Below are positions 1 through 64,000 of a stretch of DNA of 64,000 bases, in pieces. Numbering within the stretch: position 1 is the first letter of the stretch; each line of letters begins with the position of its first letter. The position numbers and the translations under genes are program-made. The notes below the pieces were generated by a model. That model saw nothing but the letters and a program-made list of their open reading frames with translations. It was not told the origin of the DNA and searched no databases. Origin of the DNA: Chryseobacterium aquifrigidense (GTDB taxonomy: Bacteria > Bacteroidota > Bacteroidia > Flavobacteriales > Weeksellaceae); assembly GCF_006716485.1 (NCBI RefSeq), contig NZ_VFPD01000001.1, forward strand, positions 2,129,463 to 2,193,462, given 5' to 3'.

Positions 1-238
1 TACTTCTTAAGGTTTTGAAAAATGTTGCAACTGCAGGAAAGATAAAAACATTTGAAATCATTAACACGATAGAAAAATTTAAGCCTCCTTCAAAGGGACA
101 AAAACCATTTCTTATTATGTATATATTTACAAGTAATATTATGACATTGAGAAAAATGGTACAAACAGCAAGAATATAATTTGTTCTGGACCGCACGAAA
201 GTTTTATAATTAAAACTGCAAAATAACATTTTTTTCAT
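1..238 (-). CDS. Small membrane protein, duplicate copy (cut by window start)
   Basis: The reading frame starts with ATG at 236-238 and runs off the left edge. The visible 79 codons are the same as the first 79 of the complete copy at 465-794, apart from one codon seen directly: the Arg of the NGFRPFEGG segment is Cys here (cgt to tgt). It is a hydrophobic protein with predicted transmembrane segments. I recognise no family. It belongs to the tandem duplication described for 1-440. Whether this copy is complete cannot be seen. Confidence 0.6.
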   Translation of the reverse strand, partial: MKKMLFCSFNYKTFVRSRTNYILAVCTIFLNVIILLVNIYIIRNGFCPFEGGLNFSIVLMISNVFIFPAVATFFKTLRS

Positions 239-440
239 CTATACTTTTGCCTTGAAGCAAAAGTATGCAAAAGTTCAAGACGGGAATCTTCCGCTAAAAA
301 TTTTAATGTACTCCTAAAATTTCCAAACTCGCATGGATCATTCGGTCCTGCTTCCGTTCTGAGTAAGTCCAATGCTCAGACAGTGGAAATTTTTTAACGG
401 ATTACATTGAAATTTTCTTAACGCTACTGATTCCTAAGTC
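1..440. repeat. Direct repeat, copy A of a tandem duplication
   Basis: This segment is repeated with very few changes at 557-994, an offset of about 556 bases. It covers the 5' part of a small membrane protein gene (minus strand) and about 200 bases upstream of it. Differences are single substitutions and a 2-base indel, so the duplication is recent. Copy A may continue to the left of the window. Its upstream part has a perfect 10-base inverted repeat at 241-266 with a 6-base loop, starting 3 bases before the start codon. Copy B has one mismatch there (797-822). Confidence 0.9.
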
Positions 441-464
441 GCATATTAACGCAATAATCTACCT

Positions 465-794
465 TTAGCATTGAATTGTCATTAGCAGAAAAGCCAGAAA
501 AGCTCCTAAAACAGCTACAACCATTCCTAATATGTTCAGTGCTAACATTATAAATTTACTTCTTAAGGTTTTGAAAAATGTTGCAACTGCAGGAAAGATA
601 AAAACATTTGAAATCATTAACACGATAGAAAAATTTAAGCCTCCTTCAAAGGGACGAAAACCATTTCTTATTATGTATATATTTACAAGTAATATTATGA
701 CATTGAGAAAAATGGTACAAACAGCAAGAATATAATTTGTTCTGGACCGCACGAAAGTTTTATAATTAAAACTGCAAAATAACATTTTTTTCAT
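465..794 (-). CDS. Small multi-pass membrane protein, unknown family
   Basis: A 109-residue protein with three hydrophobic stretches (about residues 20-42, 53-73 and 82-106) joined by short basic loops (RSRTN, KTLRSK), so it is a likely inner-membrane protein. I recognise no domain. The start is ATG at 792-794. An imperfect hairpin (797-822) lies directly upstream and may affect translation or mark a repeat boundary. The gene is the downstream, complete member of a tandem duplication whose other member is cut by the window start. No functional neighbour helps; the next gene upstream encodes a GG-leader micro-peptide. It could be a decayed or strain-specific gene. Confidence 0.6.
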   Translation of the reverse strand: MKKMLFCSFNYKTFVRSRTNYILAVCTIFLNVIILLVNIYIIRNGFRPFEGGLNFSIVLMISNVFIFPAVATFFKTLRSKFIMLALNILGMVVAVLGAFLAFLLMTIQC

Positions 795-994
795 TTATAC
801 TTTTGCCTTGAAGCCAAAGTATGCAAAAGTTCAAGACGGGAATCATCCGCTAAAAATTTTAATGTACTCCTAAAATTCCCAAACTCGCATGGATCATTCG
901 GTTCTGCTTCGGTTCTGAGTAAGTCCCATGCTCAGACAGTGGATTTTTTAACGGATTACGTTGAAATTTTCTTTACGCTCCTGATTCCTAAGTC
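557..994. repeat. Direct repeat, copy B of a tandem duplication
   Basis: Near-identical to 1-440, with the same gene 5' end and upstream region. Homology ends abruptly in TTCCTAAGTCG on both sides (440 and 994), which marks the duplication junction. Confidence 0.9.
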
Positions 995-1017
995 GATTGG
1001 TGGAGAGTGTATAAAAT

Positions 1018-1043
1018 AGGCTGTCCCATTTCTGAGACAGCCT
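1018..1043. terminator. Hairpin terminator downstream of the GG-leader peptide
   Basis: An 8-bp stem (AGGCTGTC/GACAGCCT) with a 10-base loop is followed by a T-rich tract on the plus strand (TGTTTTTA) and by ATTTTAT on the minus strand. It lies 22 bases after the stop codon of the minus-strand micro-peptide at 1065-1208. Confidence 0.6.
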
Positions 1044-1064
1044 GTTTTTACTATTTTTAATTAA

Positions 1065-1208
1065 TTAATCGATAATAAGTCCGCAAGGTGATCCTACCGG
1101 AATACATTTTCTTTCCAATGAACACCAGAAGTATCCTGCAAGACACATTGGGATACCTCCCTGAACTGTTTTCAATTCTCTTTTTGAAAGTTTTCTTAAA
1201 TTTTTCAT
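1065..1208 (-). CDS. GG-leader (bacteriocin-like) micro-peptide, 47 aa
   Basis: Starting at ATG 1206-1208, this 47-residue frame begins MKNLRKLSKRELKTVQGG. That is a classic double-glycine leader: charged amphipathic helix, a Leu-x-x-Val spacing, then Gly-Gly at residues 17-18. The 29-residue core after it holds four Cys (C22, C29, C35, C42) and ends SPCGLIID. Small proteins with this leader are common in Chryseobacterium and are called bacteriocin-like. GG leaders are normally removed by C39-peptidase ABC exporters; none is in the window. A terminator follows. Whether the core is an antimicrobial, a signal or a modified peptide is unknown. The leader call is strong; function is inference. 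Confidence 0.8.
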   Translation of the reverse strand: MKNLRKLSKRELKTVQGGIPMCLAGYFWCSLERKCIPVGSPCGLIID

Positions 1209-1593
1209 AGTAACGTTTTTTTGATTTTTCTCCTACTCTATATGCTTTTCGGATTACGCTTTAATTTGGTAATACAATATACAGATTTTTAAGATATAAA
1301 AATATAACTTATTCATTTTATTCAACTTACAACGGCAAGTTATTTAATATTTCAGATGATTATTATTGTATATTAATATAGTCTCTTAAAACAAGGAAGA
1401 TAAAAACCTCTGCTGTTGCAGAGGGTTTGTTTTATTTGCTGGCATGAGCGAGACACTCTCGCCATCGGGGGGGGAACAAAAATATCTACCCACAACGACA
1501 AAACTTGTCGCATTAAAATCCAAATGAATTCATTGATTTCAAGTCACAAAAAAACCACTCTTCCGAGTGGCTTTATATTTTTAAAGTTTTATT
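1209..1593. other. Intergenic stretch with a hairpin, poly-G tract and possible remnant
   Basis: 385 bases without a credible gene. It holds a terminator-like hairpin at about 1407-1424 (CCTCTGC/GCAGAGG, followed by TTTGTTTT), a run of eight G at about 1468-1475, short inverted motifs (GCGAGA..TCTCGC and GACAA..TTGTC), and a hairpin terminator at 1555-1570. The 1430-1540 part reads like a decayed mobile or repeat fragment, but nothing could be identified. Confidence 0.4.
1555..1570 (-). terminator. Hairpin terminator of the DxHGC-motif protein (copy 1)
   Basis: CCACTC/GAGTGG stem with a 4-base loop. On the minus strand it is followed by a run of seven T (plus-strand A run). It lies just after the stop at 1594. 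The same stem recurs at 2088-2103 after the paralogue, so gene and terminator were duplicated together. Confidence 0.75.
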
Positions 1594-2004
1594 TTACTGA
1601 TAAATGACTTCATCATTCTTCTTGATCTGGTAGCTTTTTTTATGTGGAGTTAAGACATAGCTATCTTTAATATAAGATCCGCTTTTCCAGATCTTCCCTT
1701 TTCCTTCTTTATTTAGGATAATACTTTTTGCAGCTCCATCGGGAATAAATACTTCAGCTTTAGTCATACTTTTATTGAAAATAACTGCCGTCATTGAAGT
1801 GTAGCTTTTATCTGAATTTACTTCTTTGAGTTTTATTTTCTGATTGAAAGTCTGTATACAATTATTTCTTAACTGTGAATAGGTATATCCCGCAGAGCCG
1901 ATACAACCGTGAACATCTCTGTCACCTCCCAGAACAGGAGTACTTTTTTGCGCAAAAATGAATGAACCAAGGAACATGGCACTGAGTAAAATTATTTTTT
2001 TCAT
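1594..2004 (-). CDS. Secreted protein with DxHGCIGSAGYTYSQ motif (copy 1)
   Basis: 136 residues with a Sec signal peptide (MKKIILLSAMFLGSFIFAQ, cleavage near residue 18). After a GGDRD segment comes the conserved block HGCIGSAGYTYSQLRNNCI, with two Cys that may form a disulfide, then a beta-rich remainder ending KNDEVIYQ. The motif occurs in many small secreted or lipoprotein-like Bacteroidota proteins without assigned function. The neighbour at 2128-2526 is a clear paralogue. It is likely periplasmic or extracellular. No catalytic residues can be assigned. Confidence 0.8.
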   Translation of the reverse strand: MKKIILLSAMFLGSFIFAQKSTPVLGGDRDVHGCIGSAGYTYSQLRNNCIQTFNQKIKLKEVNSDKSYTSMTAVIFNKSMTKAEVFIPDGAAKSIILNKEGKGKIWKSGSYIKDSYVLTPHKKSYQIKKNDEVIYQ

Positions 2005-2087
2005 ATGTAAAATTTTTGTTTTCTGATGGATTAAAAATATCCCAAAAAAGGGATATTAATTAATTTCTCCCTAAGGTACAAAAAAAA

Positions 2088-2103
2088 CCACTCTCGCGAG
2101 TGG
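2088..2103 (-). terminator. Hairpin terminator of the DxHGC-motif protein (copy 2)
   Basis: CCACTC/GAGTGG stem, loop TCGC, with an A run on its left that reads as a T run on the minus strand. It follows the stop at 2128 and nearly matches the hairpin at 1555-1570. Confidence 0.75.
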
Positions 2104-2127
2104 TTTTTCTTTTTTGAAAACCGGATC

Positions 2128-2526
2128 TTATTGATAGATCACGATATTATCTTTTTTAAGCTGATATCCGTGCTTTTTGTAAGGAACCAATACATAACCA
2201 TCCTTTTTCCATGCTTTGGCTCTACCTCCTGCTCTGGTAAGGATAATGCTTCTTTCTCCCGCATCTTTTACAAAAACCTCAGCTTTTTTCATGTCTTTAC
2301 TGAAAATAACTGCAGCTATTGAAGTATAGCTGTCTTTCGGAGCTACTTCTGTTAACTTGATTTTCTGCTCAAACGTTCTTATACAGTCTTTCTTAATTTG
2401 AGAATAAGTATACCCTGCAGAACCAATACATCCGTGCGCATCTTTGTCACCTCCTTTTATTACTCCTTTCTGTGCAAATGCTAAAGAACCAAGGAACATT
2501 GTGCTTAATAAAATTGTTTTTTTCAT
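2128..2526 (-). CDS. Secreted protein with DxHGCIGSAGYTYSQ motif (copy 2)
   Basis: 132 residues from ATG 2524-2526. The frame is open for 23 more codons upstream, but the signal peptide (MKKTILLSTMFLGSLAFAQ) starts at this Met and aligns with the paralogue. The conserved block is DAHGCIGSAGYTYSQIKKDC, then a beta-rich tail ending KKDNIVIYQ. It is clearly homologous along its whole length to 1594-2004, a tandem duplication that includes the terminator. Location is probably periplasmic or secreted. Function is unknown. Confidence 0.8.
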   Translation of the reverse strand: MKKTILLSTMFLGSLAFAQKGVIKGGDKDAHGCIGSAGYTYSQIKKDCIRTFEQKIKLTEVAPKDSYTSIAAVIFSKDMKKAEVFVKDAGERSIILTRAGGRAKAWKKDGYVLVPYKKHGYQLKKDNIVIYQ

Positions 2527-2618
2527 GTCGATTTGTATATAATAATTACTCGTGGTATTATTAAAAATCGTGCCAAAAAAAACATGATAACACAATCCGG
2601 TGAGTTACTCTTCAGATA

Positions 2619-4946
2619 TTACTTAGTCCAGTTAATCTTTGAATGCTGAACATTGTCAGAACTGGTTCCGATCATGATATCAAATTCACCTGATTCCCAG
2701 TCATATTTCAAATCTCCGTTATAGAACTTCAGGCTTTCAGGAGTAATATCAAAAGTTACTTTTTTAGATTCTCCTTTTTTCAAAAATATTTTCTGGAAAC
2801 CTTTTAGTTCTTTTACCGGCCTTGTAATACTTCCTACCATATCTCTGATATACAGCTGAACAACCTCAGCTCCATCATAGTTTCCTGCATTGGTTACTGT
2901 AACACTTGCCTGAACCGTCTGATTTCCTTTCGCAGTAGTAGTGGAAACTGTCATATCCGAGTAATTGAATTTGGTGTAGCTTAATCCGTATCCGAAAGCA
3001 TATAAAGGCGTGTTACACTCATCCATATAGTTTGAGCGGAATCTTTCATACGTACATTTATCTACTTTATCCTGACTTAGCGGGCGACCTGTATTTTTAG
3101 CATTATAATAAATAGGTACCTGTCCAAGGCTTCTTGGGAAAGTCATTGGAAGTTTTCCGGACGGGTTTACTTTTCCGAAAAGAACATCTGCAATAGCATT
3201 ACCTGCTTCAGATCCTGCAAACCATGCATTTAAGATAGAATCCGGAGTATCTTTTACATTGGTTAAAGCTAAAGGACGTCCTGTGAAAAGAACCATTGCG
3301 ATTGGCTTTCCGGTTTTCTTTAATTCGTTGAGTAAGTCGACTTGGGACTGAGGAATGGTAATTTCTGTTCTTGAAGAAGATTCTCCACTCATTTCAGCAG
3401 ATTCTCCTATAGCCAGAACAATCACATCTGCTTTGCTGGCAACGTCTACCGCTTCTTTTAACAATTCTTCTTTGGAACGGTTATCTCTGTCTGTTTTTTT
3501 ACCGTGAGCAGCATAGATTTCTTCTAATTTAGCATCATAATCTATATTGGCACCTTTTGCTGATAAAAACTTAACTTCTTTTCCGTAGTTGGACTGCAAT
3601 CCCTGCATCAAAGAAACTGAAGCTGCGTGTTTTGTAGCAACACTCCATGTTCCGGCCATATTCATTGAGTTATTCACCAATGGTCCAATCACAGCCACTG
3701 TTCCTGATTTTTTTAAAGGCAATACCTGATTGTCATTTTTCAATAACACCATGGATTGAGCAGCCGTATTTCTAGCTATATTACGGTTTTCCATATTATA
3801 GACTTCTTTTGCCGCTAACTTCGCATCTCCGTGCTTGTATGGATTATCAAATAAGCCAAGATCATATTTTGCTTCAAGAATTCTTCTTGCGGCCATATCA
3901 ATTTCAGCCTGTGTCACTTTTCCTTCTGCCAGAGATTTTTTTAAAGTGGTTAAAAAACCTTCTCCTACCATATCCATATCAACTCCAGCTTTTAAAGCCA
4001 GAGCAGATACCTGCTGAAGATCTCCCATACCGTGGTCTACCATTTCATTGATACCGGTATAGTCTGTTACTACGAAGCCTTTGAACTTCCATAGATTTCT
4101 TAATACTTCAGTCTGAAGCCATCTGTTTCCTGTCGCAGGTACTCCATCCACTTCATTGAAAGAAGCCATTACCGAAGCAACACCTGCGTCCACTGCTGCT
4201 TTATAAGGAGGGAAATACTCATTGAACATTCTTACATGGCTCATATCAACTGTATTGTAATCTCTTCCGGACTCACCTGCTCCATATAGGGCAAAATGTT
4301 TTACGCAAGCTAAGATATTAGTTCCATTGGCAAGGTCTTTCCCCTGATAGCCATACACCATGTTTTTAGAAATTTCACTCCCTAAATAAGGGTCTTCTCC
4401 TGAACCTTCTGATACTCTACCCCATCTTGGTTCTCGGGAAATATCTACCATAGGAGAGAATGTCCAGTTAATCCCATCAGAAGCTGCTTCTCTGGCAGCC
4501 ACTTTTGCTGACTGCTGGATAAGATTCATGTCCCATGAAGCTGCTAATCCTAAAGGAATTGGGAAAGTAGTTTCATAGCCGTGAATAACATCCATCCCGA
4601 AAATCATAGGAATTTTCAGACGGCTTTTTTCTACAGCTACTTTCTGAACAGCTTTGATCTTATCTGCTCCTTTTATATTGAATAATCCTCCTACTAATCC
4701 CTGCTCTACTTTCTTTCCGATATCAGAACTCTGTGCCTGTCCTGTCGTGAAATCCCCGGAAGTGGGAAGGTTCAGCTGGCCAATTTTTTCATCCAATGTC
4801 ATTTTAGACAAAAGATTATCTACAAAAGCTTTCTTTTTAGCCTGATACTGAGCCGTCTGGTAAGACTGAACGGGCTTCGTTACCATTTCCTGTGCGGAAA
4901 ATACAGGAGCCAATGCTAAAGTGGCGATTACAATTAACTTTTTCAT
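2619..4946 (-). CDS. bglX: Beta-glucosidase, glycoside hydrolase family 3
   Basis: 775 residues, usual length for BglX-type GH3 enzymes. Signal peptide (cleavage near A18). Residues about 40-365 form the GH3 TIM barrel with KH (216-217) and the nucleophile Asp295 in VTDYTGI. Residues about 395-620 form the alpha/beta sandwich with Glu522 (GESSSR) as acid/base candidate. Residues about 680-760 form the fibronectin III-like C-terminal domain (VVQLYIRD, RPVKELKGF). It removes terminal beta-glucose from oligosaccharides in the periplasm. It is the last gene of the SusC-SusD-GH144-esterase operon, where it would finish the oligosaccharides made by the glucanase. Linkage specificity cannot be read from sequence; some Bacteroides GH3 enzymes in similar loci prefer beta-1,2-linked sophorose. 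Confidence 0.93.
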   Translation of the reverse strand: MKKLIVIATLALAPVFSAQEMVTKPVQSYQTAQYQAKKKAFVDNLLSKMTLDEKIGQLNLPTSGDFTTGQAQSSDIGKKVEQGLVGGLFNIKGADKIKAVQKVAVEKSRLKIPMIFGMDVIHGYETTFPIPLGLAASWDMNLIQQSAKVAAREAASDGINWTFSPMVDISREPRWGRVSEGSGEDPYLGSEISKNMVYGYQGKDLANGTNILACVKHFALYGAGESGRDYNTVDMSHVRMFNEYFPPYKAAVDAGVASVMASFNEVDGVPATGNRWLQTEVLRNLWKFKGFVVTDYTGINEMVDHGMGDLQQVSALALKAGVDMDMVGEGFLTTLKKSLAEGKVTQAEIDMAARRILEAKYDLGLFDNPYKHGDAKLAAKEVYNMENRNIARNTAAQSMVLLKNDNQVLPLKKSGTVAVIGPLVNNSMNMAGTWSVATKHAASVSLMQGLQSNYGKEVKFLSAKGANIDYDAKLEEIYAAHGKKTDRDNRSKEELLKEAVDVASKADVIVLAIGESAEMSGESSSRTEITIPQSQVDLLNELKKTGKPIAMVLFTGRPLALTNVKDTPDSILNAWFAGSEAGNAIADVLFGKVNPSGKLPMTFPRSLGQVPIYYNAKNTGRPLSQDKVDKCTYERFRSNYMDECNTPLYAFGYGLSYTKFNYSDMTVSTTTAKGNQTVQASVTVTNAGNYDGAEVVQLYIRDMVGSITRPVKELKGFQKIFLKKGESKKVTFDITPESLKFYNGDLKYDWESGEFDIMIGTSSDNVQHSKINWTK

Positions 4947-5024
4947 AAATCTATCTTCTTAAATTATTGTTTATATTTTTTGCTTTAATTTGATGGGTTT
5001 ATTTTTCAATCATTGTGTGTTGGA

Positions 5025-5732
5025 TTACTTTTCTTTCTTTTTTGAAAGCATCCATTCATACAACGCAGGGTTTGAATAGGCAGAATCCCATGAATTATGA
5101 TTATCATTCGGGAAAATAACCAGTTCTGCAGTTGGGTTTACAGGATGCAGTTTTTGATAAAAATTAAAGGCATTGGCTGGCAATACAATATCGTCCATCC
5201 CGCCATGAAAAATTTTCATATTCAGATCTTTAAACTGATGAATATTGGCGGTCATTACCTGATCTATCGGTGCACACACCGAAGCCACAGCAGCAAACAT
5301 TTCCGGATGTTCCATGGCTAGTTTTAAAGTTCCCCAGCCTCCCATCGAAAGTCCTGTAAGATAAATGCGTGAAGCATCAATTTTATATTTCTTCTGAATT
5401 TCTTTGATGAGATTATACACGCTAACGGTATCCCACCATGTTCCTTCCGGACATTGAGGTGCCAGAATAGCTACAGGTTCTTTGATCAGCTTTTTATAGG
5501 TAAACGGACTGTGGGCTTTTACCAAATCAAGGTTAGTCCCGCGCTCTCCGGAGCCATGTAAAAAAACAATCAAAGGAATATTCCCTTTCGTATTCTTGGG
5601 ATAATCCAGAATATAGGAGATTTTTTCCTGTCTTTTAATTTCTTTATTGAGTTCCCCTTTTATCTCCTGTGCGCTCATTGGTAATGAAAACGGCAGTAAT
5701 AAAAGAGGGATATGTTTCAGTTTTAGTTTCAT
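5025..5732 (-). CDS. Secreted alpha/beta-hydrolase (esterase-like)
   Basis: 235 residues with a signal peptide (cleavage near residue 21, PMSAQ). The alpha/beta-hydrolase fold is seen in FLHGSGERG (oxyanion region, residues 57-65), the nucleophile elbow GLSMGG (Ser129), a probable Asp181 (GGMDD) and His212 (NDNHNSWD). The best fit is the phospholipase/carboxylesterase or feruloyl-esterase-like group often found in polysaccharide loci. It lies 78 bases upstream of the GH3 gene and about 100 downstream of the GH144 gene, same strand. It could remove acyl decorations from the glycan, but the substrate is unknown. Confidence 0.85.
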   Translation of the reverse strand: MKLKLKHIPLLLLPFSLPMSAQEIKGELNKEIKRQEKISYILDYPKNTKGNIPLIVFLHGSGERGTNLDLVKAHSPFTYKKLIKEPVAILAPQCPEGTWWDTVSVYNLIKEIQKKYKIDASRIYLTGLSMGGWGTLKLAMEHPEMFAAVASVCAPIDQVMTANIHQFKDLNMKIFHGGMDDIVLPANAFNFYQKLHPVNPTAELVIFPNDNHNSWDSAYSNPALYEWMLSKKKEK

Positions 5733-5832
5733 ATTGTTATTTAGGTTTTAGCTAAAAGCCAGCGGATTTGATCTTTTTTATTTTAAACGGCTCACTGCGA
5801 CTAAGCTTTGGATAATAGCCCGTTCCTATTAA

Positions 5833-7224
5833 TTATTTTATTCCATACTTGGTTGACTGGAAGCTTAGTTTTTTCAATCCCTGCTGAATTTCGGGAGCAT
5901 TCATAAACAGTTTCCAAAGGAATCCCGATCTATAGTTTTCGATCATTGGTGCTATTGTTCCCTGATCTATCGCCAGATATCTTGGGGTAAACCAATTGTT
6001 ATAATTGATAGAGGTTGCATCATAAGGGCCTGCCGATCCTATAAATTCAGGTTTTTGAGTATAAATGAATCTCAGGAAAGCCATGGACTCTTTTGGGGTA
6101 TAGGGAAAACTGCTCAATGCAGCGGTAGGAGTGATTACTCCATTATCATTGCCTGGCATGTGAGCGGTGTAACCTGTAGTTCCATCCTCGTTTCTTGTAT
6201 AGCCGGCTGTCAGTCCCCAATAGTTGGGTCCGTAACCTTTCCATTGTTTTGGATTTTCGACACAGTATTGATAGTCGATAAGGGTTTGATTTTTATTGAT
6301 GTCAAAGTAATTTTTGACAAGTTTATCGGATAATCCCGTCGGATCAAGCCCGATATATGAATATTGTGCCCAGAAAAGCGGGCCGCCGTATTCTTCGGCA
6401 TAATTATGTTTTACATACAGGGGTAACCCGTATTTTGTTTTGTCTGTAAGGTAAGTTCCGTTTCTGGTCCATCCTTTATAGTACGTTTCGGCATCAATGG
6501 AATAAGTAGGTGAAGATGCTGCCAAGATATACGTGATCAGACATTCATTATATCCTTCAAGAGGAAAATTCATTTCCCATTGGTAATCCGGTGACCAGTG
6601 CCAGTAAAGAACTTTCTGACCTCCTTTGGTATACCAGTTCCACTGAATTCCTTTCCATAGTTCGTCACATTTTGCTGCCAGGGCTTTTTCTTCTGCATTT
6701 CCGTTTTTAAAGTATTCACGGACCATCAGTATTCCTGAAGTAAGGAATGCGGTTTCTACAAGATCACCGCCATTATCTTTTTTACCAAAAGGAACGGTTT
6801 TTCCGGTTTCCCCATTAATCCAATGTGACCAGGCTCCTTTGTGGCGGTCTGCTTTAGCCAGAAAATCCATGATATGAGTAAGTCTTTTCACCGCTTCTTT
6901 TCTTGGAACAAATCCTCTTTCCACTCCTACCAGAATAGTTGCCAACCCAAATCCTGAGCCTCCTGTAGTGATCACGTGCTTATCATTATCCGGATAGATA
7001 TTGTCTTCATGGTAACGCTCTCTTCCCAACAGTGAGTTGGGTTCTGCATAATCCCAGAAATACTTTAAAGCATCTTTCTGTACTCTGTTCATCAGTTGTT
7101 CATCTGTGATATTACTTTTTACGGCTTCCGTTTTTCCAGTCTCCTGTTTGACAACGGGAGCATTTTTACAGGAATACACAAGGAATAATGAAGTAATAGC
7201 CATTGATAATACGTTCCTTTTCAT
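5833..7224 (-). CDS. Glucoamylase-fold lipoprotein, GH144-type (probable endo-beta-1,2-glucanase)
   Basis: 463 residues. The N-terminus is a lipoprotein signal ending LVYSC (Cys19), so it is probably tethered to a membrane. The body matches the PF10091 (alpha/alpha)6 family: ALKYFWDYAEP, TTGGSGFGLATILVGVERGF, HKGAWSHWINGETG, GGDLVETAFLTSGI, EGYNECLITYILAASSP, GYTAHMPGNDNGVITPTAAL. Experimentally studied members are endo-beta-1,2-glucanases (GH144), although the domain is often called glucoamylase. It sits just downstream of SusD in the operon, the place for the enzyme that first cuts the glycan. The fold call is strong; linkage specificity is inferred from the family. Confidence 0.85.
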   Translation of the reverse strand: MKRNVLSMAITSLFLVYSCKNAPVVKQETGKTEAVKSNITDEQLMNRVQKDALKYFWDYAEPNSLLGRERYHEDNIYPDNDKHVITTGGSGFGLATILVGVERGFVPRKEAVKRLTHIMDFLAKADRHKGAWSHWINGETGKTVPFGKKDNGGDLVETAFLTSGILMVREYFKNGNAEEKALAAKCDELWKGIQWNWYTKGGQKVLYWHWSPDYQWEMNFPLEGYNECLITYILAASSPTYSIDAETYYKGWTRNGTYLTDKTKYGLPLYVKHNYAEEYGGPLFWAQYSYIGLDPTGLSDKLVKNYFDINKNQTLIDYQYCVENPKQWKGYGPNYWGLTAGYTRNEDGTTGYTAHMPGNDNGVITPTAALSSFPYTPKESMAFLRFIYTQKPEFIGSAGPYDATSINYNNWFTPRYLAIDQGTIAPMIENYRSGFLWKLFMNAPEIQQGLKKLSFQSTKYGIK

Positions 7225-7300
7225 GAGCTCTCTTTTTATAGGGTTTATTACTAAAAGAAGAGGAGAACTTTCATTCTCCTCTAATGTTTATGGTTTATTT

Positions 7301-8767
7301 TTAATAGCCAGGGTTTTGAGCAGACAATCCACCAGCTTCCATTATGAAGTCTTGTGGAAGTGGGAATACTTCATGTTTCCCAACGATGAATTTTTTACCA
7401 CCATCGGCTGCCATTGCTGCTTGTGCTTGTCCGGTTCTTACCAGATCAAACCATCTGTCATGTTCGAAAGCAAGCTCTAATCTTCTTTGTTTCCAGATAT
7501 CCAATCTTACGTCTGCCTGAGAAGAAGCAGTAGTGTTTCCGATGTTAGCTCTGTTTCTTACCTGATTCAGGAAAGGAATAGCTGCAGATGTTTGTCCCAA
7601 TTCGTTCATTGCTTCAGCTCTGATTAGTAATACTTCGGCATATCTCAGATAACGAATGTTTACGTCTGTTGAAGCCTGATCTCTATAATTGGAAGAATAA
7701 GCTTTATAATTATAGAATTTATTTTCTGTATTTGGACCTACATAATACCCATCATATAAAGTCATATCTCTGTGGATAATCGTAGCATCTCTTCTAGAAT
7801 CTGTTGCAGAGTATGCATCATACAGACCTTGGGTAGGAGTAGAGAATCCCCAGCCCCAGCCTGTAGTACCTCTTGCTCCCTGAACCTGGCTATACTGCTG
7901 GATTGCTCTTCCTGCTGTTCCTCCTGTTCCGTTGATTTCAAAAACAGATTCAGCATTATTTTCTCCTGAAACTTTATAAATATCTTGGAAATTAGGTGTC
8001 AATGAATAACCTGTAACCAAATTAGTCTCATCTACAGCCAGCTGCCATTTCTTCTGATATAAATACACCTTAGCTAAAAGCGCATGAGCAGCACCAACAG
8101 ATGCTCTCCCTATATTACCTGCCCCATAGGCTGATTTATTAGGAAGAACGGCTATGGCATCCTTAAGATCCTGTTCAATGAATGCATAAATTTCTTCCTT
8201 ACTTTTCCTAGTTAATGTCATTTGCTTGTCGGCTTCAACTCCTGTTACGGGAACGTGATCTACTAGCGGGACTCCTCCAAAAGATCTTACCAGCGTAAAG
8301 TACATAAATGCTCTTAAAAACTTTGCTTCTCCTGTTAATCTCTGAAGTAATTGCGGATCTGCTTTATCTAATTTAGGAAGATATTTTAGCGCCTGATTAC
8401 ACCTGTTAATCCCCTGATAATTAGAAGCAAACAATTCTTTGAATGATGGTGTTGATGCTGTAAATGTTAAAGCATCTAAAATATCTTTATCTGAACCCGA
8501 GTCACTTGGACTTGAACCTTTATCTGCATCATCAGAAACAATTGATGTCACTCCAATCCATGCAAACGTACTCATATTCCAGTCTAAAAACTTAGCATAA
8601 ATACTAGTTACCAAGCTATTGGCTCCTTCATTATTATTGTATATTTCACCCAAAGCATCTTCAGGAATTTTTTCTGTAGGTGATACATCAACGAAGTCAT
8701 TGCTGCAACTCTGGTTAACAGCTCCTAAAATTAAAAATGCAGCTGCTATGATATATTTCTTATTCAT
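7301..8767 (-). CDS. RagB/SusD-family glycan-binding lipoprotein
   Basis: 488 residues, usual for SusD. Lipoprotein signal with Cys21 (NQSC). SusD-like helical TPR core: N-terminal DVSPTEKIPEDAL, then YQGINRCNQALKYL, GEAKFLRAFMYFTLVRSFGG, and the C-terminal RYAEVLLIRAEAMNELG and WKQRRLELAFEHDRWFDLVR blocks. It binds glycan at the cell surface and lids the SusC channel. The stop is followed by GH144, and the start lies 4 bases after the stop of the SusC gene, so the two are translationally close. Confidence 0.95.
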   Translation of the reverse strand: MNKKYIIAAAFLILGAVNQSCSNDFVDVSPTEKIPEDALGEIYNNNEGANSLVTSIYAKFLDWNMSTFAWIGVTSIVSDDADKGSSPSDSGSDKDILDALTFTASTPSFKELFASNYQGINRCNQALKYLPKLDKADPQLLQRLTGEAKFLRAFMYFTLVRSFGGVPLVDHVPVTGVEADKQMTLTRKSKEEIYAFIEQDLKDAIAVLPNKSAYGAGNIGRASVGAAHALLAKVYLYQKKWQLAVDETNLVTGYSLTPNFQDIYKVSGENNAESVFEINGTGGTAGRAIQQYSQVQGARGTTGWGWGFSTPTQGLYDAYSATDSRRDATIIHRDMTLYDGYYVGPNTENKFYNYKAYSSNYRDQASTDVNIRYLRYAEVLLIRAEAMNELGQTSAAIPFLNQVRNRANIGNTTASSQADVRLDIWKQRRLELAFEHDRWFDLVRTGQAQAAMAADGGKKFIVGKHEVFPLPQDFIMEAGGLSAQNPGY

Positions 8768-8771
8768 TTTT

Positions 8772-11621
8772 TTAAAAATTTAGGTTAACACCAAATACAA
8801 AAGATCTCAATGTAGGATAAGCATCTAATTCTACCCCTGCACGTTTAATTGGATCACCTTCTGCTGTAGGATCTGCAGGATTATATCCTGATAATTCTGA
8901 GGAATATCCTGAGTATTTCTGGAAAACAAAAGGATTAATCGCACTTACATAAAGCTTAATTGATTTCATATAATCCGTTACATTTTTAAATGTATATCCT
9001 ACTGAAATATTATTGATTCTGAAATAATCTCCGCTTTCCAAATAGAATGTAGATGCAATTGGGATATTTGCAGGATTTACAGGATTTGCTGCATTAGTGT
9101 TTGTAGGAGTCCAGAAATCATTCGCTACAGAAGCTTCAACATTTTCTCCACCATTTCTTTGTGCTTTTTTACCATTGTACACTTTGAATCCAAAAGCTCC
9201 ATAACCGCTCAAAGCAAAATCCCAATTCTTGTAAGACATTGAAAAATTAACACCTAAGGTTGATTTTGGTATGTAAGAGCCAAAGAAACGTCTGTCTCCC
9301 GGATCTGCACTTCCGGTAACTCCATTACCATTTAAATCTTTGAACTTCAGATTACCGTTTGCATCATAACCATCTGCTTCCCATAAGTAGAAACTTCCTA
9401 ATGCGTAACCAATTGCATTAGCATTAAAAATTTTTGTATCCTGTCCGTTTCCAAGATTTCCTCCCACAAGTTGAGAAACCGGCTTGGAAAGATCAATGCT
9501 GGCAAGCTTGTTCTTATTGTAAGAATAATTGGCACCAATTGAATAAGTAAAATCCTCACCTACTTTATCAGCCCAGTTTAAACTTATTTCAGCACCTTTA
9601 TTGACAACACTTCCCATATGTGAATAATTCACTTCAGAAATACCTGTTGCAAGATAAGGTACCACCCCTAAGATAAGATTATTGGTTTTTCTGTTATAAA
9701 CATCAAAGCTACCGGATAACCTTTTATCTAGGATCGCAAAATCTAATCCCAAAGAAGTTTCTTCTGTCACTTCCCATCCTAAACTAGGGTCATATCCCTG
9801 ATTAACAGTTATTCCATTACTTACAGGCGATGTCCCAAATCCGTAATTGTATGTTGCACCGGATGAAAGTGGCAAATAATTTAACGGAACCTTCTGGTTA
9901 CCTAATTTACCCCAGCCTCCTCTTAATTTTAAAAGATCAAAGAACCCATCCTGCATAAAGCTTTCTTCAGAAATGATCCATCCGGCTCCAAATGATGGAA
10001 ATGTCCCCCATCTGTGCCCCTCAGCGAACTGAGATGATCCATCTCTTCTGAATGTCCCGCTTAATAAATAACGGTTCATAAATTTATACTGAAGTCTTCC
10101 GAAATAAGAAATTGTGGTGTTTCTGTTCCCTTTTATAGATTCAATGGCTTTGGTTGTATTATCACTAAATAAATTACCATAGTAATCTACACCATCCAGA
10201 TTCCAGTAGTCTTGTGAAACGGGTACATTCTTTCTGTTGATCGTTAAGGTTTCAAGGCCGTTGGCAACTGAAGCTTCTGTACCGGCTACAATTTCAATAT
10301 CATGGTTTCCTACTTTCTTGGTATAGGTTAAATAGTTATTAAGTACCCAGTTGAAATAGTTTTGGCTTTTATTGGTTAATCTTGTCAGAGGCAAAGAAGC
10401 ATCATATCCACTGTCAACCCTCATTGGATCGCTATCTAACCAGAATGCTTTTGAATTTACAAAATTGTAATATTTATAATTATTGTACTCACCACTAAAC
10501 TGAGAAGTAAACTTCAAATCTTTATAAATATCAATATCCAGTTTTAAACCACCCTGCAATAAGAAATTTTTTCCCCTTTGATTATCATAAGCAAGCTGCA
10601 TTACCGGGTTGCCTACATTATTAAATCTTCCTCCTTCATAATCGATATTTCCGGTAGTCTTATTATAAATAGGCTGTCCATATTTTCCATTCGGATAATA
10701 TACAGGGACTAATGGCGATTGTTTATAAGCATTTGTAAAAGCACCATACGATTTAGGAGTATCATTGGTAAAGGTAGCACTTAAAGTCTGCGCCAATCTG
10801 ATTCCTTTGGTAATTCTGAATTCGTTATTGGTTCTTACTGTAGTCCTGTTATAATTTGTTCCTTTAAGGATAGACTGCTCATCATAATTACTTAAACTTA
10901 AGAAGTATTTTGCAGCTTCAGAAGATCCTGAAATAGAAACATTATGTTGGTTATAAATCCCTGTTCTTGTAATTTCTTTGAACCAATCTGTGTTGTACGG
11001 CTGATTAGGGTTCAGATAAGTACTTGCCTTACCAGCATTATTATAATTTGCAAATTCAGACCCGTTAGCCATTTTAATGGTTTTTAAAGGGGTTCTGAAT
11101 CCAACCAGGCCATCATAGGAAACACTTAACTTCCCTTTACCTGATTTCGTAGTAATAATGATTACCCCGTTAGCAGCTCTGTTACCATAGATTGCCAATG
11201 CTGCAGCATCTTTCAATACATCATAAGTAAGAATATCATTAGAGTTGATATTGTTGATGTTATCGGCATACATTCCATCAATTACATATAAAGGTGTTCT
11301 TCCACCCAGTACAGTACCAAGTCCTCTGATCATTACTGTCGGGGTTGATCCCGGCGCATCAGAAGCAATAACCTGTACTCCGGCAGCTTTTCCCTGAATA
11401 GCCTGTGATGCATTCAATACTTTGGTTCTGGTTACTTCCTCCGCACTGATAGAACTGATAGCTGTTGTATTATCAACTTTTTTACGGCTACCATATCCAA
11501 TCATAACGACTTCGTCGATCTTCTGGACTTTAGCAGAATCCTGCGTAACCTGTGCATTCACGTTCATCCCGAAATATAACACGGCAATGAGACCTGAATA
11601 CTTTAAATTACTTTGTTTCAT
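8772..11621 (-). CDS. SusC/RagA-family TonB-dependent outer-membrane transporter
   Basis: 949 residues. Signal peptide, then directly a TonB-box-like region (IDEVVMIGYGSRKK, about 36-49), a plug domain (residues about 55-170, with LKDAAALAIYGNRAANGVII), and a 22-strand barrel ending in an aromatic-terminated strand (FVFGVNLNF). The carboxypeptidase-regulatory-like domain that starts many SusC proteins is absent, so this is the short architecture. It imports oligosaccharides across the outer membrane with SusD. It is the first gene of a five-gene minus-strand operon. No HTCS or anti-sigma regulator is adjacent, so regulation is not visible here. Confidence 0.95.
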   Translation of the reverse strand: MKQSNLKYSGLIAVLYFGMNVNAQVTQDSAKVQKIDEVVMIGYGSRKKVDNTTAISSISAEEVTRTKVLNASQAIQGKAAGVQVIASDAPGSTPTVMIRGLGTVLGGRTPLYVIDGMYADNINNINSNDILTYDVLKDAAALAIYGNRAANGVIIITTKSGKGKLSVSYDGLVGFRTPLKTIKMANGSEFANYNNAGKASTYLNPNQPYNTDWFKEITRTGIYNQHNVSISGSSEAAKYFLSLSNYDEQSILKGTNYNRTTVRTNNEFRITKGIRLAQTLSATFTNDTPKSYGAFTNAYKQSPLVPVYYPNGKYGQPIYNKTTGNIDYEGGRFNNVGNPVMQLAYDNQRGKNFLLQGGLKLDIDIYKDLKFTSQFSGEYNNYKYYNFVNSKAFWLDSDPMRVDSGYDASLPLTRLTNKSQNYFNWVLNNYLTYTKKVGNHDIEIVAGTEASVANGLETLTINRKNVPVSQDYWNLDGVDYYGNLFSDNTTKAIESIKGNRNTTISYFGRLQYKFMNRYLLSGTFRRDGSSQFAEGHRWGTFPSFGAGWIISEESFMQDGFFDLLKLRGGWGKLGNQKVPLNYLPLSSGATYNYGFGTSPVSNGITVNQGYDPSLGWEVTEETSLGLDFAILDKRLSGSFDVYNRKTNNLILGVVPYLATGISEVNYSHMGSVVNKGAEISLNWADKVGEDFTYSIGANYSYNKNKLASIDLSKPVSQLVGGNLGNGQDTKIFNANAIGYALGSFYLWEADGYDANGNLKFKDLNGNGVTGSADPGDRRFFGSYIPKSTLGVNFSMSYKNWDFALSGYGAFGFKVYNGKKAQRNGGENVEASVANDFWTPTNTNAANPVNPANIPIASTFYLESGDYFRINNISVGYTFKNVTDYMKSIKLYVSAINPFVFQKYSGYSSELSGYNPADPTAEGDPIKRAGVELDAYPTLRSFVFGVNLNF

Positions 11622-11987
11622 ATAGTTTCAATTTTATTCAAATAAATTCAAATTTGTACCTGTCTCTAAATAGTGGAGTTATTTAAAATCTCAAAAAAAG
11701 ACATTAGCCAAAAATATAAAAAATATCCAATACTGTTAAACTATCTTAAATATTTAAAAATTCCTACATTTTATTAAATGAAAAATACTAAAAAATTAAA
11801 TTTTACAATCCTTTATTTAAAATCAAGATACTTTATTCATCATATCTCTAAATGAAATTTTAAATGTTTTGACACAATATTCACCAAAACATGTACTCAA
11901 TTTAATATTTTGTTAAATACAGAATAGTAATTACCTTTGGTGCAGTTTTTGACAAAAGCATCTTAGAAATACATAATAAAAAGATCA
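11622..11987. other. Divergent promoter region between SusC and a DUF4197 gene
   Basis: 366 very A+T-rich bases between divergent genes. It contains a plus-strand -7 box (11932-11939) and a possible minus-strand TAnnTTTG (TATTTTTG, 11709-11716) about 90 bases before the SusC start. No small gene, riboswitch or clear operator was seen. Confidence 0.5.
11932..11939 (+). promoter_or_regulatory. Bacteroidota -7 promoter box of the DUF4197 gene
   Basis: TACCTTTG matches TAnnTTTG. A TTTTG about 19 bases upstream (around 11908-11912) fits the -33 element. The gene starts 49 bases downstream. Confidence 0.55.
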
Positions 11988-12659
11988 ATGAAAAAATATA
12001 TCATTGCAGCCGCTCTTCTGATCGGGACTGGTGCTGTTATTACCACCAGTGTACAATCCTGCACTTCACTGGCCACATCAGACATGGGGCTTTCCATTAT
12101 AAAAAGAATTCTGCTCAATGGTATTGATAAAGGAATGGGTATCTATGGGAATAAAGAAGCGTTCCTGCAGAATAATATGGTTGATAAAGCTCTTCCCAAA
12201 GAATTGAGAGATATTAATTCTACTCTGGAAAAAATTGCGCCCTCTCTCGTTGCTAAAGAAAGAGATTATATAGCACAGGCAGCAGCGTACACTGTAAATA
12301 CTTCAAAACCTATTTTACAGGATGCAGTAAACAGCCTGAATGCACAGGACGTAACCAGAATTATGCAGGGAACCACTGCTACACAAATTCTGAAGGAAAA
12401 AACATCCCAACAGCTTATTGCTGCCATTGCTCCAAAAGTGGATGAAAAGCTGAACGAATATGGCATTGTAAAAACAATCAATACAGCGTTATCCGGAAGT
12501 AATTTTCTGGGCAGCCTTCTAGGTGGAAATAATAACACTGTCAATTCAGGAGGGCTGAGTAAACTTGCTTCTGAACAGTTGGTAAATGGGTTATTCAACA
12601 TCATCGAAGATTATGAGCACCAGAACTCCAAGTCGCTGCTGGGACCATTTGGAAAATAG
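11988..12659 (+). CDS. DUF4197-family lipoprotein
   Basis: 223 residues. Lipoprotein signal with Cys25 (SVQSC). The rest is mostly helical and matches the DUF4197 pattern: an alpha-rich domain with GIDKGMGIYGNKEAF, NNMVDKALPKEL and a C-terminal SEQLVNGLFNIIEDYE. These proteins are usually envelope-attached and have no assigned function. The start is the ATG at 11988 with a good -7 box about 50 bases upstream. It is followed by a DUF493 gene 40 bases later on the same strand, so the two may be cotranscribed. Confidence 0.8.
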   Translation: MKKYIIAAALLIGTGAVITTSVQSCTSLATSDMGLSIIKRILLNGIDKGMGIYGNKEAFLQNNMVDKALPKELRDINSTLEKIAPSLVAKERDYIAQAAAYTVNTSKPILQDAVNSLNAQDVTRIMQGTTATQILKEKTSQQLIAAIAPKVDEKLNEYGIVKTINTALSGSNFLGSLLGGNNNTVNSGGLSKLASEQLVNGLFNIIEDYEHQNSKSLLGPFGK

Positions 12660-12699
12660 GAAAATTTTCGTTATATTTATATTATATTAACAATTGCAG

Positions 12700-13005
12700 A
12701 TGGATATATTACAAGGAAATCAACACGCAAGCCCTGAAGATTTTTATCAGTCTTTGAGGGAGAAACTGGAAGATCATCATGATTTTCCGGAGGATTATTT
12801 ATTTAAATTTATTATTCCTACAGACCAGGCAAAACTTACTGAAATTTACAGAGTTTTTGATGGTATTAAATTTACACTGGGAAACCGTGAAAGCAAAAAT
12901 GGAAAATACACAGCCTGCAACATTAATGCATTTGTTTTGGATGCCAATCAGGTAGTGAATATTTATAAAGAAGTAGCAAAAATAGAAGGCGTTATTCTAT
13001 TGTAA
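12700..13005 (+). CDS. DUF493 (YbeD-like) protein
   Basis: About 101 residues from ATG 12700; a TTG two codons upstream (12694) is possible but less likely. The sequence follows the DUF493 ferredoxin-like pattern: HASPEDFYQSLREKLEDHHD, then FPEDYLFKFIIP, SKNGKYTACNINAFV and a C-terminal EVAKIEGVILL. YbeD-type proteins are small cytosolic ACT-like proteins, in E. coli linked to lipoate metabolism; a lipoate role here is not supported by neighbours. A strong terminator follows. Confidence 0.8.
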   Translation: MDILQGNQHASPEDFYQSLREKLEDHHDFPEDYLFKFIIPTDQAKLTEIYRVFDGIKFTLGNRESKNGKYTACNINAFVLDANQVVNIYKEVAKIEGVILL

Positions 13006-13013
13006 AAACAAAG

Positions 13014-13043
13014 ACCGTTTCATCATACTGAAACGGTTTTTTA
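13014..13043 (+). terminator. Rho-independent terminator after DUF493
   Basis: 9-bp stem (ACCGTTTCA/TGAAACGGT) with a 6-base loop and a run of T after it. Confidence 0.85.
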
Positions 13044-13067
13044 TTATTTAAATCATAAAAAAAGAAC

Positions 13068-13541
13068 ATGATGAACATCCAACTGATCCTGTTTACCATC
13101 ATTTTAGCAACCTCTGCGACAAGCTGCATGCATAAAAATAACAACGAAAATAATACATCCAATATCCCTTCTGCTGTTCAGCAACAAAAGATTGAACAGA
13201 TCCGATTAACAGAAAGAACAAGAGGATTCAGCAGAAACATTGTTTTTACCCCTTCCTCAAAAGAATCCAATATCAACGAAGAGATCACGAATACAAAGAT
13301 CTCCAGTGCCGAATGGACAGCAATCTCTAAGTTGGCTCAGAACATTGACCTACCGAAGATATCTGAACTTAAAGCTCCTACTACAGGCAGACATTCTGAC
13401 CAGGCGATGATAGCATCTATTATTATTACTGCTGGCGGAAAAGAGTACACTTCTTCAGACTTTGATTCCGGGCGCCCTCCAAAAGAGCTGGAAGCTTTAT
13501 ATAAGGCAATAAACGGCCCGGGTACAACGAAAACCCCATAA
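13068..13541 (+). CDS. Small lipoprotein, Flavobacteriia-type unknown family
   Basis: 157 residues. Lipoprotein signal ending ATSC (Cys20), then a low-complexity Asn-rich linker, then a compact domain with TERTRGFSRNIVFTP, LAQNIDLPKISELKAPTTGR, HSDQAMIASIIITAGGKEY and FDSGRPPKELEALY. I know this pattern from Flavobacteriia proteins of unknown function. ATG-ATG at the start gives two possible initiators. It is a single gene between terminators (13014 and 13546). It is probably anchored to a membrane. Confidence 0.75.
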   Translation: MMNIQLILFTIILATSATSCMHKNNNENNTSNIPSAVQQQKIEQIRLTERTRGFSRNIVFTPSSKESNINEEITNTKISSAEWTAISKLAQNIDLPKISELKAPTTGRHSDQAMIASIIITAGGKEYTSSDFDSGRPPKELEALYKAINGPGTTKTP

Positions 13542-13545
13542 CATA

Positions 13546-13576
13546 AAAGATCCGCTCTTTAGCAGAACGGATCTTT
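13546..13576. terminator. Bidirectional terminator between convergent genes
   Basis: 9-bp stem (AAAGATCCG/CGGATCTTT) with A and T runs on both sides. It sits between the stops of the plus-strand lipoprotein (13541) and the minus-strand ArsC-like gene (13595). Confidence 0.85.
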
Positions 13577-13594
13577 TTATTTATGAAATTTCAT

Positions 13595-13945
13595 TTATTT
13601 TTCAATAAAGAACTTTACATTTTCAATGGGTCTTCCCAGCATTGCTACTGAGCCTTTTACCAGAATGGGTCTTTGTATCAAAGATGGATTCTCAGAAAGA
13701 ATTTTTATCCATTCTTCTTCCGAATAGTTTTTATCTGCATAGTTCTCAATATACAGTTTATCTGTTTTACGGATAATATGAAAAACACTCTGGTTCAGCT
13801 TCTTCAGCACCGTTCTTATTTCAAGAGGACTTAAGGGATCTTCAACAATATTAATGATCTCAAAAGACACTCCGTTTTCGTCAAGATACTCCAGTACAGC
13901 ATTTGACTTTGAACAGTTTCCGTTATGTAAAACTTTAACTACCAT
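13595..13945 (-). CDS. ArsC/Spx/YffB-family thioredoxin-fold protein
   Basis: 116 residues from ATG 13943-13945; a TTG five codons upstream (13960) is open but less likely. ArsC-like start VKVLHNGNCSKSNAVLEYL with the active-site Cys11, the helical insert (SPLEIRTVLKKL), and the C-terminal PSLIQRPILVKGSVAMLGRP block with the conserved Arg of ArsC-type enzymes. No arsenic genes are nearby, so arsenate reduction is uncertain; it may be a glutaredoxin-linked reductase of another kind. Confidence 0.8.
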   Translation of the reverse strand: MVVKVLHNGNCSKSNAVLEYLDENGVSFEIINIVEDPLSPLEIRTVLKKLNQSVFHIIRKTDKLYIENYADKNYSEEEWIKILSENPSLIQRPILVKGSVAMLGRPIENVKFFIEK

Positions 13946-14032
13946 GATATAATTTTTCAAGAATTAAACTTGATTTGAACAAATTTAAAAAGATTTACCC
14001 TGACTATGTCTTAATGTTCTGATAAAAATATG

Positions 14033-14647
14033 TTAAAACAATCCGTGCAGCTCCGCTTCTATCTTCTCCAGAATAAATCCGAAATCTTCCGGTTTTTCAA
14101 CGAAATCCAGATCATCCACTTCCACAATAAGAAGTTTTCCTTCTGTGTAATTGGAAATCCATTTTTCATATTTCTGGTTCAGTTTTGAAAGATATTCAAT
14201 ACTGATGGATGCTTCATATTCACGACCTCTTTTGTAGATTTTTTTTACCAGGTTAGGAACATCTGATTTCAAATAGATTAAAAGATCCGGAGCGGATACA
14301 AAAGACTTCATCAGATCAAACACTGATGAATAGTTATTGAAATCCCTGTCTGAAAGAAGATTCATATCATTAAGGTTTTCTGCAAAAATATGGGCATCTT
14401 CATAGATGGTACGATCCTGAATAATATTTTTTCCACTTTCTCTGATCTCTTTCACCTGACGGAATCTGCTTCCCAGGAAATATACCTGCAATGCAAAACT
14501 CCATTTGCTCATATCTGAATAAAAATCTTCCAGATAAGGATTATGATCTACATCTTCAAATTGTGCATCCCATCCGTAATGCTTGGAAAGCATCGTTGTC
14601 AAAGTTGTTTTTCCGGCTCCGATGTTTCCTGTAACTGCAATGTGCAT
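14033..14647 (-). CDS. Deoxynucleoside kinase (dNK family)
   Basis: 204 residues. P-loop GNIGAGKTT (residues 7-15), the FEDVDHNPYLEDFY substrate loop, the DRT motif (QDRTIYEDAHIF) and the lid-type KRGREYE. It phosphorylates deoxyadenosine/deoxycytidine-type nucleosides for salvage in the cytosol. Length and motifs are as in bacterial dCK/dGK enzymes. Upstream on the same strand (27 bases) is a secreted propeller-like protein, which may share its transcript. Confidence 0.92.
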   Translation of the reverse strand: MHIAVTGNIGAGKTTLTTMLSKHYGWDAQFEDVDHNPYLEDFYSDMSKWSFALQVYFLGSRFRQVKEIRESGKNIIQDRTIYEDAHIFAENLNDMNLLSDRDFNNYSSVFDLMKSFVSAPDLLIYLKSDVPNLVKKIYKRGREYEASISIEYLSKLNQKYEKWISNYTEGKLLIVEVDDLDFVEKPEDFGFILEKIEAELHGLF

Positions 14648-14673
14648 AATATTCTTTTCCTTGTATTTACTGA

Positions 14674-15636
14674 TTAGTTGATAAGTTTTTCGATGGCCTC
14701 AGTCTGAACTTTAGAAGTATCTTCGATTAATTTCTGTAAAGTATTGTCTGAAGGCTTCTCTGCTGTATTCTCATCAGGTTTCTCTTCAGTCTTTTCTACT
14801 GGTTTTTCTGTAGGTGCCTGCAGAGATTCCGGCTGAGCTTCGAGCTGTTTTTGCTGTTGGGCTTTCTTTACTTTTTCAAGGCTGTAAAGATAGAGTTTGT
14901 TCCCTTTGATTGCAAAATAAGAGAGGATGTTTTTATCCACAATTTGCGCTTCCTGATCTTCGAAAACGGTTAACATACCTTTTTCAGGCACATATTGTGA
15001 TATAAAATTATTGGCAACAACCAGGATTATATCATTCTCTCTTCGAAAACGTTTTCCATTCTCCAAAGGGGCTTCGAATATTTTTTCAAATTTCAGGTTG
15101 TAAATCCTGATATGTTTTCTGGTTAAAATATAGACCTTATTTTCATAAACCAGCATATCCATCAGATCTTCAAAGCTGATATCAAAAGGATATGAATTGA
15201 TGGTTGTATCATTTCTGAAATTATACTGTATCAAACGTTTTGTACTGTCATCCAAAAGCCACAGCTGCTGAAGATCTTCAGCATAAGCCATTCTGATAAA
15301 ACCAAATTTCTGTTTAAAATCCAATCTTTGAATCTCATTCATATTCTGGTCTACAAATTTCATTTCCTGAGCATTTTCGGAAAACAAAGGTACATTCAGT
15401 GGATTTTGTACCGTCTGAACTTTGTATGGAACAGTAAGCATCATTTTCCCGATCTGCTTTCCTAAAGAATCGTATTTGGTAAAACTGAAATCTTTATTTT
15501 TATAGATATACAGATTTCCATAGTCGTCAGCAAGCATATCTTTAGCTTCCTTAAGTTTCAAAGTATCCAAAGGAAGAATATTCTGCGCTGAAGCCGTACA
15601 GAAAAGGAAAAAAAATAGTATGTTTAAAAACTTCAC
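14674..15636 (-). CDS. Secreted propeller-like protein with charged C-terminal tail
   Basis: 320 residues starting at GTG 15634-15636; no in-frame ATG precedes the signal peptide (MKFLNILFFFLFCTASAQ). Residues about 20-250 carry repeated short beta-strand motifs (DYGNLYIYKNKDF, LQQLWLLDDSTKRLIQYN, ENKVYILTRKHIRIYN) like a beta-propeller. Residues about 255-310 are Gln/Glu/Lys/Pro-rich low complexity (EKPVEKTEEKPDENTAEKPS). It probably acts outside the inner membrane. I recognise no precise family. It lies directly upstream of the dNK gene. Confidence 0.75.
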   Translation of the reverse strand: MKFLNILFFFLFCTASAQNILPLDTLKLKEAKDMLADDYGNLYIYKNKDFSFTKYDSLGKQIGKMMLTVPYKVQTVQNPLNVPLFSENAQEMKFVDQNMNEIQRLDFKQKFGFIRMAYAEDLQQLWLLDDSTKRLIQYNFRNDTTINSYPFDISFEDLMDMLVYENKVYILTRKHIRIYNLKFEKIFEAPLENGKRFRRENDIILVVANNFISQYVPEKGMLTVFEDQEAQIVDKNILSYFAIKGNKLYLYSLEKVKKAQQQKQLEAQPESLQAPTEKPVEKTEEKPDENTAEKPSDNTLQKLIEDTSKVQTEAIEKLIN

Positions 15637-15781
15637 TCTGTTTTTTTAATTGGGGTTAATTTACTGAAAAATAACGTTACCCAAAAGATGTTTAAGTTTG
15701 ATAGAATCTTCTCTGATGTTAATCAAAACTGAGACCATCCTGTTGCTGAAAAAAAGCTGTTCTACAAAAGATATAATGAGT

Positions 15782-16807
15782 TTATTTAAAAGTAACTTCA
15801 TAAATTTTCTCCCAGTTTTTTCCTGTCACCAGCATATGATCACCTTTAAAAGCAATTCCGTTTAAGACATGCTCGCTGTCTCCCTTATCATTTTCTTTGG
15901 TCAATTGTGAAAAATCAAATTTTCCAATAACTTCTCCATTTACAGGATTAATTTTTAGAATTACAGGTTCATGCCAAACATTAGCATAGATAAGTCCGTT
16001 GTGATATTCAAGTTCGTTGAGCTGATTATAAATCGTAGAATTTCCGCCAACTGCCATAGTTTTCACTACTTTTGAAGGATTATTGACATCCAGAAAATAA
16101 AGATTCTTAGAACCATCTGTTGCGATCAGGTTTTTTCCGTCATACGTCAGTCCCCAACCCTCTCCAATTACACCAGGCAATGGAAATTCAGAGATTTTTT
16201 TCAAAGTGTTTTTATCATAAATAAAACCAATTTTATTCTGATATGTCAGTTGATACACCTTATCTCCCACAATGGCACAACCTTCAGAGAAAATCTCAGC
16301 AGGCTGCTTTGCAACAATCCTGGGAACATCTGATCCTAATGTATATTTTATAAGCTGTGAAGCTCCTTTCATTCCGTCACTTTCATACACTGTATTTCCT
16401 TCCACTACAAAGCCTTCAATAAAATTCTTAGGATCATGGGGATAATCAGCTACTATTGTATAAGGAATGTTCTGCTCAGGTGTTTTTGTGAAAACATTGA
16501 TAGTAGCATCCTGATTGAGCACTTCACCTCCTTTTGTTTTAATATTAAAGGTAACAGCATTATCTCCTAATGTGAAAAATTTAGGATCAATTGTTAAATC
16601 TGTTGTTTCTTTATCTCCAAAGCTGATCGTTACGCTTTCTGCATTTTCCGTCACCTCTTTTGGAAGGTCAAGCTTATCTCCGAAATGATATCCTTTTGCT
16701 TCCTTTGCATTGTTATAGTCTGCCAGAGAATCAAGCATTTTTTCTTTGTTACTACAGGAAACTAAGAATAGAACTGCAGCAAAACCCATCGTAATGTTTT
16801 GCTTCAT
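15782..16807 (-). CDS. Glutaminyl-peptide cyclotransferase lipoprotein (copy 1)
   Basis: 341 residues from ATG 16805-16807. The frame is open five codons further (ATG 16822), but that Met lies at the probable transcription start, while this one aligns with the paralogue's signal (FLVSC, Cys18). Residues about 35-115 form an N-terminal beta-domain. The rest is the plant-type QC beta-propeller (PF05096): HDPKNFIEGFVVEG, VYESDGMKGASQL, IGEGWGLTYDGKNLIATDGS, LNELEYHNGLIYANVW, VLNGIAFKGDHMLVTGKNW. It forms N-terminal pyroglutamate on exported proteins, relevant because Bacteroidota signal cleavage often leaves Gln first. Tandem paralogue at 16909-17931. Confidence 0.88.
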   Translation of the reverse strand: MKQNITMGFAAVLFLVSCSNKEKMLDSLADYNNAKEAKGYHFGDKLDLPKEVTENAESVTISFGDKETTDLTIDPKFFTLGDNAVTFNIKTKGGEVLNQDATINVFTKTPEQNIPYTIVADYPHDPKNFIEGFVVEGNTVYESDGMKGASQLIKYTLGSDVPRIVAKQPAEIFSEGCAIVGDKVYQLTYQNKIGFIYDKNTLKKISEFPLPGVIGEGWGLTYDGKNLIATDGSKNLYFLDVNNPSKVVKTMAVGGNSTIYNQLNELEYHNGLIYANVWHEPVILKINPVNGEVIGKFDFSQLTKENDKGDSEHVLNGIAFKGDHMLVTGKNWEKIYEVTFK

Positions 16808-16826
16808 AAAGGTTTTAATCATTTGC

Positions 16827-16834
16827 CAAAAGTA
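16827..16834 (-). promoter_or_regulatory. -7 box of cyclotransferase copy 1
   Basis: On the minus strand this reads TACTTTTG (TAnnTTTG). It lies 20 bases before the chosen start at 16807, so the alternative start at 16822 would fall at or before the transcript start. A TTTTG lies about 15-17 bases upstream. Confidence 0.55.
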
Positions 16835-16861
16835 CTAAAATTTAATCCTCAAAACGAAAAT

Positions 16862-16881
16862 AACGCTCCCAAGGGAACGCT
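16862..16881 (-). terminator. Terminator of cyclotransferase copy 2
   Basis: GCGTTCCC/GGAGCGTT-type stem, close to perfect, with A/T runs on both sides. It separates the two tandem paralogues. Confidence 0.75.
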
Positions 16882-16908
16882 ATTTTTATTTTTATCCATA
16901 AAATCAGA

Positions 16909-17931
16909 TTATTTGATCTGAACTTCATAAATCTTTGGCCAGTTTTTTCCTGTTACCAGCATATTATCTCCTTTGAAAGCAATTCCGTTCAGTACATCAT
17001 CACTTCCTTTGGTATTTTGTTTTGCGATTTCTGTAAAATCAAAAGTTCCCACTACTTCTCCATTGGCAGGATTGATTTTTAAAATGATGGGCTTCTGCCA
17101 TACGTTGGCATAAATAAATCCGTTGTGGTATTCCAGTTCATTCAACTGATCATATGCCTGGGAACTTCCTGCAACAGCAATATATTTAATCAGTTTTGAA
17201 GGATCGTTTACATCAAGGAAATATAAAAGCTTACTTCCGTCAGAAGCAATCAGGCTTTTTCCATCATAGGTTAATCCCCAACCTTCACCCAGTACATTGG
17301 GATAAGCAAATTCTGAAAGCAGTTTTAAAGAATTTTTATCATAAACATATCCTTTTTTGCTCTGCCATGTCAACTGGTACACTTTATCGCCAACGATGGT
17401 GCTTCCTTCAGAAAAATCTTCCTGAGCCTGTTTCGTAGAAGCAAGCGGAGTTGTTGTTCCCAGTGTATATTTTAAAATCTGTGAAGATCCGTTTTGTCCG
17501 TCACTTTCATAAATGGTATTTCCTTCAATCTGGAAACCCTGTACAAAATTTTTGGGATCGTGGGGATATTCCGCTACAATCTGATAAGGAATATTTTTTT
17601 CAGGATTTTTTGCAAATACATTGATCGTAGCATCCTGATTCAGGACTTCACCTCCTTTTGTTTTAATATTAAAGGTAACAGCATTATCACCTAATGTAAA
17701 AAATTTAGGGTCAATTGTTAAATCTTTTGTTTCTTTATCTCCAAAGCTGATCGTTACGCTTTCTGCATTTTCCGTTACCTCTTTTGGAAGCTCAAGCTTA
17801 TCTCCGAAATGGTATCCCTTCGCCTCCATTGAAGTATTATAAGTGTTTAATGTATTAAGAATCTCTTTATCCTTATTACAAGACGCCAATAATAAAATCG
17901 CTGCGAAACCCGCTATTATACTTTTTTTCAT
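16909..17931 (-). CDS. Glutaminyl-peptide cyclotransferase lipoprotein (copy 2)
   Basis: 340 residues. Lipobox LLASC (Cys18), an N-terminal beta-domain (about 35-115), then a QC beta-propeller with HDPKNFVQGFQIEG, IYESDGQNGSSQI, LGEGWGLTYDGKSLIASDGS, LNELEYHNGFIYANVW and VLNGIAFKGDNMLVTGKNW. Role as for copy 1. The N-terminal domain (KGYHFGDKLELPKEV through NQDATINVFAK) is almost identical to copy 1 even at nucleotide level. The propeller and signal peptide are clearly more diverged. That pattern suggests gene conversion over that tract. Each copy has its own -7 box, so they may be expressed separately. Confidence 0.88.
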   Translation of the reverse strand: MKKSIIAGFAAILLLASCNKDKEILNTLNTYNTSMEAKGYHFGDKLELPKEVTENAESVTISFGDKETKDLTIDPKFFTLGDNAVTFNIKTKGGEVLNQDATINVFAKNPEKNIPYQIVAEYPHDPKNFVQGFQIEGNTIYESDGQNGSSQILKYTLGTTTPLASTKQAQEDFSEGSTIVGDKVYQLTWQSKKGYVYDKNSLKLLSEFAYPNVLGEGWGLTYDGKSLIASDGSKLLYFLDVNDPSKLIKYIAVAGSSQAYDQLNELEYHNGFIYANVWQKPIILKINPANGEVVGTFDFTEIAKQNTKGSDDVLNGIAFKGDNMLVTGKNWPKIYEVQIK

Positions 17932-17951
17932 TGAATTTCTAAATATTTCTC

Positions 17952-17959
17952 CAAAAATA
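17952..17959 (-). promoter_or_regulatory. -7 box of cyclotransferase copy 2
   Basis: Reads TATTTTTG on the minus strand (TAnnTTTG), 21 bases before the start codon. A TTG lies about 21 bases upstream, inside the 3' end of the next gene. Confidence 0.5.
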
Positions 17960-17966
17960 GCAAATT

Positions 17967-18350
17967 TTATTCCGTATTGCCAATATTATCTGCGGGTTCA
18001 CCAAATTGTAATATGTATCCATTGTTGTCATAGATAGCAAATTCTCTCATTCCCCATTCAAAAGTTTCAATTTCATAGCAGACTTTGGCTTTTGTTTTAA
18101 GGTCTTCCCAAAGATCATCCACTTTATTTACATTGAAATAAAAAGAACCTGAAAACCCGATTGAAGTATTATTTTCGTGTTCATTAGGCTGAGAGAGCAT
18201 AATGTACACTTCATCTTTTCGAAGAGAGGCCCACTGCCAGTCATCATTTCTGCCCATCAGTGTAAATCCAAGAACGTTCATATAAAATGCAATGGTTTCA
18301 TCAAGGTTTTCTGTCCAGAAGACAGGACGAAGTGTGGTAAATTGTATCAT
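17967..18350 (-). CDS. VOC-family (glyoxalase/bleomycin-resistance-like) protein
   Basis: 127 residues. Two betaalphabetabetabeta modules: TLRPVFWTENLDETIAFYMNVLGF (first), then FYFNVNKVDDLWEDLK and FAIYDNNGYILQFGEPAD (second). Proteins of this kind bind a metal or small ligand; no specific substrate can be named. The start codon overlaps the stop of the upstream GNAT gene by 4 bases, so the two are translationally coupled in an operon with an SRPBCC gene. Confidence 0.85.
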   Translation of the reverse strand: MIQFTTLRPVFWTENLDETIAFYMNVLGFTLMGRNDDWQWASLRKDEVYIMLSQPNEHENNTSIGFSGSFYFNVNKVDDLWEDLKTKAKVCYEIETFEWGMREFAIYDNNGYILQFGEPADNIGNTE

Positions 18351-18853
18351 AATTCCTGTAATTCAAAGGTATCTTTATGGATCTTCATATTCAGGGAAAC
18401 CCATGTTTCCTGATCAATTCTGGCTTCGCTCTTAACATCCGGATCAAAAGCAAAACCTACTTTCCGGTAACATTCAATAGCTCCTGTATTCCAGTCGTAC
18501 ACATTCAGTTCAGCAGTTTCTTTATCAAAATGACTGAATCCATATTTCAGAAGCTCCTGCATTACCTTCTTCCCATAGCCTTTTCCTCTATTGTTTTCAT
18601 CCCAGATCAGAACTCTTCCCAACAGGAATGTTTTTTCTTTTAGAAATATCTGTGCATGCCCGATTGTATTTCCCGACTGATCTGTAATTTTAAACAGGGT
18701 TCTCTTTTCATCAGATAAGTCTGCATCAAGTTGTTCTTCTGTGAGAGGAAAATGGTATGCGGGGCCGGCAAACTGAAGAAGCATCCTTTCATCTTTTATT
18801 TTTGAAATCAGTTTTGGGGCATCTTCTATTGTAAAAAGGTGTAATGCGATCAT
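18347..18853 (-). CDS. GNAT-family N-acetyltransferase
   Basis: 168 residues. GNAT fold with the acetyl-CoA loop in WDENNRGKGYGKKVMQELLKY (motif A, R/Q-x-x-G-x-G) and the motif B region ELNVYDWNTGAIECYRKVGF. It acetylates an unknown amine substrate; the layout resembles RimJ/RimL-type or small-molecule acetyltransferases. It overlaps both neighbours (4 bases with VOC, 1 base with SRPBCC), so it is the middle gene of a coupled three-gene operon. Confidence 0.88.
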   Translation of the reverse strand: MIALHLFTIEDAPKLISKIKDERMLLQFAGPAYHFPLTEEQLDADLSDEKRTLFKITDQSGNTIGHAQIFLKEKTFLLGRVLIWDENNRGKGYGKKVMQELLKYGFSHFDKETAELNVYDWNTGAIECYRKVGFAFDPDVKSEARIDQETWVSLNMKIHKDTFELQEL

Positions 18854-19281
18854 TATTTATTTTCTATATATTCTTTTAAACTCTGTCCTAAAATCGTATT
18901 CCAGCCCTTTACAAAATTTTCTCTTGAAAAGCCTTCCCCTAAGTCTTTAAAGTTTTCAATATCTTCGTGGGTTAACTTTACCACCGTGTGTTCATTTTCT
19001 GGCTGTAATTCCCAGGTTACAACAGTTTTCAGAGTTGAAAAATCAGGATAAGACCATGTGTGCTTTAATTTTTGGTTAGGTATTATTTCCAGAATTTCAC
19101 CGTGGTGATGGTATTTATTCTCACCTCCGGGTTCATAGAAATTAAATTCCTTACCTGTTTCCAATACAAAATCCTGGATATCAAAATACCAGGATTTCAT
19201 TTCTTTTTTATCGGTTAATGCTTCCCAGACTTTTTCAGCCGGAGCGTTTATTGTGTACTGAACTGTGATGGGTGTGCTCAT
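18853..19281 (-). CDS. SRPBCC (AHSA1/START-like) domain protein
   Basis: 142 residues, typical AHSA1 length. INAPAEKVWEALTDKKEMKSW starts the helix-grip fold, followed by KLKHTWSYPDF and TWELQPENEHTVVKLTHEDI, with the long C-terminal helix GWNTILGQSLKEYIE. It is a hydrophobic-ligand-binding or co-chaperone-like protein of unknown target. First gene of the SRPBCC-GNAT-VOC operon. Confidence 0.88.
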   Translation of the reverse strand: MSTPITVQYTINAPAEKVWEALTDKKEMKSWYFDIQDFVLETGKEFNFYEPGGENKYHHHGEILEIIPNQKLKHTWSYPDFSTLKTVVTWELQPENEHTVVKLTHEDIENFKDLGEGFSRENFVKGWNTILGQSLKEYIENK

Positions 19282-19330
19282 ATGATGGATTTAATATGTT
19301 TAAATGTACACAATTTTATCCATAATATTT

Positions 19331-19490
19331 AACCACAAAAGTCACAAAAGTTTTTATCTACTAAATTATTTAAGTTTAAATTTCTACTCATGAGAAGTAC
19401 ACGTAAGCCTTTAAAATTCAGAATTTTACTTTTGTAAACTTTTTATTCCTGCAAGTATTTTAACTTTTATCTTTTGTGACTTTTGCGGTT
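19331..19490. repeat. 160-bp element with terminal inverted repeats (MITE/REP-like)
   Basis: The left end AACCACAAAAGTCACAAAAG (19331-19350) is matched by its reverse complement at 19471-19490 with one mismatch in 20. The inside is A+T-rich and has no reading frame. The right end stops 10 bases before the stop of the antiporter gene. Its shape is that of a non-autonomous miniature element or a large REP unit. No target-site duplication was confirmed. Confidence 0.7.
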
Positions 19491-19500
19491 TATTTTGTAA

Positions 19501-21114
19501 TTACCCATGTGAAAAACCAGTAATCTTGGCTTCATCAAAATCCAGCTGCATTTCAATGGTTCTCATCACATGATCATCGAATATCTTTTCTCTTTTCATT
19601 CTGTGCAATTCATTTCTCTGTGCCTGAATGATCTGTCGAAGGACATCTTTATTTTCATTGATAGCGGTTACATAATCTCCTGTGGAAGCCATGCATTGGG
19701 CTTTATCTGCCATCAGCATCATTTCATTTTCCAACTTGTGCTTTTGATGACGTACAAGGCTGTTGGTTACAGCTAATTCAGAAAAGTCATTATCCAGTTT
19801 GTGCAAAGCTGTTTCCTTTAGTTTGCGCATAAGGATTACTTCCTGTTTTTCTTCCGGCAGTTCACTTCCGGCATCCTGAATATTCAATAATTTCAAGATT
19901 GGACTCAGCAATAATCCTTGCCCTACCAGGGTAATCAATATAATAACGAAAGTTACAAATAAAATAATATTCCTATGCGGAAACGCTTCTCCGTTGGGTA
20001 AAAATGCAGGAATTGACAATGCGGCAGCCAGTGAAACGACTCCTCTCATTGCTGCAAAACTGATGATAAAAGGCTCTCTCCAATCCGGTTTGGGAACTTT
20101 TAATCTTAATTCTTTAGAGCAGATTCTTGGAAAATACATCAATGCATAACTATACAAAATTCTTGTTCCGATAATCGCTCCGCCAATCACTACACTGTAG
20201 AAAATACCTTCTGAAATGGTGTATTCTTGCATTCCCTCCACTACAATAGGAAGTTCAAGACCAATCAGGATAAAGATAATGGTATTCATCAGGAATATCA
20301 GTACGCTCCATACATTCCCGGACTGGATTCTGGAGGTATGGCTTAAATAGCAATGTGAGTTATAAGACATCAATAAACCTCCAGCCACAACAGCCAACAC
20401 CCCTGAAAAATGAAAATGCTCTGCTCCCACATACATAATGTAAGGTACGATAAGAGTAATAATGGTATCGATATTGGAATTGGTAGGAATAATCTTAAGC
20501 AATGCTCCAAAAAGAGATCCTACCGCCACTCCTACAGCAATTCCACCGATAGCCATTGTAAAGAAATCCTGAACGGCATCCCTCCAGATAAACTGTCCTG
20601 AAATAACGGCTGCCAGAGCAAATTTAAATACAATTAAACTGGATGCATCATTGATAAGGCTCTCGCCTTCCAGAATATTGGTAATTTTCTTAGGAATTTT
20701 CATATGCTTCAATACCGAAGTAGCAGCTACCGCATCCGGCGGAGAATTCACTCCTCCCAGCAGGAAGCCCATTGCCACGGTAAGTCCGGGAATAATAGAA
20801 GATGAAAGATAAGCAACGACTATGGACGTTAAGAATACCAATCCGAAAGCCATGGAAAAAATTTGTTTTCTCCACTTATGAAAATCCTGCCATGAGGTAA
20901 ACCAGGCTGCCTCAAACAAAATAGGCGGCAGAAAAATAAGAAAAACAAGGTCAGGCTCTATTTCAATGCGCGGCATTCCCGGTACGAAGCTTATCAGTAA
21001 TCCTGCAATTACAAGAAAAATAGGGTAAGCTACTTTTAATTTCTGCCCGATCATTACCAATATCATCACAGACAGCAGGACTGCAATGGATATTATAACA
21101 TAGCTGTGAATCAT
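19501..21114 (-). CDS. Na+/H+ antiporter, CPA1 (NhaP/NHE) family
   Basis: 537 residues. About 12 transmembrane segments up to residue ~415, with the CPA1 marks FLPPILFEAAW, the ion-binding region GESLINDASSLIVFKFAL (ND motif) and FAAMRGVVSLAAALSIP. A cytosolic helical tail of about 120 residues follows. It exchanges Na+ (or K+) for H+ at the inner membrane. The last codons lie next to the inverted-repeat element at 19331-19490. It is probably a single-gene unit. Confidence 0.92.
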   Translation of the reverse strand: MIHSYVIISIAVLLSVMILVMIGQKLKVAYPIFLVIAGLLISFVPGMPRIEIEPDLVFLIFLPPILFEAAWFTSWQDFHKWRKQIFSMAFGLVFLTSIVVAYLSSSIIPGLTVAMGFLLGGVNSPPDAVAATSVLKHMKIPKKITNILEGESLINDASSLIVFKFALAAVISGQFIWRDAVQDFFTMAIGGIAVGVAVGSLFGALLKIIPTNSNIDTIITLIVPYIMYVGAEHFHFSGVLAVVAGGLLMSYNSHCYLSHTSRIQSGNVWSVLIFLMNTIIFILIGLELPIVVEGMQEYTISEGIFYSVVIGGAIIGTRILYSYALMYFPRICSKELRLKVPKPDWREPFIISFAAMRGVVSLAAALSIPAFLPNGEAFPHRNIILFVTFVIILITLVGQGLLLSPILKLLNIQDAGSELPEEKQEVILMRKLKETALHKLDNDFSELAVTNSLVRHQKHKLENEMMLMADKAQCMASTGDYVTAINENKDVLRQIIQAQRNELHRMKREKIFDDHVMRTIEMQLDFDEAKITGFSHG

Positions 21115-21177
21115 TTTAAGTTAGTTTTTTTAAGTTTTATTTTTTTATTTTGGGATATCAAATATTTATTATTACCC

Positions 21178-21210
21178 AAACCTTATAGGTTTTAGAAAGC
21201 TATAAGGTTT
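21178..21210. terminator. Hairpin between the antiporter and bestrophin genes
   Basis: An 11-bp perfect stem (AAACCTTATAG/CTATAAGGTTT) with an 11-base loop, 45 bases beyond the stop of the bestrophin gene. A strong T run is lacking, so it may be a terminator or a processing signal. Confidence 0.5.
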
Positions 21211-21254
21211 AATTTAATCCAACGTTTAGACTTTATCTTTACAACCGGAAAGAA

Positions 21255-22259
21255 TTAAAGCACGATATTATTCTTCGGAGTAATGGCTGGCGGAAGATCA
21301 GACTCATCCAGCATATCTCTCATATCGATTTCAATGGTACGGCTGATCTGGGTGATTGGCACATCGTTAGGACTTCCTTCAAATGGATTGACGGAAGCTT
21401 CTCCTACATTGTCTAGCGTATGGAAACACCAGGTTACCAGTAAAGAAAATGGAATATTAAACCATAGTGTCCAGCCTTCTACCATTGTTCCTTCTCCTAA
21501 TTTGTCAAATTCTTTCAATAATCCAAAAGGCACAAAAACAATAAAGAGAAGCAGAAGATAGGTGGTAATGGAAGAGAAATTTCTTGGATATGGAAAATTT
21601 TTAATTCTTTCTGCTTTTCCCTGATCGTCGGTAAACTTCACCAGTTGCTGATTGATCTGTGTCCATTGGAAATCATTCAGTTCTCCTTTTTCATAAGCTT
21701 CGGACAAAGCTTTACTTTGCATTGCCATCAATTGGGTCGCTCTGTTTTTTTTGCTTACAATGTACTGACGTTCAGATTCAGAAAGATATTTTTTCAATTC
21801 TTCGTCCAGTTGGGTCAGTCTCTCGGGAATGTCATATTTTTTAGCATATTCATCAAACTGATCTGATCCCATGTTTTCCCATGCCCTTGGCTCACGAAGC
21901 TGAAATCGCAATGCGGTAAGCCATGCATAATGACGAAGAAACATTTCTTTTACTTTACCCGGATCTTTTGAGAGTAATGCATCTCTGAGAATATATCCAA
22001 AGCTACGGCTGTCATTAATAATTGCTCCGTAGATCTGTCTGGCTTCCCACAGTCTGCTGTAGCTGGCATTGTTTTTAAATCCAACGATAAAGGCAACTGC
22101 TGTTCCCATAATCGCAATCGGCTGCCATGGAACTGAGAGAAATTTCCAGCCCATAAAATACAGAACTGTAGGGATCGCAGATAATACAACCAGTGCATAA
22201 ATACTCCGTCTGGTCCAGATAATGAACTCCCGGGCTCCGAATCTTTTTCCTGAATGCAT
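21255..22259 (-). CDS. Bestrophin-family ion channel
   Basis: 334 residues. Bestrophin/UPF0187 pattern: an N-terminal amphipathic start (RRSIYALVVLSAIPTVLYF), then PIAIMGTAVAFIVGFKNNAS and YSRLWEARQIYGAIINDSR, two more hydrophobic segments (YLLLLFIVFVPFGLL, FNIPFSLLVTWCFHTLDNVG) and the typical NPFEGSPNDVPI acidic loop. It forms a pentameric anion channel in the inner membrane. Together with the antiporter just downstream it may serve ion or pH balance; that link is inference. Confidence 0.9.
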   Translation of the reverse strand: MHSGKRFGAREFIIWTRRSIYALVVLSAIPTVLYFMGWKFLSVPWQPIAIMGTAVAFIVGFKNNASYSRLWEARQIYGAIINDSRSFGYILRDALLSKDPGKVKEMFLRHYAWLTALRFQLREPRAWENMGSDQFDEYAKKYDIPERLTQLDEELKKYLSESERQYIVSKKNRATQLMAMQSKALSEAYEKGELNDFQWTQINQQLVKFTDDQGKAERIKNFPYPRNFSSITTYLLLLFIVFVPFGLLKEFDKLGEGTMVEGWTLWFNIPFSLLVTWCFHTLDNVGEASVNPFEGSPNDVPITQISRTIEIDMRDMLDESDLPPAITPKNNIVL

Positions 22260-22335
22260 AAGTGTTTATTTTATTGTGTTTATTATAATTTATTTTCAGA
22301 TAATGGTTTACCTAGAGCATTCAGTAACTGTTTTA

Positions 22336-23013
22336 TTAGTTTTTGGTGAATGGGATATTATTATAAAAACCAATCTGAATCTGTCCGCGGTTTCTGTTCT
22401 CCTGAATCTGGTTCATATACCCGGCTTCAATTCTCATATTTTTGTTGATGACATATCCTAAGGCTCCGTAGACTCTGTTTCTATCGAAAACCGGATTATT
22501 GAAGTGAAGGAAAATCTCATTATATACTGATGCGTAAAGAGTCTTCGGCAGCATTTCCTTTTGAGTAATCGGAATATTTACTCCCAGCATATAACGGAAT
22601 CTCATTCTGAAATCATCCTGAAGGAAACGTTCTTCCAAACGATAGCGGTGCTGAAGATAGAAACGTCCAAATTTTTGCTTGGTAATGTACTGTTGGAAAA
22701 TCCGGTGTTCAATATTTTCTTTTTTTTCACCGTTTACATAAGGTTGACTGAGAATAAATCCGTATCCCAATAGAACATTGTTATTATTCTCTGTAAGATC
22801 ATATCCGATTCCTGTACGGATCAGTAACTGTTCCAGATCTCCTACTGCGTCGAAATTACGGTACTGAATTTCATTGTGCCAGTTCAGCTTCTTGCTGATT
22901 TTGTTATTTCCAAAATACATATACCATGCTCCCAGATCGTTTTTTTGAGCAAATGTCAAAATGGATCCCAAACCTAATACGGTGAACGCCAACTTCGTAA
23001 AAACCTTTCTCAT
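22336..23013 (-). CDS. DUF2490-family outer-membrane-like beta protein
   Basis: 225 residues from ATG 23011-23013; a TTG three codons upstream is possible. Signal peptide (cleavage near LTFAQ), then DUF2490 features: GAWYMYFGNNKISKKLNWHNE, LIRTGIGYDLTENNNNVLLG, RIFQQYITKQ, LQHRYRLEERF, FRYMLGVNIPI, YNEIFLHF and GRGQIQIGFYNNI. Alternating polar and aromatic strands suggest an 8-12-stranded outer-membrane barrel. Function is unknown. It lies about 75 bases upstream of the bestrophin gene. Confidence 0.82.
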   Translation of the reverse strand: MRKVFTKLAFTVLGLGSILTFAQKNDLGAWYMYFGNNKISKKLNWHNEIQYRNFDAVGDLEQLLIRTGIGYDLTENNNNVLLGYGFILSQPYVNGEKKENIEHRIFQQYITKQKFGRFYLQHRYRLEERFLQDDFRMRFRYMLGVNIPITQKEMLPKTLYASVYNEIFLHFNNPVFDRNRVYGALGYVINKNMRIEAGYMNQIQENRNRGQIQIGFYNNIPFTKN

Positions 23014-23106
23014 GCTTGTCAATTACTATTATCTATCGTTTTTAACAAAATTAATATTTTAAATCAATAATAGCAAACTATATTTTATAAGTTAATATAA
23101 AGAAGT

Positions 23107-23130
23107 ACGGATGCAATGGTCTGCATCCGT
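23107..23130. terminator. Bidirectional terminator after DUF1398
   Basis: 9-bp stem (ACGGATGCA/TGCATCCGT) followed by TTTTTTG on the plus strand, 14 bases from the stop of the minus-strand gene at 23144. Confidence 0.65.
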
Positions 23131-23143
23131 TTTTTGTAAAAGA

Positions 23144-23536
23144 TTATCCTGGAACCTGTTCTGTCAGAACATCACTTTCGTTCCGGTCAAAATAAGTACA
23201 GGTCATTGCATGAAGATCCATTGTCCATCCATTGATTCCGTTTTCTGCACAGTCTTTACAGAAAGTCATATAATCTGTTCCTCCCTGCTGGTGAATCTTC
23301 AGTCTTATTTTAAAACTATCAACGTTCAAATCATCGGAGATGGAAAGAAAAACATATTTGCTTCCTGTTTGTACAGATTGGCTTTCATGATTAAAGTACT
23401 CTGTATTTCCATCTGACACGTATGTTTTGTAGTGAGAAACACCCAATGTTTTCAGGGCTTGAATATATTGAGGGAAATCAGCTCCGCTTTTTACTTTCTG
23501 ATGTTCTGCTTTAATGTTTTCAAGGGTAAATTTCAT
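23144..23536 (-). CDS. DUF1398-family protein
   Basis: 130 residues. DUF1398 pattern: an N-terminal helix (FTLENIKAEHQKVKSGADFP), then QALKTLGVSHYKTYVSDGNTEYF, KIRLKIHQQGGTDYMTFCKD and a C-terminal WTMDLHAMTCTYFDRNES. Members such as E. coli YcgX are small cytosolic proteins without known activity. It stands alone between a terminator and the two-component operon. Confidence 0.8.
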   Translation of the reverse strand: MKFTLENIKAEHQKVKSGADFPQYIQALKTLGVSHYKTYVSDGNTEYFNHESQSVQTGSKYVFLSISDDLNVDSFKIRLKIHQQGGTDYMTFCKDCAENGINGWTMDLHAMTCTYFDRNESDVLTEQVPG

Positions 23537-23687
23537 TCTTTTGTATTTCCTGATTTTATTATTTAAGGTTATAAAATTATTGCATTTTTAATAAACAAAT
23601 TATCTGCATCTGCTTATAAAACAACAACTAATTTAGTCAGAAAATATAATTTTATTAATTTTTTAATGAAAACAACGGTATGGACAT

Positions 23688-24377
23688 TTATTCGAATCTG
23701 TCTTTTAAATAATTCATATCGGCAATTTTACTTTCTATGGCATATACTACCAAGCCAGCCGTATTTTTGGCTCCTGTTTTCAGCAGTAGGCTGTTGCGGT
23801 GTCCTTCGACGGTTCTGGAGCTTATAAAAAGCTGATCGGCAATTTCAGAGGTGTTGTATTGTTTACAGATTAATTCCAATACTTCTTTTTCTCTTTTGGA
23901 AATATGATTGGCATCAAAAATACTGGAAATTTTCTTTTTAGGCTCTGTAAGGTTTTGATGGAGCGCTTCCATGACCTCATTGTTATAAAAGAAACCTTTG
24001 CTGTGTACTTCCCGGATTGCCGTGAGCAATTCTGCAGGACTTGAGTTTTTTTTAAGAAAAGAGCATGCCCCGGACTGTATCATATTGACAATAAATGCTT
24101 TTGTGTTATAGCTCGTTAATGCAATAATTCTGATCTGAGGATATTTGATATGGATCTGTTTGGTAGCTTCTACTCCGTTAATTTCCGGCATATTGAGATC
24201 CATCAGGATAATATCAGGCAGTTCTTCCAGGGTTACAAGCTCATCCAACAGCTCTTTCCCATTGCTGAAATCCCTTACCAGTTCAATATCTTTTTCTCTC
24301 TGTATCAACAATGAAATTCCCTGACGAAAGAGTGCTTCATCGTCTACAATTATTACACGAATTATGTCCTTTTCCAT
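23688..24377 (-). CDS. LuxR/NarL-family response regulator
   Basis: 229 residues. Receiver domain with the acidic pair Asp12/Asp13, phospho-acceptor Asp60 (IILMDLNMPE), a Thr/Ser switch (IALTSY) and Lys (FLKKNSS). Linker, then a LuxR HTH at about 162-215 (ISKREKEVLELICKQYNTSE, IADQLFISSRTVEGHRNSLL). It lies 11 bases downstream of the histidine kinase gene and should be its partner. Confidence 0.93.
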   Translation of the reverse strand: MEKDIIRVIIVDDEALFRQGISLLIQREKDIELVRDFSNGKELLDELVTLEELPDIILMDLNMPEINGVEATKQIHIKYPQIRIIALTSYNTKAFIVNMIQSGACSFLKKNSSPAELLTAIREVHSKGFFYNNEVMEALHQNLTEPKKKISSIFDANHISKREKEVLELICKQYNTSEIADQLFISSRTVEGHRNSLLLKTGAKNTAGLVVYAIESKIADMNYLKDRFE

Positions 24378-24388
24378 CTTATAATGAT

Positions 24389-25165
24389 TTAAAATGTAAA
24401 TTCTACAGTGATTCCTTTATTGTTTTCACTTTCAATCTTTAGTGTTCCATTGATCAGTTCTACCCGGCTTCTGATATTTCTCAAGCCTAATCCTTCTTTC
24501 AAAGTATTTTCATTCAGATTAAATCCTTTACCATCGTCTTTATAGATACAGGTATTTTTTCCGTTTTTTCCTAAAAATTCTATATCAATATGCGTACTTT
24601 CCCCGTGTTTAATGGAATTGTTAATGAGCTCCTGAAGTATTCTAAAGATATGCAAATTTTTCTCTTCTTCTGCTTTTGCAAAGTACAGACTATTAGAATA
24701 AGTCACCTGCAGGGTTTTGGACAGGTTTATTTCTGAGCATAATGCATCTATTGCAGCATGAAGTCCAAACTTTTCTAAAATCGGAGGAAGGAGATCATGT
24801 GAGATTTGTCTGGCACTTTCCGCAGTTTTGTTGACGAGATGTATTATTTTATTTTTCAGATCATTATATTCTTCTCTGGTCAAATTATCAAAATCCAAAA
24901 GATGAATATTTAAAGAAACCACACTGAGTTTTGAACTGATATCATCATGCAGATCCTGGGCTATTCTCAGTCTCTCTTTTTCCTGGGCACTGATAATGGC
25001 ATGGGTAAGATCTTTCTCGTATCTGACCTCCAGCTCCTTTTTCTGAATAAGATTTCTTGTTATTTTCTTATTTGAAAAGTAATAAAATATGATCAGGGTA
25101 ACAGCCAGTAAGGTAAAGGCCAGAAAGGTATAAACGATGGTGGAAATAATTGTATTCTCATTCAT
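24389..25165 (-). CDS. Sensor histidine kinase, HisKA_3 (NarX/DesK-like) type
   Basis: 258 residues. One transmembrane segment (about 9-30), a coiled-coil signalling helix, then the H-box ERLRIAQDLHDDISSKL with His73, and the HATPase domain with the N-box ILQELINNSIKHGES, G1 (KDDGKGFNL) and G2 (EGLGLRNIRSRVELING). There is almost no extracytosolic sensor domain, so the signal probably comes from the membrane or a partner such as the upstream membrane protein (25187-25819). Confidence 0.93.
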   Translation of the reverse strand: MNENTIISTIVYTFLAFTLLAVTLIIFYYFSNKKITRNLIQKKELEVRYEKDLTHAIISAQEKERLRIAQDLHDDISSKLSVVSLNIHLLDFDNLTREEYNDLKNKIIHLVNKTAESARQISHDLLPPILEKFGLHAAIDALCSEINLSKTLQVTYSNSLYFAKAEEEKNLHIFRILQELINNSIKHGESTHIDIEFLGKNGKNTCIYKDDGKGFNLNENTLKEGLGLRNIRSRVELINGTLKIESENNKGITVEFTF

Positions 25166-25186
25166 TTTGTAAAATCATAACAGTAA

Positions 25187-25819
25187 TTACACATTTTTTT
25201 TACGGGTAGACAGATATTCTATCAGAATAAAGATCTGGTACACAATAAACATGACAACATTGAATACCCAAATCTCTTTATGCAGTTTTCTGTTCATGAC
25301 CGTATACAGATTCCCGGACAAAAATATTACGGTACTGCTTATCAGATAAAGTAAAAGTCCCAGGCTTATATAATTGTATTTCTTTTTGGTATCCAGTATA
25401 TTATACAAATGCAATAATGCCAGAATTATAATAGAATAAGACGTGACAAAAATTTCAAAAAGATTAAAAACATAATACTTTTCCGGATATATTATATACT
25501 GTATAACAAGAACAACAGGAATGATAATTAAAAGTGTACGTGCTGTTTTTTTCTGGTATTTTTCCGTTATAATCTCATGGAAGAATAATCCCAGTAATAA
25601 AAACTGGCCTATCAGATAATAATGTGAGAAAAACAGATTATTAATCTTCTGTGAATTCAATACATAGAAAACAATTTCACATACTAATATCCAGGCCAAA
25701 TAGCCGATGAAGAATGTATAGGCTTTTACTCTTCCGGAAAAGCCTATACAGTATACTGCCAGATTAATCAGCAGAATACCTTTTCCAATTAACGACAATA
25801 TTTCAATCCATTGATCCAA
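25187..25819 (-). CDS. Multi-pass membrane protein linked to a two-component system
   Basis: 210 residues with about six or seven transmembrane segments and a basic C-terminus (STRKKNV). The start is TTG at 25817-25819, supported by a GGAG at the right distance upstream; no in-frame ATG is near. It lies 21 bases upstream of the histidine kinase and may supply the sensing part that the kinase lacks; that is inference from position. I recognise no named family. Confidence 0.7.
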   Translation of the reverse strand: MDQWIEILSLIGKGILLINLAVYCIGFSGRVKAYTFFIGYLAWILVCEIVFYVLNSQKINNLFFSHYYLIGQFLLLGLFFHEIITEKYQKKTARTLLIIIPVVLVIQYIIYPEKYYVFNLFEIFVTSYSIIILALLHLYNILDTKKKYNYISLGLLLYLISSTVIFLSGNLYTVMNRKLHKEIWVFNVVMFIVYQIFILIEYLSTRKKNV

Positions 25820-25837
25820 TGATCTCCAGTTTTCAGA

Positions 25838-26164
25838 TTACAGGTTCCACCATTTTGCAGTGGAGCATACGCTTGGACAAGGTGTGGTCATGTCATACAC
25901 ATAATCTCCTTTATCATAGTCTACAATATCATTGTTATCTGCATCTACGCCTACCAGAAGAAATTTAAATTCGCCTTCATCGGTAATTGCATTATAACCC
26001 CGGTATCTTGCAAATCCTTTGTCGTCAATAAAAATATCATGAACATCCTTTGCCGGAATAAGGTGAGCCCGGATAGAGGTTCCATCGATAATTTTTGTAT
26101 TCTGCCAATTGCTGATCCATTTTTTAGCATCATCTAATAAGACTGCATGTTTAGGTAGTTCCAT
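25838..26164 (-). CDS. Hypothetical cytosolic protein, 108 aa
   Basis: No signal peptide or membrane segment. The middle follows a beta-rich pattern (IRAHLIPAKDVHDIF, GFARYRGYNAITDEGEFKF, LLVGVDADNNDIVDYDKGD) and the end is Cys-containing (TTPCPSVCSTAKWWNL). Proteins with a similar 'YDMTTPCP' end occur in Flavobacteriia without known role. First in the order 25838-25187-24389-23688, likely an operon with the two-component system. Confidence 0.6.
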   Translation of the reverse strand: MELPKHAVLLDDAKKWISNWQNTKIIDGTSIRAHLIPAKDVHDIFIDDKGFARYRGYNAITDEGEFKFLLVGVDADNNDIVDYDKGDYVYDMTTPCPSVCSTAKWWNL

Positions 26165-26479
26165 AGTTTTTCTCGTTTTAAATTATATAATAGGTTTAGA
26201 ATAAAGTTACTGTAGCTACACATTACAAGTTATGAAAAAAAACTAACCATACTGTGAAATACATTCATTTTAATTAACATAATATTGCTTTTTCAAAATT
26301 ATAATAATAAAAACCAATGAAATTGCGTATTTCTACGTGTTTTTCAATTCGGTCTTTAATACGCTGTTGCCACTTTGCATTTCTAAGTTACTTTGTGGTA
26401 TCCTTTACAGAAAAGTCTCGTGAGCATTTCAACAATACAGGAAGCTTATGATCTTCTGCAAACATTAAAAATCTGTATC
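26165..26479. other. Intergenic region upstream of the T9SS protein
   Basis: 315 bases between divergent genes. A possible plus-strand promoter is seen around 26363-26391 (TTG, then about 19 bases, then TACTTTG). There is no gene-like frame; the open frame from 26393 is just the upstream extension of the T9SS gene. Confidence 0.35.
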
Positions 26480-27325
26480 ATGAAAAAAATTATCTTTTTT
26501 GTACTTTTTGCTTTATTAAGCAATATGGCAGCGCTCAATGCACAGATAACCACGGTAACTTTTGAAACGTCATCCGGCGGCAGCACAAGCTTTACCAGCA
26601 ATGGATATACATTCAATATTGTTTCACAGGCCGGAACTTTCAGAATTCAAAGTAATTATCCAAACACCGGCTGGAACGGAACAGCTAATGACAATGTCTA
26701 CATCGACAACACAGGAACTACCAATATCAATGCTCCTTCTTTTAGTGTTAAAAGCAATTCTGCATTCACGGTATCAAAATTTTGGGTATTCTTAAGCAAT
26801 ACTTCTTTAAATCAGTCAGCCTCATCAGGAACACTGATCATTACAGGAAAAGCAGGAGGAGTTACAAAGTTTACTACCACAAAAACATCAGGATTTAACA
26901 CAACATTCAATGCAACAGTGGGAACAACAGGTATTAACAACGGATTTACCCTGATTGATCTTGCTACCCTAAACAGTCAGAATAACAGCAATACAACTAT
27001 TGATGAACTTCAGCTGCAATCCACCGGAGGATACGTTTATATGTGCCTGGATGCATTGACATGGACAAAAATTTCCACATTGGGAACTTCAGAAAATATC
27101 GTCAAAGACAAAATGAATATTTATCCTAATCCAACTTCCGGAGTCTTCTATATGGACAATCTAAAGAAAAACAACAAAGTTTTGTTATATGACCAATCTG
27201 GGAAACTTGTAAAATCAACAGAAGCCGAAAAAGGTGAAAACAGATTCGATATAAGCGAACTCCCTGACGGAATTTACCTCATCACAACAGAATCAGGAAG
27301 CTACAAAATCATTAAAAAGAAATAA
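26480..27325 (+). CDS. Secreted protein with T9SS type A sorting domain
   Basis: 281 residues from ATG 26480, the first residue of a signal peptide (MKKIIFFVLFALLSNMAALN, cut near AQI). The frame is open 29 codons upstream, but those codons encode no plausible start of a secreted protein. Residues about 25-195 form a beta-rich carbohydrate-binding-like or adhesive domain (VTFETSSGGSTSF, YTFNIVSQAGTFRI, GYVYMCLDALTWTKI). The C-terminal about 75 residues are a type IX sorting domain (MNIYPNPTSGVFYM, VLLYDQSGKLVKS, LPDGIYLITTESG, KIIKKK), so the protein is exported and attached or released at the surface. Confidence 0.88.
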   Translation: MKKIIFFVLFALLSNMAALNAQITTVTFETSSGGSTSFTSNGYTFNIVSQAGTFRIQSNYPNTGWNGTANDNVYIDNTGTTNINAPSFSVKSNSAFTVSKFWVFLSNTSLNQSASSGTLIITGKAGGVTKFTTTKTSGFNTTFNATVGTTGINNGFTLIDLATLNSQNNSNTTIDELQLQSTGGYVYMCLDALTWTKISTLGTSENIVKDKMNIYPNPTSGVFYMDNLKKNNKVLLYDQSGKLVKSTEAEKGENRFDISELPDGIYLITTESGSYKIIKKK

Positions 27326-27350
27326 AAACATTGAAACTTACAATACATAA

Positions 27351-27377
27351 AAAACCGACAGGAGTCTGCCGGTTTTT
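27351..27377. terminator. Bidirectional terminator
   Basis: A 10-bp stem with one mismatch (AAACCGACAG/CTGCCGGTTT) and T and A tracts on the two sides. It lies between the T9SS gene and the convergent VOC gene. Confidence 0.8.
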
Positions 27378-27404
27378 TCAATATTTTGATTACAAGGATC
27401 AATT

Positions 27405-27854
27405 TTATGGGTGTTGCTGCATTTTAGCGGGATCATCATAGTTTACCATCCAGTTGATTCCGAATTTATCACTAAACATTCCGAAATAAGCGCCCCAAAA
27501 AGTATCTGCCATAGGCATTGTTACCTGCCCTCCTGCAGAAAGACCACCAAATAATTTGTCTGCTTCTTCTTTAGATTCAGCGTTCACAGAAATAGAGAAA
27601 TTATTTCCTGCCTTGAAGTTGGAAGACCATTCTCCTCCTGTATCACTTCCCATCAAAATTGTTTCTTTAGAGATCGGAAGTGCAACGTGCATGATTTTGT
27701 TTTTGTCTTCTTCAGGCATTTCTTTTCCTTCCATTGGAGGCATTTCTCCGAATGTTCCGATGTAAGGATATTCTCCTCCGAAAACAGATTTATAAAAATC
27801 GAATGCTTCTTTGCAGTTTCCGTTGAATGTCAGGTAAACGTTTACTGTTGCCAT
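27405..27854 (-). CDS. VOC-family protein, PhnB-like
   Basis: 149 residues. NVYLTFNGNCKEAFDFYKSVFGGE starts a PhnB-type VOC fold; KIMHVALPISKETILMGSD and SVNAESKEEADKLFGGLSAGG, TMPMADTFWGAYFGMFSDKF and INWMVNY are all typical. These small dimeric proteins have no proven reaction. Last gene of a minus-strand run (27405-30173) of VOC, SRPBCC and membrane proteins. Confidence 0.9.
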   Translation of the reverse strand: MATVNVYLTFNGNCKEAFDFYKSVFGGEYPYIGTFGEMPPMEGKEMPEEDKNKIMHVALPISKETILMGSDTGGEWSSNFKAGNNFSISVNAESKEEADKLFGGLSAGGQVTMPMADTFWGAYFGMFSDKFGINWMVNYDDPAKMQQHP

Positions 27855-27886
27855 AATTGTTTTGTTTTTTTAAGTTTAGTTTATTT

Positions 27887-28435
27887 TTATTGAGGTTTTT
27901 CAGATAGTGCTTTCAATCTTGAAAGCCCCTTCTGGTAATCTTTTCCAATGGCATTCTCCATGTTCATAAACAACTTCATCAAAGTAAACGGATAAGGAAT
28001 CTGTGATGTAAATCCCCATGTTGCCTTACTTCCACTTCCTTCCGGAACTACTATTACATAAGCATTTGCTTCACTTTCATAGGGCGTAAGGAATTTGATT
28101 TTCGTATCTATCCTTTTCCCTGCTTCATCTACTTTTTCTAATTCCTGACAACCTTTTCCTGCACTTTTATTTTTACTGTCCCAGCAAACTTTCTCTCCAG
28201 GCTGTCCGGTTATTCCAGTCCAGTCTTTTTTCATCCGTGGATCAAGATCATTCCACGGGCTCCATTGATCCATAGCTTTGAGGGTATTGGTGTTTTGCCA
28301 TACTTTTTCTACCGGTGCGTTGATAGAAACCGACTTTTCATATTTGCAGTCTCCTGAAACAAAAGCAGCCCAAACCAACAAAATGATTAGTAATGTAGCT
28401 AAAAGTAAAATAATTCTTTTAAATGTTCTCATCAT
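27887..28435 (-). CDS. Membrane-anchored SRPBCC-family protein
   Basis: 182 residues. One N-terminal transmembrane helix (RIILLLATLLIILLVWAAF), then an SRPBCC domain (SVSINAPVEKVWQNTNTLKAMD, WSPWNDLDPRMKKDWTG, GSKATWGFTSQIPYPFTLMK, KDYQKGLSRLKALSEK). It is related to the polyketide cyclase/START proteins and probably binds a hydrophobic ligand. Start codon ATG-ATG; either Met may initiate. Neighbours are VOC proteins, same strand. Confidence 0.85.
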   Translation of the reverse strand: MMRTFKRIILLLATLLIILLVWAAFVSGDCKYEKSVSINAPVEKVWQNTNTLKAMDQWSPWNDLDPRMKKDWTGITGQPGEKVCWDSKNKSAGKGCQELEKVDEAGKRIDTKIKFLTPYESEANAYVIVVPEGSGSKATWGFTSQIPYPFTLMKLFMNMENAIGKDYQKGLSRLKALSEKPQ

Positions 28436-28458
28436 AAATGTGTTTTAATTATTATCTG

Positions 28459-28830
28459 TTATCTGTGCTGATCTATAAGAATCATATTTCCATCAGGATC
28501 TTTCAGATAGATATGCTCGGGTCCTGAAGTAGTTTCATCGGCTTCTTTTCCAATTTCTACTCCATTTTCTTTTAATCTTCTCTGAATTTCACGCACATCA
28601 TCAAAAGATTCCAGATTCTGTGCATTTTCGTCCCATCCCGGATTGAAAGTAAGCATATTTCCATCAAACATCGCCTGAAAAAGGCCTATCAGAGTAGAAC
28701 CGTTTTTCATGATCAGATAATTTTGTGCTTCCGTTCCTGCCATGGTGGTGAACCCAAGTTTCTCGTAGAAGTCTTTGGATTTTTGAAGATCTTTTACACT
28801 TAAGCTGATTGAAAAAGCTCCTAATTTCAT
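28459..28830 (-). CDS. VOC-family (glyoxalase-like) protein
   Basis: 123 residues. LGAFSISLSVKDLQKSKDFYEKLGF, QNYLIMKNGSTLIGLFQ and GPEHIYLKDPDGNMILIDQH give a complete VOC fold with the DPDGN motif typical of this family. Its start overlaps the stop of the upstream membrane protein by 4 bases, so they are coupled. Substrate unknown. Confidence 0.9.
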   Translation of the reverse strand: MKLGAFSISLSVKDLQKSKDFYEKLGFTTMAGTEAQNYLIMKNGSTLIGLFQAMFDGNMLTFNPGWDENAQNLESFDDVREIQRRLKENGVEIGKEADETTSGPEHIYLKDPDGNMILIDQHR

Positions 28831-29231
28831 ATTTTAATTGTTTTTAAAGCGAGTTGATGTCCTACGAAAACCAGTCCCCAAACGAAAATTCCCAGAATCC
28901 AGAACCAGATTGGAGAAGGCAAGGAAATCATCATGTAAATAGTCATCAACAGGAAAATAACTCCACAGATTACTGCAGATGTACTTTTCCTGTTATTTGA
29001 AATTTTTGAAGCCGTAAATCCTGAAACTATTGCTGCCAGAGCATACGCAATGATGATAAAAAACAGAGCCATAAAAGGGGCTTGATCCACATACTCTTTC
29101 AAAGCCTCCATATCTCCGGCCGCAGCTTCTGCCGGAGGTGGATAGAGTGCGTGTCCTATTTTCTCTACTATCGTAATACAAATTGATCCTACGATAAGAC
29201 CAGCCAATACGGCCAATATTCTTCTCAGCAT
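28827..29231 (-). CDS. Four-helix membrane protein, unknown
   Basis: 134 residues with four transmembrane segments (about 5-25, 52-74, 84-103, 107-127) and a Pro/Ala-rich loop (ALYPPPAEAAAG). I do not recognise a family with a known function. Coupled to the VOC gene by a 4-base overlap, and 2 bases after the stop of the upstream secreted protein, so it belongs to the same operon. Confidence 0.75.
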   Translation of the reverse strand: MLRRILAVLAGLIVGSICITIVEKIGHALYPPPAEAAAGDMEALKEYVDQAPFMALFFIIIAYALAAIVSGFTASKISNNRKSTSAVICGVIFLLMTIYMMISLPSPIWFWILGIFVWGLVFVGHQLALKTIKI

Positions 29232-29233
29232 GA

Positions 29234-29704
29234 CTACTGGTTTTTTAATTGGGTTTTAAGTGCTATACTTCCGTCATAGCTTTTCCAGTCACCTGTAAGT
29301 TCAATGTACTGCTCTTCAATTTTCTCTGTTTTCCTATTCCATTTGAAATGATAGATAAACTTTCCTGTAAAAAGTCCGGAATGTTTTCCTTTATTTTCTT
29401 CCGCCAGTTCATATTCGCCGTAGACTGTTCCCTGTTTTTTGGAATCTTTATATTTTGAAATGGTAATTTTTCCTTCAAATTTCGCATAATTGGTATCCAC
29501 AAGAGAGTATCCTGAAACGAAATATTCCTGGTCATTCTTTTTATTCTGTTCAGAAATATTGATCTTCAGTTTCAGTTCCTGCCCTTTGTTTCCAATAGTT
29601 CCTATATAAGGTTTACTGTTGTTCAGCCAGGTATTTGAGATATCCGGCATCTGCCCTAATGCAAAATTGGCGGTCAGAATGAGGAGAAGTAAAATTTTTT
29701 TCAT
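29234..29704 (-). CDS. Secreted protein, unknown
   Basis: 156 residues from ATG 29702-29704, the first residue of the signal peptide (MKKILLLLILTANFALGQ). An upstream ATG at 29728 would extend into the previous gene. The mature part is beta-strand-rich and basic (KPYIGTIGNKGQELKLKI, YFVSGYSLVDTNYAKFEG, TISKYKDSKKQGTVYGEY, HSGLFTGKFIYHFKW, IEEQYIELTGDWKSYDG), perhaps a lipocalin-like barrel. Function is unknown. Part of the 27.4-30.2 kb gene run. Confidence 0.75.
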   Translation of the reverse strand: MKKILLLLILTANFALGQMPDISNTWLNNSKPYIGTIGNKGQELKLKINISEQNKKNDQEYFVSGYSLVDTNYAKFEGKITISKYKDSKKQGTVYGEYELAEENKGKHSGLFTGKFIYHFKWNRKTEKIEEQYIELTGDWKSYDGSIALKTQLKNQ

Positions 29705-29717
29705 ATTGTGTGATTTT

Positions 29718-30173
29718 TTATACGCCAAATTGTGCCAGATGGTGGTTCAAATGTTTGGCAAACATATTATTCCATTCCTGAGAATTCAGTTTTCCGAAAG
29801 AAAAAGATTCCTTACCATCAAAAGCATCCGCTCCTAACTGTTGTGTCTTTTGAATGAACCCGATCAGTCTTGTTTTTTCTTCATGAAAGTTCTTTCTTGT
29901 GGTAATCAAAAACTGTGGTGCGGTAGGAGAATCCCTCGGATATGCTTTTTCTCCTACTACTTTAGGTTTTACGAAAGTTTTTAGTATAAATTTTGCAATC
30001 GCTCCCGGCTTTTTGTGTTTTTCCGGCTCGTAGATCATTTCATAAGTAATACAACAGTGCGCCAGCATCTGGTCTACTGTCATTTTCCCCCACAAACCGT
30101 GAGTATCCTCCACCAATCTGTTGATCCTATCTATATAGTTTTGAGCATCTTTTGCATCAAATACATTTTCCAT
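29718..30173 (-). CDS. DUF1569 (DinB-like) protein
   Basis: 151 residues. DUF1569 pattern: a DinB-type four-helix bundle with HGLWGKMTVDQMLAHCCITYEM (first conserved His), KHKKPGAIAKFILKTFVKPKV, PRDSPTAPQFLITTRKNFHEEK and the terminal EWNNMFAKHLNHHLAQFGV with the HxxHH-like metal-binding end. It may bind a divalent metal; the reaction is unknown. First gene of the minus-strand run. Confidence 0.85.
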   Translation of the reverse strand: MENVFDAKDAQNYIDRINRLVEDTHGLWGKMTVDQMLAHCCITYEMIYEPEKHKKPGAIAKFILKTFVKPKVVGEKAYPRDSPTAPQFLITTRKNFHEEKTRLIGFIQKTQQLGADAFDGKESFSFGKLNSQEWNNMFAKHLNHHLAQFGV

Positions 30174-30436
30174 ATAATTTCTATTTAACTATGGACAAAT
30201 ATATCAGTTTTTTTGTTTTATTTTATCGTTGGCTGAAAAAATTGAGCGTGGATAGTTTCGGGATTCGAGTTACGGGATTACGAGTTGGTAATAGTGAGTT
30301 TGTGATAGGTAGAGCCCAGGTAAAAGAGAATGATTTCTGCACTACTATTCTAAATTATTTAGAACAAATGCTGAAATCAATAAACCAATATAACATCAAT
30401 AGGCCACTGGCAAACAAATTAACCATTCATTACAAA
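30174..30436. other. Intergenic stretch with one copy of a dispersed repeat
   Basis: 263 bases without a gene. At 30258-30276 it carries TCGGGATTCGAGTTACGGG, which matches the left inverted repeat of the four-helix-bundle cassette at 43311-43332 in all but two positions. It is a lone copy here; no matching right end was seen. Confidence 0.5.
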
Positions 30437-31645
30437 CTACTCGCTATCCTCCGGAGAAGTATTCTCTACCGCAATTTCCTGTGGTGCAGATTTTTTGAAT
30501 ATAAACCAAAGTTTGATCTTTAAAGCAATCCATCCTATAATGGCATATATTACTAAAAGGATGCTCAGGTGCTTCAGGTAAGGGAATGTAAGTTCCACGG
30601 AACCTTTTTGAATCAATAAAATTTTGAAAGCCTGTAAAAAAGGGGTTAACGGAATAATATTCGCGATAAACTGAACGAAAGCAGGCATTGCATTTAAAGG
30701 CCATGTAAAACCACTGATAATAAAAGCCGGTGAAGCAATAACCATAAGAATCTGTGTCGCTTTCAAAGCATCCGGAATAAGAATACTGATGAATACTCCC
30801 AGAAACGAAACCGATCCTACAAATACGGCTGTCAGCAATATAAAATTGAGTATTCCTTCAGGCATCGGAACATGGAAAATCATGTGCATAAAGTAGTAAA
30901 TACCGACAATGAGAATAGAAAACACCCAGATTGGAATGACTTTTATAAGCATGGTTGGGAAAGCCCACTTTTTCATTTTAAGATATTCTTTCACAAAAGA
31001 TCCTCTTTCGAATTCGGCAGCAAAACTTACTGCCATTGCCAAGAGAATGACTTGCTGTAAAACCACTGCCAGCATGGCGGGCCACATGAAGATCAGATAA
31101 TTTCCGGTAGTGTTAAAGAGGGTAATATAATTGGCTTTGAAAGGTTCATACTGTGTGGCAGCTTTTACAGCAGGCATTCCAGCTTTCTGAAGGGCTTTAA
31201 TGGAAGCTCCTGCAGAAAATGTCCCTATGGTCAGCTGAAGTGCTTTGGAAGCAAAATTGGCCGTTAACACATTTCCTGTATTGATATACACATTCAGTTC
31301 AGGATATTTTTTCTGCAGCATATCTCCTTCAAATCTTGAGGGAATAATGACCACAGCAGCTGCCTCATGCCTGATCACCTCATCTTTGATGCTGAGAGGC
31401 TCCTGCAGATATCTGATAATTTTAATGCTTTTATTATCATCCAGCATTTCCGTCAATTGGTTGGATAAAGGGGTATTGTCTCTGTCAACAACCAAAACAG
31501 GGGTATTTTCAACTTTTCCGCTTTTATAGACAAACCCCAGCAAGGTGGCATAGAAGACCGGTGCCAAAAAGAACACAGTCCTTAAGGTGGAATTGCCGAT
31601 AAAAAGTTTGAACTCACGTTTCAAAAGACGGAAAAATTCTTTCAT
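30437..31645 (-). CDS. ABC-2 type transporter permease
   Basis: 402 residues. One N-terminal transmembrane helix, a large extracytosolic domain (about 45-180, VLVVDRDNTPLSNQLTEML), and five C-terminal transmembrane segments (about 185-370) with the ABC-2 membrane signature (ASPAFIISGFTWPLNAMPAFVQ). It resembles the YhhJ/YbhR permeases that work with a fusion protein and a TolC-type channel. It follows the HlyD and TolC genes in one operon. An ATPase gene is not in the operon, so it must borrow one or act differently. Confidence 0.88.
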   Translation of the reverse strand: MKEFFRLLKREFKLFIGNSTLRTVFFLAPVFYATLLGFVYKSGKVENTPVLVVDRDNTPLSNQLTEMLDDNKSIKIIRYLQEPLSIKDEVIRHEAAAVVIIPSRFEGDMLQKKYPELNVYINTGNVLTANFASKALQLTIGTFSAGASIKALQKAGMPAVKAATQYEPFKANYITLFNTTGNYLIFMWPAMLAVVLQQVILLAMAVSFAAEFERGSFVKEYLKMKKWAFPTMLIKVIPIWVFSILIVGIYYFMHMIFHVPMPEGILNFILLTAVFVGSVSFLGVFISILIPDALKATQILMVIASPAFIISGFTWPLNAMPAFVQFIANIIPLTPFLQAFKILLIQKGSVELTFPYLKHLSILLVIYAIIGWIALKIKLWFIFKKSAPQEIAVENTSPEDSE

Positions 31646-31712
31646 CTGTATATTTTTATAGGTGGAAGAACGAAATGAAATTCAATCGAAGATCTATATG
31701 TTCTTTTTCAAT

Positions 31713-32672
31713 TTATTTCAGGATTACATTGGCATTGACTAAAATATTTTTAGCCTTATTCATGTCTTTAGGTTTTACTTTGATCTCGTAGATTGCATCC
31801 TGTAACTGATAATCCGGGTAGGCTGTCGTGATATCTGCATATTTTGTAAGCTGTTTGATATACACGATATTTCCTGTCAGAGTTTCTTTGTTATAAACGA
31901 CCTGCATGGTCACCTCCTGCCCTTTTTTGTATTTTGAAATAGCACTTTCAGGAATGGTAAATCTGAAATAAGTACTTTCCGGAATATATCCGTTAAACAG
32001 AGCAAAACCTGCTGTTGCCAGTTCGCCTGTATTGAGGCTGATGGTTTCGATCTCCATATCGTTGGTAGCGATTATATATCTTTCGGAATAAGCGACATTG
32101 GCTTCCTGTAAAGCTCCTTTGGCCTGTGAAGCCTGCCCTGCTGCCATCTCTACTTTCTCGAATCGGGTACCTCTGTTTACATCATCCAGTTCTGCCACTA
32201 CTGCATCATATTGTGCCTTCGCTCCCTGTAATTTCGCATAAATTTCGTCATGAGCCTGTGGCGACATTAAACTGTCACGAAACATATTATTAGCTCTTTT
32301 ATAAGATTTCTGAGCAAATTCATACTGTTCCTTAAGTCCTTTATACTTAGCCTGAAGCTGTCTCAGCTGGTCGGCTGTAGCTCCGTTTTTTGCCATTTGT
32401 TCCTGAGCTGTAGCAGCATTTACGGCACCTTGTGCCTGTGCTATTTTTGCCGAAACTTCCGGAACATCAAGCTGAGCCAGCGTATCTCCTTTCTTCACAG
32501 TCTGGCCCTCGGAAACATATATTTTCAGAATCCTTCCGGTAACTTTAGGGGCAAAAGAGATGACATCCTTTTTGGTTTTTCCTTCCGGTTCTTTGATTTT
32601 TTCATTTTTTTTGTCACAGCTCCCCAATAAAAACAGAGCAGCGAAGAGTATAGATATATTTTTATGCATCAT
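31713..32672 (-). CDS. HlyD/RND-type membrane fusion lipoprotein
   Basis: 319 residues; the start is ATG-ATG. Lipoprotein signal ending LLGSC (Cys19). The lipoyl/barrel-sandwich half VTGRILKIYVSEGQTVKKGD, the alpha-hairpin (QAQGAVNAATAQEQMAKN through AGQASQAKGALQEANVAY), and the returning half with SERYIIATNDMEIETI and beta-barrel (FRFTIPESAISKYKKGQE). It bridges the inner-membrane permease and the outer-membrane channel of an efflux pump. It lies 8 bases from the TolC-type gene and 67 from the permease. Confidence 0.9.
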   Translation of the reverse strand: MMHKNISILFAALFLLGSCDKKNEKIKEPEGKTKKDVISFAPKVTGRILKIYVSEGQTVKKGDTLAQLDVPEVSAKIAQAQGAVNAATAQEQMAKNGATADQLRQLQAKYKGLKEQYEFAQKSYKRANNMFRDSLMSPQAHDEIYAKLQGAKAQYDAVVAELDDVNRGTRFEKVEMAAGQASQAKGALQEANVAYSERYIIATNDMEIETISLNTGELATAGFALFNGYIPESTYFRFTIPESAISKYKKGQEVTMQVVYNKETLTGNIVYIKQLTKYADITTAYPDYQLQDAIYEIKVKPKDMNKAKNILVNANVILK

Positions 32673-32680
32673 TTAAATTT

Positions 32681-34099
32681 TTAAGGGATTAAATAAAATT
32701 TGGTGATATCCAGTTCCTGGGTAGACCTCATCAGTTCTATTCCCGCTCTTCTCTGGTTGAAAATGGCATTCTGATATTCCAGTTCTGAAACTTCAAGATC
32801 ATTTTCGGCATCAATAAGCTGTGAAGATTTGCTCATTCCGTATCTGAATTCTTTTTCTGCCTGTACGAGTGCATTTTTAGCCAGCTCTTTTTCTTTGGCT
32901 TTCAGGGTAATCTGTGCAGAAGCGATATCATAATTCGTTTGATTATTGGCAAGATTCAGTGTCAGCTTTTTCAAAGCATCTTCTTTCTGATTCTGTAATA
33001 CTTCTTTTCCTACTTTGGCGGTTTCTTCTGCATGTTTGCCTTCTTTCCCGTCAAAAATTTCCCATTTAAAACCAACTCCTGCAGTAATCAATGGAAATAC
33101 ATTGATATTATTGGGTCTCCAGTCCAGCTTTTTTCCTTCATATCCCAGTATAGGAACAGCTGGAATGACATTTTCTGAGGATTTTATCCTGTTTCCGTAC
33201 AATCCGATATAATAGGCAGAAGCCATCAGCTGTACTTTAGGAATCATCCATGTCCTTTCAGCTTTTATTTTATAATCTGCAGCACTGATTCCATGTTCCA
33301 GAGCACGGATTTCAGCTCTTTGCTCTATCCCTTTTTCTGCAGCCAGCAATTCCACCGGAGATAAGACCGGATCAATCATTCTGAGCCTTTCTCTATTGAT
33401 TCCGGTTAAAATATAAAGCTGGGTAAGAAGCAATTCTTTTTTCCCTTCATATTCTACCATTTTCGCATCTAAAGTAGCCTGAGCGAGTTCGATCTTCTTA
33501 TGATCATAAGGAGTAATCAAACCATAGCCAAGGGCTTTATCGGCTGTTTTTCTGTTGATATCCAGTCTTTTTTTACTTTCGTCCAGCACCTTTTTGGACT
33601 GATGAATCAATGCTAACTGATCATAGGCTTTGGAAATGGTGGCAATCACCTCATCTTTTGTTTTTTCCAAAAGGATATCTTCAGACTTTTTCTTTTCTTC
33701 CACCGCTTTTTTCATGTACTTCACTTTTCCTCCTGAGTAGAGAAGCATTTTGGCATCTGCCTTGGCAATACCTGAAAATCCAGATACGTTGAAATTATTG
33801 TTGAAAGTCCCTTCGGGAATATTGATAAAGGGCGCGAGATTGAATTCGGGAGACGTCAGTCTTGCTGTTCCATTGAGATAGCCGGCTTTACCACTCAATT
33901 CCAATGTTGGAAGAAAGATGTCTTTCAGTTTGTGTTCATCAAGATCGGTAAGCTTATTTTGGGTAATCTGCATTTTAAGGTTCGAATCCCGAACCATAGC
34001 ACTATCCAGAAGTTCTTTAAAATCCGGCGCAGACTGTGCCCAGCCAAAAGCAGGGAAAGCAAAAAAACTAAACGTAAAAATCAATAAATTGTTTTTCAT
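32681..34099 (-). CDS. TolC-family outer-membrane efflux channel
   Basis: 472 residues. Signal peptide (AFGWAQ). Two outer-membrane efflux repeats with long coiled helices: SNLKMQITQNKLTDLDEHKL, AVEEKKKSEDILLEKTKDEV and the second half (IASAQITLKAKEKELAKN, QAEKEFRYGMSKSSQLIDAE, DLEVSELEYQNAIFNQRRAG). It trimerises into an outer-membrane channel. It is the first gene of the efflux operon, with a -7 box at 34115-34122. Confidence 0.92.
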   Translation of the reverse strand: MKNNLLIFTFSFFAFPAFGWAQSAPDFKELLDSAMVRDSNLKMQITQNKLTDLDEHKLKDIFLPTLELSGKAGYLNGTARLTSPEFNLAPFINIPEGTFNNNFNVSGFSGIAKADAKMLLYSGGKVKYMKKAVEEKKKSEDILLEKTKDEVIATISKAYDQLALIHQSKKVLDESKKRLDINRKTADKALGYGLITPYDHKKIELAQATLDAKMVEYEGKKELLLTQLYILTGINRERLRMIDPVLSPVELLAAEKGIEQRAEIRALEHGISAADYKIKAERTWMIPKVQLMASAYYIGLYGNRIKSSENVIPAVPILGYEGKKLDWRPNNINVFPLITAGVGFKWEIFDGKEGKHAEETAKVGKEVLQNQKEDALKKLTLNLANNQTNYDIASAQITLKAKEKELAKNALVQAEKEFRYGMSKSSQLIDAENDLEVSELEYQNAIFNQRRAGIELMRSTQELDITKFYLIP

Positions 34100-34114
34100 G
34101 GTTTATGTTTATAA

Positions 34115-34122
34115 CAAATATA
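34115..34122 (-). promoter_or_regulatory. -7 box of the efflux operon
   Basis: Reads TATATTTG on the minus strand, 16 bases before the start. No clear TTG at the -33 spacing, so a regulator may be needed. Confidence 0.4.
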
Positions 34123-34807
34123 ATGCAAAAATTGTTAAAATCCTTAAAGATAATTCTACAATACGGTGAATTTAAATTCAGTTTAAAATATGTTTAATTT
34201 TAAAACCCTGCAAAATAAAGTTTTGGGCAAAGTGTTTAAATGTTAATTAAAAGCCAAAAAAAATTGAAAAGGTAATTAACTCTACCTTTTTAATACAGTT
34301 TTTCACTGCATATTTCTTAGGAAATAAAGAGGATAAAACAATATTTAATTGAAAAACTAAGTTTGAATTTTGGACGATTATTCCCGTGGAACGACAAACG
34401 GATTGGATATACTTTGATAATTCATCATCTGCTCTCTGTCAAGTTGAGTGTAAGTTTAGGCTAAAGCCAAAGGAACTTAAATCTTTTAATTAAATGGGCT
34501 AAAGCCCATTTCTATTGAATAAAACTAGAATTATTCTCTTTATATTTTAAATTTTGGAGGATGGACTCCCGTGGAACGACAAACGGAGTGGATAAACTTT
34601 GAAAAAACGATCTTTACTGCGAGAGATCATATTAAATAGGAACGGACTTTAGTCCGTTTGGAAAAAAATAAAATTCAATTGGCTTTAGCCGAAACCTAAA
34701 GTATGACGCAGTGTTCGCAAAAGCATTGTCGATAGCTTTGAATTCGTTCCCAAGGGCGTTTCACTTAGCAAAGAACATGACGAATTATCTTATCCTGAAA
34801 AAAAACG

Positions 34808-34837
34808 AAAACTCCCCACATCGCTGTGAGGAGTTTT
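34808..34837 (-). terminator. Terminator of the ecotin gene
   Basis: 8-bp AAAACTCC/GGAGTTTT stem extended by CCACA/TGTGA pairing, with a tetraloop. A and T tracts are on the two sides. It lies 24 bases from the stop at 34861. Confidence 0.8.
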
Positions 34838-34860
34838 CTGTATTATTATAATAAGCTGAT

Positions 34861-35349
34861 TTATTTTTGAACTGCTTTTTTCATGCCAGCATCAGGGCGT
34901 AGAATTCTGTAACGAACTTCGATATCTTTTGGTACATAGAATACCAATGGAAGTTTACTGTTGTATCTTACAATTTCAGGTTTTAGCGTCACGAATTTTT
35001 TTGTCAGTTTTTTATCCAGACAAGCCATCAGGGTTCCTCCTGTTTCTCCTTTGGATTCTACTTCATAATAGTTGTATCCCCATCCCTGAAGATCCTGAGT
35101 TTTCATTTCTCCCATTAAGAAATAGTTGTTACAGTCTAACATTTTTTCAGCCCCTACAAAAACCTCCACTTTTAAGTCGTTTTCGTTTTTTGCTACAGGA
35201 AGCTGAATATATACTTGTTTATATCCTTCTTTTGCTTTTGGGAACATTTCAATCTGCAGTTTTTCAAACTTTTCTGCTTTCTTTTGTGCGAAAGCATTTA
35301 TTCCAGCCATTAATACTAATCCTGTGATTAAAGTTTTAGAAAATTTCAT
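34861..35349 (-). CDS. eco: Ecotin, serine protease inhibitor
   Basis: 162 residues. Signal peptide (MKFSKTLITGLVLMAGINAF, cut near AQK). The body aligns along its length with E. coli ecotin: KAKEGYKQVYIQLPVAKNEN, LKVEVFVGAEKMLDCNNYFL, QGWGYNYYEVESKGETGGTL, KKFVTLKPEIVRYNSKLPLV and VRYRILRPDA. The two Cys (73 and 110) match the ecotin disulfide pair. By alignment the P1 residue that enters the protease is Leu107 (Met in E. coli). It inhibits trypsin-like, chymotrypsin-like and elastase-like proteases in the periplasm or on the surface. It lies 153 bases downstream of the alpha-2-macroglobulin gene, same strand, separated by a hairpin. Confidence 0.93.
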   Translation of the reverse strand: MKFSKTLITGLVLMAGINAFAQKKAEKFEKLQIEMFPKAKEGYKQVYIQLPVAKNENDLKVEVFVGAEKMLDCNNYFLMGEMKTQDLQGWGYNYYEVESKGETGGTLMACLDKKLTKKFVTLKPEIVRYNSKLPLVFYVPKDIEVRYRILRPDAGMKKAVQK

Positions 35350-35398
35350 CTTTTAATAATTTTTTTAATTGCTACTATCTTAATTCCAAAAACTATTC

Positions 35399-35406
35399 CA
35401 AAATTA
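35399..35406 (-). promoter_or_regulatory. Possible -7 box of the ecotin gene
   Basis: Reads TAATTTTG on the minus strand (TAnnTTTG), about 50 bases before the start. Together with the hairpin at 35460-35489 it suggests a separate transcript. No good -33 element was seen. Confidence 0.35.
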
Positions 35407-35459
35407 AACAATTGTTTGATTTTTCGATTTAATTCTATTTTTATTGAAAATCCGGAAAA

Positions 35460-35489
35460 AAAACTGCAGTAAAAAATTACTACAGTTTT
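35460..35489 (-). terminator. Terminator of the alpha-2-macroglobulin gene
   Basis: 12-bp stem with one mismatch (AAAACTGCAGTAA with TTACTACAGTTTT), flanked by A and T tracts, just after the stop at 35503. Confidence 0.7.
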
Positions 35490-35502
35490 CTATATTGACT
35501 AA

Positions 35503-38500
35503 TTACTCTGAAATTGTTACGTTACTTCCTTTTGTGTGAGCATTCATCTGTGGTGCATAATAATTCTGCATGGTGGTAATTCCATTGGAGAATTTTCCGG
35601 ATGCATTGGCTACAACATCATATTCAAATACATATTTTCCTTTCGGCATATACTGAATATAGAAGTTCGTAGAAGCATCTTTGGTTGACTGATAATATCC
35701 AAGATTATTTTTCCACTGATATCCGGACAATACATCTATGGGCTCAAATCCTGCCGCACGCATATCTTTAATATGAATAAACTCCATCGCTCTGTCTGTG
35801 TTCAGAATCATTCTAACGCTAATTTTATCTCCCACTTTCAATGGGGTTTCTGTTGAAATTTTCTGAAGCTCTTCTCCGTTTACCGTTTTCACTTTTTTAT
35901 AAAGTTCTTTCGTTACAGCAATATAGTTTTCAGAAGATTTAATTTTATCAAGATCTTCATAATACTGCCAGAACAATCCTCCCTGAACAATACCAGGACC
36001 AGGTTTTGTAACGGTTACGGTGGCTAAATTTTTATCTATCGCTTCTGTTTTCACTGTTGATTTCACATAGCCAGTTGCCTGAGTCTGCGGTGCAACTTCT
36101 TTACCGCCCCAAAGGATTGTTGCTTTATCACTTTCTGCTCCAGTCCATGATTTTCCTGAATTCAAAATGGTAAAGATCACCTCAGCAGTTCCTCTTGAGC
36201 TTCCCCACGAGTTGACTTCTTTTTGGGTTACCAGCCAGATTTTCATATCCTCAATAAAGCTTTGATCGTTAGATTTTAATTTATTGAATGCGTCCAATGC
36301 TCCGGCATGGTTCACCACTTTGGAACCGAACCATCCCCAATCATTCAGGTTTTGCTTCCAATAGACACCTTGTGTTTTGGTATCTGTAGAAGTTTCTTTA
36401 AGATAGGTCATCAATTTGGCAGACACCTCTTTCAGACCATAATTGTCCATTAATAATGCGGCACGGTGAAGTCCGAAGAATGTAAAATCAGTAATTTTAG
36501 CTGTTTTGGCTTTTTGTTTTACCAATGTTTTCAGGGTAGCACCTTTTCCTTTCAAAGGATATTGCTGCTCCCAATAGTTTCTCGTATCCAGATAATCCAT
36601 TGCCCAGTTGTTCCATACATTATCTTTTTTCACATCATAGTATTTGGCAACCTCATTGTCTACATACTGAATCAATTTTGCTACAAGCACTTTCTCATCA
36701 GCACTTTGATAATCTTTCACATTGTCTTTTAACCAGGAATTGATTTTTCCTAAGTTTTTAAGGATATACAATGAGGTTCCGTAAGAACTTGGGTAGCCAG
36801 GGTACCATGAGAATCCACCATCAGGATTCTGCAGTTTTTTGAAATCATCCCAATCCTGATTGATAGAGTTTTTCATCGTATTGACATCAAACAATAATGC
36901 CAGCTTCTGCATCTGCTCGCCCTCATTTTTACTTTCCAGCACCCAAGGAGTTTCTTCCAGCAACAGTTGTTTCAGCTCCTGATTTTTTTCAAGGTTTGAT
37001 TGTAATAATCCTTTGTTCTGATACTCTTCAAAAACCGTTTTCATTTTCGGATTCGCTTTGAATATTTCTGAAGCTAAAACATCAGCAAACCATTTATTAA
37101 AGATCACATCCGCAGAATTATTCTGATCATTTTTCAGACTTGGAAGCGCAAACATAATCTCCCAGATCGGATTGGTTGTCAGCTCTAACGTATTCGAAAC
37201 ATTAGAAGCTGTTGTGGAAGTATTATTTTTAAGGTTGTCTAACACAAATGTTTTGGTTTCGCCTTCTTTCACAAAAACCGGAACGGCATCAGTCACAAGC
37301 ATTCTGTTCGGCAATACAGCAATGGCCTGCTGTTCTCCGTCAGAATAAGCGCCAGCTTTAGCCACCACTTTGAAAATAACAGAAGAAACATTATCCGGAA
37401 CCTTTACTTTCCATGTTAATGCACTGCTTCCGTTTTCAGTTAAGTTAAAGTTTTGTACACCTGAATTCATTCCAAATTTCGAAGAAACATTTTCATTGGT
37501 AAAAGCATCTAGAATCTGTAATTCTGCAGAGCCGTTGAGTTTTTTACCGGTAAGATTAGATAATTTCGACTGTAAATTCAACTCATCCCCTTCCCTCAGG
37601 AATCTAGGATAGTTTGGCGTTACAGAGAATTCTTTCTGGGTTACTACTTCTTTTTCCAGAGTAGCTGCTCTTGCATCTTTTGTATGGGCAAGGAACATCA
37701 GTTTCCATTTTGTCAGTGCTTCAGGAGAAGTGAACTCAAAGCTTACATTCCCTTCTGCATCGGTTTTCAGATCCGGATAGAAGAAGGCAGTTTCGTTCAG
37801 ATTTTGACGTACAGCTACTTTATCTAGTTCTTTTGCTGTACCATCCAATACTCCGCCTGCATTACCAGCTACTGCATCCATTACTATAGCTTCTTCCTTC
37901 GCTATAGGAGCAGCCGGAAGAGCAACCTTCGCACTCCTCATAGATCTGTAGCTCGTAACTTCTGAAGCATTTACACTCTTAGGTTTAGGACAACCATTAT
38001 ATTGAGTAGATCCGGGAACAGTGGGACAGGCATCATCTTTATCAGTAATACCATCGCTATCGGAATCCCATCCTATACCAAACCTTCCATCAAACCAGTT
38101 AAACTGAGGAACCTGTACATATTTGTCTTCAAAGTACCTCAATCTTTTCTGATAGTTTTGCTGTTGCAGATAATTTCTGATTCCATAAGAAGTCACCATT
38201 ACAAATGGTGTATATAGTTTTCTCCAGCTGTAACTGTTTGCTGCAAACTGATCCAGAGACATATCATACATATTGGCCAATACTTTAGCATTGATCTTTT
38301 CATTATCATTTCCGGTTACTTTTACCGTCCATTTTTCTTTAACGTTAGGTTCCAGTTTATCTCTGAAAGTAACGGTTTCGATTTTCAAAGGTTTTTCTGT
38401 GTCCTTTATTTTTAAAGAAACAGATTGTGTATTCACATCATTAAATGCCACCAGCTGAAACTGAAGGTTAAGATCCGAAACACTTTTATCTTTAGGAATT

Positions 38501-41448
38501 TCAGCGGTATATTCTAATATTCCGTTTTTCATCTGACGAACTTCTGAAACCGTTTTCCCGGATCCATCCTGCACAAAAACATTCACTAATGCATGAGGAA
38601 CCGCTGAGAAAACATAAACTTTCGCCTTTTCTCCTCTTGACAATTCTTCTTTCGGAGCAATCACCGTAAGGAAAGTTTTTTGAGTGGGTTTTAAAGCTGT
38701 TTTATCCCAGACACTGAAATACTGTGAAGTTTTGATCGTGTCTTTTCCTTCAATATTAAAAAGTTCCAGCTGGTAATCTCCTGCTTCCAGTTTTCCTAAG
38801 TCAAGACTTGCTGCTGCCTGAGAATTATCGGTTGGCTGCTGCTGTCTTTCAATCAATATTTTTTCGGTTTTCCAGTTTTTAATCTCATCATTTTCATCAA
38901 AAAGATCATGTGGAAATTTGCTGATGAACTCTTCTTTTGAATATTTCGGAAGATTCTGCACATCAGATTTGAAATTATCTCTGAAAATTCTGTCAGGAGC
39001 AGTCAGTTTTGATAGCTTAACCTGATAAGTTTTTTTAAGATTCTGATCGTTATAATTCTTAGTTTCCACCTTTACTTTTACATTTTCGTCTGTAAAAGTA
39101 TTGCTGATGTTTTCCGCCTGAATGTAATGAGAAACTGATGCTACTTTCAATTGAGTATTGGCAGTCTGTGTTTCCCCATTGATGTCTGTAACGGATGCAT
39201 TGATGGCATAGTTATCAATCTGTATGCCTTCCAGCTTTTCATCTTTTTTAAGTTCCAAACGAATCGTAAATTCTCCTTTTTCATTAGTCTTCGCTTCACC
39301 CAGAATTGAATTTTCATTGTCATCATTCTGCGGGTACCAGCTGAAATACCTCCATCTGATATTCTGTTTCTTTATTTCATAATTAACGGTCGTATTACTC
39401 AGCGGAACACCAGAAAACATGATTGCTTTTCCTTTCAGTTCTATCGTCTGACCATATTTGTACTCCTCTTTAACAGGGTCAAAGGTTACTTCAAATTTTG
39501 GTCTTTTGTACTCTTCTACCCTGAAATTTTTATATCCTGTGCTTTCCCCTTCTATTCTCAGGTAAAAATTACCGTTCAGTTTTCCTTTTGGAAGAATGAA
39601 GCTTCCATGATAAGAACCGAATTCATTGGTAGTAAATTCCTGTGAAGAAACTTCTTCACTGTTGGTATTCAATAAGGTAATTTTTTGTTTCAACCCTGAA
39701 ATAACAGCTTCGACTTCCTTATTTATTCTGGTATTAACCACCTTGAAATAAACAGTCTGTCCTGGGCGGTAAATTCCCCGATCTATAAAAATCTGAGCGG
39801 TGGAACGCGTTTGTTTATTTGGATTATAATCGTCAACATTTCCTCTGTTTCCGTACACCTGCATGATCTGGAAATCATTGGTTTTAGGCTGTTGGATCAG
39901 GAAAGTTCTGTAATATTCTTTGCTGTCAGTAGCAGGAAACTTAAATACCCCGCTGGCATTGGTTGTTCCCTCAATTTTAGTTAATGTTTTATTGGAAACA
40001 AATTCATAAAATCGAAGCCCTTCATTGGCTAAAGGCTTGCCATTTTCACTATTAACCAATTTCAGCTCATCGGAAAGAGGGTTTCTGTCCGTTTTAGACT
40101 GATAAATAATTTTGTTTCCGGAAACCAGAAAATACAAATTCTGTCTGGAATCCGTATCTTTCCTATCTGCTCCTGCAACTGTAAACTCTGCTACATATGC
40201 TCCTGAAGGCAGGGGTTTTACTTCCAAAGAAGTTTTATGACTCTGATAATCTTTAGGATCCGGAAGCTGGAATGTTTCCTTCCGAACCAGATTCTTCTTT
40301 AATTTGTTAAAAGTATCGGAATAAGAGTCCTGAACATACCGAATTAACGAAGTAAAATCATCTTTTACTTCATAAATATTCAGGGTAAATTCTGATACAT
40401 TCTGATACTGTGCAACAAAATGAATTGGCAGATTATTCTGCGTCTGTGCTTCATATTTTAAAGTCAGATATGGATTTACAATCTGAGCTTCATTGCTTTT
40501 AATATTCTCCAGAAAAATGGATTTCGGATATTCACTTTTAGCCTGTGCCGCTAATGTAAGAGCTTCTTTTGGCTTCTTTTGATTAGTAAGTTCATCCATG
40601 ATGTCTCCCATGATCATCACTTTATAATCCCCTTCTACATCAGATTTCAAAAGATTCTGAAGCTGCTGAAGTTTATCCTTACAATGAGTGAAGTTACAGT
40701 TTTCCGTAAGCTTTTCTTTCATAAAGTACAACTTTGGATTTCCTGTGTTCTGTTCGATCAGTTCATCATAAATTGTATTGATTGCTGTACGATTTTCTGT
40801 AAGTTCATTTTTGGTAAAAATATTGTTTTCAGATAAAAACGCTATTTTCTTCACTGCATACCAATCCGACAATGTCGGGAAATAAACAAGGTCTCCTGTT
40901 TCTGAAAAGATATTCTTATACTTTTCCAGAGCGATTTTTTTCATTTCGGCTTTCTCCTTATCAAGTTCCTGAAAGCTTGTTGTCAGATAATTCTTAAAAT
41001 CAAGCTTACTCCAGGTTTCAATCTGTGAAACATCCTGCGAATTGACATTGGTTCTCCCATTTATTTTCCATGAATTCTGTTGATAATAATCCATAAAAAA
41101 ACCATTCAGCAGAACTTTGTACACCAATTTCCCTTCTCCGTTCACTTTTCCTTCCGCATCTTTAAGCTTTTTGAAAAATTGAGAGGCGGAATCATTCTGA
41201 TCATCGTCCGTTGTTTGGTTTACAATACTGAATTCCGCTTTCAGAGAACGGATCAGTTCGAAGGCATTATTTTCTTTCATGGCTTGTTTTTGTATGTCTA
41301 AAATAATGGGAAGATTAGATTTATACGCTCCTTTTACACTGTTATCAGCCACTTTTTTCCATTGGGTATCGTAATATTTCTGTGCGGATACCGTTGAAAA
41401 GCTCAGCATTATAAGCAAAAGCAGAAAAATCTTGGAAAATCTTTTCAT
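35503..41448 (-). CDS. Alpha-2-macroglobulin-like protein without thioester, 1981 aa
   Basis: Signal peptide, an extended N-terminal helical region (about 30-320, TPR-like), then macroglobulin domains including MG2 (AQIFIDRGIYRPGQTVYFKV), the A2M marker (FYPDLKTDAEGNVSFEFTSP followed by ALTKWKLMFLAHT), a helical thioester-domain toroid (PDGGFSWYPGYPSS) and the receptor-like C-terminus (DMRAAGFEPIDVLSGY). At about 1430-1460 the place of the CxEQ thioester reads ALPSLKNDQNNSADVIFNK: the Cys and Gln are gone, so it cannot trap proteases covalently. A calcium-binding type-3 thrombospondin-like insert (DSDSDGITDKDDACP, about 1120-1150) interrupts it. Probably a protease trap in periplasm or surface. 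Confidence 0.9.
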   Translation of the reverse strand: MKRFSKIFLLLLIMLSFSTVSAQKYYDTQWKKVADNSVKGAYKSNLPIILDIQKQAMKENNAFELIRSLKAEFSIVNQTTDDDQNDSASQFFKKLKDAEGKVNGEGKLVYKVLLNGFFMDYYQQNSWKINGRTNVNSQDVSQIETWSKLDFKNYLTTSFQELDKEKAEMKKIALEKYKNIFSETGDLVYFPTLSDWYAVKKIAFLSENNIFTKNELTENRTAINTIYDELIEQNTGNPKLYFMKEKLTENCNFTHCKDKLQQLQNLLKSDVEGDYKVMIMGDIMDELTNQKKPKEALTLAAQAKSEYPKSIFLENIKSNEAQIVNPYLTLKYEAQTQNNLPIHFVAQYQNVSEFTLNIYEVKDDFTSLIRYVQDSYSDTFNKLKKNLVRKETFQLPDPKDYQSHKTSLEVKPLPSGAYVAEFTVAGADRKDTDSRQNLYFLVSGNKIIYQSKTDRNPLSDELKLVNSENGKPLANEGLRFYEFVSNKTLTKIEGTTNASGVFKFPATDSKEYYRTFLIQQPKTNDFQIMQVYGNRGNVDDYNPNKQTRSTAQIFIDRGIYRPGQTVYFKVVNTRINKEVEAVISGLKQKITLLNTNSEEVSSQEFTTNEFGSYHGSFILPKGKLNGNFYLRIEGESTGYKNFRVEEYKRPKFEVTFDPVKEEYKYGQTIELKGKAIMFSGVPLSNTTVNYEIKKQNIRWRYFSWYPQNDDNENSILGEAKTNEKGEFTIRLELKKDEKLEGIQIDNYAINASVTDINGETQTANTQLKVASVSHYIQAENISNTFTDENVKVKVETKNYNDQNLKKTYQVKLSKLTAPDRIFRDNFKSDVQNLPKYSKEEFISKFPHDLFDENDEIKNWKTEKILIERQQQPTDNSQAAASLDLGKLEAGDYQLELFNIEGKDTIKTSQYFSVWDKTALKPTQKTFLTVIAPKEELSRGEKAKVYVFSAVPHALVNVFVQDGSGKTVSEVRQMKNGILEYTAEIPKDKSVSDLNLQFQLVAFNDVNTQSVSLKIKDTEKPLKIETVTFRDKLEPNVKEKWTVKVTGNDNEKINAKVLANMYDMSLDQFAANSYSWRKLYTPFVMVTSYGIRNYLQQQNYQKRLRYFEDKYVQVPQFNWFDGRFGIGWDSDSDGITDKDDACPTVPGSTQYNGCPKPKSVNASEVTSYRSMRSAKVALPAAPIAKEEAIVMDAVAGNAGGVLDGTAKELDKVAVRQNLNETAFFYPDLKTDAEGNVSFEFTSPEALTKWKLMFLAHTKDARAATLEKEVVTQKEFSVTPNYPRFLREGDELNLQSKLSNLTGKKLNGSAELQILDAFTNENVSSKFGMNSGVQNFNLTENGSSALTWKVKVPDNVSSVIFKVVAKAGAYSDGEQQAIAVLPNRMLVTDAVPVFVKEGETKTFVLDNLKNNTSTTASNVSNTLELTTNPIWEIMFALPSLKNDQNNSADVIFNKWFADVLASEIFKANPKMKTVFEEYQNKGLLQSNLEKNQELKQLLLEETPWVLESKNEGEQMQKLALLFDVNTMKNSINQDWDDFKKLQNPDGGFSWYPGYPSSYGTSLYILKNLGKINSWLKDNVKDYQSADEKVLVAKLIQYVDNEVAKYYDVKKDNVWNNWAMDYLDTRNYWEQQYPLKGKGATLKTLVKQKAKTAKITDFTFFGLHRAALLMDNYGLKEVSAKLMTYLKETSTDTKTQGVYWKQNLNDWGWFGSKVVNHAGALDAFNKLKSNDQSFIEDMKIWLVTQKEVNSWGSSRGTAEVIFTILNSGKSWTGAESDKATILWGGKEVAPQTQATGYVKSTVKTEAIDKNLATVTVTKPGPGIVQGGLFWQYYEDLDKIKSSENYIAVTKELYKKVKTVNGEELQKISTETPLKVGDKISVRMILNTDRAMEFIHIKDMRAAGFEPIDVLSGYQWKNNLGYYQSTKDASTNFYIQYMPKGKYVFEYDVVANASGKFSNGITTMQNYYAPQMNAHTKGSNVTISE

Positions 41449-41466
41449 ATATATTAATTTTGATAA

Positions 41467-42222
41467 ATGAACATTTTAAAAATACTGAAAAAAACGGTCA
41501 TAGACAGCCAGCTTTATGTCTCGCTTGTGGGAACGCTTTTTGCAGTATTTTTCATGAAAGAGCAAAACACATTCCGTTTCCCTACCTTTGCATTAATTTT
41601 CATTACTTATTTCAGTGGTTATCTGTATACTAAATACCAATACACCAGACACTTTTTAAAAATAGTAATTCTCAATGCCATTGCAGGAATTGTCTGTGCT
41701 CTTTTAATCATTCATAATCATAATGAAATAAGACTTCTGAAATGGTTTATTATTGTAGTACTGGGATTACTTTACAATAGTTTTTTTCTTGATGTTTACA
41801 TCCGGAAAATCCCTTTACTGAAAGTTTTCTACGTAGGACTAGTATGGGCACTGGTCAACTGCTGGCTTACGCTTCCGGAATTTAGTATTCCTATTTTTCT
41901 GATCAGCTTTTTCTTTATTACTGCCCTTGTGCTTCCTTTTGATATCCGGGATATGAACAGTGATACCGTAAAGACTTTCCCAATGCTGATAGGTGTGGAA
42001 AATACTAAATATATTGCCTACGCCCTGGTTTTCATCAGTACTATCATTGGAGTTTTCTATCTTGAATTACAATATGCCTTGGCATTTTTTATGGCAAGCA
42101 TCGCAACTTATATTCTCATCTATTTCTCTGATAATAAAAGAGATGACGCTTATTACTCGTTCGGGGTAGAAACTTGTTCGGCACTTCCTTTTTTATTTTT
42201 AGTAATAATGGAGTATTTTTGA
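41467..42222 (+). CDS. UbiA-like membrane protein lacking the first Asp-rich motif
   Basis: 251 residues, about eight transmembrane segments. The second Asp-rich motif of UbiA prenyltransferases is visible as PFDIRDMNSD (about 157-166), and GLLYNSFFLDVYIRKIPLLK and FYVGLVWALVNCWL have the UbiA layout. The first motif (NDxxDxxxD) is not found: that place reads YFSGYLYTKYQYTR. It may be a degenerate or altered prenyltransferase. It is divergent from the macroglobulin gene with only 18 bases between starts, so the promoters overlap the coding sequences. recF starts 3 bases after its stop. Confidence 0.7.
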   Translation: MNILKILKKTVIDSQLYVSLVGTLFAVFFMKEQNTFRFPTFALIFITYFSGYLYTKYQYTRHFLKIVILNAIAGIVCALLIIHNHNEIRLLKWFIIVVLGLLYNSFFLDVYIRKIPLLKVFYVGLVWALVNCWLTLPEFSIPIFLISFFFITALVLPFDIRDMNSDTVKTFPMLIGVENTKYIAYALVFISTIIGVFYLELQYALAFFMASIATYILIYFSDNKRDDAYYSFGVETCSALPFLFLVIMEYF

Positions 42223-42225
42223 CGA

Positions 42226-43305
42226 ATGATTATCAAGAAGCTTTCCCTCTACAATTTCAAAAACCACTCTGAGAAAAAATTTGAATTTTCCCCGCAAATC
42301 AACTGTTTTGTGGGTAACAACGGTGTGGGAAAGACTAATATTCTGGATGCTTTGCATTATTTATCAGTAGGAAAAAGCTTTTTAGGAAATACTGATCTCA
42401 ACAATATTAAACAGGAGGAAGATTTTTTTACCATTGATGCTGAAATTCAGAATGAAGACAGCGAAGATATTATCAGAATTACCCAGCCTAAGGAAGCTAA
42501 AAAGGTCATCAGGAAGAATGATAAAAGCTATGACAGGCTTGCAGATCATATCGGATATTTACCAAGTGTTATGATTTCTCCTTATGATTCTAATCTTATT
42601 TCGGATTCCGGGGAAAGCAGGCGTAAGTTTCTGGATGCAATGATTTCTCAGACGGATTCAGAATACCTTTTTGATCTTATTCAATATCAGAAAACGATTC
42701 AGCAGCGAAATGCCTTACTGAAATATTTTGCAAAAAACAGAACCTGGGATAAAGATTCTCTGGAAATCTATGATGATCCGATTACCAGATCCGGAACGAA
42801 AATATTTAAGAAAAGAAAGGAGTTTGTAGAACAGCTCAATCCAATTGTTCAGAACTTCTATCAGATTATTTCAGGGGGAAAAGAAACGGTATCTGTTATT
42901 TATGAATCTCATTTACTGGAAGATTCTTTTGAAAACCTTTTAAAAGAAAGCCTTGAGAGAGACCGTATGCTTACTTACACTTCAAAAGGAATTCATAAAG
43001 ATGATCTTCTTTTTGAAATGGACCATGTTTTAATCAAGAAAATCGGTTCTCAGGGACAGCAGAAGTCATTCCTGATTTCTTTAAAACTTGCTCAGATGAG
43101 TCTTGTAAAGGAACTCACCAAAAAGACTCCTATCCTGTTGCTTGATGATATTTTTGATAAGCTTGATGACACCAGAGTTTCACAATTGATTGAACTTGTC
43201 AATAAGGAAAGCTTTGGACAGATTTTTATCACAGATACCCATAGAGAGCGTACGGAAAGTGTAGTGAAGAAAATTAATGAGGAAAGTATCATTTTTGAGG
43301 TTTAA
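42226..43305 (+). CDS. recF: DNA replication and repair protein RecF
   Basis: 359 residues, the usual length. Walker A GNNGVGKTN (residues 30-38), LHYLSVGKSFLGNTD, SGESRRKFLDAMISQ, HKDDLLFEMD, the ABC signature GSQGQQKSFLISLKLAQ and Walker B PILLLDDIFDKLDDTR, then FITDTHRER. It binds single-strand gaps and helps load RecA with RecO/RecR. It follows the UbiA-like gene by 3 bases and is followed by a four-helix-bundle insertion, then the DUF721 gene. Confidence 0.96.
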   Translation: MIIKKLSLYNFKNHSEKKFEFSPQINCFVGNNGVGKTNILDALHYLSVGKSFLGNTDLNNIKQEEDFFTIDAEIQNEDSEDIIRITQPKEAKKVIRKNDKSYDRLADHIGYLPSVMISPYDSNLISDSGESRRKFLDAMISQTDSEYLFDLIQYQKTIQQRNALLKYFAKNRTWDKDSLEIYDDPITRSGTKIFKKRKEFVEQLNPIVQNFYQIISGGKETVSVIYESHLLEDSFENLLKESLERDRMLTYTSKGIHKDDLLFEMDHVLIKKIGSQGQQKSFLISLKLAQMSLVKELTKKTPILLLDDIFDKLDDTRVSQLIELVNKESFGQIFITDTHRERTESVVKKINEESIIFEV

Positions 43306-43310
43306 TAATA

Positions 43311-43332
43311 GATTCGGGATGCGAGTTACGAG
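43311..43332 (+). repeat. Left inverted repeat of the four-helix-bundle cassette
   Basis: 22 bases starting GATTCGGGATGCG. 18 of 22 match the reverse complement of 43841-43862, including an 11-base perfect core (TTCGGGATGCG). Confidence 0.7.
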
Positions 43333-43437
43333 ATATAAAGTACAGTAGACAAAATGTAAGTGTAGATATAAAAACGAATTTTCTTTATCAAAGGAATGTT
43401 TTTTTGTCTTAACTTAAGATCCTAAAACACAAATGAT

Positions 43438-43815
43438 ATGAGTTATAGAAATCTTGACATTTATAAAATGGCTTTTAATTTATTTTTAAAAATCCATAAA
43501 GCATCTCATCTTCTTCCTAAATACGAACTTTTCGAACTGGGTAGTCAATTAAGAAGGTCTTCAGACTCAGTCATTACAAATATTGTCGAAGGCTATGGAA
43601 GATCAACATATAGGAATGACTACATTCGCTTTCTGATTTACAGCCATGCAAGTAACGATGAAACAATTAATCATTTGGAAAAAATTATCATATTATACCC
43701 TGAATTTTGCTCAGAATTTGAAACATTAAGAAATGAATATAATACACTGGGTGGAAAGATTAACGTTTATAAAAAATGGGTCATAAAAAACTGGAATAAA
43801 AACAATCTGCAATAA
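43438..43815 (+). CDS. Four-helix-bundle protein (S23 intervening-sequence-protein family)
   Basis: 125 residues. It follows the 23S-rRNA IVP / four-helix-bundle pattern: YRNLDIYKMAFNLFLKIHKA, the strongly conserved LGSQLRRSSDSVITNIVEGY-GRST stretch, then YIRFLIYSHASNDETINHLE and a long C-terminal helix. These proteins occur inside 23S genes, as Avd partners of diversity-generating retroelements, and as free genes of unknown role. It lies between recF and the DUF721 gene and is bracketed by an imperfect 22-base inverted repeat (43311-43332, 43841-43862), which suggests a mobile cassette. No rRNA or reverse transcriptase is nearby. Confidence 0.85.
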   Translation: MSYRNLDIYKMAFNLFLKIHKASHLLPKYELFELGSQLRRSSDSVITNIVEGYGRSTYRNDYIRFLIYSHASNDETINHLEKIIILYPEFCSEFETLRNEYNTLGGKINVYKKWVIKNWNKNNLQ

Positions 43816-43840
43816 AAAAATAAACCACGCAACCCAAAAC

Positions 43841-43862
43841 CTCGAATCACGCATCCCGAACC
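43841..43862 (-). repeat. Right inverted repeat of the four-helix-bundle cassette
   Basis: Reverse-complement partner of 43311-43332 (18 of 22 positions). Followed by C-rich repeats of CCCCGAAACCCC type and then the DUF721 start at 43877. Confidence 0.7.
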
Positions 43863-43876
43863 CCGAAACCCCGACT

Positions 43877-44170
43877 ATGAAGAAGAAAAAACGTGAATAT
43901 CAATCCTCTGAACTGGTAAAATCTTTTGCCAGAATTTATGGTTTTGAACATAAACTTGTTGCTTTTGATATTAAAGATTTCCTTGAAGAGTATCTTGATG
44001 AAAGCCTGTTCAATGAAATTAGAAGTGTTAATATCGAAAAAGAATGTATTATTATTAAAATTGATTCTCCCCTGTTGAAACACGATTTTAAAATGCGGAA
44101 AAGCTTTTATCTTAAGAAGTTTCAGGATAAATTTGGGGCAGATAAATTTAATGACCTTCAGATATTATAG
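43877..44170 (+). CDS. DUF721/DciA-like protein
   Basis: 97 residues. Basic start MKKKKREYQSSELVKSFARIYGF, then FLEEYLDESLFNEIRSVNIEKE, a beta pair IIIKIDSPLLKHDFKMRKSF and a C-terminal FQDKFGADKFNDLQIL. This is the KH-like DUF721 fold found near recF in many bacteria; DciA members load the replicative helicase. The recF neighbourhood supports a replication role. The start ATG follows the right inverted repeat by 14 bases. Confidence 0.8.
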   Translation: MKKKKREYQSSELVKSFARIYGFEHKLVAFDIKDFLEEYLDESLFNEIRSVNIEKECIIIKIDSPLLKHDFKMRKSFYLKKFQDKFGADKFNDLQIL

Positions 44171-44271
44171 GAATACAGAGCAAATCCTTCAAATAATTCA
44201 CCAATGTTGAAATTATTTTATTATATGCAATTTAATACGTATTTTTAGGGTAAATTAAAACTATTTTTATC

Positions 44272-44439
44272 ATGAAAAAATCAATTGCATCAAAAAAACT
44301 GACAAGAAACACTTTAAAAACAATACAGGGAGGAGGAGTTGGACAGATCTGCTGTGCTGTAAGCTGCGCTAATGAAAACGAATGTGCTTATTGGACAACA
44401 TTACCTACAAAATGCCCGTTACTTCCTATTTGTCTTTAA
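44272..44439 (+). CDS. GG-leader micro-peptide, 55 aa
   Basis: Starts at ATG 44272 and is too short for ordinary gene finding. MKKSIASKKLTRNTLKTIQG with Gly-Gly-Gly (20-22) is a double-glycine leader with the typical Leu-Thr-x-x-x-Leu-Lys-x-Ile-Gln spacing. The core has six Cys (C27, C28, C32, C38, C48, C54) and ends LLPICL. It stands alone between the DUF721 gene and a terminator. A C39-peptidase exporter and modification enzymes are not in the window. It belongs with the peptide at 1065-1208 to the Chryseobacterium GG-leader group; function unknown. Confidence 0.8.
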   Translation: MKKSIASKKLTRNTLKTIQGGGVGQICCAVSCANENECAYWTTLPTKCPLLPICL

Positions 44440-44461
44440 AAGTAACTTATAATGATAGAAA

Positions 44462-44490
44462 AATGCTACCCATACGGTAGCATTTTTTGT
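44462..44490 (+). terminator. Rho-independent terminator after the GG-leader peptide
   Basis: 8-bp stem (ATGCTACC/GGTAGCAT), 4-base loop, then TTTTTTG. It also faces the convergent gene at 44495. Confidence 0.85.
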
Positions 44491-44494
44491 TATA

Positions 44495-46525
44495 TTAATG
44501 TTCTTCTGATTTATTGGAAATGGTACTGCTCATCAGGTCATCTGCCTTCTTATCCAGGCCAGAGCTTAATGGCAGGAAGAATTTCAGCGGATGTTTTGTA
44601 AAGTATCTGAAAATTTCTTTATAGATTTCACTTACCTGGCCAAAGTTCATCTTTCTTGATCTGAAGGCCAGAAACATTGATAAACTGAAACTTACCAGGA
44701 AGTTGAAGAAACCAATTAAAAAGACTGTAAAAAAAGACATCCAGAATGTATAGGAATCTACGGAGAAATCTTTTCCGTACAATCCTAAAGCAAAGTTACC
44801 AGCGGCAAAGGTAATGTGCCTGATATCCAGATCCAGCCCGAAAAACATTCCGACAGGTGCTGTGGCTCCAAGGAAAACCCCAAACCAGAAATTGGAAATG
44901 ATTCCCGGCCAGTTTTTAGCATAATATTTTGACAGACCTTTTGCGAATTTCTTTCCGAAAAAGCTCCTGATGGAAAGATTTTTGGCAATTCTTTCCGGGA
45001 TCTGGTAAAACACAGAGTTGTTCCCGATATTCCCCGAAATAATTCCTGAAATGAAAAGGTAAAATCCGGCGATACTTGCATGCAGAATAGCTTTTGATTT
45101 AAAAGGATCGAGATCTTTTAACAGTTTATCAGAACGCTCCACAGCAAGGTTTTGTGAGAAAAATACATCCAATCCGTAAATGATGGCAAGTGCCACCGGA
45201 AAAGCCAGCAAAACATTCCCCACAAAGGCAATGAACTGACTTCTGAATAATTTAGATACTAGATGGGCAAATTCTGTATTGTTTCTTTGGGCATTTCCTT
45301 CTTCGGATAATACTTTTGTCATCGTAGCGGCTGTCATGGCCGGCTGTTTTGTAGCCAGCGTAAAACCCATCAGATAAATCATCACAAATCCCATCGCATA
45401 GTTCATGGAGTACAGGAAAGCGTGTGAAAAATCGCTTCCGGGGATATACCCGTAGAGCATTTTCAATACACAGAGCGCTCCTACGATAATTCCACCACCA
45501 CTCGCTTTGTAAAACATGGTCATATATTCCTTACGGGTAGAGGTAATATAATGAGTTCCTGTTTCAGCGGTGTGATTGGTAATAAGGTGTGAAATCAGTC
45601 TTGTACTATCATTGATCAGGTCTGAAATATTATTTTTGTGAGATTTATAACTCAGAATATTAAAAATCAGCTGCTTGGATTTGATCTGAATATCTTCATC
45701 GGTATCAATAATCAATAACTGAACAATCTCATAAATTCTTTCTGTCTGTTGGCGGATTTTCAGAAGAGACTGATTAATTTTTCCTGAAATACCATATTTG
45801 GCAGAATTTTTAAAAGCAATATTTACAAATTCCTGGCACTGTTCTGCATAGATTTTTATCTGCTTATATCTGCTGTCTTTTGAATGCAGCTGTAATTCAG
45901 GATCTTTTACGAGATCATCCGCTAATGTCTCCAGCTCATTCTGAAGAGCAAGGAACGGATTGTCTAAATTTCTGTATTGAGGTGCCATTCTCACCACTTC
46001 CACTTCCATTGCCATTCCTGTTACCCTCCAGGAGAGAATGTTCATAGAGAAAATAAGTTCTTTTTTAACATTAGGACGGATAATAAAATCCGAAGCTCCC
46101 AACATATTTAAAAACTCATTGATTTCATTTTCAGGAAGGTTATGGAGATATTTCAAATCTCTTTTCGGCCTCATACTGACATTATCGATCATGTACCACA
46201 CCGTATTTTCGTTTTCAACGGGCGGCAGAACCTTATTCAATATTCTTTTTTTAAGTTCCGGGAAAAAGGCATTTTCTGAAAGAATATTTGCTTCTGTCAG
46301 GGAAAGGTTGAAAGGTCTTCCTCTAAAAATATTGTGAATGTAATATTTAAAGTTTTCAGCAAAATTAGGATTGCTTCTGAAGAAATTGAGCACATCAGTG
46401 AAGTCCGCCTCTTTTATGGTCTCAAGAAACTCTGCAAAAGGTTCTAAAGAAAGGGTTTCGTTCTTAAAAGAAAAGTATTTTTTAAGAACTGACTCAAAAT
46501 TTGTGCTGGAATTAAAGAATTTCAT
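44495..46525 (-). CDS. PF10136 'site-specific recombinase' family membrane protein
   Basis: 676 residues. The N-terminal ~330 residues are helical and soluble; the C-terminal half has about seven transmembrane segments (ASGGGIIVGALCVLKMLYGY, NYAMGFVMIYLMGFTLATKQ, HLVSKLFRSQFIAFVGNVLL, NFWFGVFLGATAPVGMFFGL and others). The PF10136 family is named after a gonococcal protein, Gcr, and is annotated site-specific recombinase, but this protein has no recombinase catalytic motif I can see. It is better read as a membrane protein of unknown role. Downstream of mtgA, same strand. Confidence 0.85.
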   Translation of the reverse strand: MKFFNSSTNFESVLKKYFSFKNETLSLEPFAEFLETIKEADFTDVLNFFRSNPNFAENFKYYIHNIFRGRPFNLSLTEANILSENAFFPELKKRILNKVLPPVENENTVWYMIDNVSMRPKRDLKYLHNLPENEINEFLNMLGASDFIIRPNVKKELIFSMNILSWRVTGMAMEVEVVRMAPQYRNLDNPFLALQNELETLADDLVKDPELQLHSKDSRYKQIKIYAEQCQEFVNIAFKNSAKYGISGKINQSLLKIRQQTERIYEIVQLLIIDTDEDIQIKSKQLIFNILSYKSHKNNISDLINDSTRLISHLITNHTAETGTHYITSTRKEYMTMFYKASGGGIIVGALCVLKMLYGYIPGSDFSHAFLYSMNYAMGFVMIYLMGFTLATKQPAMTAATMTKVLSEEGNAQRNNTEFAHLVSKLFRSQFIAFVGNVLLAFPVALAIIYGLDVFFSQNLAVERSDKLLKDLDPFKSKAILHASIAGFYLFISGIISGNIGNNSVFYQIPERIAKNLSIRSFFGKKFAKGLSKYYAKNWPGIISNFWFGVFLGATAPVGMFFGLDLDIRHITFAAGNFALGLYGKDFSVDSYTFWMSFFTVFLIGFFNFLVSFSLSMFLAFRSRKMNFGQVSEIYKEIFRYFTKHPLKFFLPLSSGLDKKADDLMSSTISNKSEEH

Positions 46526-46538
46526 TAGTACAAAGATA

Positions 46539-47183
46539 CTATTTCAAACTCACATTCCTCATCTGTCTCATAATCCAATTATGTTTCTTTCTCAGATACG
46601 GGGATGGATTTTTAGGATCATACTTCTTTGGATTAGGCAATACAGCAGCAATCCAGGCTGCATCTGAGGTACTTAAATCTTTGGATGATTTTCCAAAATA
46701 ATATTGTGCTGCCGCTTCCACTCCAAATACTCCCTGTCCCATTTCTATGGAATTCAGGTATCTTTCAAGGATGATATCTTTAGTCCATACTTTTTCAATG
46801 ATGAAAGTATACACCGCTTCCAGTCCTTTTCTTACCCAGCTTCTGCCCTGCCAAAGAAATACGTTCTTTGCAGTTTGCTGGGAAATAGTACTTCCTCCTC
46901 TTATTTTTTTGCCTTTCTCATTATATTTCATTGCCTTTTCAATGGCTGTATAATCAAAACCGTCATGAACAAAAAATTTCTGGTCTTCTGAGGCAATTAC
47001 GGCTTTTTTCACATTGCTTCCCATTTCATCATAGGAAATATAATCTCTGTGCAGTTTTCCATATTCAAAAAGTCCTCCTATCTGGGTAAGAGTGATGGGA
47101 GGATTAAAAAATCTACCCCAGATGATAAAAACTACATTCAGAACAAGAATGATGAAGATAAGCTGTTTAATTTTTTTCCACAT
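46539..47183 (-). CDS. mtgA: Monofunctional peptidoglycan glycosyltransferase
   Basis: 214 residues from ATG 47181-47183. An upstream ATG (47216) lies before the probable -7 box (47204-47211), so it is excluded. One transmembrane helix (about 7-23), then the GT51 domain: VIASEDQKFFVHDGFD with the catalytic Glu66, RGGSTISQQTAKNVFL, KDIILERYLNSIEMGQGVFG and AAWIAAVLPNPKKY. It polymerises lipid II into glycan strands at the inner membrane. Length is normal. Confidence 0.93.
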   Translation of the reverse strand: MWKKIKQLIFIILVLNVVFIIWGRFFNPPITLTQIGGLFEYGKLHRDYISYDEMGSNVKKAVIASEDQKFFVHDGFDYTAIEKAMKYNEKGKKIRGGSTISQQTAKNVFLWQGRSWVRKGLEAVYTFIIEKVWTKDIILERYLNSIEMGQGVFGVEAAAQYYFGKSSKDLSTSDAAWIAAVLPNPKKYDPKNPSPYLRKKHNWIMRQMRNVSLK

Positions 47184-47203
47184 AACTTGATAAAAAGGAA
47201 AGG

Positions 47204-47211
47204 CAAAAATA
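47204..47211 (-). promoter_or_regulatory. -7 box of mtgA
   Basis: Reads TATTTTTG on the minus strand; a TTG lies about 21 bases upstream within the end of the next gene. It decides the start at 47183 rather than 47216. Confidence 0.5.
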
Positions 47212-47226
47212 AGCAAATAGTACGAG

Positions 47227-48273
47227 TTACTGCAATTCTTTCATATAAGTAAGCTGATAATCCGGTAAAAGTTCAGGATGAAAGATCTTAATATAATCCT
47301 TAAGGACAAGATCTGCTCTTACCACGCCGCTTTCGAAGAAATCATTGGCTTTCAGTTTTTCTTTTCCGGCAATGGTATAAATTTTCCCTTTATTGAATAC
47401 ATCCAGTTTTCCATAGAAAGGATTCATTCCCAGCATTTCTTTTTTTGAAGTGTGACTTCCTGCATTTACCCAGTACTGAACGCCTCCTGCTTTGGCATAC
47501 ACTTCCTCAAAGCTCATTGTCAATGCTTTTTCGTCTTTATTATCCTTCATGATATAATTCGCATTAGCATCAGAAATATAATGAGCAACAGAGGTATTTC
47601 CACCTGGAAGATACCATACGTCCCCGTACATTTCATTGGCAAGGATAACTGGCTTTTCTTTGGCAGTTGATGCTAGTTTTTTCAGTTCTCTATAATTTTT
47701 TTCTACTTCCTGATATTTTGTTTCTGCTTCTTTTTCTTTTCCTAAAAACTCTCCAAAAAGTTTGATATACGCCGTTTTTTCCAGAGGTTTCTGTTCCATG
47801 TACTCATCCAGAAATATTACCTGAATGCCATTGTTTTTCAAAAGCTCATACGTATTGTCAAAACTGGCAATATGATTGGTAAAAATGGCATCCGGTTTCA
47901 TAGAAATGATCTTTTCCACGTCATATTTCTGCTCGCTTCCTACATTCTGGATTTTGCCTTCTTTAAGCAGATTCTGAATTTTTTCTGAATAAATATACTC
48001 CGGGCTGGAAACTCCTATGATCAGATTTTCAGCTCCAAGCTCCGAAATATATCCAGCCATACTTGCATTCAGTAGGATTATTTTCTTGAATGGAGTTTGA
48101 TTTTGCTTAAAGTTATAAGTAAAATTCCCCGATTTTAGCTCAAGGACACCATCATGTTCCTTAAATTGGGTACGGTTTGAGATATTTGTCCAATCTGAGG
48201 ACGAAATTTTTGATTCTCTTTTACAGGCAATTAGCGAGAAGACCGTAAATAAAAGTAAAATTTTCTGTTTCAT
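47227..48273 (-). CDS. Periplasmic metal-chelate (siderophore/cobalamin-type) binding lipoprotein
   Basis: 348 residues. Lipoprotein signal ending LIACK (Cys17). The PBP class III (BtuF/FepB/FhuD) fold is seen in IILLNASMAGYISELGAENL, IGVSSPEYIYSEKIQNL, VEKIISMKPDAIFTNH, NGIQVIFLDEYMEQKPLEKT, a long linking helix (GKEKEAETKYQEVEKNYREL) and KPVILANEMYGDVWYLPGGN. It brings a chelated metal or cobalamin to an inner-membrane ABC importer that is not next to it. It may share a transcript with mtgA downstream. The ligand cannot be told. Confidence 0.88.
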   Translation of the reverse strand: MKQKILLLFTVFSLIACKRESKISSSDWTNISNRTQFKEHDGVLELKSGNFTYNFKQNQTPFKKIILLNASMAGYISELGAENLIIGVSSPEYIYSEKIQNLLKEGKIQNVGSEQKYDVEKIISMKPDAIFTNHIASFDNTYELLKNNGIQVIFLDEYMEQKPLEKTAYIKLFGEFLGKEKEAETKYQEVEKNYRELKKLASTAKEKPVILANEMYGDVWYLPGGNTSVAHYISDANANYIMKDNKDEKALTMSFEEVYAKAGGVQYWVNAGSHTSKKEMLGMNPFYGKLDVFNKGKIYTIAGKEKLKANDFFESGVVRADLVLKDYIKIFHPELLPDYQLTYMKELQ

Positions 48274-48297
48274 GTTTCAAAGAACGGAAAAAAGTGG

Positions 48298-48305
48298 TAT
48301 ATTTG
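48298..48305 (+). promoter_or_regulatory. -7 box upstream of tRNA-Arg
   Basis: TATATTTG fits TAnnTTTG, 28 bases before the tRNA. Confidence 0.5.
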
Positions 48306-48332
48306 CAACCGTTAAACAACAAGATAACAAAA

Positions 48333-48406
48333 GGCCTCGTGGCGCAACTGAATAGCGCATCTGATTACGGCTCAGAAGGTTACAGGTTTGAATCCTGTCG
48401 AGGTCA
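48333..48406 (+). tRNA. tRNA-Arg (anticodon ACG)
   Basis: 74 bases. Acceptor stem GGCCTCG pairs with CGAGGTC (one G-U), discriminator A. The anticodon arm TCTGA-TTACGGC-TCAGA gives the ACG anticodon for CGU-type codons. The T arm ACAGG-TTTGAAT-CCTGT is perfect. CCA is not encoded. It is followed by a strong terminator and an accessory region with an orphan gene and decayed sequence. Confidence 0.95.
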
Positions 48407-48412
48407 CTTAAG

Positions 48413-48444
48413 GAGACAACTATTTGATAGTTGTCTCTCTTTTT
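48413..48444 (+). terminator. Terminator after tRNA-Arg
   Basis: 10-11-bp stem (GAGACAACTAT/ATAGTTGTCTC) with a tiny loop, then CTTTTTTT. Confidence 0.9.
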
Positions 48445-48460
48445 TTATGCATAAAAATCT

Positions 48461-48874
48461 CTATATCAAACTTTTACAGCATGCTATTTTATGTCTTAAT
48501 TCTTGACTAAATTTTTTATTGTTTTGAGCTGTATTCAAAAGTTGAATAATATTACTGTTTAAGCATTCCATTTTAATAATAAAAGATAAACATAAATTTA
48601 ACCAGTAACCTTGATGGTTATCAATAATACCTTTCAAGATCAGTTCTATAGGAAAAAGATCGGAAAGTAATCTATTATTTTTATTGATTAGCATTGTTAA
48701 CTGTTTACTCACCGTTTCTACATGTTCAAAAATTATATAAAATGGATGACCATAGAAATTATTCATATTAATATTTGTGGTTTTACCTTCGTAAACTATT
48801 TTCCAGCAATTACCGCAAAAATAACATTCATAATTAATCTCTGATATATATATTATTCTTAGTTCCCTATTCAT
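48461..48874 (-). CDS. Orphan hypothetical protein, 137 aa
   Basis: A clean 137-codon frame with ATG start. It is A+T-rich and contains a Cys-rich start (NYECYFCGNCWKIVYEG) like a small zinc ribbon, then FYGHPFYIIFEHVETVSKQL and a helical end. I recognise no family. Its place directly after a tRNA, next to decayed sequence, suggests acquisition by transfer. It may also be a chance frame, though its length and start are against that. Confidence 0.5.
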   Translation of the reverse strand: MNRELRIIYISEINYECYFCGNCWKIVYEGKTTNINMNNFYGHPFYIIFEHVETVSKQLTMLINKNNRLLSDLFPIELILKGIIDNHQGYWLNLCLSFIIKMECLNSNIIQLLNTAQNNKKFSQELRHKIACCKSLI

Positions 48875-49208
48875 TTCGTCAATATACGGAAATTCAATAT
48901 TATGAGCCAGAATGTTAAAACTAGTTTCCCTTCATGCATCGATAAAAGTGTTTGAAGATACGCTCGTCTTGGCCACAAGACCGACATTTGAAGATTTCAC
49001 TCTTTGATGTCGTTTTTTATTTCCTAATGCGTTGTTATACTGATAAAACTGTTTCCAGGTATTTCCGTTTTCGAAAACTCCTGCTTCAGCAGAGTACTCG
49101 TTACAAGAGCTGTTTTCTATTTCAACAGCTTTCCAGCGATGCCTGATTCTGATTTCCTGAAGGATAATAAAGATGAAAAAGCAAAAACCTTAAGTTTAAA
49201 TTAAGAAA
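48875..49208. pseudogene. Probable decayed gene fragment
   Basis: About 330 bases with no intact gene. Two overlapping plus-strand frames are open but interrupted: 48952-49146 and, in another frame, a piece ending at a stop at 49203 with ...FPAMPDSDFLKDNKDEKAK. The second looks like a genuine hydrophilic protein C-terminus whose 5' part has been lost or frameshifted. The original gene could not be named. Confidence 0.3.
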
Positions 49209-50633
49209 TCAATCTCCCATCCGGTAGACAAGTAATTGGGTAGAATATGCGGTCAGGCTCATCCCTGCTCCTGCACAGTTGCCCGATTGGCCTCTTCCAA
49301 GAGTTATAGTCCATGTTCTGTTAGCAGGAACCGTGGTAGCATAGGTTATGGTACTTCCGTGATTGGAAACAACTCCTTCAATGTGTGAAGCTGTACTATG
49401 AATTCTGGTACTGCCTGTATTAAGAGGAAAATCTACAAAGTATGAGCTGATAGTACATCCTGTCGCATTATGTAATGCTTCATATACAAAGGTCATCTGA
49501 TAAGTCCCTGCCGGAAAAGTAATGGTACTTGTTGCTGCATTAAAGCTCATTCCGGGAATGGTATTTTTAACCAAAGACATAGGAACCACCTGTCTTTCAC
49601 CTATAGCTTGTGTCTGCAAGAAATTTAATTGTGGAGTTTCCAGCCTGAAAATTGCAGCGCTTGGAATCATAGATAAGGAACCCAATGCACCAATTCTTTT
49701 AACAACGCCAGTAGCATCAACAACCATCAGGGAATCTGTAGAGGTATTTCCCGCAGAAAGCCCTTGTAATCTTAATGGATTGGTTCCGTTGACATGAAGT
49801 TTATGGGTAGGAGCAGATGTTCCTATTCCGACTCTGCCTGAATTACTACTCGTAAGGAACATAAGTTCATTAAGTTCATTTCCTACACTAAATGATAAAT
49901 ACTTTCCGGAGCCTGCTGTTGTTACATTATTATCCCCAAAATTAATCCTCGCAACCGGGCCTGTACCAACGGTTGATCTGGAAGCGATATTAATTCCAAA
50001 ATTATCGGTCCTGTTACCATAACTATAACCGTTCTGGCCAATATTAATATCAAGTGCATTTTTTGTTGAACTGACCGTCCTTGCAGCATTGAGAATAGAA
50101 CTACCCTCTACATGCAGTTTTACTTCAGGCGCCGTTGTTCCTACCCCCAATCTGTCATTGGCAGCATCTACTGATAAGGTAGATCCATCTACAGAAAAAG
50201 CATTTACTGCATTTCCGGTAAAGGCTAGTGTATTCGCTCCCTGGGTGACAGTACGGTTGGCTTCTAAACTTCCATCCGCTGTATAAATGCTTTTATCCAC
50301 AAATTTGCTGGTATCTGCGCTTAATCTTATCCAAACACTTCCATTAAAGTAATAATAACCTACGTTGTCGATATTTACTGCATTACCGGACTGGCTTCCG
50401 GTGCTGACTTCATTTACATAGATCATCGTAGAAAGAGCAACTCCAGTCATTGACTGCGCTCTCTCCCTGTTTACCTGAGGGATCAGAAGACCCTCAGGGG
50501 ATGTTGTAGTACCTGTAGGAATTTTGGCACTGATATCCAGCGTTGCCTTTGGAGAAGAAGTGTTAATCCCTAGCTGAGAAAAGGTGATTCCGGAAATCAA
50601 TAATGCTGATACAATTGTTATTTTTTTTTTCAT
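49209..50633 (-). CDS. Secreted fibre-like protein, 474 aa
   Basis: Signal peptide (ALLISGITFSQ), then the motif LGINTSSPKATLDISAK found in many Bacteroidota surface proteins, followed by tail-fibre-like repeats (NDRLGVGTTAPEVKLHVEG, SGRVGIGTSAPTHKLHVNG) and a C-terminal jelly-roll-like beta domain (MSFNAATSTITFPAGTYQMT, YEALHNATGCTISSYFVDFP). No T9SS sorting domain. The repeat type resembles phage tail fibres and surface adhesins, so a binding or structural role at the cell surface is likely. Its neighbours are two transposase-derived HTH proteins. Confidence 0.75.
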   Translation of the reverse strand: MKKKITIVSALLISGITFSQLGINTSSPKATLDISAKIPTGTTTSPEGLLIPQVNRERAQSMTGVALSTMIYVNEVSTGSQSGNAVNIDNVGYYYFNGSVWIRLSADTSKFVDKSIYTADGSLEANRTVTQGANTLAFTGNAVNAFSVDGSTLSVDAANDRLGVGTTAPEVKLHVEGSSILNAARTVSSTKNALDINIGQNGYSYGNRTDNFGINIASRSTVGTGPVARINFGDNNVTTAGSGKYLSFSVGNELNELMFLTSSNSGRVGIGTSAPTHKLHVNGTNPLRLQGLSAGNTSTDSLMVVDATGVVKRIGALGSLSMIPSAAIFRLETPQLNFLQTQAIGERQVVPMSLVKNTIPGMSFNAATSTITFPAGTYQMTFVYEALHNATGCTISSYFVDFPLNTGSTRIHSTASHIEGVVSNHGSTITYATTVPANRTWTITLGRGQSGNCAGAGMSLTAYSTQLLVYRMGD

Positions 50634-50663
50634 TTTGCTTTGTTTTAAATCGTATTTTGGATA

Positions 50664-50993
50664 TTATTTTGCTAAATCCTTTCTCCATTTAGACAGCGTA
50701 TTCCTACTCATTTTAAAGTGTTTGGATGTTTGGCTGAGGTTAAGATTATTTCTGTTCTGATATTCTATGATATACTCTACTGTTTCCTTATCGTAAGATC
50801 TGAACTTACTATTCTTTTTATGGGGAGAAGGCTGTTCATTTCCAAATATCATCGTATTGAGGAGAATAACCTCTCTGGTCGTCAGTTTATGCTTCTGAAG
50901 AAGATTTTTACATTTTTCTTCCTTTTCAGGATATTTTATCTTGATGATATCCTGGTAAATTGCTATATAGTTAGGCGATATTTCATTTTTCAT
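50664..50993 (-). CDS. Transposase-derived HTH protein, 109 aa
   Basis: The N-terminal half is helical and basic. The C-terminal half is a Psq/IS3 OrfA-like HTH: FRSYDKETVEYIIEYQNRNN followed by LSQTSKHFKMSRNTLSKWRK. No DDE catalytic domain follows, so it is not a complete transposase; it is probably a DNA-binding protein of its own. 63 bases downstream of a second HTH gene of similar design (51057-51488) and 31 bases upstream of the fibre-like gene. Confidence 0.7.
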   Translation of the reverse strand: MKNEISPNYIAIYQDIIKIKYPEKEEKCKNLLQKHKLTTREVILLNTMIFGNEQPSPHKKNSKFRSYDKETVEYIIEYQNRNNLNLSQTSKHFKMSRNTLSKWRKDLAK

Positions 50994-51056
50994 ATACGTA
51001 ATTTCTGTTACTAATTATTTTATCCGAAGTGGATTACTGTATAGATTCCTGAAATC

Positions 51057-51488
51057 TCACTTAGGGTTGTATTTACTAAGCCATTTGTAAAGAGTTGTTT
51101 TAGGGATTCTGTATCTGCTCATGACCTCACTTTTATTCATTGCTCCTGTATTGATCTGATCTATCACAAAAGAAATAAGCTCTTTTGTATAAATATGCTT
51201 TCTGAACATGGGTAGTGAAGTAGATACTGGTTCATTTTTTTTCTCACCTCCTTCTGGTGGCGAATACAATATAAGATGCTGAGTATATAACCTGAAAAAA
51301 TCATAACTTAACAGTTTACTCCATTTAAGAAGCAATTCTGTACATAAATCCTGCTTCTTATACATTTCCTCAACTTCTTCCTGAGAACATCTGAAAAAGT
51401 TACATATCCGTACATTATCCATATCACATTCCTGTACTCTTTTTGCTATAAACTCTCCAATACGGATATCTTTAAAATCTGTTTTCAT
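51057..51488 (-). CDS. Transposase-like HTH protein of a Chryseobacterium multicopy family
   Basis: 143 residues from ATG 51486-51488; an upstream ATG (51512) is possible, but relatives begin with MKxDFKDI. It has a conserved N-terminal part (DFKDIRIGEFIAKRVQECDM, NVRICNFFRCSQEEVEEMYK, LLLKWSKLLSYDFFRLYTQH-LILY) that resembles an XRE-type helical domain and a C-terminal IS3 OrfA-like HTH (FRKHIYTKELISFVIDQINT, SRYRIPKTTLYKWLSKY). This family is abundant in Chryseobacterium and often annotated transposase, yet it lacks a nuclease domain. Probably a regulator. Confidence 0.75.
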   Translation of the reverse strand: MKTDFKDIRIGEFIAKRVQECDMDNVRICNFFRCSQEEVEEMYKKQDLCTELLLKWSKLLSYDFFRLYTQHLILYSPPEGGEKKNEPVSTSLPMFRKHIYTKELISFVIDQINTGAMNKSEVMSRYRIPKTTLYKWLSKYNPK

Positions 51489-51948
51489 AAGGTATTTAAA
51501 TCTTAGTTTCATGCTTAGCTAGAAATAGAGGTATTATTTCTTTGGTTTTCCCATATGAATATCTGTTATAATTTTATCGGAAGAATAAAGGTAAAAATCA
51601 GTATATCAGATATCCTTATTACTAAAGACAAAGGTATAGTGATCTTGCAGAAACTATACAGAAATACCTTTTACAATTCGTGAATACTAACAGTATAAAA
51701 CCATCTTCAAACAACTGATTTAAAACAACATAACATCAAAATTTGATTTACACTAAATGTATTTTAATAGGGATAAAAATGAAGGATATTTTTAAATTTT
51801 AAGGTCTATTTTTGGACCAAAAAACCAATACATAATAAAAGTGACGCCTTATTATTTGGTGATTAAAAAAAACCTATCAGAATTTGAAACTCTGACAGGT
51901 TAAATAAATTTTAATTCGTAATAGTAAATAAAGCACTATTTTCAATAC
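51489..51948. other. Intergenic region, terminator near its right end
   Basis: 460 bases, A+T-rich. Contains the terminator at 51871-51901. No gene-like frame, promoter box with good spacing, or repeat was recognised in the rest. Confidence 0.4.
51871..51901 (-). terminator. Terminator of the TPR-AraC regulator
   Basis: 11-bp stem with one A-C pair that becomes G-U in the minus-strand RNA (AACCTATCAGA / TCTGACAGGTT), then a T-rich tract on the minus strand (plus-strand A run at 51865-51872). Confidence 0.75.
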
Positions 51949-53571
51949 TTAAAACTTGTTTTCGGCTCTGTTTTGTAACTGTGCAATAAACTCTGATGGA
52001 GAAATATTCATCTGCCTTTTGAATATATCAGCAAATCTGCTATGGGATGAGTAACCACATATTTCCGCTAAGTAGCTTATCTTATAGTTACGGTATTCGG
52101 GTTCCTTGTATAACTTTTTTGTTATATAATTGATTCTGTTATGATTGATATATTCGCTAAAATCTAACTTTTTATACTTTTTAATAATATAAGAGAGGTA
52201 CTTTGTATTCGTGTTAAGCAGTGAGGCCATTTTAGGCCTGGAAATTTTCTTATCCAGATATAAATGCCGGTGCTCAAAATCTTTCATGCGTTTTACCAGC
52301 TCCTCCTCTTTTTCCACACTTATATAAAATGAGGAAGCTACTTCTGTCTCCGTATCCGTTTCTGTACCTTTATCTGAATCGTCTTTTATAAAGTGATTTC
52401 TTACAGGTTCTGTATCAGCCACTATTTCAGCACACTCATTCTCCAACGGAGCATTTAAACCGTTAATAATTTTCTCAAACGGCAGTCTATTCTTTCTTTT
52501 TTGCTTTTTATAATAAAAATAGAGACCAACCATTACCAGAAATAAGAATGCAGATACGTAGATTAAAATATGAAAATACCCGGCAAATTTATTTTTCTTT
52601 GCTGATTCTTCCTTGAAATCCTGATCTGCCAAAGCCACCAGCTCATTTTTTTTCAGAAGGTCAATGGAGTCTTTTATTGGACTGATTTCAAGAAGCCTTT
52701 CGTGATTATGAGTGAGTCTGTAAAGCTTTCTAAGATCGTTAATGACAAAATCACTCTCCTTTTTATTTTTTTGGACAAAAGCAATATTTTTCGCTTTTAG
52801 CAAAAATGCCTCCGCCTCATCATACTTTTTCCGTTTTAAAGCAATATTACCCAATCCTCTGTAGTAAGTGGCATTGGTAACTGCATCAGATTTGATCTTT
52901 GAGTCCCGCAGTTTTTTATCAGCAAGATGAAAGTAGTTATTTGCGGAATCCAGACTGTTCTTTTGAACATATACTTCACCTAGTTTAAGATAAGATTTAC
53001 CCAAAAGAAAGTCAGTGACTTCATTTTTTTGTATTTTTTCTAGATAAGCCTGATTATTTTTAATCTTTTTGATAAAGCTTACTGTATCTTTTTCTTCCAG
53101 ATTCTGCAGGGCCTCTGTTTCCAGTAACATTGCATAGATATATCTTCCTTCAATAGAGTTTGATAATGATTTTCCAGCTGCTTTTGCTCTATTTAAAAAC
53201 TGTTTGCTGGCATCAAGCAGATTGAGCTTTAAATATTCTGAAGCAAGCCTTTCATTGGCAAGTGCTTCCCAGTCAGAAAGACCCGATTTTTTTGCCATTG
53301 AATCTATTTTTTTCCAGCTTTTGATAGATTTGCTTGCATTAAGCTGACGTGAGTAGGCGGTGCCCATAATAACCAGTGATCTTATCTTATGGTCTTCATT
53401 ATCTGAAGTTTGATAAATAGAATCACCAATTCTCAGCATTTTATCAACCCGTTCTTCCTTAAATGTATGGTAATAAATCTTTATAAAATCCTGATCATTT
53501 TTTGTCTGGGACTTTACCGATAGACTTGTCAGTAAGATTGAAATGAGAATATAAAAAGATTTGCGAACCAT
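51949..53571 (-). CDS. AraC-family regulator with TPR and membrane helix
   Basis: 540 residues. Signal-like start (MVRKSFYILISILLTSLSVK), extracytosolic helical TPR-type repeats (about 25-310: DWEALANERLASEYLKLNLL, YLKLGEVYVQKNSLDSANNY, GLGNIALKRKKYDEAEAFLL), one transmembrane helix (about 333-353), then a cytosolic linker and a C-terminal AraC HTH (RPKMASLLNTNTKYLSYIIK and YLAEICGYSSHSRFADIFKR, about 445-530). This one-protein membrane-sensor/DNA-binder layout is common in Flavobacteriia. Its targets may be the nearby surface-protein genes; that is inference. Confidence 0.88.
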   Translation of the reverse strand: MVRKSFYILISILLTSLSVKSQTKNDQDFIKIYYHTFKEERVDKMLRIGDSIYQTSDNEDHKIRSLVIMGTAYSRQLNASKSIKSWKKIDSMAKKSGLSDWEALANERLASEYLKLNLLDASKQFLNRAKAAGKSLSNSIEGRYIYAMLLETEALQNLEEKDTVSFIKKIKNNQAYLEKIQKNEVTDFLLGKSYLKLGEVYVQKNSLDSANNYFHLADKKLRDSKIKSDAVTNATYYRGLGNIALKRKKYDEAEAFLLKAKNIAFVQKNKKESDFVINDLRKLYRLTHNHERLLEISPIKDSIDLLKKNELVALADQDFKEESAKKNKFAGYFHILIYVSAFLFLVMVGLYFYYKKQKRKNRLPFEKIINGLNAPLENECAEIVADTEPVRNHFIKDDSDKGTETDTETEVASSFYISVEKEEELVKRMKDFEHRHLYLDKKISRPKMASLLNTNTKYLSYIIKKYKKLDFSEYINHNRINYITKKLYKEPEYRNYKISYLAEICGYSSHSRFADIFKRQMNISPSEFIAQLQNRAENKF

Positions 53572-54274
53572 ATTTTAAGAAAATTATATTTAACGAATTT
53601 AATACTGAAAAAACAAACACGTACCCCTCATCATATGCATTATACACCTGTAGATATTATGTAAAACCATTACTTAAATTAAAAAATCAACATTAAGTTG
53701 CAAAAGACAGTCCACAATTTCCAGAACTTTTAAATGACTTGATAAGTGGGAGAATGTAATGATAAAAAAGTCTTTCTTTCGAATGACCCTTTGATGCTAC
53801 TGAACAAAATCTCTCGTAAGAATACCTTGATTCCGGTTTCTTAATATCTTCAACAGTGAAAATCTGATCCTGTTGTGGGCAGCCAATCCGGCAGTAATAA
53901 AGATAATGATGCTTAAAATGAAGAAATAGAGATGAAAATAAAATCTTGGGATAAAGTCATAAAGACTGAGGGAACTCTCCAAAAAATTTATAAATCCGCA
54001 AGTGGATTCCATCATTATTTGTGGCAGCAAATTAAATACAATGTCCGTAGCTTGCAATCAACTGGCTGCCAGTATTCGAGAATAATGATACACAAAATAG
54101 TTTATAAAATGATCCGAAACACTTTTCTATACCTAAACTGAGCATTTTCTGAACTTTTATATACAGTACGATTAATATTTCCCGAAGAACAAACAATTCT
54201 TACGGAACAGAAAAGGAAACAGAAAAGTAACTTAATCTCATTCAATTAAAATGAAATTTTTTGTGATAGAATAT
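53572..54274. other. Long non-coding gap
   Basis: About 700 bases between two regulators. A minus-strand frame at 53797-54057 (86 codons, TTG start, one hydrophobic helix) and a plus-strand frame at 53932-54141 overlap and are not convincing. No terminator with a good T run or dispersed repeat was recognised. It may be regulatory or decayed. Confidence 0.35.
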
Positions 54275-54919
54275 CTACTGATTATACAGTCTGAGGATTT
54301 CCACCAGTTCGGGTATGGATCGTATTTTCAGCTTCTCAAACAACCTGATTTTGTAAGTACTGATCGTGGATGAATGGAGATTCAGCTGATTAGAAATTTC
54401 TTTGAGGGGAAGACCTTCTGCAAGTTTATTGGCAATTTGCAATTCGCGGTCTGACAGCGCTTCAAAGGGAGAACTTTTGGGTGTGCCATTTAGTGATTCT
54501 AAAAAAATAGCTTCTTTTATATTATCACTGATATATCGGCCTTTAGTGAGCATCGCCGTTAAAGCAGTCTCAATCACTTCCGTGGAGCTTAGCTTGCTGA
54601 GATAGCCGCCAGCACCCATTTTCAGATAACGCATCCCATACAATTCTTCATCCTGCGAAGAAAATATAAGAGTTTTTAATGCAGGCTGGTGAATTTTTAT
54701 GTAATCTATTGCTTCCTGAACAGTACCATTAGGCATATTAACGTCCATAATGGCCAGATCAAATTCTTCGTTCAGAATTAATTTATAAAGCGATTTATAA
54801 TCTTCTACTTCTGAAATGATGGCATCGGGTCTGAATCGTTTAATTGTCTGTATCAAACCCATCCGGACGATACCATGATCGTCTGCTACAACAATGCGAA
54901 TGTTTACTTTTAAACCCAT
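54275..54919 (-). CDS. LuxR/NarL-family response regulator (next to the fibre operon)
   Basis: 214 residues. Receiver with Asp13/Asp14 (VVADDHGIV), phospho-acceptor Asp59 (LAIMDVNMPNG), SSQDEELYG switch region and Lys in GGYLSKLSS. LuxR HTH at about 152-205 (LSDRELQIANKLAEGLPLKE, ISNQLNLHSSTISTYKIRLF). Its ATG overlaps the last base of the histidine kinase stop, so the pair is coupled. Being next to the chaperone/usher-like operon, it is the best candidate regulator of the subunit promoters; that is inference. Confidence 0.92.
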   Translation of the reverse strand: MGLKVNIRIVVADDHGIVRMGLIQTIKRFRPDAIISEVEDYKSLYKLILNEEFDLAIMDVNMPNGTVQEAIDYIKIHQPALKTLIFSSQDEELYGMRYLKMGAGGYLSKLSSTEVIETALTAMLTKGRYISDNIKEAIFLESLNGTPKSSPFEALSDRELQIANKLAEGLPLKEISNQLNLHSSTISTYKIRLFEKLKIRSIPELVEILRLYNQ

Positions 54920-55653
54920 TATTCTATAAATTTATGTAAAAAAAGGGAAACCGTAGTGCCTTTATTTTCAGCGGAAATGATTTGGATGTTTCCATACAGC
55001 AAGGATATAAAATTTTTTACAATTTTCAAACTTAATCCCACGCCTTTCTCACCTGCAGTTCCCAGGAATACGGGATTATCATAATTGTAGATCGTAGGTA
55101 AATACTTTTCATGTATTCCTGTTCCGGAATCAATTACAGAAAGCACAACCTGATCACCTTCTGTAATCGCCTGTAAATAAACATCCTGACCATCAAATGA
55201 ATATTTTACCGCATTGTTAAAAATTTTGTCTAAAACATATTCCAGCAGCAGGCGATCACTTGTAAGAGATGCATTGTGATCTCCTTTATAATAAAAGTTA
55301 ATATTTTTTTCCTTTAATTTAGCAGCGTATTTTTCTTCCAGATAGTGAAAAAGATCCATCACTATTATTTTAACAGGTTTGATCTGAAATTCCCCGTATT
55401 GTGTTTTTAGCCAGGCAACGCTATCCTGAATAGTTTGCAGATTCTTTTGGGTATCACGTTTTACCTGTGGCAATAACTTAAAAAAATCTTCCTCACTTAA
55501 AGTCTTTTGCTCCAGCTCTTCTGTAAGCCAAAGAAAGGTTCCAAACAATTCTTTTGAGTCATGAGACAATATTGAAATCAGTCCGTTCTTGAAATTGATT
55601 TCATTTTCCAGTTTTTCGATTTTTAATTGGAGCTCGTTGATAAGATCATTCAT
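54919..55653 (-). CDS. Soluble sensor histidine kinase
   Basis: 244 residues without signal peptide or transmembrane helix. A short coiled coil (INELQLKIEKLENEIN), H-box LISILSHDSKELFGTFLWLT with His31, a dimerisation helix pair, then the HATPase domain: N-box LLEYVLDKIFNNAVKYSF, G1 VIDSGTGIHEKYL and G2 AGEKGVGLSLKIVKNFISLL. Compact kinases of this kind take the signal from a partner or the cytosol. It shares one base with the response regulator downstream. Confidence 0.9.
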   Translation of the reverse strand: MNDLINELQLKIEKLENEINFKNGLISILSHDSKELFGTFLWLTEELEQKTLSEEDFFKLLPQVKRDTQKNLQTIQDSVAWLKTQYGEFQIKPVKIIVMDLFHYLEEKYAAKLKEKNINFYYKGDHNASLTSDRLLLEYVLDKIFNNAVKYSFDGQDVYLQAITEGDQVVLSVIDSGTGIHEKYLPTIYNYDNPVFLGTAGEKGVGLSLKIVKNFISLLYGNIQIISAENKGTTVSLFLHKFIE

Positions 55654-55810
55654 AAATTAAGTATCACGGTTTAGAAGCTGTTTGAATTATTTTTTTTGAA
55701 AGAAAGCAGAAGGGTTATATTGTTTAAATGTGAATAAAAACATCCGTTTCAGGCCTTTCTTCAGGAACTGGCAAGTTAAAAAAAATATCATATTAGTTAA
55801 AAAAAAAGAA

Positions 55811-55838
55811 TGGGATTTACTTGAAATAGTAAATCCCA
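55811..55838. terminator. Hairpin between the fibre operon and the histidine kinase
   Basis: Perfect 11-bp stem, 6-base loop, with an A run on its left and ATATTTTAT on its right; it may end transcription from either side. Confidence 0.55.
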
Positions 55839-56070
55839 TATTTTATCTTACTAAAATCCACATTGCATAAACGGCAAAGTTGAAATTCATGAAAAGCGCT
55901 GAATTGTTGAGAAAGTTATCTGCTGGACTCTTAATACCAGAAGACGTTCCAAAGATTATGAAAGAAAAAACGAAAATGCCAGTGTTTATATTCTTGTACC
56001 AAATATCAGAAGATTAACTAATAAAATTTTAATTCAAACAGCTTGAATTTTTCTCATGCAGTTAATTTGA

Positions 56071-56110
56071 TAATATCGTGCTGATCAGTCGATTGATCAG
56101 CACGATATTA
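56071..56110. terminator. Perfect 17-bp hairpin at the end of the fibre operon
   Basis: TAATATCGTGCTGATCA pairs perfectly with TGATCAGCACGATATTA around a 6-base loop. No long T run follows on either strand. It lies 26 bases beyond the stop of the adhesin gene, with a second hairpin between. Confidence 0.7.
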
Positions 56111-56111
56111 A

Positions 56112-56134
56112 AATGCTCTATAAGGAAGAGCATT
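56112..56134 (-). terminator. Second hairpin directly after the adhesin stop codon
   Basis: 8-bp stem (AATGCTCT/AGAGCATT) with a 7-base loop, ending next to the stop codon at 56136-56138. With the 17-bp hairpin it makes a tandem stem-loop end. Confidence 0.6.
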
Positions 56135-56135
56135 G

Positions 56136-57569
56136 TTAAATTGCCGTAAAGCTATAATAAACATTGATGGAGTAAGTAGTATTTTCCTTACCAACCAAAC
56201 TTTGGCCACTCTCAGGTGATATGGTATATCTTATATTCAGTCCCCGGTCCAAAACCGGTGCTCCGTTAAAGAGTATTTTTTGAGGCGTTTTGGATAAGGG
56301 TGCACTTACAGAACTTCCATCCACACCAATTTGTAATATGTTGGAATTGATGCTGGTCTGCAGCCCCCCTTTCTTGAAATAATTTTCATCCGATTTTACA
56401 TAGAGCTCAAAATTTTCATTATTGGACAACATAATCTGGTTGGGAATCATTTGTGACTGACCTTCGGTGTACTGGGCAGCGGTATTAAAATTAAAGTTGA
56501 CGTTGCGTCCGGAACTGGGAATGGTGATCTCAGACAGAGGAAGCACCTTTAACTGAACGGCTGTATTTTGCAAACTGTTAATTGAATTATCTGTACTTCT
56601 GGCATTGAAGTTCAATTCAAAAGTATATGTTCCGGCTTCAAAAAAGAAGTTTTTAAAATCTTCCGCAGACACATAAAGCTGAGGAATGAAGCTGTTTCTG
56701 TTTCCTGCTGCAACACTGAAATTAGCAGCGGAAAAATTCTGAAAATCGGAAGATAAGGCTTTGGTGGTGAGTGCCGATCCGTTACTGCCTAATTTAATGC
56801 TTGCTATATTTCTGGTTCCCGGAACACCTTTAGAGGAGGTAAACTGAATGTTTGTGCCAGCAGCTTTCGCCCAAAAATTAAAATCAACCGTATTTGCGAT
56901 TTCCGTGTTTCCCAAATCCCACAACCGCGTGCTTGTACTGCGGTAATCATTCAGAGAAGATATTTCTATGTATTTTGTTAAGGAGTTTGCGACCCATCGT
57001 ATAGATGAAGGAATAACTAAAATTGTTTTAAAATTATGTGGTGTGAAATCATTATAATTCTGAGTGATATCCATGGAGTAATTTCCGGCCCGGAAGGCAT
57101 TGGCAGTAAATTGTGAGGCAGGAATTTTAAATGTAAAATTGATATTTCCGCGGTTAAATCCTCCCGCGAGACTGATTGATGGCGGTTCAAACCATTTTAT
57201 AGCGCTTGTACTGAACGACTGAAACCCTGGCAAATAACCTGAAAGTCCGGTATATGGCAGCTGCCCGCCCATACTTTCCAACTGCCACAGAAGAGTGGAA
57301 CCGGGTAAGGTAAGTGAGGAAGAAGAGTGAGTAAAATTTGGTCCGGAAACAGAGGTAAAGGTAGGAGCTGTTGGGAGTAATCCCAAAAAGGCATAATCCC
57401 AGTTGGTTCTGTTGGCGTTCGTCATTACTCTTGTAGGCACTGAAGTAAATTCGGTCCTGTTAAAAATATTATTATCGGGAACTGACAGGTAGATATCCTG
57501 AGCTTGCGTAGCTGCAGCCCCGCAGAACACGGTAAAAATTCCTACTAGAAAAACCCTCATCTTTTTCAT
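56136..57569 (-). CDS. Secreted adhesin-like protein of the fibre operon
   Basis: 477 residues. Signal peptide (MKKMRVFLVGIFTVFCGAAA, cut near TQAQ). The rest is made of several beta-sandwich-like segments whose ends share a pattern with the subunits: FRAGNYSMDITQNY, FEAGTYTFELNFNAR and the C-terminal NTTYSINVYYSFTAI, compare GTYTQTVTYTATAL in the subunits. It is larger than the subunits and encoded once, as fimbrial tip adhesins are. It starts 10 bases after the stop of the usher-like gene. It may be the tip or receptor-binding protein. Family not recognised; tip role is inference. Confidence 0.75.
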   Translation of the reverse strand: MKKMRVFLVGIFTVFCGAAATQAQDIYLSVPDNNIFNRTEFTSVPTRVMTNANRTNWDYAFLGLLPTAPTFTSVSGPNFTHSSSSLTLPGSTLLWQLESMGGQLPYTGLSGYLPGFQSFSTSAIKWFEPPSISLAGGFNRGNINFTFKIPASQFTANAFRAGNYSMDITQNYNDFTPHNFKTILVIPSSIRWVANSLTKYIEISSLNDYRSTSTRLWDLGNTEIANTVDFNFWAKAAGTNIQFTSSKGVPGTRNIASIKLGSNGSALTTKALSSDFQNFSAANFSVAAGNRNSFIPQLYVSAEDFKNFFFEAGTYTFELNFNARSTDNSINSLQNTAVQLKVLPLSEITIPSSGRNVNFNFNTAAQYTEGQSQMIPNQIMLSNNENFELYVKSDENYFKKGGLQTSINSNILQIGVDGSSVSAPLSKTPQKILFNGAPVLDRGLNIRYTISPESGQSLVGKENTTYSINVYYSFTAI

Positions 57570-57579
57570 ACTTTTAAAT

Positions 57580-60384
57580 TTAAAACTTTTTCACCTTAAT
57601 GGTAGTGTCTTTCTTCTTGTATTCAAAAACCACGGTTTTTGAATACCCTTCTTTTGTCACCTGAATCGTTTGGGTAGGTTGTGTATAGCTGTATTTGTCA
57701 TTTTCAATATAGAGGTTGTATTTCCCATCTTTCAGGAAAAACTCAAACTCATTTTTTTGGTTAACCACAGCAGTATAGATGGCACCATCTTCACCTTTTG
57801 CATACACTACTATTCCGGTTACATCTGTTTCCAAAACATCGTAAGCCTGTTTGATCTCTGTTAATTTTCCACTTACTCTGATATTTTTTACCAGGCCTAC
57901 TTTACGGTTAATATTGTTATGTACCATAATCAAAGGATCCATCATCAACCGGGCACCCGCACTTTCGTTCACTTTCAGGGTGTATGTACCTTCAGGCACA
58001 TTCTGAAAAACTACTTTTCCATTCTTATCCGTCATTGCTACATAATTGTCCAGCTTGACGATTTCATTAGCAAGTACCGGTTCACCGGATTCCAAAAGTC
58101 CATTGAAATTTTTATCTTCAAAGAACTGGAAAGCCACTTTATGATTTCCGAGAGCCGTAGCTGTGGTAAAATATTTTTTAATTCCCACTCTGTACTGGTA
58201 ATAGCTGCCACTGGTTGAATATTCAGCCGTAGATTTATAACCGGAAAGATTAAAATAACCTGTGGTGGACCAGGAAGACGAGATCTTATATTCCAGATTA
58301 CCGGTGATATTGCTGTTTAAATTCTTATAAAGTTCCGAATAGAAGGTTCCGGCTGAAAAAGATCCGGTCAGATTATGATTAAGCATCTGGAAATTATACG
58401 AAGCGTATACATTATAGTTGGCGAAATCACGGTTTACATCATAATAAGAATTTAAATCAAAAACACTGGTTGCGTTCCATTGCGCTGTTCCGTTGAGGGA
58501 GAATGACTTATATCTGTAAGACAGGGTTGTTTTCAAACTGTTGAACCAGTCCGGTTTATTGTTCTCTTTTGAATAAGAATATTCCGCCGTAAGGTTCAAT
58601 CCATGGGCACCTAATGTAGTGCTGATATTGGCTTCCAACCTATATGAAAAAAGTTCCTGTGAGGTGTAAAAACTAGCTGTTTTCTGCTTTTCAACCTTAG
58701 GAGACAGGAGAAAATTCCACTTCTTTAAAGAAAACTGGTAACCTATTCCCAAAGCTTCTGTACTGTTGAAATAATAACGCAAATTTGAGGTGTTCCCAGG
58801 TTGGATTGGCTCACTCTGGAAACTCAGGAATTCAGGTTCTACCTGCGAATTCTGATATTGTATAAAAGCGCGCTGAGCACCAGAAAACTGGCGGCCGATC
58901 CTCTGATTTGAGAAAAAGGATCCCCGTTTGATCCCTGCATAGCTTTTGGTGGCAAAAGAGTTAACAGATTGTATATCCCATTTCCCTATTTTCCCCTCGT
59001 AATTAGCTCCCATTGAAGCTCCTGCGTTTTCATCTCTGTTCACAAGGCCTTTTTCATGGCTCAGGCCAACCTCCGTGCGAATTGCATGTTTATCACTGAT
59101 TAACAATGATGTTACCGCGTTCGCTACCTGCGTATCTACGTTAAAGCGTGGATCATGGTCGAATAGATAGGACACTTTCCCATTGAAAGATTTAGCATTT
59201 CCAAAAGCATATTTTCCACCCGCTATGGTAGATCCTTCTGTTTGCTGGAAATAAGTACCGTACAGATTATAATTATTTTCCAGTGCAAGAATTTCAATCT
59301 GATTATTTTCACCAAATTTGGTAGAAACTTTCCCTCCTCTTCCGAAAACCGGGTAATCGTAATCGCTGCTGTTAACATTTCCCAAGCGTAAAACCGTATT
59401 TTTTCTCTCCAGTTCCAGCCAGGTATCATACAGGTTATAACGGCCGTCTTCAACATAGTAATCTGCTCCGATATTGAAGTGCGATTTCAAATTCTCAGAC
59501 ACCCGAAATGCTGTATTTCCCCTTAATTGAAGATAATTGAAACCTGAACTGTTTTCGTTGTAGCTCATTTCCGCAAAATTACTTCCGCTCACCGCTTCGT
59601 TTCCTCTGGCCATTTGTCTGTTATGCGATAAAATGACTAAGTAGAGCGTGTTGCTTCCCACAATTTTATTATCAAGCAGATCTGTGACGATTGCATTAAT
59701 ATTAAATTCCGGATAAAGTGTATTCTGTTTTCTGACTGCAATTTTGATCTCAACCGTTTGTTTTTCTAAACCTTCCAGAGATAAAGTTTGCTGCTTTGGT
59801 AAAATTTCCAGGCCATCAGGAATAGATTGCAGATCAATCCTGACAGTTCGTTTACTATAGCCCTGGTTTTCTACAGTCAGCAGAATTGAGGATTGAGGCA
59901 AAGCGGGGTTAATGAAATTTTCGTAGTTGGCCGTATAAATTGCGATGTTTTTGTTCTCGCCTTTAGCAACTAAGAATGAGGCGCTTTCAGTTCTGGTAAC
60001 TGTCGGGGTAGCGTACGAAACCTGGAATTTGATCTCATTGGATCTCAGTTTCATAAAATCCACGTTGGCAATCAACTTCACAGGAAGATTTTTAGACTGC
60101 CCCGCACTTAAGGTAAAGTCATTTTTGGGATAGAAAAGCAATCCCGGATATTTTTCCTGAGGTATGATATTCTGAATGATAATCTCTTCAGAACTTTTAT
60201 TCTCAATGACCAGGAAATTAGTAAAAGTAGAACCTTTCTCAACAGCAACACTGTCGTTTTCAAAATGGATCTGAATATCCTTCCTTTCCTGTGCAAAAGC
60301 CCACGAAAACTGCAGAAGAACAAGTACAAAACATAAGATTGTTCTTCTTAGCACTGATATCGATATTCCATTCTGTGGTTTCAA
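57580..60384 (-). CDS. Usher-like outer-membrane barrel with Ig and SdrB-like domains
   Basis: 934 residues. The start is TTG 60382-60384 or GTG 60352-60354; no ATG is available. Signal peptide (LVLLQFSWAFAQ). Residues about 30-250 form two immunoglobulin-like domains (IENKSSEEIIIQNIIPQEKY, ILLTVENQGYSKRTVRIDLQ). About 265-740 alternate like a large outer-membrane barrel (FNYLQLRGNTAFRVSENLKS, LRYYFNSTEALGIGYQFSLK). The C-terminal part has an SdrD B/carboxypeptidase-regulatory-like domain (FFEDKNFNGLLESGEPVL, GKVVFQNVPEGTYTLKVN) and a last small beta-domain. This resembles the design of ushers of the alternate chaperone pathway. It follows the chaperone gene by 9 bases. Confidence 0.78.
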   Translation of the reverse strand: MKPQNGISISVLRRTILCFVLVLLQFSWAFAQERKDIQIHFENDSVAVEKGSTFTNFLVIENKSSEEIIIQNIIPQEKYPGLLFYPKNDFTLSAGQSKNLPVKLIANVDFMKLRSNEIKFQVSYATPTVTRTESASFLVAKGENKNIAIYTANYENFINPALPQSSILLTVENQGYSKRTVRIDLQSIPDGLEILPKQQTLSLEGLEKQTVEIKIAVRKQNTLYPEFNINAIVTDLLDNKIVGSNTLYLVILSHNRQMARGNEAVSGSNFAEMSYNENSSGFNYLQLRGNTAFRVSENLKSHFNIGADYYVEDGRYNLYDTWLELERKNTVLRLGNVNSSDYDYPVFGRGGKVSTKFGENNQIEILALENNYNLYGTYFQQTEGSTIAGGKYAFGNAKSFNGKVSYLFDHDPRFNVDTQVANAVTSLLISDKHAIRTEVGLSHEKGLVNRDENAGASMGANYEGKIGKWDIQSVNSFATKSYAGIKRGSFFSNQRIGRQFSGAQRAFIQYQNSQVEPEFLSFQSEPIQPGNTSNLRYYFNSTEALGIGYQFSLKKWNFLLSPKVEKQKTASFYTSQELFSYRLEANISTTLGAHGLNLTAEYSYSKENNKPDWFNSLKTTLSYRYKSFSLNGTAQWNATSVFDLNSYYDVNRDFANYNVYASYNFQMLNHNLTGSFSAGTFYSELYKNLNSNITGNLEYKISSSWSTTGYFNLSGYKSTAEYSTSGSYYQYRVGIKKYFTTATALGNHKVAFQFFEDKNFNGLLESGEPVLANEIVKLDNYVAMTDKNGKVVFQNVPEGTYTLKVNESAGARLMMDPLIMVHNNINRKVGLVKNIRVSGKLTEIKQAYDVLETDVTGIVVYAKGEDGAIYTAVVNQKNEFEFFLKDGKYNLYIENDKYSYTQPTQTIQVTKEGYSKTVVFEYKKKDTTIKVKKF

Positions 60385-60393
60385 AGCTTAATT

Positions 60394-61194
60394 TTAAAAT
60401 TTAAAGTTTTTTTCTCCTACACGTAAATCATTGGATTCTGCCATTTTGATAATAACTACACCAAGAAAGTTCCCTGAAATGTTCTCTGGTAAAGAAAACT
60501 GAACAACCTGATTGGTATCCGGAAGCATAGAGATGGAAATAGCGGGTAATTTTATTTCCTTACCACTGTCTGTATTGGTAAGTTCAAACTCAACGGTGGC
60601 ATCGTTGATGGTGTTTCCATCATTATGGATACTTACTGCCACTTTTCTGTTCGCTGCATTCTCACTTTTCACTTCTGAAATATTGGTAATATCCAGACTT
60701 TTCACATGGTTTCCCGGTGGAGTATAAAAGATGTGAAGCCCTACCTCAAATAAGGTGATAATACCAATACCATTCTGAATACGTGCCTTATCTGCCTGCT
60801 GAGGAAGTTGGGTGAAAAACAACATGCTGTTCGTAACGGCAGACGGTGATGCATTTGCCGGAATCTGCATGGTTACTACAATCTCTTTTGTACTTTTTGC
60901 AGGAACTGTTACAGCGTTTTCTAAGGTGGATACCCAGGAAGCGTTGGAAGTTTTTGAACTGCCTGCTTCAAGATAAACCTTATTTCCGTCTTCTTCTCTA
61001 ACCCAGTCTTTGTAATTGAGATTAAAAACATAATCCTTATCCGAGCTGTTTTGAAGCGTGACTGTCTTTGTTACTTTTTCTCCCGGATTACCTGTAAAAA
61101 ACAAGCGCGTAGGCGACATAGAGATACTTTGTGCCAGAAGTGAAGAAGATCCTGTGAGGATAAAGAAAATGAAAAGGTGAATAAACTTGTGCAT
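60394..61194 (-). CDS. PapD-like periplasmic chaperone
   Basis: 266 residues. Signal peptide (ILTGSSSLLAQ). Two-domain PapD/immunoglobulin fold: SISMSPTRLFFTGNPGEKVT, VTLQNSSDKDYVFNLNYKDW, a long edge strand with VTVPAKSTKEIVVTMQIPAN (fitting the chaperone G1 strand region) and SAVTNSMLFFTQLPQQ, then a second domain (RKVAVSIHNDGNTINDATVE, SMLPDTNQVVQFSLPENISG). It would cap fibre subunits by donor-strand complementation and hand them to the usher-like barrel encoded next. It lies 80 bases downstream of a subunit gene. Confidence 0.85.
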   Translation of the reverse strand: MHKFIHLFIFFILTGSSSLLAQSISMSPTRLFFTGNPGEKVTKTVTLQNSSDKDYVFNLNYKDWVREEDGNKVYLEAGSSKTSNASWVSTLENAVTVPAKSTKEIVVTMQIPANASPSAVTNSMLFFTQLPQQADKARIQNGIGIITLFEVGLHIFYTPPGNHVKSLDITNISEVKSENAANRKVAVSIHNDGNTINDATVEFELTNTDSGKEIKLPAISISMLPDTNQVVQFSLPENISGNFLGVVIIKMAESNDLRVGEKNFKF

Positions 61195-61223
61195 GGTGTA
61201 AATAGTTTAATGATAAAGATTCC

Positions 61224-61231
61224 CAAAACTA
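61224..61231 (-). promoter_or_regulatory. Possible -7 box of the chaperone-usher-adhesin unit
   Basis: Reads TAGTTTTG on the minus strand, 30 bases before the chaperone start. No TTG at the proper -33 distance; the unit may also be read through from the subunit gene upstream. Confidence 0.3.
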
Positions 61232-61274
61232 CTGAAAACATAGCAAAAGGAACCTTTACAAACTAAAATTTTTA

Positions 61275-61820
61275 TTATAAAGCAGTCGCAGTATACGTTA
61301 CTGTTTGAGTATAAGTTCCGGCCGGTTTACCTAAAATATCAGAAGATGAGGATTTTGCCGCTGGAATAGTGTAGTCCAGGTTCAATGTTAATGCACTTCC
61401 AAGAGGAGCATTGGATACCAAAGTCTGATCCGTTGCAGATAAAACTACTGCGCTTTTTGTTCCGCCCATGGTTCCGGCAGCGGTAGCGGCTTTGATCGTC
61501 AGAACATTGACAGGGATTAAGTTGGTTCCATTCATAAAATTAGCACCTCCTGCTTTTACTTTAACATTAAAGTTCTTTGTAGAAGTAACTTTCAAAGAGT
61601 TGGCTTTGGTAATCGTCTGATCAGAGTTGTAGTCTGCTGCAGTAACATAGTTAAAATCTACCGTATTACCAATAGCTGTACTTCCTGCATCGATAGAGAT
61701 CACATCATTCAGGGTGATGTTTACCGTTGTAGTTGCGGTTGTATTTTGAGCTTGAACATTGTTAGTTCCAAATATGATTGCTCCAAAAGTTAAGGCTGTG
61801 ATTACGATTTGTTTTTTCAT
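61275..61820 (-). CDS. Fibre subunit-like secreted protein, copy D
   Basis: 181 residues. Signal peptide (cut near VQAQ), then an alternating hydrophobic N-terminal strand (TTTVNITLNDVISIDAG, candidate donor strand), a beta-sandwich (ITKANSLKVTSTKNFNVKVK, VVLSATDQTLVSNAP, ALTLNLDYTIPAAK) and a C-terminal strand GTYTQTVTYTATAL. Small size, N-terminal strand and tandem copies beside a PapD-like chaperone point to a major pilin-like subunit; general design resembles DUF4402-type subunits, but I cannot assign a family. It differs from copies A and B in the mature part mainly by one Ala/Val change. It has its own promoter module. Confidence 0.8.
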   Translation of the reverse strand: MKKQIVITALTFGAIIFGTNNVQAQNTTATTTVNITLNDVISIDAGSTAIGNTVDFNYVTAADYNSDQTITKANSLKVTSTKNFNVKVKAGGANFMNGTNLIPVNVLTIKAATAAGTMGGTKSAVVLSATDQTLVSNAPLGSALTLNLDYTIPAAKSSSSDILGKPAGTYTQTVTYTATAL

Positions 61821-61873
61821 GATGATAATATTTTATTGTTATTTTTTACTTAATTGTTCTCTTTTGTATACTG

Positions 61874-61881
61874 CAAATTTA
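61874..61881 (-). promoter_or_regulatory. -7 box of subunit copy D
   Basis: Reads TAAATTTG on the minus strand, 54 bases from the start codon, the same distance as in copy B (63233-63240). No TTG at -33. Confidence 0.6.
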
Positions 61882-61902
61882 TAGTGGTGGCAAAAGTTTC
61901 TT

Positions 61903-61942
61903 TGTAGTGGAAAAAGGAAGTTCATGTAGTAAAATCACTACA
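61903..61942 (-). promoter_or_regulatory. Putative operator of subunit copy D
   Basis: One TGTAGTG (61903-61909) in the -35 region and an inverted repeat TGTAGT-N6-ACTACA (61925-61942) further upstream. The same arrangement and spacing occur upstream of copy B (63262-63301). Confidence 0.55.
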
Positions 61943-61970
61943 CTGCTTATTCATTTGATAAATAGAAAAA

Positions 61971-61996
61971 CCCTCAGCACTTCCAGGTACTGAGGG
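61971..61996 (-). terminator. Terminator of subunit copy C
   Basis: CCCTCAG/CTGAGGG stem followed on the minus strand by a T run, 25 bases beyond the stop at 62022. Confidence 0.75.
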
Positions 61997-62021
61997 CAGA
62001 TATATTGATGTGTTTTTTTTA

Positions 62022-62567
62022 TTATAAAGCAGTTGCAGTATAAGTAACTGTTTGTGTATAAATTCCGGCTGGTTTACCTAAAATATCAGATGATGATGAT
62101 TTTGCCGCTGGAATGGTGTAATCCAGATTCAGTGTCAATACACTTCCAAGAGGAGCATTGGATACTAAGGTTCTTTCTCCTGGAGATAAAACCACTTCGT
62201 TTTTGATTCCGCCCATATTTCCGGGAGCTTCTGCAGCTTTGATTATCAAAACATCTACAGGAATTGAGTTTGAACCATTAACGAAATGCGGTCCTCCTGC
62301 TTTTACCCTTACATTAAAATTCTTCGTTGAGGTAATTTTTAAAGAGTTGGCTTTGGTAATTGTCTGATCAGAGTTATAGTCTGCTGCAGTAACATAGTTA
62401 AAGGCAACTATCCCCCCAATTGCTGTACTTCCTGCATCGATAGAGATCACATCGTTAAGGGTAATGTTAACAGCTGTGGTTGCGGCTGTATTTTGAGCTT
62501 GAACATTATTAGTTCCCAATATAACTACCCAAAAAGTTAAGGCTGTGATGGCGATTTGTTTTGTCAT
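62022..62567 (-). CDS. Fibre subunit-like secreted protein, copy C (diverged)
   Basis: 181 residues, same layout as copies A, B and D, but with many substitutions: GGIVAFNY for GNTVDFNY, KAGGPHFVNGSNSIPVDVLI, KNEVVLSPGERTLVSNAP and GIYTQTVTYTATAL. It differs at more than 20 positions while the other copies are nearly identical to one another. The -7 box (62620-62627) keeps the same distance to the start, but the upstream operator is missing because the stop of copy B is only 66 bases away. It may be a minor or variant subunit. Confidence 0.8.
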   Translation of the reverse strand: MTKQIAITALTFWVVILGTNNVQAQNTAATTAVNITLNDVISIDAGSTAIGGIVAFNYVTAADYNSDQTITKANSLKITSTKNFNVRVKAGGPHFVNGSNSIPVDVLIIKAAEAPGNMGGIKNEVVLSPGERTLVSNAPLGSVLTLNLDYTIPAAKSSSSDILGKPAGIYTQTVTYTATAL

Positions 62568-62619
62568 GGCAGTAAGATTTAATTATTATTCTTGTTTAAT
62601 GGTTCTCTTTTGAACCTTA

Positions 62620-62627
62620 CAAATCTA
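62620..62627 (-). promoter_or_regulatory. -7 box of subunit copy C
   Basis: Reads TAGATTTG on the minus strand, 53 bases before the start, between copies B and C. Confidence 0.5.
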
Positions 62628-62633
62628 CAGCTG

Positions 62634-63179
62634 CTACAAAGCTGTTGCAGTATAAGTTACTGTTTGAGTATAAGTTCCGGCAGGCTTACCTAAAATATCA
62701 GAAGATGAAGATTTTGCTGCTGGAATAGTGTAGTCCAGGTTCAATGTTAATGCACTTCCAAGAGGAGCATTGGATACCAAAGTCTGATCCGTTGCAGATA
62801 AAACTACTGCGCTTTTTGTTCCACCCATTGTTCCGGCAGCGGTAGCAGCTTTAATCGTCAGAACATTGACAGGGATTAAGTTCGTTCCATTCATAAAATT
62901 AGCACCTCCTGCTTTTACTTTAACATTAAAGTTCTTTGTAGAAGTAACTTTCAAAGAGTTGGCTTTAGTAATCGTCTGATCAGAGTTGTAGTCGGCTGCA
63001 GTAGCATAATTAAAATCTACCGTATTACCAATAGCTGTACTTCCTGCATCGATAGAGATCACATCATTCAGGGTGATGTTTACCGTTGTAGTTGCGGTTG
63101 TATTTTGAGCTTGAACACTGTTAGTTCCTAATATGATTGCTCCAAAAGTTAAGGCTGAGATTACGATTTGTTTTGTCAT
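62634..63179 (-). CDS. Fibre subunit-like secreted protein, copy B
   Basis: 181 residues. Signal peptide, donor-strand-like TTTVNITLNDVISIDAG, beta-sandwich and C-terminal GTYTQTVTYTATAL. The mature part is identical in sequence to the visible part of copy A from VISIDAG onward, and differs from D mainly by Ala instead of Val in NYATAADYN. Its upstream module (-7 box, TGTAGTG, palindrome) is shared with copy D. Function as for copy D. Confidence 0.82.
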   Translation of the reverse strand: MTKQIVISALTFGAIILGTNSVQAQNTTATTTVNITLNDVISIDAGSTAIGNTVDFNYATAADYNSDQTITKANSLKVTSTKNFNVKVKAGGANFMNGTNLIPVNVLTIKAATAAGTMGGTKSAVVLSATDQTLVSNAPLGSALTLNLDYTIPAAKSSSSDILGKPAGTYTQTVTYTATAL

Positions 63180-63232
63180 GGCAGTAATATTTTATTGTTA
63201 TTTTTTATTTAATTGTTCTCTTTTGTATACTG

Positions 63233-63240
63233 CAAATTTA
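63233..63240 (-). promoter_or_regulatory. -7 box of subunit copy B
   Basis: Reads TAAATTTG on the minus strand, 54 bases from the start codon. Confidence 0.6.
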
Positions 63241-63261
63241 TAATGGTGCTAACAGTTTCTT

Positions 63262-63301
63262 TGTAGTGAAAAAAGGAAGTTCATGTAGTAAAATCACTAC
63301 A
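63262..63301 (-). promoter_or_regulatory. Putative operator of subunit copy B
   Basis: TGTAGTG at 63262-63268 and the inverted repeat TGTAGT-N6-ACTACA at 63284-63301; same design as at 61903-61942. Confidence 0.55.
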
Positions 63302-63331
63302 TGGTTTATCATTTTGACTTAAATAATAAAG

Positions 63332-63357
63332 CCCTCAACACTTTCTAAGTATGAGGG
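63332..63357 (-). terminator. Hairpin upstream of copy B, paralogue of the copy C terminator
   Basis: CCCTCA/TGAGGG stem, A-rich on its left side, so a T run follows on the minus strand. Confidence 0.6.
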
Positions 63358-63438
63358 TAGATTCTACCTTACAGCTGACAGATACTTATTCCCGGATTTT
63401 GAATTTTTATCTATATCGGTACAATACATACAAAATCA

Positions 63439-63460
63439 AAGGCCTCCCTGAGGAAGCCTT
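63439..63460 (-). terminator. Hairpin after subunit copy A
   Basis: 9-bp stem with one mismatch (AAGGCCTCC/GGAAGCCTT), loop CTGA, 42 bases beyond the stop at 63503. Confidence 0.6.
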
Positions 63461-63502
63461 CGAAACACCAAATCACAAAATATTAATATGAAAAAAGTTA
63501 AC

Positions 63503-64000
63503 TTATAAAGCTGTTGCAGTATAAGTTACTGTTTGAGTATAAGTTCCGGCAGGCTTACCTAAAATATCAGAAGATGAAGATTTTGCTGCTGGAATAGTGT
63601 AGTCCAGGTTCAATGTTAGTGCACTTCCAAGAGGAGCATTGGATACTAAAGTCTGATCCGTTGCAGATAAAACTACTGCGCTTTTTGTTCCACCCATGGT
63701 TCCGGCAGCGGTAGCGGCTTTAATCGTCAGAACATTGACAGGAATTAAGTTCGTTCCATTCATAAAATTAGCACCTCCTGCTTTTACTTTAACATTAAAG
63801 TTCTTTGTAGAAGTAACTTTCAAAGAGTTGGCTTTAGTAATCGTCTGATCAGAGTTGTAGTCGGCTGCAGTAGCATAATTAAAATCTACCGTATTACCAA
63901 TAGCTGTACTTCCTGCGTCGATAGAGATCACATCATTCAGGGTGATGTTTACCGTTGTAGTTGCGGTTGTATTTTGAGCTTGAACATTGTTAGTTCCAAA
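63503..64000 (-). CDS. Fibre subunit-like secreted protein, copy A (cut by window end)
   Basis: The visible 166 codons run from GTNNVQAQNTTATTTVNITL near the end of the signal peptide to the C-terminal GTYTQTVTYTATAL. By comparison with copies B, C and D about 16 codons of the signal peptide lie beyond 64000, so the real start would be near 64048. An internal in-frame start near 63931 must not be used. The mature protein matches copy B exactly over the last ~140 residues. More copies may follow beyond the window. Confidence 0.82.
   Translation of the reverse strand, partial: FGTNNVQAQNTTATTTVNITLNDVISIDAGSTAIGNTVDFNYATAADYNSDQTITKANSLKVTSTKNFNVKVKAGGANFMNGTNLIPVNVLTIKAATAAGTMGGTKSAVVLSATDQTLVSNAPLGSALTLNLDYTIPAAKSSSSDILGKPAGTYTQTVTYTATAL

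Follow-up and report, generated by a model that had tools for sequence, protein, structure and literature searches.

Which route of assembly does a cassette of small secreted proteins, a two-domain chaperone and a large outer-membrane barrel in Chryseobacterium aquifrigidense serve? Section 4 of PMC4654587 names Proteobacteria, Cyanobacteria and Deinococcus-Thermus as phyla with chaperone-usher pili, Bacteroidota not being among those named there, and no title naming such pili in Bacteroidota was found among the literature matches listed. A first-pass annotation, made from the letters of the 64,000-nucleotide stretch analysed here (the window), had read the locus as a fibre-building route of chaperone/usher-like kind in which the barrel would stand for the usher, perhaps in a separate branch. 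We computed the cassette and its conservation, the relation of the chaperone to PapD, the size and domain order of the barrel, the pilin-like fold of a subunit with its free extension, the pilin domain of the tip protein and the kinship to the TLP-1 filament. The PapD relation, the usher-like domain order, the pilin fold and the tip pilin domain support that reading computationally, and we consider it highly probable that a chaperone-usher-like pathway encoded here assembles a thin adhesive fibre on the cell surface.

Layout and recurrence of the cassette

All genes, domains, codons and promoter elements given below lie on the minus strand. The order of the cassette is tandem pilin-like subunits, two-Ig chaperone, large outer-membrane barrel, subunit-ended adhesin, and then a histidine kinase and a response regulator. 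An ORF check of the window returned every ORF of the cassette on one strand and at the coordinates first given, including the 934-residue barrel protein (57580..60384) and the large protein that follows it (56136..57569); the core gaps, announced as 9-10 bases, measure 9 nt between chaperone and barrel and 10 nt between barrel and tip gene. The annotation had also counted four or more small secreted beta proteins, and the corresponding subunit ORFs are present: copy 1 (61275..61820; 97.2-98.9% protein identity to copies 3-6), the divergent copy 2 (62022..62567; 81.8-82.3% protein identity), copy 3 (62634..63179), whose mature form was modelled, and copy 4 (63503..64000), which is cut by the end of the window and runs on to L002:10111. 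The genome carries seven subunit genes, three inside the window, one across its end and three past it.

In a collection of genome contigs the cassette was found again in 79 loci (54 of type A and 25 of type B), which is therefore more than chance. The barrel is accompanied by chaperone, adhesin and subunit in 72 of the 79 (48/54 type A, 24/25 type B); the remaining seven are incomplete because contig ends cut those loci. A chaperone lies beside the barrel in 53/54 type A and 25/25 type B loci. Chaperone-like matches in regions L170 and L171, with no large barrel within three genes, were left out of the count of systems, and for regions L165, L166 and L167 the full-length chaperone was not recovered by the ORF caller.

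The histidine kinase (54919..55653) is a conserved neighbour: in 43 of 48 type A loci a relative lies within 6.5 kb past the tip gene. The ATPase part is the only one of its kinase domains that Pfam recognises. The LuxR-type response regulator (54275..54919) was recognised by Pfam and has an orthologue in all 26 genomes with a type A barrel, as against 1 of 72 others; from this co-occurrence we infer that the neighbouring two-component system controls the cassette. The palindrome GTAGTN6ACTAC occurs upstream of subunit copy 1 (61926..61941) and copy 3 (63285..63300), and both copies have the element TAAATTTG (61874..61881 and 63233..63240), which resembles the Bacteroidota -7 promoter consensus TAnnTTTG. 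Type B cassettes have an AraC-type regulator, tested in three loci.

Chaperone and barrel

The first-pass annotation took the protein at 60394..61194 for a two-domain PapD-like chaperone, which stands up well: it has a signal peptide and two Ig-like domains, and its family aligns with a profile of eight K-12 PapD-type chaperones over 204 columns (hhalign Prob 95.9, E 6.1e-9). The true score of 63.3 compares with a maximum of 23.6 among 100 column shuffles, and the subunit profile, used as a control for the same match, reached Prob 3.2. The Arg and Lys motifs of the PapD-type profile are aligned with the family. Arg30 (mature Arg9; codon 61105..61107), conserved in 20/20 aligned chaperones, falls on the conserved Arg of the TR motif, and we take it to be the equivalent of PapD Arg8. 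His154 in GLHIFY (codon 60733..60735) falls on the Lys of the IKLFYRP motif, presumably PapD Lys112; the position is His in 5/5 type A and Lys in 15/15 type B chaperones. Judged by these profiles, the chaperone is a remote relative of PapD. As a single query against PDB sequences the chaperone gave nothing useful, EcpB matched its profile weakly (Prob 2.3), and the best PapD_N match in its own genome, away from the locus, has 13.2 bits (cut-off 23), whereas one control genome passes.

The same family also leads to the WxLIP proteins (DUF916-DUF3324) of Gram-positives, with which it has two Ig domains in common. The window chaperone passes WxLIP_PGBD (28.6 bits, cut-off 27.3), a more distant relative in region L174 passes WxLIP_HBD (36.2 bits, cut-off 28.9), and the family profile matches EfmWxLIP1 9i1y_A among PDB sequences (E 6.5e-5). 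WxLIP is predicted, according to an excerpt of PMC10599100, to complete the WxL beta sandwich by donating a strand. One could thus imagine that the two-Ig protein stabilises single beta proteins at the surface and that the barrel merely exports them, with no polymer being formed. The window protein, however, comes from an outer-membrane phylum, has a barrel and pilin-like subunits as partners and lacks a transmembrane anchor: its 266 residues end in ...NDLRVGEKNFKF, where no hydrophobic helix could be seen by eye. Since there is no such helix, and no WxL Pfam match among window, type B or remote subunits, we put a pure WxL-like anchor lower and regard it, also in view of the subunits described below, as improbable.

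The barrel gene starts with TTG, a start kept in 11/11 type A loci checked. Its AF2 model, with a pTM of only 0.53, has two Ig-like N-terminal domains (mature residues 1-225; 59617..60291), a transmembrane barrel of about 26 strands (residues 238-708; 58168..59580) and two C-terminal beta domains (residues 716-893; 57613..58146). The large barrel looked for by the first-pass annotation (some 24 strands and a plug) is thus predicted, without the plug: no inserted domain is seen in the model, where the longest gap between strands has 23 residues (485-507). As to the Ig and SdrB-like domains that it had read in the sequence, matches exist and are weak. FixG_C, on the first Ig-like domain, scores 26.1 bits (cut-off 25.6); in the C-terminal part, besides CarboxypepD_reg, SdrD_B scores 21.4, below its cut-off of 29.7.

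Classical ushers, whose barrels have 24 strands, are the nearest structures found by Foldseek, with FimD/PapC chains making up all of the best 11 matches listed (E 2.1e-14 to 1.5e-11; TM-scores low, 0.2-0.33). VIA gives Z 21.1 to 6r2q_B and 16.2 to FimD 3ohn_A, and its alignments with FimD/PapC chains extend to residues 890-894; by Z, ushers, porins and TonB receptors are on par, with 6r2q_B above them. The classical systems (FimC/FimD, PapD/PapC) share a similar gene set and a related chaperone with the locus, whereas the barrel differs from theirs in strand number, in its Ig-like N-terminal domains, in its plugless model and in sequence. The annotation had seen no classical FimD signature, and none was found: no kinship to K-12 classical ushers is detectable (hhalign Prob 0.6) and none to an EcpC profile (Prob 5.6), Usher (PF00577) matches nothing in the genome whereas one control genome passes the cut-off, and the barrel as a single query found nothing useful among PDB sequences. 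PapC_N has no Pfam match in the barrel; the model has the two Ig-like domains there, a region barely covered by the structure comparison.

The annotation had also suggested profile searches against PF00345, PF00577, CooC_C and DUF4402. No window protein matches PapD_N, Usher, CooC_C (PF15976) or DUF4402 (PF14352) at E up to 1. Among remote Bacteroidota members, the subunit of region L173 passes DUF4402 (30.7 bits, cut-off 25.2); CooC_C reaches 25.5 (cut-off 29) and PapD_N 18.0 (cut-off 23) in such members, and the barrel of region L169 is below the CooC_C cut-off.

Subunits, tip protein and the TLP-1 filament

The model of mature subunit copy 3 (pLDDT 92.9) predicts a pilin-like, incomplete Ig fold whose N-terminal extension is free. 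Its last strand covers residues 150-156 of 157, and residues 1-16 (63060..63107) are free of strand by DSSP, with V9, I11 and L13 alternating; on the strength of the model and of alignments we propose that this stretch may act as the donor strand. With VIA, TLP-1a and TLP-1b come first (Z 10.0 and 9.5), followed by chaperone-usher pilins, and 45 of the 50 matches listed are chaperone-usher pilins or adhesins, at Z values (6.0-8.1 for pilins) in a range where common arrangements occur. With Foldseek, 24 of the 50 matches listed are chaperone-usher proteins, the others being mostly unrelated beta folds, and TLP-1a is the sole match at E <=0.001.

The first named pilins among the VIA matches listed are those of Csu (Z 8.1 to 7.2, with other matches within 1 of them). 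CsuA/B 6fqa_D superposes on 117 residues at 2.9 A (Z 8.1), and CupE, also among the matches listed, has Z 7.0. Together with the approach of the remote members to DUF4402, CooC_C and PapD_N, this could mean that the locus belongs, as an ordinary but diverged case, to the archaic (sigma) chaperone-usher family already known, and perhaps came in from another phylum. Section 11 of PMC4654587 describes archaic chaperones as lacking the Arg and Lys, whereas the family studied here retains the Arg and, in type B, also the Lys. Further, the barrel has no match to Usher or CooC_C, no sequence kinship to K-12 classical ushers or EcpC and no plug in its model, and the family is varied within Bacteroidota. 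DUF4402 has no match among 19 subunits of type B or remote loci, and hhalign shows no relation between the subunit profile and the DUF4402-type subunit of region L173 (Prob 1.8); because this comparison failed and that with EcpB was weak, kinship to DUF4402 subunits and alternative chaperones has its only basis in remote members and the fold. We find membership of the archaic family unlikely, though more credible than a WxL-like anchor.

Type V pili, in which lipoprotein precursors (FimA/Mfa1 of Bacteroidales) undergo proteolytic cleavage and are linked through strand exchange, belong to the same phylum as Chryseobacterium, and excerpts of PMC4789730 and PMC5789003 describe a donor-strand scheme for Porphyromonas fimbriae too. 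The remote subunit of region L168 matches FimA-like_C weakly, with 15.6 bits below a cut-off of 27. On the other hand, Cys is absent from all six 181-aa subunits, which hence have no lipobox, neither the window subunits nor the 19 type B and remote ones match a FimA/Mfa family in Pfam, and the locus has its own dedicated chaperone and barrel. We put type V pili lower for these reasons and consider them hardly conceivable here.

TLP-1 is a filament reportedly observed in pond water by cryo-EM. Its chains TLP-1a and TLP-1b (PDB 9ikj, 9ikk) give the subunit model its best structural match (VIA Z 10.0 over 146 residues at 4.0 A and 20% identity; Foldseek E 9.2e-5). The first subunit profile found nothing among PDB sequences, and larger profiles were needed: a profile of type B and remote subunits shows a sequence relation to TLP (E 0.002), and a Bacteroidota subunit gene adjoining this chaperone and usher finds only TLP entries (E 4.9e-9). 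Conversely, genes matching a TLP-1b fragment follow this chaperone and usher in 9/9 Bacteroidota genomes found. With 236-237 aa, the TLP chains exceed the mature window subunit (157 aa) in length, and their similarity to the window subunits is only remote; the subunits are remote relatives of the TLP-1 filament proteins.

The tip protein (477 aa; 56136..57569) has a relative in 52/54 type A loci. Its residues 343-477 (56139..56543) align with residues 14-157 of the subunit family (hhalign Prob 99.1, E 9.1e-19), the match beginning past the N-terminal extension, so that by sequence comparison it appears to be an adhesin-like protein with a C-terminal pilin domain that lacks the extension. A tip protein bearing a subunit domain, and subunit genes in tandem, fit a polymer; they speak against single anchored WxL-like proteins, as do the free extension of the subunit and its nearest structural match being a filament.

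A proposed Bacteroidota branch of chaperone-usher assembly

In the chaperone-usher-like pathway that we favour, Sec would carry the subunits into the periplasm, where the G1 strand of the two-domain chaperone would cap the incomplete Ig fold of each, with the subunit C-terminus anchored near the conserved Arg and His/Lys. The complex would then dock at the large barrel, and there the next subunit would put its own N-terminal extension in place of the chaperone strand. The tip protein, having a pilin domain without extension, would be exported first, and the shaft of tandem-encoded subunits after it. Both the strand donation and this order of export we infer.

Because its sequences are distinct from the classical family, we propose that the pathway may form a separate branch in Bacteroidota. 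We give even chances to a wider reading, in which the phylum has a fourth chaperone-usher branch of its own. Its ushers would be plugless, with about 26 strands, its chaperones would link PapD to the WxLIP of Gram-positives, and TLP-1a/1b would be its pili, the structure of the shaft being already solved with its maker unrecognised.

A plug-free usher, if true, would make the gating of its pore a new question, and the chaperones may be an evolutionary bridge between PapD and WxLIP proteins. The TLP-1 filament, known by its structure, would gain a genetic home and hence a testable kind of maker. If the reading is true, chaperone-usher pilus assembly extends to Bacteroidota, which is not among the phyla given in the introduction of PMC4654587.

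Chaperone, subunits and barrel

The cassette lies on the minus strand, and its reading frames had been placed correctly, in strand and coordinates, by the first-pass annotation, as a check against the ORFs of the window confirmed. The core order is subunits, chaperone (60394-61194), barrel (57580-60384) and tip protein (56136-57569), with intergenic gaps of 80, 9 and 10 nt. The subunit array runs past the window end into the rest of the 5.13 Mb host genome and has seven genes in total, namely a divergent first gene of 180 aa (sub0) and six of 181 aa. Five of these six (copies 1 and 3-6; copy 1 at 61275-61820) share 97.2-98.9% of their protein and 95.4-98.2% of their DNA sequence, whereas copy 2 (62022-62567) is 81.8-82.3% identical to the others at the protein level. 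The closest named barrel orthologues come from Chryseobacterium (e.g. C. indologenes AA5, 93%). Further along the window (49209-51512) a secreted protein of 474 aa is accompanied by two small genes; judged by eye, such a trio is also found immediately upstream of the subunit array in another locus (L040:3412-5575).

As a single protein, the chaperone scores above the Pfam cut-off for WxLIP_PGBD and gives no PapD_N match, while 6 of 13 members of its family show PapD_N below the threshold (best E 0.01). A profile-profile comparison of the family with eight K-12 PapD-type chaperones (FimC, YehC, ElfD, YcbF, YadV, YfcS, YraI and YbgP) resulted in Prob 95.9 and E 6.1e-9 over 204 columns. With the same script, the top score in 100 column shuffles of the K-12 profile was 23.6, compared with 63.3 for the real one; the reversed profile scored 13.9. 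Our subunit profile, as a control, reached Prob 3.2. The alignment places SPPRLYF over the TR motif and SGIKIFH over IKLFYRP. The Arg of the TR motif is present in all 20 aligned chaperones; the position of the PapD-type Lys holds K in 15/15 rows from type B loci (the second locus kind, see below) and H in 5/5 rows from window-like, type A loci. PMC4654587 describes these two basic residues as a classical chaperone trait that has no counterpart in archaic chaperones. Against PDB sequences, the chaperone profile finds EfmWxLIP1 (E 6.5e-5, spanning both domains), and we infer a common origin of the Bacteroidota chaperones and WxLIP. According to predictions in PMC10599100, WxLIP supplies a strand that completes the WxL sandwich; a text search of that paper for chaperone, pilus or PapD came up empty.

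The subunit model (pLDDT 92.9, pTM 0.85) has no strand in residues 1-16 and its last strand at the extreme C-terminus. Among 744 Foldseek matches, the cryo-EM filament TLP-1a was the only one to pass E 0.001 (9.2e-5); 24 of the best 50 are chaperone-usher proteins by our own count, the rest being mostly unrelated beta folds. VIA, a second structure comparison re-examining the same candidates, gave Z 10.0 for TLP-1a, 9.5 for TLP-1b and 8.1 for CsuA/B, followed, among the matches listed, by chaperone-usher pilins and adhesins at Z 7.7-6.0. The 50 rows listed comprise 45 chaperone-usher proteins, both TLP entries and three others (a cannula protein, the Hyper2 tube and a CEP192 domain). The final 135 residues of the tip protein resemble the subunit family (E 9.1e-19), and since this match starts only at subunit residue 14, the tip protein lacks the N-terminal extension. 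Such an extension is likewise absent from known tip adhesins.

The AF2 model of the mature barrel (alignment of 45 sequences, mean pLDDT 81.1, pTM 0.53) has two Ig-like N-terminal domains (residues 1-225), 26 strands of at least 8 residues within 238-708 and, at the C-terminus, a pair of beta domains (716-893). The boundaries are our reading of the strand list. In this model of middling pTM no extra domain interrupts the strands, and the plug that the first-pass annotation proposed to look for is absent; the longest loop has 23 residues, mostly of low confidence. The top 11 Foldseek matches are FimD/PapC chains, with E from 2.1e-14 (9fy9_D) to 1.5e-11 (the eleventh), but their TM-scores lie between 0.2 and 0.33; after them come axonemal Ig arrays and BtuB. 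In VIA, 6r2q_B from the Mtr complex, which we take to be the 26-stranded MtrB, aligned with Z 21.1 (418 residues, 4.6 A); FimD (3ohn_A, 16.2) and PapC (2vqi_B, 16.0) tie with the OccK porins and BtuB, a TonB receptor, and the alignments of full-length ushers run on as far as residues 890-894, taking in the C-terminal domains. The modelled barrel is thus usher-like in size and domain order, but its predicted fold alone is not specific. No classical FimD signature was found in the barrel, in line with the first-pass annotation, and its sequence shows no kinship with K-12 ushers (Prob 0.6) or with EcpC (Prob 5.6). One remote Bacteroidota barrel nearly reaches CooC_C (25.5 bits, cut-off 29).

Distribution of the loci

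The type A barrel is found in 25 further genomes of the genus at 81-94% identity (26/59 with its own genome) and in none of 39 genomes from other genera of the order (98 genomes searched altogether). A pattern-plus-tblastn scan of genome contigs retained 79 loci out of 92 relatives. The 54 type A loci contain the chaperone in 53 cases, the tip protein in 52 and the subunit in 50 (all three in 48); for the 25 type B loci, with a barrel identity of 20-25%, the numbers are 25, 25 and 24 (24). Each of the seven loci with a missing part is cut by a contig end. Type B genes are ordered subunit, chaperone, tip, barrel, and an AraC-type (HTH_18) gene lies upstream in 3/3 loci tested. A small ORF of 121-153 aa sits between this gene and the subunit (L042:11588-11953, L156:8499-8960) and matches no Pfam family at an E of 0.001 or below. 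Our genome has one type B copy, L156, outside the window. Among the named hosts are Chryseobacterium, Kaistella, Flavobacterium, Weeksella, Mesonia, Sinomicrobium and Paenimyroides, along with several MAGs. The barrel ORF is broken in Chryseobacterium sp. E1 (L097) and C. viscerum (L088); a sequencing error is possible for E1, as subunit and tip ORFs are short there too.

The chaperone profile matched at least 25 of 395 Bacteroidota genomes in at least 33 places (E up to 1e-6), which may be a lower bound because scoring was limited to 6 candidates in each genome. Regions were fetched round 20 of the 33 places and a chaperone ORF was called in 17. An ORF of at least 880 aa lies within three genes of it in 15 of the 17, matching the barrel profile in 12, and two (L170, L171) have no such ORF within that distance. 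In these two, chaperone-like two-Ig proteins (L170:8608-9513, L171:8776-9636) adjoin a response regulator that contains a sigma-54 activator domain. Elsewhere, a 1218-aa protein beside a chaperone has SPOR domains (L172:8851-12507, 89 bits), hinting at peptidoglycan-linked ushers in other parts of the phylum. A third cassette type occurs in the same genus (L174:7553-12351, genome G002), with a subunit-like gene, a chaperone over the WxLIP_HBD cut-off and a second small secreted gene; its 917-aa large protein does not match the barrel profile.

Regulation

Among the 181-aa subunit genes, all but copy 2 (five of six) share an upstream block with the palindrome GTAGTN6ACTAC, 106-121 nt ahead of the start codon (copy 1), and TAAATTTG, 52-53 nt ahead of it. 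In the whole genome, the extended palindrome pattern with up to 2 mismatches has 5 sites, all in the array and all exact (backward control: 1). With up to 1 mismatch, the palindrome lies within 160 nt of 93/142 type A subunit genes and 0/29 type B ones, compared with 41/5000 random windows from both kinds of loci. Terminator-like stems follow several subunit copies (19 versus 3.1 in shuffles), although some of the 19 are in fact the palindrome, whose arms can pair into a hairpin as well.

Beside the cassette lie a kinase (54919-55653) and a response regulator (54275-54919). The regulator has orthologues in 26/26 genomes with a type A barrel and in 1/72 others, although genomes of the same genus are not independent. 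Where a type A locus has sufficient flanking sequence, the regulator is found no more than 6.5 kb downstream of the tip gene in 48/48 cases and the kinase in 43/48. The one genome that has the regulator but no type A barrel, G028, keeps the intact kinase-regulator pair next to scraps from the start of a subunit gene and the end of a tip gene (L185:12639-15302); the locus is a natural deletion scar of a lost pilus cassette. We infer that the regulator binds the palindrome.

Relation to TLP filaments and to the chaperone-usher pathway

TLP-1 is presumably among the filaments from pond water described by Wang et al. A profile built from 19 subunits, type B and remote, had 9ikk and 9ikj (the two TLP entries) as its best PDB matches (E 0.0021 and 0.0023), BclA following at 0.14; a type A-led profile hit 9ikk solely, at an E of 1.5 that is not significant by itself. 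With an E cut-off of 1e-3, a 60-residue fragment of 9ikk matched 1/395 Bacteroidota genomes, G410 (42% identity), in the subunit gene adjoining the chaperone and barrel of locus L163. In a search of PDB sequences with a cut-off of E 1, this subunit has 9ikk (4.9e-9) and 9ikj (3.1e-8) as its only matches, and the neighbouring chaperone matches the window family with E 1.1e-28. Within the family of G410, 9/245 genomes match the fragment at E up to 1e-4 (10 matches), and all nine loci encode a chaperone (E at or below 1e-39) and an usher (E at or below 2e-49) of the window's families, followed by two TLP-like genes. As identity between the fragment and these genes is only ~40% across 57 residues, the exact TLP-1 maker was not found. 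According to a perspective paper (PMC12967142), no conclusive identification of the filaments of Wang et al. was reached, and proteomics and metagenomics gave no matching sequences.

Very probably, then, the chaperone/usher-like route of the first-pass annotation is correct and the locus works like a chaperone-usher pilus pathway. It is not in the classical chaperone-usher family as curated. PMC4654587 lists such systems for Proteobacteria, Cyanobacteria and Deinococcus-Thermus, and among the literature matches listed, from freely available journal papers, no title reports chaperone-usher pili from Bacteroidota. Membership of the archaic family is less likely, and we propose that the locus represents a Bacteroidota branch of the chaperone-usher pathway.
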